32,174 nt of DNA from an uncultured Clostridia bacterium (lineage in GTDB: Bacteria > Bacillota > Clostridia > UBA1381). Location of the stretch: the NCBI GenBank assembly GCA_904420525.1, contig CAJFVT010000131.1, positions 1-32,174 of the forward strand. Reading direction: 5' to 3'. The translations under genes and the position numbers were made by a program. The notes under the pieces are model-generated. The model was not told the origin of the DNA. It made no database searches and was given only the letters and a program-made list of their open reading frames with translations. Positions 1-32,174 of the stretch are shown in pieces (the first letter of the stretch is position 1; each line of letters starts with the position of its first letter).

Positions 1-555
1 CTCTGTTGAAGCCTCTGCCGCTTCCTCGGTCGGCTCTGCAGACGCCTCTTCAACAAGTATATGCTTTGCTCTGTAGTAGTTATCTGCAAAGTATGTCTTA
101 AGCTCGTCATCTGTCGGCTCTGTTGCCTCCTCATCAAACTGATCCATCACATGCGTCTGATAAGCGCTCGCTGTGAACATAGCGTCAAGGAACTCCATGC
201 TTGAGCCGGCCTTCTTCAGATAGTCCTTATAGGCGCTGAGACCGCCGCCCTGCTGCGCATAAGACGCCTTCATCTGAACAACGCTGTCATGATCCTCCTC
301 TGTAAGCTCTATGCCCATAGCCTGACCAACAGCGCCGTATTTGAGCGTATCTTCGATCTGATCTGCAAGCATATCTCTTGCCGTCTCGAAATCATAACCG
401 TAGTTTAAATACTGCGCGGCAAGCACTGATATATCTCCCATCGTTACCGTAGTATCGCCTACCTGCATAGCTGTTTCCTTAGCCGCGGAATTGCCGCATC
501 CGCCCAGAAGCATAGCTCCCGCTGTAAGCACTGCCAACAAACCTGTCTTTTTCAT
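1..555 (-). CDS. PrsA/SurA-like peptidyl-prolyl isomerase lipoprotein (3' end cut by window edge)
   Basis: The first 185 residues are present and the rest lies outside the window. The start begins MKKTGLLAVL and has a lipobox LLGGC at about residues 16-20, so the protein should be a membrane-anchored lipoprotein on the outer face. A helical SurA_N/trigger-factor-like chaperone region follows to about residue 160. Then comes YYRAKHILVEE, the usual opening strand of a parvulin (rotamase) domain, which helps exported proteins fold. An acidic Ala/Glu/Thr/Pro-rich stretch directly follows that strand, which is unusual. The start is well supported by AAAGGAG about 11 nt upstream. The gene is downstream of mfd but has its own promoter at 651-679. 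Family assignment is good; the exact orthologue is uncertain because the catalytic domain is cut. Confidence 0.85.
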   Translation of the reverse strand, partial: MKKTGLLAVLTAGAMLLGGCGNSAAKETAMQVGDTTVTMGDISVLAAQYLNYGYDFETARDMLADQIEDTLKYGAVGQAMGIELTEEDHDSVVQMKASYAQQGGGLSAYKDYLKKAGSSMEFLDAMFTASAYQTHVMDQFDEEATEPTDDELKTYFADNYYRAKHILVEEASAEPTEEAAEASTE

Positions 556-650
556 AACTGAAATCTACTCCTTTATCCCTTGCCGGAATTCTGGTCAAGA
601 CCTGCTCAACTGATCCGTGCAAATGTTATATTATTATAAATACAAATTCT

Positions 651-679
651 ATTATACATCATTTTGATCGATTTTGCAA
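651..679 (-). promoter_or_regulatory. Sigma-A-type promoter for the PrsA-like lipoprotein gene
   Basis: Read on the minus strand: TTGCAA (674-679), 17-nt spacer, TATAAT (651-656). The -35 box and most of the spacer lie in the last codons of mfd. The predicted transcript starts near 644, about 90 nt before the foldase start codon. The foldase can therefore be expressed apart from the long upstream operon. Confidence 0.65.
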
Positions 680-3600
680 TTCATTTATTAAATTTAACAA
701 ATTATTAATAAATTCAAGCGGTTTTTTGTCTGTTTCTTTCATTCTGATCCGTATCGACGGTGTCTCCTCCGATAACAGTCTTACCCTTGACGGATATGCA
801 TTGTCAAGCCCGAACACCAAGCCCGGCGTTACTCTTCCGCCCTGGAAACGCAGTGTCACGATCCTGTTTTTCTCAGTTATCTCTATGCATCCGGCTTCTC
901 TTGCCGGTATCTTGACCGCCGCGACAGCAATTATATTGTTTACAGACGCGGGCGGTTCACCGTAGCGGTCGATAAGCTCGTCACGGATTTCAAACTCATC
1001 CTCCTCAGTCTCTATAGCCGCTATTTTTTTATACATATCTATGCGCTGATTTGCAGAAGGTATATAGCTCTCCGGGATATACGCGTTTACGCTTATATCT
1101 ATGCTCACATCCTCCTCAGCTCCGTGCCTTATACCCTTAGCCTCATCAATGCTCTCACGAAGTATCTTGCAGTACATATCGTAGCCCACGTTGTCCATGT
1201 GACCATGCTGTTCCGGGCCTAGGATATTGCCCGCGCCGCGTATCTCAAGATCACGCATCGCTATCTTGAAGCCTGATCCGAATTCGGTGAATTCTCTTAT
1301 CGCGCTCAGACGCTTCTGCGCCACAGGCGAAAGCACCTTGTCATGCTTATAGGTTAGGTACGCATACGCCAGCCTGTTGGACCGTCCGACACGCCCGCGC
1401 AGCTGATACAGCTGCGCAAGCCCCATCCTGTCGGCATTCTCTATTATTATCGTATTCGCATTCGGTATATCAAGCCCCGTCTCTATGATCGTTGTACAGA
1501 CAAGCACCTGAGTCGTGCCGTTGACCATATCGTACATTATATCCTCAAGCTCCGATTCATTCATCTTGCCGTGACCTACCGCAACGTTTATATCAGGAAA
1601 ATTTTCCTTGATCCACGCCGCCTTTCTGTAAATGCCTGTGACACGGTTATGCAGATAAAACACCTGTCCGCCGCGGGCAAGCTCATTCCTTATAGCATCA
1701 AGGATAACAACCGGATTTTCCTCCAGCACATACGTCTGGACCGGATAACGGTTCATAGGCGGCTCGGTCAATACGCTCATATCCCTCACGGTCGTCATCG
1801 CCATGTGCAATGTTCTCGGTATCGGGGTCGCGGTCATAGTCAAAACATCCACATTCGTTTTCAGCTCCTTTAGCCGCTCCTTATGCGCCACTCCGAACCG
1901 CTGCTCCTCATCTACGATGAGCAGTCCCAGATCCTTGAATTTAACATCCTGAGACAGCAGCCGATGGGTGCCGATTATGATATCTATCCTTCCGTCATTA
2001 AGCTTTTTTAATATCTCCTTCTGTTCCTTGGCGGTTCTGAACCTTGAGAGCATTTCCACGTTAACAGGAAAGTCTGCCATACGGCTTACGAATGTTTCAT
2101 AATGCTGCATAGCAAGTATCGTTGTAGGGCACAAATATGCCACCTGCTTTGAATCGCAGACCGCCTTGAACGCGGCACGCAGCGCCACCTCTGTCTTTCC
2201 GAAGCCGACGTCGCCGCAAAGCAGTCTGTCCATAGGTCTGGATCTTTCCATATCCTCCTTGACCTCCTCGATAGACCTGAGCTGATCTGCCGTCTCATTA
2301 TACTCAAACGTATCCTCAAAGTCACGCTGCCACGGGGTGTCCTCCGAAAACGCATAGCCTGCCGTGTTCTCACGCTCAGCATACAGCTTTATCAGCTCTT
2401 TTGCAAGCTCATCGGTGGACTCCTTTACTCTGCGCTTCGTCCTGCTCCATTCACGCCCTCCGAGCCGGCTCAGCTTTACCGCCTTATCCTCAGACGAGCC
2501 GCCGTATTTATATAAAAGGTTTAGCTGGTCGACCGGGACATACAGCATATCTGTTCCCTGATATCTGATCTTCAGATAATCCTTCGATATCCCGCCTACC
2601 GTTATCTTCTGTGTACCGATATACTCGCCTATACCGTGTGATACGTGAACAACATAATCTCCGGGACTTATATCATTATACGATTTTATCCTGTCTGCAT
2701 TCTCAGCCTTGCGTCTCTCACGCGACCTGCGTGATTCGAATATCTCGCGCTCCGATACGAGAGCAAATTTTATTTCCGGATATTCAAAGCCGTTCGACTG
2801 GCTGCCGCGGATTATAACTGTTTCTCCTCGCTCAAAGCTGCCGTCCTTCGATATCCTCGCCCTGATGCCGCGTTCGTTGAACACCCCGTTAAGATTTTCA
2901 GCGCGGCCGCTCGTAGCCGCGAGCACTACAACAGTATAGCCATCCTTCTGCCATTTGGTCAGATCCTCAAAGAGATATTCCAGCTTACCATGGAACGACA
3001 CTGTTGTTTTTGTTAAAAAGGTCTCAAGATGTCTAAATTTGAAATCGTTTTTTGTATGCGACAGTATCTCAAGCGCTATCAGCCTCATTCCTGAAAGACT
3101 CGATATTATCTCGGCACTGTCCTTGTAATATTCAGTTTTTACATCGCTCAAAATATTCTTCAGCTTAAGCTCCGATACCGCCTCGCCACGCTCCCACAGG
3201 AATGTTTTCATTCTTTCCGAAATACGCTTGGGATCTATCACAAAGGCTGTATCCTCCTTGCCGAAATAGTCCAGCAGAGAGGGTATCCTCCCATATATGA
3301 GCGAGATATATTTATCTATCGCCGGGAAGCGCCGCTGCTCCTTAAGCGCTTCGATATCAGCGTTTAGATTTTGTATATATTCGCTTTGATCCTCTCTTTT
3401 CCGCTGCGCGTTTTTTACGCGCCTCTCAAGCTCAAGTATGATCTCTGCCCGGCGCTCCTCCGTGAAAAGCGCCTCTGTGACAGGTATGATACGAACGCTG
3501 TCCGTATTCTCTACCGTCCTCTGTGAGTACGGATCAAACGTTCTTATCGAATCTATCTCATCATCCCAGAACTCTATACGGTGAGGCATTTCGCTGTTCG

Positions 3601-4150
3601 GAGTGAACACGTCTATTATTCCCCCCCGCACAGCAAACTGTCCGGGACCCTCTATCATATCCTCGCGCTTATAGCCCATCTCGATAAGCTCCGAGACCAG
3701 AGACTCCGGATCATGCACATCACCGGGTCTGAGACTTACGATGCTGCGGCAAAATCTCGCTTTGTCCGCAGTATACGTCATGAGCGCATCTACCGACGCA
3801 ACAACGATAGCTCCCTTTCGTTCTGTAATTGCATCCAGCACGGAAAGGCGTGCATTTTCATTTGCACGCCCCATGGTTTCTATATTATAAAACACATATT
3901 CCTTTGAAGGGAACATAACGACATCGTCCGTATACAAACTAAGATCACCGGCCGCCGCACGCGCCTCCATATCAGAATACGTTACTACAAGCGTATTCCC
4001 TCCCGCCGCAGAAGCGACTGAGGCTATCAGCTGCGGCTGTGCCGGACTGACGATACCGGCCGCCGACATGGGGGTCTTGTCAAGATTTTTTATTATCCCT
4101 TCATACGGACGGTAGCCCTTGAGAAAATTTTTCAGTTCCAATTTACCCAT
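659..4150 (-). CDS. mfd: Transcription-repair coupling factor Mfd
   Basis: A DNA translocase that removes stalled RNA polymerase at lesions and recruits UvrA for nucleotide excision repair. The length of 1163 residues is normal for the family. Visible in order are a UvrB-like N-terminal region (about 1-330), the CarD-like polymerase-interaction domain opening YVVHVSHGIGEY (about 497-508), Walker A GDVGFGKT (about 645), the Walker B-type box DEEQRFG (about 742), TATPIPRT (motif III), GRVGRS (motif VI, about 915) and the C-terminal TRCF domain. The gene lies 29 nt downstream of pth, as in the Bacillus pth-fin-mfd neighbourhood but without fin. The GGAAAGGA sequence directly abuts the ATG. A TTG three codons in has better spacing (9 nt), so the true start could be 4141. 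Function is secure; the start is slightly uncertain. Confidence 0.97.
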   Translation of the reverse strand: MGKLELKNFLKGYRPYEGIIKNLDKTPMSAAGIVSPAQPQLIASVASAAGGNTLVVTYSDMEARAAAGDLSLYTDDVVMFPSKEYVFYNIETMGRANENARLSVLDAITERKGAIVVASVDALMTYTADKARFCRSIVSLRPGDVHDPESLVSELIEMGYKREDMIEGPGQFAVRGGIIDVFTPNSEMPHRIEFWDDEIDSIRTFDPYSQRTVENTDSVRIIPVTEALFTEERRAEIILELERRVKNAQRKREDQSEYIQNLNADIEALKEQRRFPAIDKYISLIYGRIPSLLDYFGKEDTAFVIDPKRISERMKTFLWERGEAVSELKLKNILSDVKTEYYKDSAEIISSLSGMRLIALEILSHTKNDFKFRHLETFLTKTTVSFHGKLEYLFEDLTKWQKDGYTVVVLAATSGRAENLNGVFNERGIRARISKDGSFERGETVIIRGSQSNGFEYPEIKFALVSEREIFESRRSRERRKAENADRIKSYNDISPGDYVVHVSHGIGEYIGTQKITVGGISKDYLKIRYQGTDMLYVPVDQLNLLYKYGGSSEDKAVKLSRLGGREWSRTKRRVKESTDELAKELIKLYAERENTAGYAFSEDTPWQRDFEDTFEYNETADQLRSIEEVKEDMERSRPMDRLLCGDVGFGKTEVALRAAFKAVCDSKQVAYLCPTTILAMQHYETFVSRMADFPVNVEMLSRFRTAKEQKEILKKLNDGRIDIIIGTHRLLSQDVKFKDLGLLIVDEEQRFGVAHKERLKELKTNVDVLTMTATPIPRTLHMAMTTVRDMSVLTEPPMNRYPVQTYVLEENPVVILDAIRNELARGGQVFYLHNRVTGIYRKAAWIKENFPDINVAVGHGKMNESELEDIMYDMVNGTTQVLVCTTIIETGLDIPNANTIIIENADRMGLAQLYQLRGRVGRSNRLAYAYLTYKHDKVLSPVAQKRLSAIREFTEFGSGFKIAMRDLEIRGAGNILGPEQHGHMDNVGYDMYCKILRESIDEAKGIRHGAEEDVSIDISVNAYIPESYIPSANQRIDMYKKIAAIETEEDEFEIRDELIDRYGEPPASVNNIIAVAAVKIPAREAGCIEITEKNRIVTLRFQGGRVTPGLVFGLDNAYPSRVRLLSEETPSIRIRMKETDKKPLEFINNLLNLINELQNRSK

Positions 4151-4179
4151 TCCTTTCCGCCGTTAAGGCGCGGTCCGTA

Positions 4180-4740
4180 TCAGTTGAACTTATTCATAGC
4201 CGACTGTGTTCCGTTCTCAATTATTTCACATACCGCCTTGTACGATCTTATTATCGAATTTTCCAGGATCGGTATCTCCTCCTTTGAAAATCTGCCCAGA
4301 ACATAGTCAGCAAGATCGTAGTCCTCATGCTCCGGCTGACCGACTCCTATCCTGACACGGGCGAACGCATCTGAATTCAGCCGGTAGATTATCGATTTCA
4401 AGCCGTTATGACCGCCCGCGCTGCCCTTTGCTCTTATCCTTATTTTACCTGCCGCAAGCGCTATATCATCGCTTATTATTACTATATTCTCAGTTGGTAT
4501 TTTATAGAATGACGCAAACTCCGCAATGCTGTCGCCGCTCAAATTCATATATGTCTGCGGCTTTGCCAGAAACACCTTTTCTCCCGCTATTTCACACTCG
4601 CCATACAGCGCCTTGAATTTGAGCTTTTTGATCTTGACACCCAGCTCATCAGCGATATAGTCTATCGTATGAAAACCTATATTATGCCGCGTCATTTCAT
4701 ATTGACTGCCCGGATTACCCAGACCTGCTACAAGATACAT
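4180..4740 (-). CDS. pth: Peptidyl-tRNA hydrolase
   Basis: Cleaves the ester bond of peptidyl-tRNAs released by ribosome drop-off, recycling tRNA in the cytoplasm. At 186 residues it is the normal size for bacterial Pth. Family signatures are clear: GLGNPG near the N-terminus (Asn of the active site), TRHNIGF with the catalytic His at about residue 20, KPQTYMNLSG at about 60-70, a DD pair at about 91-92 (catalytic Asp), and SAGGHNGLKS with the conserved Asn at about 114. The usual DDLDLP box reads DDIALA here, a mild divergence. The start has GGAGG 8 nt upstream. The 81-nt gap after glmU holds a short CCTCC/GGAGG inverted pair that might pair with this ribosome binding site. Cotranscription with glmU and mfd is likely. 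Confidence 0.96.
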   Translation of the reverse strand: MYLVAGLGNPGSQYEMTRHNIGFHTIDYIADELGVKIKKLKFKALYGECEIAGEKVFLAKPQTYMNLSGDSIAEFASFYKIPTENIVIISDDIALAAGKIRIRAKGSAGGHNGLKSIIYRLNSDAFARVRIGVGQPEHEDYDLADYVLGRFSKEEIPILENSIIRSYKAVCEIIENGTQSAMNKFN

Positions 4741-4821
4741 CTTAATGTCCTCCCCGCGAACAAAGGAGGGGTGTTACGTTCTGCGCTAAAAACGACAGTC
4801 TCTCCCTCCCATGTCCTGTTT

Positions 4822-6186
4822 TCAGGCATTATACTTATTGCCCTTCCAATCGTTTTTATTTACCTGTCTCGCTCTTGCTATCGCAAGGTTTTTATCCGGA
4901 ATGTCATCGGTTATCGTGGAGCCCGCCGCTATGTACGCGCCGTCTCCTACATTTACGGGCGATACCAGATTTGTATTGCAGCCGACAAATACATTGTCGC
5001 CTATCACCGAACGGAATTTATCCTTTCCGTCATAATTGCAGGTAACAGTCCCGCAGCCGAAATTTACGTTTCTGCCTATATCAGCATCTCCGAGATATGT
5101 CAGATGTGAGATCTTTGTGCCGTCATCTATCCTTACATTCTTGATCTCCACAAAATCTCCTATCTTCACATTCCTGCCTACCGCGCATCCGGGACGCACA
5201 TATGCAAACGGACCCACACTCGTTCCCTCGCCTATCTCGCTTCCCAGTATAACAGAATTTAACACAGAAACATTATCGCCTATTACCGAATCCTCAATAC
5301 GGCAGCCCATCTCAACAGTGCAGCCGCTGCCTATCTTCGTGTTACCCGCAAGCGTCACGTTTGAAGCTATGACAGTATCGGTCCCGATCTCTACCTCCGC
5401 GCCTATAAAAACGCTTGACGGATTTATTATCGTTACGCCGCTGAGCATATGCCTTTCATTTATGCGCTTCTGCATGATAGCCTCAGCCTCGCTGAGCTGT
5501 ACACGGTTATTTATACCGCGTATCTCATCATTGTCCTCAATAGCATAGCCGCCTATCCTTTTTCCCTCGCCGCGGAGGATCTCAAGCGTATCTGTAAGAT
5601 AATATTCACCCTGCGCATTGTTCGGAGCAAGCTTTTCAAGCGCACCCGCGAGAGCGTCACTGTCGAACACATACATTCCCGAATTGATCTCCCGTATCTT
5701 CTTTTCCTCCTCGCTCGCATCCTTCTGCTCAACTATACGGAGGACCTCGCCCTCGCTGCCGCGTACTATCCTGCCGTAGCCTGAAGCATCCTCAAGCTCG
5801 GCAGTTATAACTGTAGCGCTGTTTCCGAGAGCCGTATGATATTCGACCGCCTTCTTTATCGTTTCCGCCTTTATCAGAGGTATATCGCCGTTAAGCACCA
5901 CAATACAGCCATTTGCAGATCTTATATATTCGCCTGCCTGCATAACTGCGTGCCCTGTTCCGAGCTGTTCAGCCTGTACAGCGATCCTTGCACTGTCTTC
6001 TATCAATGGTCTTACCATATCAGCCTTATGCCCGATCACTGCTACCGCCTCATCGGCGCCCGCTTCAAGCGATGCGTCTATGACCCATCTGACAAGCTCC
6101 TTTCCGCATACCTTATGGATCACCTTCGGCATTTCCGACTTCATTCTAGTTCCCATGCCTGCCGCTAATATAATACTTGTAAACAT
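4822..6186 (-). CDS. glmU: Bifunctional GlcNAc-1-P uridyltransferase / GlcN-1-P acetyltransferase
   Basis: Makes UDP-N-acetylglucosamine, the precursor for peptidoglycan and wall polymers, from glucosamine-1-phosphate, acetyl-CoA and UTP. At 454 residues it has the full two-domain length. The N-terminal Rossmann pyrophosphorylase domain carries LAAGMGTRM then PKVIHK (residues 7-25) and LNGDIPL near residue 98. The C-terminal half is a left-handed beta helix of hexapeptide repeats, with the acetyltransferase residues in HLTYLGDADIG (about 358) and NYDGKDKF (about 380). The start has AAAGGA 11 nt upstream. The stop of ribF lies 1 nt before the start codon, so translational coupling to ribF is likely. 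The pairing with pth and mfd downstream matches the gcaD region of Bacillus. Confidence 0.96.
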   Translation of the reverse strand: MFTSIILAAGMGTRMKSEMPKVIHKVCGKELVRWVIDASLEAGADEAVAVIGHKADMVRPLIEDSARIAVQAEQLGTGHAVMQAGEYIRSANGCIVVLNGDIPLIKAETIKKAVEYHTALGNSATVITAELEDASGYGRIVRGSEGEVLRIVEQKDASEEEKKIREINSGMYVFDSDALAGALEKLAPNNAQGEYYLTDTLEILRGEGKRIGGYAIEDNDEIRGINNRVQLSEAEAIMQKRINERHMLSGVTIINPSSVFIGAEVEIGTDTVIASNVTLAGNTKIGSGCTVEMGCRIEDSVIGDNVSVLNSVILGSEIGEGTSVGPFAYVRPGCAVGRNVKIGDFVEIKNVRIDDGTKISHLTYLGDADIGRNVNFGCGTVTCNYDGKDKFRSVIGDNVFVGCNTNLVSPVNVGDGAYIAAGSTITDDIPDKNLAIARARQVNKNDWKGNKYNA

Positions 6187-6187
6187 A

Positions 6188-7099
6188 TCAGATCAATTCC
6201 TTTCCCGCACGATCAATGTCGGCTTTTATTTGTTTTATAAGCATTTCTACACTGTCGAATTTTATATCATCACGTAGTCTTATCATAAACTCCGCGCTTA
6301 TCTCCTCGCCATAGATATCTCTGTCAAAATCAAGTATATGGCTTTCCACCGTTATCCTATCCGCACCAAAGGTCGGATTGCTTCCAACATTTATCACACT
6401 TTTATATTTTATGCCGCGAACGTATGTATATCCCGCATACACCCCGTTTTTGGGTATCGCCGTATCGGGCTCATAGGATATATTCGCAGTCGGTATCCCC
6501 ATTTTCCTGCCGTTCTGAAGCCCCCTCTCAACGATCCCCTCCAGACATACCGGTCTGCCAAGGAGCGCTGCCGCTTTTTTTACGTTGCCTTCAGCTATGA
6601 GCGAGCGTATCAGCGTGCTTTTTACCGCGCTTCCGTCCATATCTATCTCATCTGTTACTACGGTCTCAAAGCCATAGCTGTTTCCCAGAGCTTTGAGCAA
6701 TTCAACATCACCTGCCGCCTTATATCCGAAACGGTAATCGTAGCCTACGCATACGGCCGCGGGGTGCAGCACCTCTGTCAGATGCTTCACAAACTCCTCA
6801 GGCTCAAGACGCATGAAAGCCTCGTCAAAATCACGTATATATACGAAATCCATGCCTGCCCTTTCCAGCAGCTCCAGCTTTTGCTTTTCAGTAGTCAGTA
6901 TTTTAAGCTCTGCTCCTGATACAAGACGCCTGGAATGCTCTGAAAAAAGCAGTACACCGCATTTGCAGCCATGCTCCCTCGCATAGCTTCGGCAGCGTGC
7001 GATTATCGTCATATGCGCGGTGTGAAGACCGTCAAAATTCCCCAAGGCCACAGCTGTTTTACTGTACGGCACCTTCCCGGTCTGCCGGATAACCTCCAT
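6188..7099 (-). CDS. ribF: Bifunctional riboflavin kinase / FAD synthetase
   Basis: Converts riboflavin to FMN and then FAD. The N-terminal nucleotidyltransferase domain shows GNFDGLHTAH (the family GxFDGxHxGH motif with Ala for the last Gly) and an STLIR box near residue 160. The C-terminal flavokinase domain shows GIPTANI (about 200), INVGSNPTFG (about 240) and a VESHILDF segment with the catalytic Glu. I start it at the ATG at 7099, which has AAGGGGAG 8 nt upstream, giving 303 residues. A longer reading from a TTG at 7120 has no ribosome binding site. The 44-nt gap after truB and the 1-nt gap before glmU place it mid-operon. No FMN riboswitch is visible, as expected for a salvage/kinase gene inside an operon. 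Confidence 0.95.
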   Translation of the reverse strand: MEVIRQTGKVPYSKTAVALGNFDGLHTAHMTIIARCRSYAREHGCKCGVLLFSEHSRRLVSGAELKILTTEKQKLELLERAGMDFVYIRDFDEAFMRLEPEEFVKHLTEVLHPAAVCVGYDYRFGYKAAGDVELLKALGNSYGFETVVTDEIDMDGSAVKSTLIRSLIAEGNVKKAAALLGRPVCLEGIVERGLQNGRKMGIPTANISYEPDTAIPKNGVYAGYTYVRGIKYKSVINVGSNPTFGADRITVESHILDFDRDIYGEEISAEFMIRLRDDIKFDSVEMLIKQIKADIDRAGKELI

Positions 7100-7143
7100 C
7101 TCTAACTCTCCCCTTATCAAAAAATTTATAAAGGCTCAAAAAA

Positions 7144-8004
7144 TCACCAGAATGACTTAACAAGCACGAGCCGCATATCCTCTATCCTTGAAACACAGAG
7201 AAATCTCCCGTTGCTGCCGTAAAGCCTGTAGCTTCGTCCCTCTTCTCCTCCGCGCCACGTCATCCTCACTCCGTTTACTATACTGCGCTCCTGCTTCTCA
7301 TTGAGACGTATCTCTCCCAGCTCTGAAAACAGCCTGTCGGTAGGGATCACAGCCTTATTAGGATCATCCATAGTCTCAAGCTCCTCCGGTGTATACGCTT
7401 CGCTTATCCGAAACCCAGCAGTCCCGGTCCTGCACAGCTCGGTCATCACGGCTCCGCAGCCCAGCGCGCTGCCGATATCATCGCACAGCGCGCGTATATA
7501 AGTCCCCTTTGAGCAGCGTACATCTATCGTCACATACGGAAGCGATATATCCAATATATCTACGGAATATATCTTGACATGTCTCCTGTCACGATCGATC
7601 TCTATACCGTTCCTTGCAAGCTCATACAGTCTTTTGCCGTTCTTTTTTATCGCACTGTACATAGGCGGAAGCTGATCGTATTCGCCTACAAACTCTGCAA
7701 CAGTTTTTATTATATCAGCCTCAGAAGCATCGACCTCGCTTGTTTCGGTTATCGTACCATCGATATCAAGTGTGTCGCTCCGCTTTCCAAGCTCCATAAC
7801 CGCTCTGTATCGCTTATCCGACTCCGTCAGCATATCTGCCGCCTTCGTTGCGCTGCCTATGCATACCGGCAAAACTCCTGTTGCCATCGGATCAAGCGTG
7901 CCGGTATGACCGACACGCCTTGTTCCGAATATCTTACGCATCCGAGAGACCACATCATGCGATGTCATCCCTTTCGGCTTATTCACAATAACGACTCCGC
8001 TCAT
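7144..8004 (-). CDS. truB: tRNA pseudouridine(55) synthase
   Basis: Isomerises U55 in the T-loop of tRNAs. It has 286 residues. The hallmark catalytic motif GHTGTLDPMATGVLPV occurs at about residues 33-48, with the nucleophilic Asp. KGMTSHDVV near the N-terminus, PPMYSAIKKNGKRLYELAR (about 112-130) and the KGTYIRALCDD box (about 165) are also typical. A short C-terminal PUA-like tail ends in SFW. The start codon overlaps the nrnA stop as ATGA, with GGGGAG 8 nt upstream, indicating translational coupling. The order rbfA-nrnA-truB-ribF is the common Firmicutes arrangement. Confidence 0.96.
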   Translation of the reverse strand: MSGVVIVNKPKGMTSHDVVSRMRKIFGTRRVGHTGTLDPMATGVLPVCIGSATKAADMLTESDKRYRAVMELGKRSDTLDIDGTITETSEVDASEADIIKTVAEFVGEYDQLPPMYSAIKKNGKRLYELARNGIEIDRDRRHVKIYSVDILDISLPYVTIDVRCSKGTYIRALCDDIGSALGCGAVMTELCRTGTAGFRISEAYTPEELETMDDPNKAVIPTDRLFSELGEIRLNEKQERSIVNGVRMTWRGGEEGRSYRLYGSNGRFLCVSRIEDMRLVLVKSFW

Positions 8005-8948
8005 TTCAAAAGCTCCCCGCAGGCCCTTACCACCAATTCCTCGGCCTCAGCCATATCCGCTGCGCCGACCGTGCATCCGGCTGCCTTTGTATGTCCGCCG
8101 CCGCCGAACTGCTGCGCAGCAGCCGCAACGTCCGCCGTGCCGTTCGACCGCAGACTTACCCGTATTTTTCCGTTCACATCCTTTATCGATGCGGCTATTT
8201 CCGTTCCGCAGATACGCCTTGGTATATTAACTATATCCGGAACATCCTCCATATCCAGTCCGTATTTTTCAGCCATAGCAGAGCTTACGGACACTACCCT
8301 TAGCCTTCCGCCGAAATAAGAGCGTATTTTCCCGGTGAGCTCCGCCTTCAGAAGCTCGGTCTCAAGAGGCACACTGTCAAACAGAAGCCGCGCCGTCTCG
8401 GCATGATCGATACCCGTTTCCATAAGAAGCGCGGCCTTTCGCATGGTTTCCGGAGACGTATTCGAATAGGCAAAGCAGCCGGTATCTGAGCATATCGCAG
8501 TATAAAGATACCTTGCTGCCTCTTTTCCTATCGCTATCCCCATCCTTTGGTAAAGCTCTGTCAGTATCTCTCCTGTAGCGGATGCCTTAGCATCAACATA
8601 GTTCGCATCACCGAAAAAAGTATTGGTTTTATGGTGGTCAATATTTATGACCTGCTTTGCCTTTTCCGCCAGTGCTGCACGGCTGCCCAGTCTTTCCATA
8701 TCTCCGCAGTCGAGTGCGATACAGGTATCGAAAGTTTCCTCTTTGCCGCTGTATACTTCAACTCCTTCCGATATAAAGCCCAGTCTCTGCTCAACCGCCT
8801 CCTCCGCATATATCACTGAGCTTTTACCAAGAGTCTTAAGCAGCTCAGACATAGCCTTGCAGGAGCCGATGGCATCTCCGTCGGAATGCACATGCGGCAG
8901 GATGACAACAGATCCCGCCTCCCGTATCAGTTTTATAACTTTGTCCAT
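8001..8948 (-). CDS. nrnA: DHH/DHHA1 phosphoesterase, NrnA-type nanoRNase / pAp phosphatase
   Basis: NrnA degrades very short oligoribonucleotides and, in many species, dephosphorylates 3'-phosphoadenosine 5'-phosphate. The protein is 315 residues. The DHH domain shows PHVHSDGDAIGS (about 19-30), ALDCGDMERLG (about 78), IDHHKTNTFFGDANYVD (about 101-117) and DTGCFAYSNTS (about 155-165), which supply the Mn-binding Asp and His residues. The DHHA1 domain ends with the RNA-binding FGGGGHTKAAGC (about 283-294). Related bifunctional enzymes also hydrolyse cyclic dinucleotide products, so the exact substrate is open. The ribosome binding site is weak (GGTTGGTG). A perfect hairpin lies between rbfA and this start, so expression may be tuned separately from its neighbours. 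The stop overlaps truB. Confidence 0.9.
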   Translation of the reverse strand: MDKVIKLIREAGSVVILPHVHSDGDAIGSCKAMSELLKTLGKSSVIYAEEAVEQRLGFISEGVEVYSGKEETFDTCIALDCGDMERLGSRAALAEKAKQVINIDHHKTNTFFGDANYVDAKASATGEILTELYQRMGIAIGKEAARYLYTAICSDTGCFAYSNTSPETMRKAALLMETGIDHAETARLLFDSVPLETELLKAELTGKIRSYFGGRLRVVSVSSAMAEKYGLDMEDVPDIVNIPRRICGTEIAASIKDVNGKIRVSLRSNGTADVAAAAQQFGGGGHTKAAGCTVGAADMAEAEELVVRACGELLK

Positions 8949-8967
8949 ATTTTTTCACCAACCCAAG

Positions 8968-8995
8968 AAGGGGCTGTATATTATATCAGCCCCTT
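8968..8995 (-). promoter_or_regulatory. Intercistronic hairpin between rbfA and nrnA
   Basis: Perfect 9-bp inverted repeat: AAGGGGCTG at 8968-8976 and CAGCCCCTT at 8987-8995, with a 10-nt AT-only loop. It begins a few bases after the rbfA stop. No uridine run follows it in the direction of transcription, so it is not a standard intrinsic terminator. It may protect the upstream 3' end, mark a processing site or attenuate nrnA. Confidence 0.55.
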
Positions 8996-8999
8996 TACT

Positions 9000-9332
9000 T
9001 CACTTTATTTCCTTTAACAGCTTATTGATGTGCGAACCGTGCTCTATCGACTTATCCAGCTCGAAAACGAATTCGGGAGTATATCTAAGATCCACCCGTT
9101 TCCCTATCTCGCGACGGATATAGCCTGCAGCGCTTCTTAAGCCCTCCATAGCCTTTCGCTGCACGTTCTCATCACCCATAACAGAGATATATGCCTTGGC
9201 ATACCTCAGATCGTTCGTTACGTTCACTGATACAACGCTGGTCATAAGCGGTATCCGTGAATCCTTCAGCTCTCTGATAACGTTCGCCAGCTCACGCATT
9301 ACCTCGCCGTTGATCTTATCTATTCTTGCCAT
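9000..9332 (-). CDS. rbfA: 30S ribosome-binding factor RbfA
   Basis: Late-stage 30S assembly factor that binds the 5' region of 16S rRNA and is needed in the cold. With the start I prefer it has 110 residues, in the normal range. The N-terminus MARIDKINGEVMRELANVI and the downstream KDSRIPLMTSVVSVNVTNDLRYAKAYISV region match the family KH-like fold, and the protein ends in RHTPEF-like RYTPEFVFELD plus a helical tail. The ATG at 9332 has GGAGGG 8 nt upstream. An ATG six codons earlier (9350) has no ribosome binding site and was rejected. It sits 54 nt downstream of infB, its usual neighbour, and is followed by the hairpin at 8968-8995. Confidence 0.94.
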   Translation of the reverse strand: MARIDKINGEVMRELANVIRELKDSRIPLMTSVVSVNVTNDLRYAKAYISVMGDENVQRKAMEGLRSAAGYIRREIGKRVDLRYTPEFVFELDKSIEHGSHINKLLKEIK

Positions 9333-9386
9333 ATCAAAATCCCTCCGCATTACGAAGCGGCAGCCGCGGACAAGCTCCGCCCGGCC

Positions 9387-11873
9387 TTATCTTTCGATCT
9401 CCTGCATTTCAAAGCACTCGATCGTATCGCCTTCCTTTACATCGTTGAAGTTTTCTATGCCAAGTCCGCATTCAAATCTCTCTGTGACCTCCTTGGCGTC
9501 ATCCTTGAAACGCTTAAGACTTGAGATCTTACCCTCATGGATTATGATACCGTCACGCACAACACGTACTGACGCATTTCTCATGATCTTGCCCTGTGTT
9601 ACATAAGAACCGGCAATAACTCCGACGTTAGGTACTCTGAAGGTCTGACGCACCTCAGCATAACCAAGAACTACTTCCTTATACTCAGGATCAAGCATGC
9701 CCTTCATCGCCGCTTCAATCTCTTCAATTGCCTGATAAATTACTCTGTAAAGACGGATATCGACCTCATTCTGCTGACTGAGCGCTACAGCGCCCGCGTC
9801 AGGACGAACATTAAAGCCAACGATTATCGCGTTTGACGCATTAGCAAGCATAACATCCGACTCGTTTACCGCGCCTACGCCGCCGTGTATAACTCTTACT
9901 CTCACCTCATCATTGGAAAGCTTTTCAAGGCTCTGCTTTACCGCCTCAACTGAACCCTGAACATCCGCCTTGACGATTATATCAAGCTCCTTCATGTTGC
10001 CTTCATCGATCTGGCTGAACAGATTGTCAAGCGATACCTTAACGACAGAATTGAACTTATCCTCTTGTATCTCCTGCTTTCTCTGCTCTGCGACATCACG
10101 CGCAAGCTTTTCGTCAGTAACGGCTATAAGCTCATCACCGCCCGACGGTGCCTCGTTAAGACCCTGGATCTCTACCGGAGTGGACGGACCAGCCTCCTTT
10201 ACGCGTCTGCCCTTGTCATTAGTCATTGCCCTGACATGACCCACAGAGGTCCCGCATATAACGGTATCGCCCTGTCTGAGCGTTCCGTTCTGCACCAGCA
10301 CTGTAGCTACCGGACCCTTGCCCTTGTCTACGCGCGCCTCAATCACTGTACCCTTGGCCATACGGTTCGGATTTGCCTTCAGCTCCTTCATGTCTGCTAC
10401 CAGCAGGACCATTTCGAGAAGTCCATCTATATTGATCTTCTTCTTCGCACTTATCTCAACGCATACTGTATCTCCGCCCCATTCCTCAGGAACAAGTCCG
10501 TATTCCATGAGCGACTGCTTAACACGCTCTACGTTTGCATTCTCTTTATCTATTTTGTTGATCGCTACTATTATGTCAACATTAGCCGCCTTTGCATGGT
10601 TTATCGCCTCTACCGTCTGCGGCATTATGCCGTCGTCGGCCGCTACAACGAGTATAGCTATATCTGTTACCTGCGCTCCGCGCGCGCGCATAGTAGTGAA
10701 CGCCTCATGCCCCGGTGTGTCAAGGAAAGTTATAGTCCTGTCATTGAGTTTAACGCTGTACGCGCCTATGTGCTGGGTTATACCGCCAGCTTCGGTCGAT
10801 ATTACGCTCGTATGTCTTATAGCGTCAAGAAGCGAGGTCTTTCCATGGTCTACATGACCCATGACCACTACTACCGGCGGACGTTCAACGAGATCCTCCG
10901 GCTTATCCTCTTCCTCCGCCTCCATAAGAAGCTTATCTTCCTTTGAGAGAACTATCTCCTTATTTACCTTTATACCAAACTCATCAGCTATAAGCTCTGC
11001 AGTATCGAAATCTATCGTCTGGTTAACGGTAGCCATTATACCTAGAAGCATGAGCTTTTTAACTACCTCTGCCGCGCCCTTGCCCATCTTTGCAGCAAAA
11101 TCACCTACTGTTATAGCATCAGGCACATCTATCTCGGTTATCACCTTAGGCTTCGGCTTTTGCTTCTGCTGCTTTTTCTGATCGCGCTCATTCCTGCGTG
11201 ATGCAGGCTTGGCGCCCTTTTTATCCTGTCTCTTATCAGTTTTCTTATTCTTATTTTTTTCACGTCTGCCTACGCGCATATCATCGGCAAACTTTTCAAG
11301 CCTTTCGCTCTTTTCAAGCTTATCGAGATCAACGTTTGATGAACGAGTATCCACAGTACGGCTCTTTTTCTCACTTTTTATTACATATTCCTCAGAGGTG
11401 TTTGAATTATCGAGATTGGAAAGATCAACTCTTACGCCTGACTGCTTCTTGGCAAGGTTATGATGCTTTTTCTGCTTTTCCTTCTTCGCCTTTTCCTCAG
11501 CCTTGCGCTTCGCGCGCTGCTCTGCCTCAGCCTTTTCACGCGCAGCCTTTTTAGCAGCCGCTTTCGCAGCCTGCTCCGCCTCTCTTGCAGCCTGCTCAGC
11601 CTGCTCCTTCTCCTTTGCCTCGCGCTTCTGCCGTTCTTCCTTTTCCTTAACTGCTTTCACTGCCGATTCACGAAGCTCCTTAGCCTCAGCCTCGCTGACC
11701 TCTGACTCCTTTGTGATTATATCCACGACCAGCGCAGCCTGTTCATCCGTGATGCTGCTTGAAGCACTTTTTATATGCTCGCCGTAATCAGCCAGCTTGT
11801 TTATCACGTCCTTATTAACGGCTTTAAATTTCTTTGTAATTTCTCCAAGTTTAGTTGTTGATGATTCTGCCAT
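9387..11873 (-). CDS. infB: Translation initiation factor IF-2
   Basis: GTPase that delivers fMet-tRNA to the 30S subunit and promotes subunit joining. It has 828 residues, longer than the Bacillus protein because of a highly charged Lys/Glu/Ala/Arg region (about 75-240) that should form long helices and disordered linkers. An IF2_N module lies around 250-300 ([18 protein letters not shown]). The G domain is intact: GHVDHGKT (about 338, G1), GGITQHIG (G2), DTPGHEAF (G3), NKID (G4) and SAK (G5). Domains II, III and the fMet-tRNA-binding C-terminal barrel follow. The start has AAAGGGTG 7 nt upstream and lies 6 nt after the L7Ae-type gene, so the two are probably cotranslated. Confidence 0.97.
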
Positions 11874-11879
11874 ACCATA

Positions 11880-12197
11880 TCACCCTTTCTCTGTTTCGCT
11901 TGAGATAAATATATCTAAAATTGCCTTAGCAAAATTGTAGTCATTAACGGAAACTACCGCCCTGTCTCCGCCGCCTGTCGCATGCCCCAGGCTTTCCATA
12001 TCCGAAAGCTCTATAAACCTCACATTATAATATCTGCATGAATCCGAAATGGCTTTCTTCGTATTCTCCGAGGCGTCAGACGCCAGCAGTACAAGCTTAG
12101 CGCGCTTCGATCTTATCGCCTTAGTGCAGATAAACGAGCCTGTGGAGACCTTGCCGGCACGTTTCGCCAGCCCCAGCATCCCGAACAGCTTATTCAA
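11880..12197 (-). CDS. L7Ae/L30e-family ribosomal protein (YlxQ type)
   Basis: A 105-residue protein with an L7Ae/L30e/S12e-type RNA-binding fold. The opening segment LGLAKRAGKVSTGSF and the central AKLVLLASDASENTKK are characteristic of the kink-turn-binding YlxQ group found between rnpM and infB in Firmicutes. Its target RNA is not firmly known. The start is TTG, with GGAGGG 8 nt upstream, and overlaps the end of rnpM by 8 nt. Within that overlap the ribosome binding site is part of the rnpM coding sequence. No in-frame ATG competes apart from codon 7. The tail ends in SSETEKG. Confidence 0.9.
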   Translation of the reverse strand: MNKLFGMLGLAKRAGKVSTGSFICTKAIRSKRAKLVLLASDASENTKKAISDSCRYYNVRFIELSDMESLGHATGGGDRAVVSVNDYNFAKAILDIFISSETEKG

Positions 12198-12450
12198 ATA
12201 TACATCCCTCCGCCTGCCTGTATAATTCCTTTGCGTTCGTGCAGCCCAAGTGCCGTTCCAAACAGCGTTTTTTTTCAGCCTTTTTTATACACTCCATACT
12301 GGCGCACACATACGCGCCGCGGCCGAACTTTTTCTTATGTAGGTCCAATTCGGCGATATCTGAACCCTTTTCGGCTATAAAACGGATCAGCTCCGGCGCC
12401 GGTTTCATGCTCCGGCAAGCAATGCACATTCTGAGCGGTATATGCGTCAT
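12190..12450 (-). CDS. rnpM: RnpM (YlxR) RNase P modulator family protein
   Basis: Small 86-residue YlxR-family protein. In Bacillus the orthologue binds RNase P RNA and modulates its activity, hence the name RnpM; nucleoid and transcription roles have also been proposed. The family signature is visible: RMCIACR near the N-terminus, ELIRFI at about 22, KFGRGAYVC at about 43 and CLERHLG near the end. The cysteines CIAC resemble a metal site, but one cannot be proved from sequence. The start has GGGTGATC, an excellent match to the 16S rRNA 3' end, 5 nt upstream. It lies 66 nt downstream of nusA and overlaps the L7Ae-type gene. Confidence 0.92.
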   Translation of the reverse strand: MTHIPLRMCIACRSMKPAPELIRFIAEKGSDIAELDLHKKKFGRGAYVCASMECIKKAEKKRCLERHLGCTNAKELYRQAEGCIFE

Positions 12451-12516
12451 ATGATCACCCTTCCCTTACATGAAATCACACGGGAGCCGCGGCGCCGCAT
12501 ACTGTGATATGCGTCC

Positions 12517-13557
12517 TTATTCCGCGCTGATATCTATCTTCCAGCCCGTAAGCTTTGCGGCAAGCCTTACGTTCTGACCGGATTTGCCTATAGCAAGCGA
12601 AAGCTGATATTCCGGCACCACTACCCTTGCGCTCTTTTCCTCCTCGTTTACCGTGCAGGAAACGACCTTTGCAGGGGATAGAGCCGCCGTTATATATTCG
12701 GCAGGATCCTCGCTCCACTTTATGATATCTATTTTTTCAGTCTTGAGCTCATCATTTATACTCTGAACTCGCATCCCCTTGGTGCCTATACATGCGCCCT
12801 GTGCGTCCACCTCAGGATCTGACGAATATACTGCTATCTTTGTCCTTGAACCGCCTTCCCTGGCGATACCCTTGATCTCCACGATCCCCTCGGCTATCTC
12901 CGGGACTTCCTTTTCGAAGAGTTTTCTGACCAGCCCCGGATGAGTTCTGGAAAGGATAAGCTGCGTGCTCTTGTGATCTGTCCTCACATCGCTCACATAA
13001 AATCTCAAAACATCGCCCGGCGCATATGTTTCGCCCTCAGGCTGCTCCTTCTTAGGAAGCACCGCCTCAGCCTGATCATACTGGTCGACCTCAACATACA
13101 CCCTGTCAGCATCGGCAAGTATAACCGTTCCTGTTACCATACCAAGCGAACGGTCCGAACGGTCGCCGTAAACTATGCCGCGCTCTGCCTCGCGTATACG
13201 CTGAGTTACCACCTGCTTGGCGGTCATAGCGCTGACACGCCCAAAATCTCTCGGCGTTACCTCGATATTCACAGTATCACCCAGCTCATACGCACCGGAT
13301 ATCGCCCTTGCATCCTCCAGCGATATTTCCTCACGGCTGTCATCAACTTGCTCCACTACGGTTTTCTGTGAATATACCTTTATTTCTCCTGTGTCACGGT
13401 CAAGAAATACCGCAACATTAGGCGAATCATTTTTTCCTTTATAATAATTCTTTTTGTATGCGGCTACCAATGCGGCCTCAAGAGCATCTATTATAACGTC
13501 CTGCTCTATACCGCGGTCCTCGCACAGATCCTTTATTGCCTTAACCAATTCGTTCAT
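12517..13557 (-). CDS. nusA: Transcription termination/antitermination factor NusA
   Basis: RNA polymerase-associated factor that promotes pausing and intrinsic termination and takes part in antitermination complexes. It has 346 residues, the short Gram-positive form lacking the acidic C-terminal repeats of E. coli NusA. Domains in order are the N-terminal polymerase-binding domain (MNELVKAIKDLCEDRGIE to about 130), the S1 domain (about 134-200) and two KH domains carrying CIGTKGMRVQSINDEL (about 240-255) and LAIGKSGQNVRLAAKLTGW (about 322-340). The ribosome binding site AGGAG lies 9 nt before the ATG. It is second in the operon after rimP. Confidence 0.97.
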   Translation of the reverse strand: MNELVKAIKDLCEDRGIEQDVIIDALEAALVAAYKKNYYKGKNDSPNVAVFLDRDTGEIKVYSQKTVVEQVDDSREEISLEDARAISGAYELGDTVNIEVTPRDFGRVSAMTAKQVVTQRIREAERGIVYGDRSDRSLGMVTGTVILADADRVYVEVDQYDQAEAVLPKKEQPEGETYAPGDVLRFYVSDVRTDHKSTQLILSRTHPGLVRKLFEKEVPEIAEGIVEIKGIAREGGSRTKIAVYSSDPEVDAQGACIGTKGMRVQSINDELKTEKIDIIKWSEDPAEYITAALSPAKVVSCTVNEEEKSARVVVPEYQLSLAIGKSGQNVRLAAKLTGWKIDISAE

Positions 13558-13602
13558 TTTGCGCAGCTCCTGTTCTTTTAAATTTAGGTAATTTATTATC
13601 AG

Positions 13603-14058
13603 TTAAAACACAAATTTCAATCTTATATATACAGCCTCTTTAAGCGGTATATCTATCTCCCTGCCATCCTTCTCTATCACGGCAGTCTTATCGTGAAATC
13701 CCTTTAATATCCCGTCAAATTCCTTTGTTCCATCCAGCGGAGCATAAAGCTTTACCTCGACCTCACGCCCGTTATAATATTGGAATTCACGCTCCTTCTT
13801 CAGTTTCCTGTCAACCCCAGGCGACGATACCTCCAGAGAATAGGCCTCGCTTATTATATCCTCCTTGTCGAGTATCTCCTCTACGGCTCGTGAAAACCCC
13901 TCACACGCATCGATGTCTACCCCGCCCTCTCTGTCTATATAATAGCAGAGGACACCGTCATCATATGAAACATCCACAATATACACACCCTGCTCTGCGG
14001 CTGTTTTTTCGCCGAGCGCAAGGGCCTTTTCCTCTATTATTTTTATTTTACCAGCCAT
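13603..14058 (-). CDS. rimP: Ribosome maturation factor RimP
   Basis: Assembly factor for the 30S subunit that acts early in head-domain formation. It has 151 residues from the ATG at 14058, which starts MAGKIKIIEEKALALGEK. The family motifs SLEVSSPGVDRKLK (about 90-103) and the C-terminal Sm-like domain ending YIRLKFVF are clear. A longer open frame upstream to 14139 crosses a hairpin and the transcription start region and was rejected. AGGAG lies 5 nt before the chosen ATG. It is the first gene of the operon, directly behind the promoter at 14140-14168. Its leader could form alternative pairings involving the ribosome binding site (see findings). Confidence 0.95.
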   Translation of the reverse strand: MAGKIKIIEEKALALGEKTAAEQGVYIVDVSYDDGVLCYYIDREGGVDIDACEGFSRAVEEILDKEDIISEAYSLEVSSPGVDRKLKKEREFQYYNGREVEVKLYAPLDGTKEFDGILKGFHDKTAVIEKDGREIDIPLKEAVYIRLKFVF

Positions 14059-14087
14059 ATGCACTCCTGTTTTTTGATCTGCATAAT

Positions 14088-14114
14088 TAAAGAGTGCGTA
14101 AAACGCACTCTTTA
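14088..14114 (-). promoter_or_regulatory. 5' leader hairpin of the rimP-nusA-infB operon
   Basis: Perfect 11-bp inverted repeat: TAAAGAGTGCG at 14088-14098 and CGCACTCTTTA at 14104-14114, with a 5-nt loop. It lies between the predicted transcription start near 14133 and the rimP start codon. The transcript is not terminated by a clear U run here. GCACTC in the 3' arm can also pair with GAGTGC overlapping the rimP ribosome binding site (14061-14068). Confidence 0.6.
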
Positions 14115-14139
14115 GAATACTTATATTCCAAACACACAC

Positions 14140-14168
14140 ATAATATCATAAATGACCCATTTTGTCAA
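14140..14168 (-). promoter_or_regulatory. Consensus sigma-A promoter of the rimP-nusA-infB operon
   Basis: Read on the minus strand: TTGACA (14163-14168), 17-nt spacer, TATTAT (14140-14145). The predicted start near 14133 gives a leader of about 75 nt before rimP. No competing promoter of this quality was seen between rimP and the LCP gene. Confidence 0.8.
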
Positions 14169-14257
14169 GCATCGTATATATATATCGTTATTTTGTACAA
14201 TTTCAGACGTCATTATACATAAAATTGACCATAGTATATATCAATAAATGCCTGTGT

Positions 14258-15460
14258 TCAGCCGTCTGCCTCATTCGGATCGCTCGTTTCTTCAGCATAC
14301 GCCTCAGTACTCTCTGTATCCTCGCTGTCGATAGACTGATCTATACCGCGTATCAGGCACAGCTCGTCATTTGTTACCTCGCTTGCCCTATATGAAGCCA
14401 GTATATCTGAATCAGTTGAACGAACATATCCGCCGAGCGTCATATATCCGCTTGAATAGAGCTGCGGATCTGCATTTGGGTCTGCATACGACATATTCTC
14501 ACCGCTGACATCGAACATCTCCTGCACCAGCTTCTGGAGCTTTGCCATATTCGGAACAAATACATCTCCATTCGAGGAGTCAGTAGTCGGATCTCCCGGC
14601 ACAGTTTCAGAGCGTATTCCTGCCGAGGTGAAATTGCGCAGATATTTTGAATATTTCAGAACATCCTTGACAGTGAGGTTGGTTTTCAGTTCATTCTTGA
14701 CATCCGTAAATATCGCCGGTATCTTCTGTATGAGCGATATATTCAGCTTCTGATCCACAAGCGCCTTCAGGAAATCCTGCTGGATCTTTATCCTGTCGGC
14801 ATCCCCGTTAGGATAGCTTTTATAGGTGCGTGTAGAGGGATCTACGTTTCCCTTTCTGTAGCGCAGCAAATGCACAACCTGCGTCCCGTCAAGCTCATAA
14901 GTGCCCGGAGGCAGATTTATATGCAGCCCCTGAACCGGATCGTCATATACCATTCCCACACCATCTCCGTAAATATCAGGTATAGTGAACTCGACCGGAC
15001 CAAGCTCATTTATAACATGAGCGACTGCATCAAACGAAAAATCTATATAATAATTGATCGGGACGCCCGTGAGCCTTGTTACTACCTCACATGTAGCGGT
15101 AGGTCCGCCTATCTCACCGTCTGTTTCGAACGCATGCGCGGCATTTATCTTCTGATATCTGTTCCCGACATACATTCTCAGGTCTCTCGGGATCGACAGC
15201 ATGTTGACCGTATTCTCCTTTGTATCATATGAGGCAAGCATTATAGCGTCAGTCCTCAGTCCGTCCTCATCGGTGCACATCAAAAGCACATTGATCGTGC
15301 CTCCGTGCTCTACCGCCACAGTTCCGTCCTCCGTATCTTCGGTAATACCGGCTCCTCCGGTAAAGTCAAAACCCATAAATACCATGAACGCCAGGAAAAT
15401 AACTCCCAGGCAGGTGCCCAGCACCTGAAAATACTTTTTCACATTAAATTTCATACTCAC
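14258..15460 (-). CDS. LytR-CpsA-Psr (LCP) family cell-wall polymer ligase
   Basis: LCP enzymes transfer lipid-linked anionic glycopolymers such as teichoic acids or capsule onto peptidoglycan outside the cell. It has 400 residues: a short cytoplasmic start, one membrane helix at about 11-31 (VLGTCLGVIFLAFMVFMGF) and the LCP domain at about 60-240. The domain shows RTDAIMLAS (about 69), SIPRDLRMYVGNRYQKINAAHAF (conserved Arg/Asp and Lys) in two pieces, VVHLLRYRKG and DRIKIQQDFL. The last 40 residues are Ser/Glu/Asp/Thr rich and probably disordered. The start is GTG with GAGGA 9 nt upstream; an ATG two codons later is an alternative. An extended -10 promoter lies at 15518-15526. Which polymer it attaches cannot be read from sequence. 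Confidence 0.9.
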   Translation of the reverse strand: MSMKFNVKKYFQVLGTCLGVIFLAFMVFMGFDFTGGAGITEDTEDGTVAVEHGGTINVLLMCTDEDGLRTDAIMLASYDTKENTVNMLSIPRDLRMYVGNRYQKINAAHAFETDGEIGGPTATCEVVTRLTGVPINYYIDFSFDAVAHVINELGPVEFTIPDIYGDGVGMVYDDPVQGLHINLPPGTYELDGTQVVHLLRYRKGNVDPSTRTYKSYPNGDADRIKIQQDFLKALVDQKLNISLIQKIPAIFTDVKNELKTNLTVKDVLKYSKYLRNFTSAGIRSETVPGDPTTDSSNGDVFVPNMAKLQKLVQEMFDVSGENMSYADPNADPQLYSSGYMTLGGYVRSTDSDILASYRASEVTNDELCLIRGIDQSIDSEDTESTEAYAEETSDPNEADG

Positions 15461-15517
15461 TGTTCATTATCCTCATTTTTCGCCGGTTTGATTAGTTACA
15501 TACATATACACAAATTT

Positions 15518-15526
15518 ATTATACCA
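15518..15526 (-). promoter_or_regulatory. Extended -10 promoter of the LCP gene
   Basis: TGGTATAAT on the minus strand, a TGn extended -10 element. No good -35 hexamer stands 17 nt upstream, which extended -10 promoters tolerate. The start would be near 15511, about 50 nt before the GTG. Confidence 0.55.
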
Positions 15527-15575
15527 CAGAATTATTACAAAATTATTTCTTTTTCTTGACTTATTGCTAAAATTT

Positions 15576-16868
15576 TTATTTCCCCATATTGTCCAGCTTT
15601 AAAATATTGTCCGCCGCAACCGTGATGCCCAGCTTTGCCGACTCATATGTCAGTCCTCCCTGCATATAAGCCATAAACGGCTCACGCACAGGCGCATCTG
15701 CCGAAAGCTCTATTGACGAGCCCTGTGTAAAAGCACCGGCCGCCATTATTACCTGATCCTGATAGCCAGGCATATCCCAAGGCTCCGGCGTTACAAAGCT
15801 GTCCACAGGCGCCCCTTTCTGTATGCCCTGGATAAAAGCGATCATCTTTTCCTTATCACCGAACTTTACCGACTGTATTATATCATGCCGATCCTCATCC
15901 GGCTTGGGATCAGCCTCATAACCCAGCCTGGAAAACACTGCGGAGCAAAGCGCTGCTGCCTTTATAGCCTGCATGACAGTATGCGGTGCCATAAACAGTC
16001 CCTGATATGCGTATCTGTTAAAGCCCATTGTCGAACCGCATTCCCTGCCTATCCCTACACAGGTAAGACGGCAGGCACAAAGCTCTATCAGGTCATGTCT
16101 GCCTGCTATATATCCGCCTGTAGGCGCTATTCCTCCGCCCGGATTTTTTATAAGCGAGCCTGCTATAAGATCCGCTCCATGGTCTGTCGGCTCCGTTCCA
16201 TCCGCAAATTCTCCGTAGCAGTTATCGACCATACATATCGTATCCGGCGAAACTGATTTTATAAATCTCACTATCCTGCCTATTCTTTCCGCGCTGTAGG
16301 TAGGTCGGTCGCCATAGCCTTTTGAACGCTGTATGAACGCGGCCTTGATCCTCTTCTCTCGGAGCGCCGCACCGACCGCCTCAAGATCAACATCACCATC
16401 TGAGGTCAAAGATATTTCACTATAGCTTATCCCGTAATCAGCGAGCGAGCCGTTACCCGGCTCACCGGATATGCCTATGACCTCCTCCAAGGTGTCGTAC
16501 GGCTTTCCGGTGACAGCCAGAAGCGTATCCCCCGGACGCAGAACACCATACAGCATCGTAGCCAAGGTATGCGATCCGTTTACCCAGTTATGACGCACGA
16601 GAGCATCCTCACATCCGAATATTTGGGCATATACCTTATCAAGAGTATCTCTGCCGTCATCATCGTAGCCGTAGCCAGTTGTCGGCATAAAATGGCGCTC
16701 CGAAACTCTGTTGTCTGAAAACGCCTTCATGACTTTCAGCTGATTTATTTCAGCGATACTCTCAAACTCTGCAAACTTATCCCTGACAGACTCCTCCGCT
16801 TCCGCCACCAGCTCAGCGGCGCGTTTTGAAACACCGAAATTTTCAATAATAAATTCCGTTTTATCCAT
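15576..16868 (-). CDS. Methionine gamma-lyase family (YnbB-like) PLP-dependent protein
   Basis: A 430-residue fold-type I PLP enzyme of the family annotated as 'methionine gamma-lyase' or 'aluminium resistance protein', common in Firmicutes. Its physiological substrate is not settled, so I do not assign one. Visible features are the family N-terminus (FGVSKRAAELVAEAE), the glycine-rich GYGYDDDGRDTLDKVYA (about 65-81), HTLATMLYGVLRPGD (about 100), the Asp in MVDNCYGEFAD (about 213) that should contact the pyridine ring, and SLIKNPGGGIAPTGGY (about 237) with the likely Schiff-base Lys. The ribosome binding site (GAAAGGA) is about 13 nt upstream, rather far. A perfect promoter at 16933-16961 drives it. 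It is divergent from the membrane protein at 17091. Confidence 0.88.
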   Translation of the reverse strand: MDKTEFIIENFGVSKRAAELVAEAEESVRDKFAEFESIAEINQLKVMKAFSDNRVSERHFMPTTGYGYDDDGRDTLDKVYAQIFGCEDALVRHNWVNGSHTLATMLYGVLRPGDTLLAVTGKPYDTLEEVIGISGEPGNGSLADYGISYSEISLTSDGDVDLEAVGAALREKRIKAAFIQRSKGYGDRPTYSAERIGRIVRFIKSVSPDTICMVDNCYGEFADGTEPTDHGADLIAGSLIKNPGGGIAPTGGYIAGRHDLIELCACRLTCVGIGRECGSTMGFNRYAYQGLFMAPHTVMQAIKAAALCSAVFSRLGYEADPKPDEDRHDIIQSVKFGDKEKMIAFIQGIQKGAPVDSFVTPEPWDMPGYQDQVIMAAGAFTQGSSIELSADAPVREPFMAYMQGGLTYESAKLGITVAADNILKLDNMGK

Positions 16869-16932
16869 AAGTAAAAAACAATCCTTTCAAAAACAAATCA
16901 TCACACAAAACTCAATCGATCATACCTAATGC

Positions 16933-16961
16933 ATTATAGCATACCGATGAGCCTTTGTCAA
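16933..16961 (-). promoter_or_regulatory. Perfect-consensus sigma-A promoter (methionine gamma-lyase family gene)
   Basis: Minus strand TTGACA (16956-16961), 17-nt spacer, TATAAT (16933-16938). Every base of both hexamers matches consensus and the spacing is ideal. The leader is about 58 nt, too short for a typical riboswitch. Confidence 0.85.
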
Positions 16962-17013
16962 TCACGTAACATCATAAATACACACAAATATACAGCAATT
17001 ACCGACAAGAATA

Positions 17014-17042
17014 TTGACAAATGCCTTTTATAGTAATATAAT
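17014..17042 (+). promoter_or_regulatory. Perfect-consensus sigma-A promoter (polytopic membrane protein gene)
   Basis: TTGACA (17014-17019), 17-nt spacer, TATAAT (17037-17042). It is divergent from the minus-strand promoter 53 nt away. The predicted start near 17049 gives a leader of about 40 nt with GGAGG before the ATG. Confidence 0.85.
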
Positions 17043-17090
17043 TATCAAGTGATCTGCTTTTTATAAAATTAAGAAATACGGAGGAAGCAA

Positions 17091-19256
17091 ATGAAAGAAA
17101 GAACGTTTGAAAAACAGCTCACGGCTCTGATAGTCATATTCGTTATGGGCATAGCTATGCTTATGTGCGGATACGGGCAAAAGAGCTTTGACTACACCAT
17201 GAGCGCTGACGGAACGCTTAACGGAATGACTGAATACAGCCCCCACATAACGCTGCCAAGGGGAACATACGATGTCAAGCTGAGCGGCAGCGGAAATGTA
17301 CAGTTCGTCACCGCAGACGGCAGTCTTCTTGCACAGGGCAGCTGCGGAGAAAATCTCGAGCTTAAGCTTTCAAAAGACGAAAGTGATATTATAATTCTCG
17401 GCAGTCTCGGCGGTTCAGTTTCAAAGGCCGAGGTGTCAAAAGACGGAATGATATACAGTGATCTCATATTCCTTACCGCGATGTTCGTCCTTGCCGCAGC
17501 GTATCTCGCATACCGCAGGCTTGGCCGAAAGGGAATGACTGAACGCGAAAATACATTTGTATTGCTGGCTGCCATTGTGCTTCTGGCAAGCTACCCTGCA
17601 TTTACGGGAACCGTATATTTCGGACATGACCTGAACTTCCATCTTTACAGAGTAGAGGGCATAAAGGACGGTCTGCTTTCCGGCCAGTTCCCGGTAAGAG
17701 TACACCCGACTCACAATAACGGCTACGGCTATATCACCGCCAGCGTGTATCCTGAGCTTTTTCTGTATTTCCCGGCGATACTTCGCATCCTCGGAGCTTC
17801 TCCGGTATTTGCATATAATGTTTTCTTACTGGGGATAAACGCGCTTACCGCATTTATAATGTACTATTCAGCAAAAGGGATAAGCTCATCAAGATATGCA
17901 GGAATAACAGCCTCTGCCATATACACACTCTCTACCTGGAGAGCTATGAACCTATATTACAGAGCCGCGCTCGGAGAATCGCTCGCAATGACGTTCTTCC
18001 CTCTCATTATATACGGTCTTTTCCTATTGCTCAAAAAGGATGAGGATCCTGCCAGAGGAAAGGGACGCTGGATCCTTGCCCTTGGCTTTACAGGGGTTTT
18101 GCAGTCGCATGTAATAAGCACTGTGTTTGCAGTGATCCTCATCATTGTATTTATACTTATATTTTTCAAAAGCTTTGCGCGCAAAAAATGCGTAATAGGC
18201 TTTGCTGAAGCGGGAGCGTTTACGATAATATTGAATTTATGGTATCTTTCCGCATTCCTCACATATTATCTCGGGCTTGACATGAATATAAAGCATGTTG
18301 CAGAAAATACAGAGTTTTTCAGAAATGCAATAATACCTGCAGAGCTGTTCAATATAGCCAATACCAGCTTTGGATATTCACAGCTTCTGCCCAATGGTAT
18401 ACGCGGCGACATGTCGTTCTCGCTCGGTCTTGGCGTAAGCGCAGCAATGGTGATCGCAACAGCGTATTTCGTATTCAGAAAGAAGCCTAAATTTGAAAAC
18501 GAGGGTTTTATACTTGCATCGCTGTCTGCAGCGATAGTACTTGTATTTATGACAACAACGCTTTTCCCGTGGGAACGGCTGCAGCAGAGCAAGCTGATAA
18601 ACGCATTCTGCGGAACTGTGAGAATGCCATGGAGATTTCTCGGTCTGGCGTCTTCGGCAGTATGCATAAGCGCAGCAGCCGTCATCAGTTCTTTGCTTAA
18701 AGACAAAAGATCAAAATTCATAGCGCTGATAGCATGCGTATTCGTTTGCGGCATCTCATTCGTAACCTGGGGAACAGCCTATACAACTCAAAACGACGGC
18801 GTTCTGCAAAAAGGCTATGCCGTCTCGACCGATGGAGCAGCAGGGCTTGACAAAGAGTATTACGTATACGGAACGCAGCCTGATAAGCTTGTCGCCGGAG
18901 CTTATGAAGAGACGGGTTCCGTCAATGTTGACGAATATGAAAAGAATGGTACTGATCTGACTCTCAGCGTCAGCAACGCAAAAAGCGGTGATACTATAGA
19001 TGTTCCTCTGCTTTACTATAAGGGCTACACAGCCAAAGACAACAACGGGAACAAGCTTGATGTCTCCGAGGGTGACAACCACTGTCTGCGGATAGAGCTG
19101 GCAGGGAGCGCGGACGAGATCAATATAAAATACTCCGGGCTATGGTATTTCCGTTTGTCAGAAATAATCTCGCTGCTCGGCATTATCGCTGCAATATATG
19201 CGTTCATATGCAAAAAGAAGGGATTTGGATACCCATTCCTCAAAAGGGAAGCATGA
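17091..19256 (+). CDS. Large polytopic membrane protein, YfhO / PTPS-related family, possible GT-C-fold glycosyltransferase
   Basis: A 721-residue integral membrane protein with about a dozen hydrophobic segments. After the first helix (about 8-27) comes a short extracytoplasmic beta-rich part (about 35-115). The membrane core starts near 123. The loop YFGHDLNFHLYRVEGI at about 175-190 puts an Asp in the first external loop, as in GT-C glycosyltransferases that use lipid-linked sugars, and the core resembles the '6-pyruvoyl-tetrahydropterin synthase-related' membrane family. A second external beta domain (about 565-690), with LLYYKGYTAKDNNG like the tail of YfhO proteins, precedes the last helix. 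YfhO-type proteins glycosylate lipoteichoic acid in other Firmicutes; a related role here is inference. GGAGG lies 6 nt before the ATG. A single-gene transcript between its promoter and the terminator at 19263 is likely. Confidence 0.8.
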   Translation: MKERTFEKQLTALIVIFVMGIAMLMCGYGQKSFDYTMSADGTLNGMTEYSPHITLPRGTYDVKLSGSGNVQFVTADGSLLAQGSCGENLELKLSKDESDIIILGSLGGSVSKAEVSKDGMIYSDLIFLTAMFVLAAAYLAYRRLGRKGMTERENTFVLLAAIVLLASYPAFTGTVYFGHDLNFHLYRVEGIKDGLLSGQFPVRVHPTHNNGYGYITASVYPELFLYFPAILRILGASPVFAYNVFLLGINALTAFIMYYSAKGISSSRYAGITASAIYTLSTWRAMNLYYRAALGESLAMTFFPLIIYGLFLLLKKDEDPARGKGRWILALGFTGVLQSHVISTVFAVILIIVFILIFFKSFARKKCVIGFAEAGAFTIILNLWYLSAFLTYYLGLDMNIKHVAENTEFFRNAIIPAELFNIANTSFGYSQLLPNGIRGDMSFSLGLGVSAAMVIATAYFVFRKKPKFENEGFILASLSAAIVLVFMTTTLFPWERLQQSKLINAFCGTVRMPWRFLGLASSAVCISAAAVISSLLKDKRSKFIALIACVFVCGISFVTWGTAYTTQNDGVLQKGYAVSTDGAAGLDKEYYVYGTQPDKLVAGAYEETGSVNVDEYEKNGTDLTLSVSNAKSGDTIDVPLLYYKGYTAKDNNGNKLDVSEGDNHCLRIELAGSADEINIKYSGLWYFRLSEIISLLGIIAAIYAFICKKKGFGYPFLKREA

Positions 19257-19262
19257 ATTCAT

Positions 19263-19298
19263 AAAAGGGACGGCCATCAAATATGACCGTCCCCTTTT
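19263..19298. terminator. Bidirectional intrinsic terminator
   Basis: Inverted repeat AAAAGGGACGG / CCGTCCCCTTTT with one extra C, and an inner CAT/ATG pair closing a small loop. A T run follows on both strands. It ends the membrane protein gene (plus) and the Rpn gene (minus). Confidence 0.8.
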
Positions 19299-19307
19299 CA
19301 TAAATAC

Positions 19308-19541
19308 TTATCTCAGCTGGGATATATATCTGCCCCATTCATTTTGGGGTATACCTGACATTGAAAGTGCTCCCTCTGCAGTGAGGTCATTCGTTGTCAT
19401 GAGGCTTTTTAATATATTGATCATACCTTGCTGCATCCCCTGCTGCATTCCCTGCTGCATTCCTTCTTCTTTTGCCTCTTTTTCCTTTTCGGCAAATGCC
19501 GCTTCGAGGATCTGTTCTTCATTAAATAATGTATCCATCAT
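19308..19541 (-). CDS. Predicted internally translated RpnS-type antitoxin (C-terminal part of the Rpn gene)
   Basis: Inside the Rpn gene and in frame, AAGGAGGT (19549-19556) stands exactly 7 nt before ATGATG (19536-19541). This is a better ribosome binding site than that of the full-length protein. It would give a 77-residue product beginning MMDTLFNEEQILEAAFAEKE, containing the acidic coiled helix, the GMQQ repeats and the ISQLR tail, but none of the nuclease core. Published work on E. coli Rpn systems shows that such small C-terminal proteins are made separately and inhibit the full-length toxin through a helix carrying four-residue repeats. The sequence match to that layout is direct; the function here is inference. 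Confidence 0.7.
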   Translation of the reverse strand: MMDTLFNEEQILEAAFAEKEKEAKEEGMQQGMQQGMQQGMINILKSLMTTNDLTAEGALSMSGIPQNEWGRYISQLR

Positions 19542-20183
19542 ATCTATGACCTCCTTCTCTCTCGACTGCATGAATTCCCTCAGTACGTTATCTGCGATAC
19601 AGCGCTTTACGGTTTCAACCACTGCTTCCTTTGATCTCCCATATGCCTTTATCTGCTCATCACATATCTTTGTAAAAGTGATATACTGATCCAATATATC
19701 ACCCTCAGCGCTTCCGCTTACTACTTTTACCTTTACATCCATCACCGATGCATCACCGCTGAAAAAAGCATCGGCAAGCGATATATATTCATCTTTATGT
19801 TTTTCCTTTCCGGTATATATGACATAGAATTCCGGCTTTGGTATCTTTACTTTTTTACCGTATACATTTACCTTGTTTTCTGAAAACATCTCCTGCAGCG
19901 TCTTGAAATAGTACATCGGACACCTAACAGCCATGTTTTCCGTCCATGTGCTTTGAGCTTCTATAAGGAACAAAAGCTTGTTTCCTACCATAAAACCCAG
20001 ATCATTATACAAGTCATCGACCAAAATGTTCTGCAGTGTCACTATCGTTATACTTTCTAATTCCTCTTCCGTTACATTCGGTTCAAGAACTCTGCATAAT
20101 TCCTTTAAATATTTTTTGTCACCAAAAAGCGCTGTAAACACGCTGTCCTTGACCTTTCTTTTTATCACTGCTTCTGTATTCAT
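19308..20183 (-). CDS. Rpn-family (PD-(D/E)XK) nuclease, full-length RpnL-type toxin/defence protein
   Basis: A 291-residue protein of the Rpn / 'PD-(D/E)XK nuclease family transposase' group. Despite the 'transposase' label used for this family, it has no inverted repeats and is not part of an insertion element. The nuclease core is visible: the start INTEAVIKRKVKDSVF-like segment, an Asp-rich DDLYNDLGF (Asp56/57/61), and LLFLIEAQST with Glu75 and Gln77, the E-x-Q form of the catalytic motif. The C-terminal part has three GMQQ repeats (241-252). In E. coli, Rpn proteins are toxic DNases restrained by a separately translated C-terminal fragment and can block phage; the internal start at 19541 fits that. 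I start at ATG 20183 (AAAGGGA 10 nt upstream) rather than a GTG at 20192. A promoter sits at 20206-20234. Confidence 0.88.
   Translation of the reverse strand: MNTEAVIKRKVKDSVFTALFGDKKYLKELCRVLEPNVTEEELESITIVTLQNILVDDLYNDLGFMVGNKLLFLIEAQSTWTENMAVRCPMYYFKTLQEMFSENKVNVYGKKVKIPKPEFYVIYTGKEKHKDEYISLADAFFSGDASVMDVKVKVVSGSAEGDILDQYITFTKICDEQIKAYGRSKEAVVETVKRCIADNVLREFMQSREKEVIDMMDTLFNEEQILEAAFAEKEKEAKEEGMQQGMQQGMQQGMINILKSLMTTNDLTAEGALSMSGIPQNEWGRYISQLR
19428..19463 (-). repeat. 12-bp tandem repeat encoding GMQQ x3
   Basis: Three 12-bp units (reading GGx ATG CAG CAG, the last with CAA) encode GMQQGMQQGMQQ, followed by another GM. The unit length keeps frame, so copy number can change without breaking the gene. 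The repeat lies in the predicted RpnS dimerisation helix. Confidence 0.9.
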
Positions 20184-20205
20184 TCTGATCACGTCCCTTT
20201 ATATA

Positions 20206-20234
20206 ATTATAACATAATCGTTGTTCATTTTCAA
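20206..20234 (-). promoter_or_regulatory. Promoter of the Rpn gene
   Basis: Minus strand TTGAAA (20229-20234), 17-nt spacer ending TGT, TATAAT (20206-20211). It therefore has a consensus -10, a TGn extension and a near-consensus -35. The start would be near 20199, about 16 nt before the ATG, a short leader. Confidence 0.75.
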
Positions 20235-20259
20235 GACTTATACAAAAATGTTTACAGCT

Positions 20260-20499
20260 TTACCGTCGTTTTGGATCCCTGAAATCAAGCAGCTCACTTT
20301 CTGTAACATCCAATGCAACAGCCAGACGGCATATCTTGTCGAAAGTAATACCCATAAACAAATTGGGATTTTCCAATTTGCGTATCGTTGAGATGCTGAC
20401 ATTCGCTTTCTCCGCAAGCTTTTCCTGTGTTAAAAATCTCAATTTCCTGTAATACGCTATATTTAAACCTAACGCAACTAATTTTTCACCGTAAGTCAT
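20260..20499 (-). CDS. Small XRE-family HTH regulator (first of two)
   Basis: About 79 residues consisting almost entirely of one Cro/CI-type helix-turn-helix: LTQEKLAEKANVSISTIRKLEN (in two halves) supplies helices 2 and 3, followed by the closing DKICRLAVALDVTESELLDF. No dimerisation or sensor domain is visible. The start is uncertain. The ATG at 20499 has an AGGG-type sequence 11 nt upstream. An ATG at 20544 would add 15 residues but has no ribosome binding site, and its nearby TATAAT would make it almost leaderless. It lies just upstream of the Rpn promoter on the same strand and could regulate Rpn. It may also be read through from the second XRE gene. Confidence 0.8.
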   Translation of the reverse strand: MTYGEKLVALGLNIAYYRKLRFLTQEKLAEKANVSISTIRKLENPNLFMGITFDKICRLAVALDVTESELLDFRDPKRR

Positions 20500-20570
20500 C
20501 TGTATATCATCCCTATCTTTTGTTCCATATATCTCACCTATCATTTGTTATTAATTATATAACTATTTAA

Positions 20571-20590
20571 ACTCATAAAAACTCACAAAA
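20571..20590. repeat. Two 10-bp direct repeats upstream of the first XRE gene
   Basis: ACTCATAAAA followed immediately by ACTCACAAAA (9 of 10 identical). The pair lies between the first XRE gene and the plus-strand promoter at 20616. It could be part of a regulator binding site; no function is shown. Confidence 0.5.
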
Positions 20591-20625
20591 AAACAATTTA
20601 TTTTCAAAAAATGTATTGTTTTTTT
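20587..20625. promoter_or_regulatory. Operator-like inverted repeat overlapping the ncRNA promoter
   Basis: Perfect 11-bp arms AAAAAAACAAT (20587-20597) and ATTGTTTTTTT (20615-20625), spaced by 17 nt. The right arm contains the -35 box of the plus-strand promoter. Such a layout suits a dimeric XRE repressor, but the arms are very A/T rich, which weakens the case. Confidence 0.4.
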
Positions 20626-20644
20626 CATTTTATTATGATATAAT
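20616..20644 (+). promoter_or_regulatory. Strong promoter reading into a noncoding gap
   Basis: TTGTTT (20616-20621), 17-nt spacer ending TGA, TATAAT (20639-20644). It has a consensus -10 with a TGn extension. The predicted start is near 20651. No protein gene on the plus strand follows until 21257, beyond the antisense XRE gene. Confidence 0.65.
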
Positions 20645-20650
20645 AAATAC

Positions 20651-20751
20651 CATCAAGTAAATCCAGCTGCGCTACGGCTTTATGAAAGCTGTGTTTATTG
20701 TATCGGTGTGAAGCAGCGCATTTTAAGCGCTGCACTTATGATATGATAAGT
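20651..20751 (+). ncRNA. Candidate small structured RNA between the two XRE genes
   Basis: About 100 nt after a strong promoter hold three consecutive hairpins. The first is ACGGCTTT/AAAGCTGT around a 3-nt loop (one G-U pair). The second is GCAGCGC/GCGCTGC, perfect, at 20713-20733 with a 7-nt loop. The third is ACTTAT/ATAAGT, perfect, at 20734-20751 with a 6-nt loop. The only small frame seen is a 9-codon MKAVFIVSV without a ribosome binding site. No clear U run ends the transcript, so its 3' end is uncertain and it may run antisense into the second XRE gene. It resembles no RNA family I recognise. Confidence 0.45.
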
Positions 20752-20758
20752 ACAAGGT

Positions 20759-21115
20759 TTAGTCCGTTTTGATTTTATCGACATCGTATTTCTTCAGCAG
20801 CTCAATATAATCCACAAGCATTTTTCTTTGTTCGATCGACAAAGAAGAGACCAATGGCGATAATTGGTTTAAAAACAAGTAATCATTTGCTGAAACGCTG
20901 TCAGATATATTGTTTATCAGCATATCAACGGTGACACCCAACACTTGAGCAATATTACAATATTTTTCTAAACTGCCGGCAGATTTTCCTGTTTCAAGCT
21001 TCGATAAGTAGTTGTTGCTTATATCCGCTTTTTCAGCTACTTCCTCTTGAGTTTTACCGCTGATCTGCCTATAATATTGTATTCTCTTACCAACATCTGT
21101 GTAATTTAGCTTCAA
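20759..21115 (-). CDS. XRE-family HTH regulator (second of two)
   Basis: 118 residues. The HTH spans about 8-62 with GKTQEEVAEKADISNNYLSKLE, given here as one motif, as the helix-turn-helix core, and CNIAQVLGVTVDMLIN as its last helices. A C-terminal tail of about 50 residues (LSPLVSSLSIEQRKMLVDYIELLKKYD in pieces) could allow dimerisation. The start is TTG with AGGTGG 8 nt upstream. Its promoter -10 lies in the centre of a 19-bp perfect palindrome, so autoregulation is likely. A divergent small membrane protein gene shares the intergenic region. No prophage genes are present to make it a phage repressor. Confidence 0.88.
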   Translation of the reverse strand: MKLNYTDVGKRIQYYRQISGKTQEEVAEKADISNNYLSKLETGKSAGSLEKYCNIAQVLGVTVDMLINNISDSVSANDYLFLNQLSPLVSSLSIEQRKMLVDYIELLKKYDVDKIKTD

Positions 21116-21145
21116 GTGTTACACCACCTATCTATAATTATAATT

Positions 21146-21164
21146 ATATGCTATTATAGCATAT
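21146..21164 (-). promoter_or_regulatory. 19-bp perfect palindrome over the extended -10 promoter of the second XRE gene
   Basis: ATATGCTAT-T-ATAGCATAT, 9-bp arms around one base. Its centre is TGCTATAAT on the minus strand (TATAAT at 21153-21158), an extended -10 promoter. The start near 21146 gives a leader of about 30 nt. A repressor bound here would block the promoter, so this is a likely autoregulatory operator. Confidence 0.6.
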
Positions 21165-21177
21165 TTTTTTGCCACAA

Positions 21178-21207
21178 TTAACAAACGATAGTTCATGTAA
21201 TTATAAC
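21178..21207 (+). promoter_or_regulatory. Possible promoter of the small membrane protein gene
   Basis: TTAACA (21178-21183), 18-nt spacer, TATAAC (21202-21207). It is a moderate match. The -10 lies in the right-hand operator-like site (21194-21212). Confidence 0.45.
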
Positions 21208-21256
21208 TATAGTATTAATTAATGTTAAAAAATATACATTTAGGAGGAATTCAATC

Positions 21257-21637
21257 ATGGGATATTGGTTATTTTTGATCATGATGTTTATGCTTATTCT
21301 TATAATGCTTTCCGCAGCAATCTATGCAAGGACAAAAGGTGATAAGGAGAATGATCTGTTTCCTTCATCGATCATATGCGCATGCCTCTGTACGATAATG
21401 GTAATACCATTTGCAGCAGATATCCCAAACGCTCTGGCAGGCGGAGAGACATTATATACAGACAGTTTTCCCTCTGTCTCGACCATGCAGTTTGTGTCCT
21501 TGGTATTTACAGATCATGAAAAGCTCATAACCTTTTGGGATTATGATCCCGATGACTACGAACAGAATACCGGCTATAAGATCACATATACCAAATTCAC
21601 CAAATGCATCCTGGATATAGAAGAAGCGGGAAATTAA
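21257..21637 (+). CDS. Small membrane protein of unknown function
   Basis: 126 residues that I do not recognise. The N-terminal helix (about 4-23, WLFLIMMFMLILIMLSAAIY) is followed by a short charged loop, a second hydrophobic segment (about 36-52, SIICACLCTIMVIPFAA), and a soluble C-terminal part of about 70 residues. That part is rich in Asp, Tyr and Thr (FWDYDPDDYEQNTGYKITYTKF) and ends in a helix with a Cys. With two helices, both ends would lie on the same side. The ribosome binding site GGAGG lies 9 nt before the ATG. It is divergent from the second XRE gene and shares its operator region. It could be the effector of a regulator/effector pair, but there is no evidence for toxicity or immunity. 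Confidence 0.7.
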   Translation: MGYWLFLIMMFMLILIMLSAAIYARTKGDKENDLFPSSIICACLCTIMVIPFAADIPNALAGGETLYTDSFPSVSTMQFVSLVFTDHEKLITFWDYDPDDYEQNTGYKITYTKFTKCILDIEEAGN

Positions 21638-21719
21638 CTTAGTCTTGTTTATATAGCCCATAATTTCACACCTCACAAAACCGGTGTCGGCAAAACAGCA
21701 CGAAATTTGTATAGCTTAC

Positions 21720-21748
21720 TTGTAATTTCCTCCGATATGTGCTATACT
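21720..21748 (+). promoter_or_regulatory. Promoter of the glutamate-cysteine ligase gene pair
   Basis: TTGTAA (21720-21725), 17-nt spacer ending TGC, TATACT (21743-21748), so an extended -10. The start near 21755 lies downstream of an earlier in-frame ATG (21707), which supports the TTG at 21794 as the real start of translation. Confidence 0.7.
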
Positions 21749-21793
21749 AGACCAATAACTATACTTACTCCGATCAGGCATGGAGGTGGAGCT

Positions 21794-22969
21794 TTGACAA
21801 ATACAGAACGCATCGCCGAATACATTGCCGGAGGCTGCACAGGCGAAAACCGGCTCGGTGTTGAGATAGAACATTTTGTACTGAGGCGTGACAGGACGCA
21901 GGTCACTTATAACAGCGGTATACAGGATATACTGAATAAGCTTTCCGAATATTATACAGAAAAAGAATACAGCTGCGGCGAGCTGATAGCTCTTTACAAC
22001 AACGAGGCGTCAATAACCATAGAGCCTGCGGGTCAGCTGGAGATAAGCATAAAGCCGTGCCGGAGCATCGGCGAGATAGACGCGATATACAAAAAGTTTA
22101 TAAGGCGAACTGAACAGGCTCTTTCAGAATACGGCTTTGAGCTTGCTAATTTCGGCTATACTCCGCATTCAAAGGCTGAGGAGCTGGAGCTCATACCTAA
22201 AGAGCGCTATGCTTTTATGGACAGATATTTCCGAAGCACCGGCACGAACGGTATAAATATGATGCGTGCGACAGCCTCAACACAGGTCTCGGTCGATTTT
22301 GCCGATGAGGCAGACTGTGTGAGAAAGCTGCGCACAGCAAGCCTGCTGGCTCCGGTATTCGCGCTCATCACCGACAATTCTCCGTTCTTCGAGGGAATAC
22401 GGTGCAACGGCAGGATGCTCCGGACAAGGATATGGCAGAACGTGGACTACGACCGCTGCGGAACTATACCGTGCCTTTTTGACAAGGATTTCGGCTTTTT
22501 AAAATATGCGGAATATATATATAACTCTCCAGCTATACTCATAATGGCCGAAAACGGCGCTGTATATACCGGACCTAAAACCGCTGCGGAAATATACGGA
22601 GAACATGAGCTTACAACTCAGGAAATAGAGCATCTTCTGTCCATGTTCTTCCCTGATGTACGGCTCAAAAAATATATAGAGATACGCCCTGCCGACTCGC
22701 TTCCGGATCAGCTTGCAATGGGATATGCGGCACTGATAAAATCTTTATTTGTAAAAAATGCTCTGCCAGATATATGCGCAGCCGAGAACGCTGACATAGA
22801 AAACGCAAAAAATGAGCTTATAGAAAAGGGCTATAACGGAGTTGTATACGGCAGGCCTGTAAGAGATATTATCGGCGATATGTTTAAAAACGCCTTATCT
22901 GTACTCAGCAGCGCCGAGACCGGTTATCTCACTCCGCTCATTGAACGGGTGCAGGCGGCCGAAGCCTGA
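21794..22969 (+). CDS. Glutamate-cysteine ligase family 2 (GCS2) protein
   Basis: 391 residues from a TTG start with GGAGG 7 nt upstream; the upstream frame to 21707 would begin before the promoter. GCS2 enzymes use ATP to join glutamate gamma-carboxyl to cysteine or another amine, the first step of glutathione-type thiol synthesis. Visible family features are GVEIEHFVL near residue 22 (metal-binding Glu residues), ATASTQVSVDF at about 156-166, and RTRIWQNVDYDRCG at about 207-220 (ATP/substrate Arg residues). The next gene, 21 nt on, encodes an ATP-grasp ligase, so the two should act in sequence. Cysteine as acceptor is the family default and not shown by the sequence. The canonical Firmicutes fused GshAB is a different architecture. 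Confidence 0.88.
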   Translation: MTNTERIAEYIAGGCTGENRLGVEIEHFVLRRDRTQVTYNSGIQDILNKLSEYYTEKEYSCGELIALYNNEASITIEPAGQLEISIKPCRSIGEIDAIYKKFIRRTEQALSEYGFELANFGYTPHSKAEELELIPKERYAFMDRYFRSTGTNGINMMRATASTQVSVDFADEADCVRKLRTASLLAPVFALITDNSPFFEGIRCNGRMLRTRIWQNVDYDRCGTIPCLFDKDFGFLKYAEYIYNSPAILIMAENGAVYTGPKTAAEIYGEHELTTQEIEHLLSMFFPDVRLKKYIEIRPADSLPDQLAMGYAALIKSLFVKNALPDICAAENADIENAKNELIEKGYNGVVYGRPVRDIIGDMFKNALSVLSSAETGYLTPLIERVQAAEA

Positions 22970-22990
22970 CTCCTCAGGAAAGGGAATATT

Positions 22991-24313
22991 ATGAACTATC
23001 AACAGGAATATAAAAGATTAATAACAGATAATTTTGAGGAATGCCGAAGCGATGCCGCGTCAATGCGCCGGAGGATAGAGGACTCCTCCGCGCATTACCA
23101 CGGCTATACGGTCCACACTCTCTACATACCCAAAATGTACAGTCCGGACGACCTTACACAGCTTGAAGCTGCAGCCGTTACAACCCACAGCATCCTCTGC
23201 AAGGTCATAGAGGAATATCTGAAAAACGCCGACTACCGCGCTCTTTTCGGGTTTGACAAGCGGCTTGAGGAGCTTATCCTACACAAGCCTATGCATTCAT
23301 GCACACTGCCGATAGCAAGGATAGATATTTTCTATGACCCGGAAACAGGCGGCTTTAAATTCTGTGAATTCAATACTGACGGCTCCAGCGGCATGAACGA
23401 GGACCGCGAGCTCAACAACGCGTTTGCCGGCTCCGTGACCTTTCAGAGGTTCACGCAAAAGCACAGCGTCCGCCGCTTTGAGCTTTTCGATTCATGGGTG
23501 GAGGAATTTATAAAAATATATAAGACATCGCCGAACGCAAAGGATAAACCTTATGTAGCTATTGCTGACTTTATGTCTAGCGCGTCCAATGAGGAATTTG
23601 AGGAATTCCGGCGCGCATTCGGACGCGCCGGGATCGAATGCGAGATCTGTGATATATACAAGCTCCGACGTGAAGACGGAGGTCTTGTATCGCCCTCCGG
23701 AAATAGGATAGACGCCGTATACCGCCGCGCAGTAACATGCGATATCATGGAAAACTACGAAAAGGTAAAGCCGTTCATAAACGCATACTTAAATGATGAA
23801 GTTGTGCTTATAGGAGACTTCCGCACACAGATCGCTCACAACAAGCTGATTTTTAAGATACTCGGCGATGATATGACCCGCTCATTTCTCACCGATAAGG
23901 AAAACGCGTTCATAAGCGAGCACATCCCCGAAACACACATTCTCACCCACGACAACATCCACCGCTTTAACGTCATAGAGGACCGGCTGAACTGGATAGT
24001 AAAGCCGATGGACTCCTATGCGTCAAAGGGAGTTCTTGCCGGGATAGAAGCAAAGGATACCGAGGAATGGCTGCACTTCCTTTCAAAGCACATGGACACA
24101 GGCTACCTCCTGCAGAGATATATCACCCCGTATGAGACCGAGAATATCGACCTTGTATGGGATCAAAAAGCTGAGTTCCGCGGCTTTGCAAATATAACCG
24201 GGCTTTTCGTCTACAGAGGCAAGCTCCGCGGCATTTACTCGCGCATAGCAAAAACAGGTGTTATCTCCACCCAGTACAGCGAAATGACTCTTCCAACTAT
24301 GATAGTTGACTAA
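22991..24313 (+). CDS. Glutathionylspermidine synthase-type ATP-grasp ligase
   Basis: 440 residues of the GSP_synth ATP-grasp family, which includes the synthetase half of E. coli glutathionylspermidine synthase and the uncharacterised YgiC/YjfC proteins. FCEFNTDGSSGMNEDRELNN at about 124-143 is the family signature, with acidic metal ligands; WIVKPMDSYASKG at about 335-347 carries the ATP-binding Lys, and YLLQRYI with a following Glu-rich strand completes the grasp fold. It has no amidase domain. Coupled to the GCS2 gene (AAAGGGA 5 nt before ATG), it probably extends a gamma-glutamyl dipeptide, perhaps with glycine, another amino acid or a polyamine; the acceptor cannot be read from sequence. 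A terminator follows. Confidence 0.85.
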   Translation: MNYQQEYKRLITDNFEECRSDAASMRRRIEDSSAHYHGYTVHTLYIPKMYSPDDLTQLEAAAVTTHSILCKVIEEYLKNADYRALFGFDKRLEELILHKPMHSCTLPIARIDIFYDPETGGFKFCEFNTDGSSGMNEDRELNNAFAGSVTFQRFTQKHSVRRFELFDSWVEEFIKIYKTSPNAKDKPYVAIADFMSSASNEEFEEFRRAFGRAGIECEICDIYKLRREDGGLVSPSGNRIDAVYRRAVTCDIMENYEKVKPFINAYLNDEVVLIGDFRTQIAHNKLIFKILGDDMTRSFLTDKENAFISEHIPETHILTHDNIHRFNVIEDRLNWIVKPMDSYASKGVLAGIEAKDTEEWLHFLSKHMDTGYLLQRYITPYETENIDLVWDQKAEFRGFANITGLFVYRGKLRGIYSRIAKTGVISTQYSEMTLPTMIVD

Positions 24314-24321
24314 AGCAAAAC

Positions 24322-24365
24322 AACGGCAGCACAGCGCCCTGCGCTCCTCTGCCGTTTTGGTTTTC
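24322..24365 (+). terminator. Intrinsic terminator of the ligase gene pair
   Basis: Stem AACGGCAG / CTGCCGTT (24322-24329 / 24349-24356) with an inner AGCGC/GCGCT hairpin, followed by a T-rich tail to about 24365. It separates the ligase pair from the aldo/keto reductase. Confidence 0.75.
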
Positions 24366-24453
24366 ATATCGCTATCAAAATCCTCTGCTTTTTATATAGA
24401 TTTTTTCACAGATATATGTTAGAATATATGTAATATCCAATACAGAAAGGAAG

Positions 24454-25449
24454 ATGGCAAACATGTATAATGCGGCATCAGACAGATACGAAAAAATGCG
24501 GTATAACCGCTGCGGAAGGAGCGGACTCAAGCTGAGCGCTTTATCGCTCGGTCTTTGGCATAACTTCGGGAGCTGTGACAACTATGACAATATGGTAAGC
24601 ATGGTTACAACAGCCTTTGATCTCGGTATAACCCATTTTGACATTGCAAATAACTACGGTCCTTATCCAGGCAGCGCAGAGGAAAACTTCGGAAAGATCA
24701 TGAAGGCCGTTATGACTCCGTACCGTGATGAGCTGATAATCTCATCAAAGGCCGGCTATGGTATGTGGGACGGTCCTTACGGTGACCACGGCTCACGCAA
24801 ATATCTTATCGCCAGCTGTGATCAGAGCCTTAAGCGCACCGGGCTTGAGTATTTTGATATATTCTATCATCACCGCCCGGATCCCGAAACACCTATGGAA
24901 GAAACAGCCGCGGCTCTCGACCATATAGTCAGAAGCGGCAGAGCTCTTTATGTAGGCGTTTCAAATTACAGTCCGGAGCAAACGCTTAAAATGTCACAGA
25001 TCTTAAAAAGCATGGGTACACCGCTCGTTATACACCAGCCGCGTTACAATATGCTCGAGAGAAATATTGAAAACGGACTTCAGACCGTGCTTGAGCACGA
25101 GGGTATCGGCTCGATCTCGTTCTGTCCGCTCGCGCAGGGACTTCTCACAAACAAATATCTTCACGGCATCCCAAAAGATTCGCGCGCGACAAAGTCGGTA
25201 TTTTTGACTGAGGACAAGGTCAACAATACAGACCTTTCAAAGATCGCAGCTCTTGATGAGGTAGCCGAACGGAGGGGACAGACTCTTGCCCAGATGGCGC
25301 TCAGATGGAACCTCCGCGGCGGTAAGCTCACAAGCGTTCTTATCGGCGCATCGCGTCCGGCTCAAATAGTTGAGAATGTAAAAGCTCTCGATGCTCCTGA
25401 CCTTACCGCGGAGGAACTTACAGAGATCGATGATATTCTTGGGAGATAA
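24454..25449 (+). CDS. Aldo/keto reductase, YghZ-like (AKR14 type)
   Basis: A 331-residue NADPH-dependent aldo/keto reductase. The closest match I recognise is E. coli YghZ, which reduces L-glyceraldehyde 3-phosphate and methylglyoxal. The shared opening RYEKMRYNRCGRSGLKL, then SLGLWHNFG and NNYGPYPGSAEENFG, are typical. The catalytic tetrad is visible: Asp and Tyr in DIANNYG (about 61-67), Lys in SSKAGYG (about 89) and His in YHHRPDPETP (about 135). VLIGASRPAQI near the C-terminus binds the cofactor 2'-phosphate. AAAGGA is only 2 nt from the first ATG and 11 nt from a second ATG at 24463, so the start may be either. No clear promoter was found, but the upstream terminator implies one. It probably acts on reactive aldehydes. 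Confidence 0.9.
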   Translation: MANMYNAASDRYEKMRYNRCGRSGLKLSALSLGLWHNFGSCDNYDNMVSMVTTAFDLGITHFDIANNYGPYPGSAEENFGKIMKAVMTPYRDELIISSKAGYGMWDGPYGDHGSRKYLIASCDQSLKRTGLEYFDIFYHHRPDPETPMEETAAALDHIVRSGRALYVGVSNYSPEQTLKMSQILKSMGTPLVIHQPRYNMLERNIENGLQTVLEHEGIGSISFCPLAQGLLTNKYLHGIPKDSRATKSVFLTEDKVNNTDLSKIAALDEVAERRGQTLAQMALRWNLRGGKLTSVLIGASRPAQIVENVKALDAPDLTAEELTEIDDILGR

Positions 25450-25471
25450 GATATTTTTTTAACAATAGGTA

Positions 25472-25500
25472 TTGAAATATCGAAGCAAATATAGTATAAT
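25472..25500 (+). promoter_or_regulatory. Promoter of the two iron-type alcohol dehydrogenase genes
   Basis: TTGAAA (25472-25477), 17-nt spacer, TATAAT (25495-25500). The start near 25507 gives a leader of about 65 nt that contains the perfect palindrome at 25532-25545. Confidence 0.75.
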
Positions 25501-25531
25501 ATTATTGATAATGCTATGAAAAAAATACTTT

Positions 25532-25545
25532 GGCACAGCTGTGCC
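25532..25545 (+). promoter_or_regulatory. 14-bp perfect palindrome in the alcohol dehydrogenase leader
   Basis: GGCACAGCTGTGCC lies about 25-38 nt after the predicted transcription start and 16 nt before the ribosome binding site. It is GC rich in an AT-rich leader. It could be a repressor operator, or an RNA hairpin with stem GGCAC/GTGCC. The regulator is unknown. Confidence 0.5.
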
Positions 25546-25571
25546 GGAGAAACATACATAGGAGATATACA

Positions 25572-26714
25572 ATGAAAAGCTTTGACATTAGAACTACGAT
25601 TTATTTCGGTGACAACGCTCTTGACAGACTTCTTGAGCTGTCCTATAACAAAATACTTATCATAACTGATCCGTTTATTGAAAAAAGCGGAATGCTCTCG
25701 CTCATAACGAACAGGCTTCAGCAGGCGTTTATAGATTTCGATATTTTTTCAGATGTTGTCCCTGACCCGCCGCTTGAAAAGATCACTCACGGCGTTCAAA
25801 GGCTGCTTGAATCAAAGCCTGACTGTATAATAGCGATAGGCGGCGGCAGTGCGATCGACTCCGCTAAGTCCATACGTGAGTTCGGAATGAGAGCATCAAA
25901 AACTGATATCGCTCTCATTGCTATACCGACCACATCGGGAACTGGCTCTGAGGTGACAAGCTTCGCGGTCGTCACCGATGCTGAAAACGACATAAAATAC
26001 CCGTTGGTTTCAGATTCGATGCTGCCGACAGAAGCTATACTTGATGCAGAGCTTGTAAAAAGCGTTCCGGCCTCAGTCACGGCAGACACTGGAATGGACG
26101 TTCTGACACATGCTATTGAAGCATATGTGAGCATAAACAATAATGAATTCTCTGCGGCACTTGCAGAAAAGGCTATCGAGATATGCGGTACCTTCCTTCT
26201 CCGTTCATACCTTGATAATAATGACAGACACGCGCGCGCTAAGATGCATGTTGCGTCATGCCTTGCGGGGCTCGCTTTCAACAGTGCATCACTCGGACTC
26301 AATCATGGTATCGCACACGCTATCGGAGCCAAGTTCCATATACCTCACGGCAGAGCGAATGCGATCGTGCTTCCGTACGTTATCGAGTTCAATTCGGGAA
26401 TAAACAAGCATTCAAAGAGTCAGAAGGAGTACCCGAAATGCGTTGAAAAATACTGCAATGTTGCAAAGCTCCTGGGCGTTAACAACTTCAACGAAATAAC
26501 GACCATACGCGCGCTCGTTGGCTGGATACAGTTCATGAACAAGGAAATGAACATACCTCTTTCAATATCACAGTGCGGGATAGACAAAAGAGAATACATG
26601 AACGCTGTCGAATCCATGGCTGAAAAGGCTATTGCCGATGCCTGCACAGCGACAAATCCACGAGTTCCGTCAAAGGCAGAAGTATGCCTTATCCTTGAGC
26701 ATATGTACGATTGA
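25572..26714 (+). CDS. Iron-containing alcohol dehydrogenase, PduQ/EutG-like
   Basis: 380 residues from the ATG at 25572 (GGAG 7 nt upstream); a TTG 14 codons earlier has no ribosome binding site. Group III metal-dependent alcohol dehydrogenase: GGGSAIDSAKSIREF (about 89-103) binds NAD(P), and PTTSGTGSEVT (about 124-134) is the family signature. The Fe ligands are Asp and His in DTGMDVLTHAIEAY (about 175-188) and two His in LNHGIAHAIGAKFHIPHG (about 248-265). The opening FDIRTTIYFGDNAL and overall length resemble 1-propanol dehydrogenases of the PduQ type, which turn aldehydes into alcohols while recycling NADH. No microcompartment shell genes are nearby, so a fermentative or detoxifying role is more likely. 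It is cotranscribed with the next dehydrogenase. Confidence 0.9.
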   Translation: MKSFDIRTTIYFGDNALDRLLELSYNKILIITDPFIEKSGMLSLITNRLQQAFIDFDIFSDVVPDPPLEKITHGVQRLLESKPDCIIAIGGGSAIDSAKSIREFGMRASKTDIALIAIPTTSGTGSEVTSFAVVTDAENDIKYPLVSDSMLPTEAILDAELVKSVPASVTADTGMDVLTHAIEAYVSINNNEFSAALAEKAIEICGTFLLRSYLDNNDRHARAKMHVASCLAGLAFNSASLGLNHGIAHAIGAKFHIPHGRANAIVLPYVIEFNSGINKHSKSQKEYPKCVEKYCNVAKLLGVNNFNEITTIRALVGWIQFMNKEMNIPLSISQCGIDKREYMNAVESMAEKAIADACTATNPRVPSKAEVCLILEHMYD

Positions 26715-26747
26715 TGATAAGATATCCGAACAGAGGAGGCATCGTAA

Positions 26748-27854
26748 ATGTTTACTTATCATATGCCCACAAAAATAACAGCAGGTGAAAATGCTGTAAA
26801 AAATTCACCGGCAGAGCTTATCCTCGGTTCAAAAGCCATAATAGTCACCGGTAAAACCTCCGGCAAAAGATCCGGAGCGCTTAACGATGCTGTAAGCGTG
26901 CTTGACGAACACTCGATACCGTATATGATATATGATAAGGTGGAAAATAACCCGTCTATAGAATCCACAGCTGAGGGCGGTGCGGCAGCACGCGAATTCG
27001 GCGCTGATTTTATCATTGCTATAGGCGGAGGCTCACCGCTCGACGCGGCCAAGGCTATTGCCGTATACGCTGCAAACACGCCCGGCGATGACTTCAAGCT
27101 TTATGATATATTCACAGGCAGCTACAAAAACAAGCCGCTTCCTATGACTGCTATACCCACTACAGCCGGAACAGGCTCTGAGGTGACACCATATTCTATT
27201 CTCACACTGCACCGTGAGCAGACAAAAAAAAGCTTTTCATCACCGGAGGTGTTTTTTAAAACAGCCTTTCTGGACGGTCGTTATATCGCAGAGCTGCCTT
27301 TGCAGACCGCCCGCAATACCGCTGTAGACGCATTAAGTCACCTGATAGAGGGATTTACAAATAAAAATTCTTCTCCTTCATCAGACTATATTGCGCTTGA
27401 AGGTCTGCGCGTTCTTGGCAATAATATAAGCATACTAAAGGACGGTCGCCCTCCTGCCGAATTGTGTACTGATTTCCTATGGGCTGCCACGCTGGGCGGG
27501 ATGGTCATAGCCCAAACAGGCACTACTATAGTCCATTCAATGGGCTATCCCCTAACATATCATAAAAACATACCGCACGGCATGGCAAACGGACTGCTGC
27601 TCGGCGAATATATGCGCCGTGCAGATCTAGAGATGCCTTGGAAGACAGACCTGTATCTTGAAGCGCTCGGAATGGACTCGATCGATGAGGTCTGCGCTCT
27701 GCTTAAAGCCCTGCTCCCGTGTGACACTGTATTCACAGAAGAGGAATTGACCGAATGGACAAAAACAAGCATCAAAGCTAAAAACGTAAGGTCCTGTCCG
27801 TTTGACGTGACAAGGGAGCTTGAGATCAATATGTATAAAAAATGTCTGTTATAA
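26748..27854 (+). CDS. Second iron-containing alcohol dehydrogenase
   Basis: 368 residues of the same superfamily but a different branch from its neighbour. The nucleotide site GGGSPLDAAKAIAVY (about 91-105) and PTTAGTGSEVTPYS (about 137-150) are clear. The metal ligands appear intact: Asp and His in NTAVDALSHLIEG (about 187-199), and His in VHSMGYPLTYHKNIPHG (about 264-280). The substrate is unknown. GAGGAGG lies 8 nt before the ATG and the gap after the first dehydrogenase is 33 nt, so they form a bicistronic unit. A strong terminator overlaps the stop codon. Having two related enzymes with different substrate pockets may broaden the aldehyde or alcohol range. Confidence 0.9.
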   Translation: MFTYHMPTKITAGENAVKNSPAELILGSKAIIVTGKTSGKRSGALNDAVSVLDEHSIPYMIYDKVENNPSIESTAEGGAAAREFGADFIIAIGGGSPLDAAKAIAVYAANTPGDDFKLYDIFTGSYKNKPLPMTAIPTTAGTGSEVTPYSILTLHREQTKKSFSSPEVFFKTAFLDGRYIAELPLQTARNTAVDALSHLIEGFTNKNSSPSSDYIALEGLRVLGNNISILKDGRPPAELCTDFLWAATLGGMVIAQTGTTIVHSMGYPLTYHKNIPHGMANGLLLGEYMRRADLEMPWKTDLYLEALGMDSIDEVCALLKALLPCDTVFTEEELTEWTKTSIKAKNVRSCPFDVTRELEINMYKKCLL

Positions 27855-27905
27855 AAAGAACGCACATGACGGCGCGCAGCTGCGTGCCATTGTGTGCGTT
27901 CTTTT
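27854..27905. terminator. Bidirectional intrinsic terminator
   Basis: Perfect 13-bp arms AAAAGAACGCACA (27854-27866) and TGTGCGTTCTTTT (27893-27905), with a further inner GC-rich hairpin around CGCAGCTGCG. T runs follow on both strands. It ends the dehydrogenase operon (plus) and the S-layer-homology gene (minus). Confidence 0.85.
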
Positions 27906-27909
27906 ATCA

Positions 27910-30180
27910 TTATTTCGGGGTGGCGATTATCACTCTTATCCTTCCGCCCCTGTCCTCTGCCTTATCGTAATAACAGGTGTACGTATAATCGCCGTTTATC
28001 GCTTCATTGAGCGATATCTTTGAGAAATTTGAAAGATCATGCCGTTCATATACCGCCACCTTATCACTCAGCTTGTATTCAGTATCACCTATGAGCGCAT
28101 ATGTAGACGTCAGCTCGTTCACACTTCCGCTGTAGCTCGGTATCTGTATCGCGCTCTCTATCTCGCCGCTGCTGCTCATACCTATACGCACTCCCGTGCC
28201 GAGCGCAAGGCTCCTGTACGATGAGCTGGAATAAACAGTGCCGTCTATATCCATCCTCGTTACGCCTGCGCCTTCCTCACTGTACGCAGTTGTTACAACT
28301 CCATATTGATACATATCTCCGGTAACGCTCCTGAGGATAAGCTCTGAAATATCACCGTTTGAATCAGTATTATAATAGCACACCTGAGACTCTGAAAGCG
28401 TAAGACCATCTATCCTCTGCATGAACGTTTTCGTATACAATATCGAACCGTCATTATACTCCGATGCAACATCAAGTATCTTGACATCCTGCGATACATT
28501 ATGTGTTCCTATCTTCATATCCTCATAGCTCACATATCCGCTAAGCGTGGAATCGCTGAGAGTCCCGACCGTTGCGACTCCGTCCTTTATCTGCGCGCGT
28601 ACCACTCTTCCAACAAGGCTTGACCTATCGCTGGTCGTCGGATAAGTATACTCAGTCCCGTCCGCGGTCACGATAACTATATAATTACTCGAATATGTTG
28701 TTCCGTCTGCGTTTGAGAAATTCTGTTTTCCTGTGGATATCAGATACCCTACCTGAGACGTTGTTGCCGCAGAGGTGCCTGTTCCTGCAACTCCCGCGAT
28801 CTTCTGTCCGTCTCTGCCCATCAGAACGGTTATAGTATCTCCGTAATTGAAGCTGCCATTCGATGACAGATCATTGAACGCCTCTGCGCCCTCGATCTCA
28901 TACGTTACACCTGATATAGTAACACTGCTCGGAGCATCCTTTGAAGGCGATGCACTCTCGTATACGCCTGTTACCTTTGTGGTATATGCCAGGATCATAT
29001 TAAGAGCTTCACTGTAATAGATTATATCATTTACCTGTATGCTGTCCGCGCTTACAATATTGCCTTCACGCACGATCTTTGTTGAATCATTCGTTTCAAA
29101 GCTGTCCATCCATGAATCCGATGTCACCTTTATAGGTCCTTCTACGGAACCCTCAGTATAGTTTATGTAATCTATCTCACCGTTCGACTTATAATGTATA
29201 CGTATGATATCACCCATTTCCATTTCAGAACTGAGCTGAGCATATGTATATGCAGTCGATGCTCTGTAACAGGTCGTCGTACTGCTTATGTCAAACTGAT
29301 GCAGTGTAGTATTATTGCCTTCGCTGTAACACAGTATAGAATCATTCAGAGTCGAATATATAACATATCGTTCTGAAAGATTTTCGTCATCTGATGCAAA
29401 GGCAATTACCGTTTTGCCGTTCTTTAATACCATATCACCGGTAGTTCCCACATATGATCTGTCAAAATCTTCATTTATGGTGTACTTTCCGTTTGATGTT
29501 GATATTTCATCAGCTGAAAGCGTTGAATCCTCATCCTGTGATGCTATTATAGTCACATCTTCGACTATCTCACAGTCATGTATCGATATAAGCTCGCTCG
29601 TGCTGTCCTTCATTCTCGTTTCAAGCGTATTGCAGACAAGCTTTGCCACATCGCGTCTTGTGAGCGGATCACCTATAGATGCGTCTATTCCCTCAGTCAT
29701 TTCAAGATTCTGCGCCATTCCTACCTGTCCGTATGGATATGACGCGCCGAAATCATCGTTCGTATAACCGAGTACCTTTAGCATCATGGTTATCGCCTCT
29801 TCATATGTTACCGTACCGTCAGGATCGAACGTTCCGTCTATATAACCCTCAACGATCCCCGCCGAAACAGCCGCCTGGATATATGGTGCTCCCCAGAAGC
29901 TGCCGCGCACATCTGAAAACGGCGAAAACTGCAGTCCGGCTGCAACTGTATTCTTATAGCTCGATGCCGCGACTGCCACCTTAGTCATTTCAGCGCGTGT
30001 AACATATGAATCCAGATAGAAATCACCGGTATCATCGCCTGTCATTATGTTAAGCTCAGACAGCAGGGATGTCATCTCGCTGTCAGACTGCCCGATCGAG
30101 CCTGCCGCAAGCACCGGCGCCGCAGCTGACATAGGAATAGCTATTACCGCCGCGAGCAGTGCGGATATTATTCTTTTCAT
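27910..30180 (-). CDS. Secreted S-layer homology (SLH) domain protein
   Basis: 756 residues from the ATG at 30180, which has AAAGGAG 7 nt upstream; the open frame continues 11 codons further without a ribosome binding site. A signal peptide (MKRIISALLAAVIAIP..., cleavage after VLA near residue 25) exports it. Three SLH repeats cover about 30-190: FYLDSYVTRAEMTKVAVAAS, SPFSDVRGSFWGAPYIQAA with GYIDGTFDPDGTVTYEEA, and DPLTRRDVAKLVCNTLETR. SLH domains bind pyruvylated or similar secondary wall polymers, so the protein is probably displayed on the surface. The remaining about 560 residues are Ser/Thr/Tyr/Asp rich with many predicted beta strands, and I recognise no domain in them. It lies 36 nt downstream of the ABC permease gene, so it may be in that operon. 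Confidence 0.85.
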   Translation of the reverse strand: MKRIISALLAAVIAIPMSAAAPVLAAGSIGQSDSEMTSLLSELNIMTGDDTGDFYLDSYVTRAEMTKVAVAASSYKNTVAAGLQFSPFSDVRGSFWGAPYIQAAVSAGIVEGYIDGTFDPDGTVTYEEAITMMLKVLGYTNDDFGASYPYGQVGMAQNLEMTEGIDASIGDPLTRRDVAKLVCNTLETRMKDSTSELISIHDCEIVEDVTIIASQDEDSTLSADEISTSNGKYTINEDFDRSYVGTTGDMVLKNGKTVIAFASDDENLSERYVIYSTLNDSILCYSEGNNTTLHQFDISSTTTCYRASTAYTYAQLSSEMEMGDIIRIHYKSNGEIDYINYTEGSVEGPIKVTSDSWMDSFETNDSTKIVREGNIVSADSIQVNDIIYYSEALNMILAYTTKVTGVYESASPSKDAPSSVTISGVTYEIEGAEAFNDLSSNGSFNYGDTITVLMGRDGQKIAGVAGTGTSAATTSQVGYLISTGKQNFSNADGTTYSSNYIVIVTADGTEYTYPTTSDRSSLVGRVVRAQIKDGVATVGTLSDSTLSGYVSYEDMKIGTHNVSQDVKILDVASEYNDGSILYTKTFMQRIDGLTLSESQVCYYNTDSNGDISELILRSVTGDMYQYGVVTTAYSEEGAGVTRMDIDGTVYSSSSYRSLALGTGVRIGMSSSGEIESAIQIPSYSGSVNELTSTYALIGDTEYKLSDKVAVYERHDLSNFSKISLNEAINGDYTYTCYYDKAEDRGGRIRVIIATPK

Positions 30181-30216
30181 GTAAGATCTCCTTTCTTTTC
30201 CATGTGCAATCATCTA

Positions 30217-31401
30217 TCAGTCGCTTCGCAAAGCGTCTATAGGATTGAGCTTCGCAGCCTTACGAGCAGGCAGGAACCCAAATATAACACCTATGCCGAC
30301 CGAAACTCCGAATGCTATCGCTATCGCTCCGCCCGATGGGGCTACGTCCATACCCAACAGTCTGCCGAATACATAGGCAAAAACGACCCCGAGTATTATC
30401 CCTATCACGCCGCCTATACAGCTTACAACACCGGATTCCATAACAAACTGTGTCATTATATGCTTATGCTTAGCTCCCAGCGACTTCCTTATACCTATCT
30501 CACGCGTTCTCTCACTTACCGATACGAGCATGATATTCATGATACCTATACCGCCTACGAGCAAAGATATCCCAGCGATCGCTACAAGCACCATTTCCAT
30601 GGTGTCCATCATTTCAAGCATCTGATCGATTATCGCTTTCATCGAAATTACAGTGAAGTAATCAGAATCGCCTACTTTCTCAAGCAGAAAGCTCTCAAGC
30701 AGTGATTTTGCCTCATCGACCACCTCGTCCGACGCAGCATCTACAGTATAGCTGCTTACTATATTCGTTCCGCTGGCTTTTAGAGCCGTCGTGTACGGTA
30801 TATAGATAACGTCGTCCGATGAGGATTCTGCGGATTCAGCTTCCTCCTCAATAACGCCTATGATCGTATACGGCGTACCGTTTATTCGTATGGTCTCGCC
30901 AACTGCTTTTGATGACAGCCCGAAGAAATACATCGCCTGATACGAGCCTATAACGGCAACCTTTGACTGATTTTCACAGTCCTCATAAGAAATGAACCTT
31001 CCGAAGCTCATATCTATTCTCTGTATATCGTAATAATCCTCAGACACTCCCGTTGCCGACCCGGTCAGAGTATCATCGCCGGAATCCGGTGTCTTGATCT
31101 GTCCGGAAACACTGACATTCGGTGATACTCCTGCAAACATATCCGGATATGTATCGACAAACTCATAAAGCTCCTCAGGTGTGACCTCCTTATTTGAACG
31201 CGGAGTTACCGAGGTCGTAAGCGAGGTAGTTCCGAACTCATCGAATATCGAGGTTATCTCGCTGGTCAAACCGTTCATTACCGAAACAAGAACGATAACG
31301 GAGGCTATGCCTATAATAATTCCAAGCATAGTAAGCAGTGATCTGACCTTGTTGCTGATGATGCTCGAAAGAGCCATTATAAAGCTTTTTGTCAAACCCA
31401 T
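30217..31401 (-). CDS. MacB-type ABC transporter permease (FtsX family)
   Basis: 394 residues with the MacB/FtsX layout: a first membrane helix at about 20-42 (LTMLGIIIGIASVIVLVSVMNGL), a large external MacB periplasmic-core-like domain (about 45-255), then three helices (about 265-290, 320-350, 355-380) before the tail RKAAKLNPIDALRSD, typical of the family. The segment SVSERTREIGIRKSLGAKHKHI (about 295-316) is the coupling region that contacts the ATPase. These permeases use mechanotransmission to drive export of peptides, antibiotics or lipoproteins. The start is 7 nt after the ATPase stop, with GAGGAGG 12 nt upstream inside the end of the ATPase gene. The substrate is unknown. Confidence 0.92.
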   Translation of the reverse strand: MGLTKSFIMALSSIISNKVRSLLTMLGIIIGIASVIVLVSVMNGLTSEITSIFDEFGTTSLTTSVTPRSNKEVTPEELYEFVDTYPDMFAGVSPNVSVSGQIKTPDSGDDTLTGSATGVSEDYYDIQRIDMSFGRFISYEDCENQSKVAVIGSYQAMYFFGLSSKAVGETIRINGTPYTIIGVIEEEAESAESSSDDVIYIPYTTALKASGTNIVSSYTVDAASDEVVDEAKSLLESFLLEKVGDSDYFTVISMKAIIDQMLEMMDTMEMVLVAIAGISLLVGGIGIMNIMLVSVSERTREIGIRKSLGAKHKHIMTQFVMESGVVSCIGGVIGIILGVVFAYVFGRLLGMDVAPSGGAIAIAFGVSVGIGVIFGFLPARKAAKLNPIDALRSD

Positions 31402-31408
31402 TTAAGCA

Positions 31409-32143
31409 TCATTCCTCCTCACGTCCCGCTGCCGCCTGCCGTGCAACGTTTTCATCGCCCTCAACAGGTCCGTCATATACTATATGTCCGTCGGTCACCC
31501 TTACGATCCTTGAAGCCCGTGCCGCTATTGAGTTATCATGAGTGATCAGGATTATTGTGTTGCCCTCGCGGTTGAGCTGCTGCAGAAACCGCATAACGTC
31601 ACGGCCTGTTCTTGAATCCAGCGCACCGGTGGGCTCATCGGCAAGTATTACCGATGGATCCCCCGCCAGTGCCCTGGCGATAGAAACACGCTGCTGCTGA
31701 CCTCCCGAAAGCTGAGTCGGCATATTTTTTGCCTTTGACGCAAGCCCTACCCTTTCAAGAGCCGCCATCGCACGTGTTTTCTGCTCCTTATCACTGTATC
31801 CTCCATACAAAAGCGGCAGCTGAACATTCTCAAGCACTGAAAGCTTAGGTATCAGATTATACTGCTGAAATATGAAACCGAGCATCTTATTCCTGACGTC
31901 AGCAAGCTCATCATCACTGTAATTTGATATCTCTCTGCCGTTGAGCTTATATGTACCGCTCGTAGGGACATCAAGGCAGCCTATTATATTCATACATGTG
32001 GACTTTCCTGAGCCTGACGATCCAACGATCGCAACGAACTCGCCCTTGTCGATCATAAGAGATATCCCGTCAAGCGCGCGAACCTCGCTGTCGCCTACAT
32101 GATATATCTTATATATATCCGTTAATTCCACTAAATGAGGCAT
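31409..32143 (-). CDS. MacB/LolD-type ABC transporter ATP-binding protein
   Basis: A 244-residue ABC ATPase. Walker A GSSGSGKST (about 42-50), Q-loop FQQYNLIPKLSVLENV (about 92-107), signature LSGGQQQRVSIARAL (about 143-157), Walker B VILADEPTGALDS (about 162-174) and H-loop ILITHD (about 195-200) are all intact. The DEPTGALDS form is typical of MacB/LolD/antimicrobial-peptide exporters. A Glu/Ala-rich tail ends EEE. It energises the permease encoded 7 nt downstream. AAGGAGGT lies 7 nt before the ATG. The upstream gene stops 13 nt before this start, so it is not the first gene of its operon. Confidence 0.95.
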   Translation of the reverse strand: MPHLVELTDIYKIYHVGDSEVRALDGISLMIDKGEFVAIVGSSGSGKSTCMNIIGCLDVPTSGTYKLNGREISNYSDDELADVRNKMLGFIFQQYNLIPKLSVLENVQLPLLYGGYSDKEQKTRAMAALERVGLASKAKNMPTQLSGGQQQRVSIARALAGDPSVILADEPTGALDSRTGRDVMRFLQQLNREGNTIILITHDNSIAARASRIVRVTDGHIVYDGPVEGDENVARQAAAGREEE

Positions 32144-32156
32144 AGTTCATACCTCC

Positions 32157-32174
32157 TTACATCGGGCCGCCGCC
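32157..32174 (-). CDS. Last codons of an upstream gene, possibly an efflux adaptor (MacA/HlyD type)
   Basis: On the minus strand the window edge reads Gly-Gly-Gly-Pro-Met then TAA at 32157-32159. A stop followed directly by the ATPase ribosome binding site is what an operon junction looks like. Clostridial MacA-like adaptors before MacB-type ATPases often end in Gly/Met/Pro-rich tails, but five residues cannot identify the protein. Confidence 0.35.
   Translation of the reverse strand, partial: GGGPM

Follow-up and report, generated by a model that had tools for sequence, protein, structure and literature searches.

The window analysed here is a stretch of 32,174 nucleotides from an uncultured anaerobic gut bacterium of the Clostridia (contig CAJFVT010000131.1). 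The two-gene pair that a preliminary description had placed in it is genuine, with both genes on the forward strand, at 21794-22969 (gene 1) and 22991-24313 (gene 2). Gene 1 encodes a plant-type glutamate-cysteine ligase (GCL; GCS2) of 391 aa, as judged by its match to Pfam PF04107, its family profile and its invariant residues. Mechanically, the open reading frame runs from 21707; the alignment and a ribosome-binding-site-like GGAGGTGG (21782-21789, forward strand, by direct reading of the sequence), with a TTG codon 4 nt downstream, favour a start at this TTG, position 21794. Gene 2 follows in the same direction after 21 bp and is preceded by another ribosome-binding-site-like element read directly from the sequence, AGGAAAGGG (22976-22984, forward strand). 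It encodes an ATP-grasp ligase of 440 aa, assigned by an AF2 model, VIA-align and hhalign, which we propose to be a putative gamma-glutamylcysteine:amine ligase of the superfamily of eukaryotic glutathione synthetase (GS), Gss and YgiC.

The preliminary description had credited the pair with its own promoter and terminator. The terminator is supported: an intrinsic terminator, consisting of a hairpin with a T-rich tail behind it, spans about 24316-24363 (forward strand) and closes the two-gene unit, and none of the shuffled sequences was equally stable (MFE -21.6 kcal/mol, z -4.54). For the promoter, a consensus scan did retrieve a promoter-like site at 21720-21748 (forward strand; TTGTAA, 17-nt spacer, TATACT, with a TG ahead of the second hexamer), but the tally of such sites across the sequence equals the shuffled expectation, so that this site remains weak. 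An aldo-keto reductase gene and two tandem iron alcohol dehydrogenase genes lie 3' of the pair (24454-27854). They sit past the terminator and were rejected as pathway members; the two dehydrogenases are found again next to the pair in several species close to the window's genus and adjoin it only there. On the other side, positions 19308-20192 hold an ORF of 294 aa with a QGMQQGMQQGM repeat close to its end and no Pfam match.

Gene 1 matched Pfam GCS2 (PF04107) above cut-off (E 1.5e-34) and the plant GCL model TIGR01436 with E 6e-61, which is under the curated equivalog cut-off of that model. Its family profile matched the plant GCL structures 2gwc/6gmo over the whole length (E 4e-92), and all 22 residues invariant among 48 gene 1 homologs are the same residues in Brassica GCL. 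By sequence, gene 1 is thus closest to the plant-type GCL. From the family and these fully conserved residues, the GCS2 enzyme would couple the gamma-carboxyl of glutamate to cysteine in an ATP-driven first step. Alternatively, gene 1 might use no cysteine, and the pair would then make some other gamma-glutamyl peptide, such as a natural product, a tag or a storage compound. GCS2 is a broad family that includes non-cysteine members, gene 1 stays under the TIGR01436 cut-off and a distant gene 2 relative lies within a natural-product-like Pantoea cluster. Against this stand the 22 of 22 residues shared with plant GCL, the fact that the partner elsewhere is a GshF-type GCL, of another family and with the same reaction, and a spread over many families which argues for housekeeping chemistry. 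We consider a non-cysteine product very improbable.

The family of gene 2 was less accessible. Searches of the window protein against Pfam and NCBIfam gave no match, and a pairwise search of the PDB gave only a sub-threshold match, to trypanothione synthetase; naming it a glutathionylspermidine-synthase type, as done previously, therefore exceeded what plain searches give. It is not an ordinary PF03738 (GSP_synth) protein, since neither the protein itself nor anything else in the window's own genome matched this profile. PF03738 was nevertheless found in 23 of 52 gene 2 relatives at E up to 1 (best 7.7e-12), the window protein being unmatched. When the gene 2 family profile was compared by hhalign with an alignment of Gss, YgiC and a relative, an E value of 2.4e-14 was obtained; comparison with eukaryotic GS gave 3.2e-6. 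The relatedness to the Gss/YgiC family is therefore remote at the sequence level, the window protein lying under all Pfam cut-offs, and the earlier assignment is borne out by fold and family profile, not by direct database matching.

The AF2 model of gene 2, built on a 52-member alignment, reached a mean pLDDT of 95.8. In VIA-align comparisons, it scored highest with YgiC, YjfC and Gss (Z 31.6, 31.1 and 30.2, respectively; 358-372 residues aligned). Similar values of Z (about 29-30) were obtained over 400-423 residues with the human, yeast, potato and soybean (homo)glutathione synthetases: 29.9 for soybean homoglutathione synthetase (415 residues), 29.1 for human GS (423 residues; the human sequence used in our comparisons is identical to 2hgs) and 28.7 for yeast GS. 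E. coli GshB (1gsa) aligned over only 215 residues with a Z of 9.8. The predicted fold of gene 2 is thus the one common to eukaryotic GS, E. coli Gss and YgiC/YjfC.

Catalytic residues follow the same pattern. The gene 2 motif R110-x-D112 ... E126-x-N128-x-x-G131-x-S133 aligns with R316/D318/E330/N332/S337 of Gss, and its residues R110/D112/E126/N128/S133 with R125/D127/E144/N146/S151 of human GS, while K285 and K338 align with human K305 and K364. The motif residues and both lysines are invariant in the 52 homologs. The Gss and human GS residues aligned to the motif and the lysines have known roles in ATP/Mg and substrate binding (in part PMC5919673). Features of eukaryotic GS present in gene 2 are the catalytic R110, the Mg-binding E126 and N128, and a small residue, S133, at the second Ser position. 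On these alignments, the invariant D193, E202 and Y244-R245-R246 probably lie near the pocket where glutathione synthetase binds the gamma-glutamyl group; R110 and R418 are also predicted pocket residues.

Two further regions bear on the amine that gene 2 accepts. Positions 195-201, the stretch aligned to the E391-E392 pair of Gss, are variable across the family. In the C-terminal part, the glycine-rich acceptor loop GGVAAG of the eukaryotic enzymes was sought in gene 2 and is not recognisable. The loop found there, KTGVISTQYSE (R418-IAKTGVISTQYSE), is nearer to that of YgiC/Gss, as judged by eye. Together with the better profile score to Gss/YgiC, this loop makes a non-glycine amine plausible.

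One such amine is a polyamine, gene 2 then making gamma-Glu-Cys-spermidine or a similar amide, as Gss and YgiC/YjfC do on peptides. Gss/YgiC is indeed the best profile match of gene 2 and YgiC gives the top structural Z. YgiC and YjfC, which the preliminary description had held to be without a firm role, are peptide-spermidine ligases according to Pederick et al. 2023 as cited in PMC12568646, so that this statement is outdated. However, the variable stretch at positions 195-201 and the lack of an accompanying amidase domain both speak against a polyamine product, which we regard as quite unlikely. The other such amine is an amino acid other than glycine, for instance beta-alanine or serine, which would yield a glutathione analogue new for these bacteria. 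Among the closest folds is that of soybean homoglutathione synthetase (Z 29.9), whose acceptor differs from that of GS through few loop residues (PMC5919673), and the gene 2 loop differs from those of both enzymes. Novel thiols have also been reported from clostridia, in surveys as cited in PMC6336425. Nevertheless, no positive sign points to any particular acceptor, and in nature the usual acceptor is glycine; we judge this reading unlikely, less so than the polyamine. Glycine, with glutathione as product, is the acceptor we favour, with slightly better than even confidence.

Gene 2 was found in 36 of 70 genomes of the window's GTDB family and in 26 of 398 genomes of a phylum-wide draw. A separate collection holds 249 relatives. 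Since the organisms of this collection and those of the phylum draw may overlap, the two counts were kept apart and not pooled. The best 80 of the 249 relatives come from records, including many metagenome bins, under the names Clostridia, Lachnospiraceae, Roseburia, Gemmiger, [Clostridium] symbiosum, Faecalitalea and Defluviitaleaceae. Selenomonas ruminantium TAM6421, Gemmiger formicilis and Faecalitalea cylindroides are carriers available in culture. A distant tandem ATP-grasp protein of one phylum genome (G378, L137/L183) was rejected as a family member and excluded from the counts: this protein of 822 aa (L183:1553-4018) is composed of two ATP-grasp domains, CP_ATPgrasp_2 and GSP_synth.

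The gene also occurs on a plasmid. Plasmid pSRC2 of Selenomonas ruminantium (NC_017076.1, L227) carries a GCS2 gene, a MATE transporter gene and a gene 2 homolog consecutively, the latter annotated as 'hypothetical protein'. MATE-like genes adjoin the pair or gene 2 at four other loci (L035, L060, L076 and L081). On the Pantoea agglomerans plasmid NZ_CP099733.1 (L228), a ligase of 24% identity is clustered with ectB, ThiF, TauD, GNAT, CapA and another ATP-grasp gene, an arrangement suggestive of a natural-product locus not previously described. No carrier of gene 2 was found among the phage records searched.

We then consider the coupling of gene 2 to a GCL. Homologs of gene 2 are spread across Bacillota and in most cases adjoin gene 1. 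All 17 genomes of the window's GTDB family with a plant-type GCL have gene 2 adjoining it. Across the 398 genomes of the phylum draw, the plant-type GCL was present in 26/26 genomes with gene 2 and in 10/372 others (Fisher p 6e-33, kinship ignored); these ten thus carry it in the absence of gene 2. Unfused pairs are on the same strand in 58 of 58 cases, mostly tens of bp apart, and at 8 loci the two genes are fused into one reading frame, about 830-890 aa long, which on the tree corresponds to at least 2 fusion events, in at least two lineages. The GCL and gene 2 distance matrices were correlated (0.82, compared to a maximum of 0.17 in 500 permutations).

Where gene 2 stands alone, another GCL is generally found. 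Within the window's family, an E. coli/GshF-type GCL (PF04262) was detected elsewhere in 18 of the 19 genomes with a solo gene 2, compared to 1/34 genomes lacking gene 2. The PF04262 proteins of this family are mostly about 400-470 aa long and match the 756-position GshF model only from about position 13 to about position 400, which from the alignment identifies them as the GCL half of GshF without the synthetase half. Outside the family, PF04262 was present in 16 of 22 solo gene 2 genomes, the other 6 having an unlinked plant-type GCL, and in none of 28 genomes in which a plant-type GCL is adjacent or fused. Among seven supported independent contrasts on the tree, PF04262 changed opposite to adjacent GCS2 in about 6 and the same way in none (median p 0.03). 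In one genome with gene 2 (G018, 84% complete), the search found no GCL. Some loci of the window's family display an antibiotic-biosynthesis-monooxygenase (ABM)-type gene upstream of gene 2, with GCS2 either lying between the two or missing; thus, the GCL comes and goes and gene 2 stays. The ABM and Met_gamma_lyase neighbours are confined to the window's family or part of it and were not retained as core members. The substrate can come from either of two GCL families, which argues for gamma-glutamylcysteine as the intermediate they have in common.

Several GCL contexts were recorded beside these. Four loci of the window's family (L176, L177, L181 and L182) show an operon of a divergent GCS2-like protein of 460-474 aa, an unfused PF04262 GCL half and a GATase_4 protein resembling EgtC, and at L180 and L186 PF04262 lies beside OAH-sulfhydrylase- and cysteine-synthase-like genes. 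Plant-type GCS2 occurs without gene 2 at L171, L172, L174 and L175 (genomes G301, G395, G122 and G161), with an adjoining dapF-like gene in three of the four. At L169 and L170 (G406 and G291), again without gene 2, GCS2 is directly followed by a GATase_4/EgtC-like gene, perhaps forming a make-and-break gamma-glutamyl pair.

Carrier genomes were also searched for other glutathione synthetases. Fused GshF was over the NF002688 cut-off in none of 72. GshB (PF02955) exceeded its cut-off in 11 of the 72, mostly weakly and in frames of cyanophycin-synthetase or RimK size, the best score being 59.7 bits in a 297-aa frame. There is thus no convincing GshB across these genomes as far as profile matches indicate, and those 11 might still possess a GshB-like enzyme. 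The window's genome gave no PF02955 match; its assembly is 88% complete, so that absence there is not proof. Conversely, PF04262 frames of fused GshF size occur in 7 genomes of the phylum, none of which has gene 2, and in G424, another genome lacking gene 2, GshF is split and has a synthetase of its own, of PF18419/RimK type, next to it. Unfused PF04262 without gene 2 was seen in G363 and G037. Two phylum genomes (G125 and G164) contain several frames of 879-958 aa, of cyanophycin-synthetase size, that match the synthetase half of the GshF model.

Taken together, the earlier proposal of a single pathway in which a Gss-type ATP-grasp enzyme takes the place of glutathione synthetase is well supported: the two genes are adjacent or fused, their trees are congruent, the GCL partner is exchanged, and the genomes searched show no GshF and no convincing GshB. 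The two genes would form a two-step biosynthetic operon. Gamma-glutamylcysteine would be supplied from glutamate and cysteine by either kind of GCL. Gene 2 would then phosphorylate the cysteine carboxyl of gamma-glutamylcysteine with ATP and join an amine to it, most likely glycine, to give glutathione. That the second step acts on gamma-glutamylcysteine at all is, in our view, very likely, and the pair very probably makes a glutathione-like molecule. With glycine as acceptor, gene 2 would be a glutathione synthetase of the eukaryotic/Gss class in Bacillota, orthologous to neither GshB nor the synthetase domain of GshF. A broader possibility, which we hold to be rather doubtful, is a widespread pathway of anaerobic Bacillota in which the gene 2 family converts gamma-glutamylcysteine to a low-molecular-weight thiol other than glutathione, by forming an amide with a polyamine or with an amino acid that is not glycine. 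If true, it might explain unidentified thiols reported from clostridia.

The usual description of the strict anaerobes among the Clostridia is that they lack glutathione (PMC6336425). The surveys cited there report that GSH is absent and novel thiols are present in some clostridia, which are not organisms known to carry the pair. In many bacteria that are considered to have no glutathione, gene 2 seems to stand in for the usual glutathione synthetase. Should the pair make glutathione, or an analogue of it, a thiol pathway would have escaped notice in many gut and environmental Bacillota, covering relatives of Roseburia, Gemmiger, [Clostridium] symbiosum, Faecalitalea and Selenomonas, since gene 2 has no family model and carries the annotation 'hypothetical protein'. 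It would represent another solution for the second step of glutathione synthesis. GCS2/ATP-grasp neighbourhoods were reportedly described by comparative genomics by Iyer et al. in 2009. Our literature search on the gene pair, on glutathione in the carrier genera and on Selenomonas thiols, which left subscription journals mostly outside, retrieved nothing on point. The pair is conserved and apparently unrecognised, a two-enzyme pathway probably of the glutathione type whose novelty lies in the second enzyme.

Among known systems, the GSP_synth proteins E. coli Gss and YgiC/YjfC share with gene 2 the fold, the best profile match and a similar C-terminal segment. Gss differs in having an amidase domain, none of which accompanies gene 2, and in its E391/E392 pair, the counterpart of which is not conserved in the gene 2 family. 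Since gene 2 is coupled to a GCL, its substrate should moreover be the dipeptide, in contrast to Gss, and not glutathione. Eukaryotic GS and homoglutathione synthetase (human 2hgs, yeast 1m0w, soybean 3kal) have in common with gene 2 the whole-length fold, aligned over 407-423 residues, the ATP lysines, the R-x-D/E-x-N motif and, as proposed here, gamma-Glu-Cys as substrate; the bacterial protein differs by an identity of about 14% and by the lack of a recognisable GGVAAG acceptor loop. The superfamily fold is also shared by the Cp1B ligase of fungal E-64 biosynthesis (9cjn, Z 26.7). Cp1B is a stand-alone amide ligase which accepts amino acids and acts on trans-epoxysuccinate (PMC12568646); unlike gene 2, it has no GCL partner. 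With regard to the bacterial GshA-GshB pathway and to the plant and alphaproteobacterial GCL combined with GshB, gene 1 shares the plant/alphaproteobacterial GCL type, whereas GshB is not of the class of gene 2. Finally, bifunctional GshF (GshAB) of streptococci, Listeria and others joins a GCL to a synthetase in a natural two-step fusion that follows the same logic as gene 1 and gene 2, and its GCL half serves as the alternative partner of gene 2. GshF combines an E. coli-type GCL with a PF18419/RimK-type ATP-grasp, whereas the window pair combines a plant-type GCL with a Gss-type ATP-grasp.
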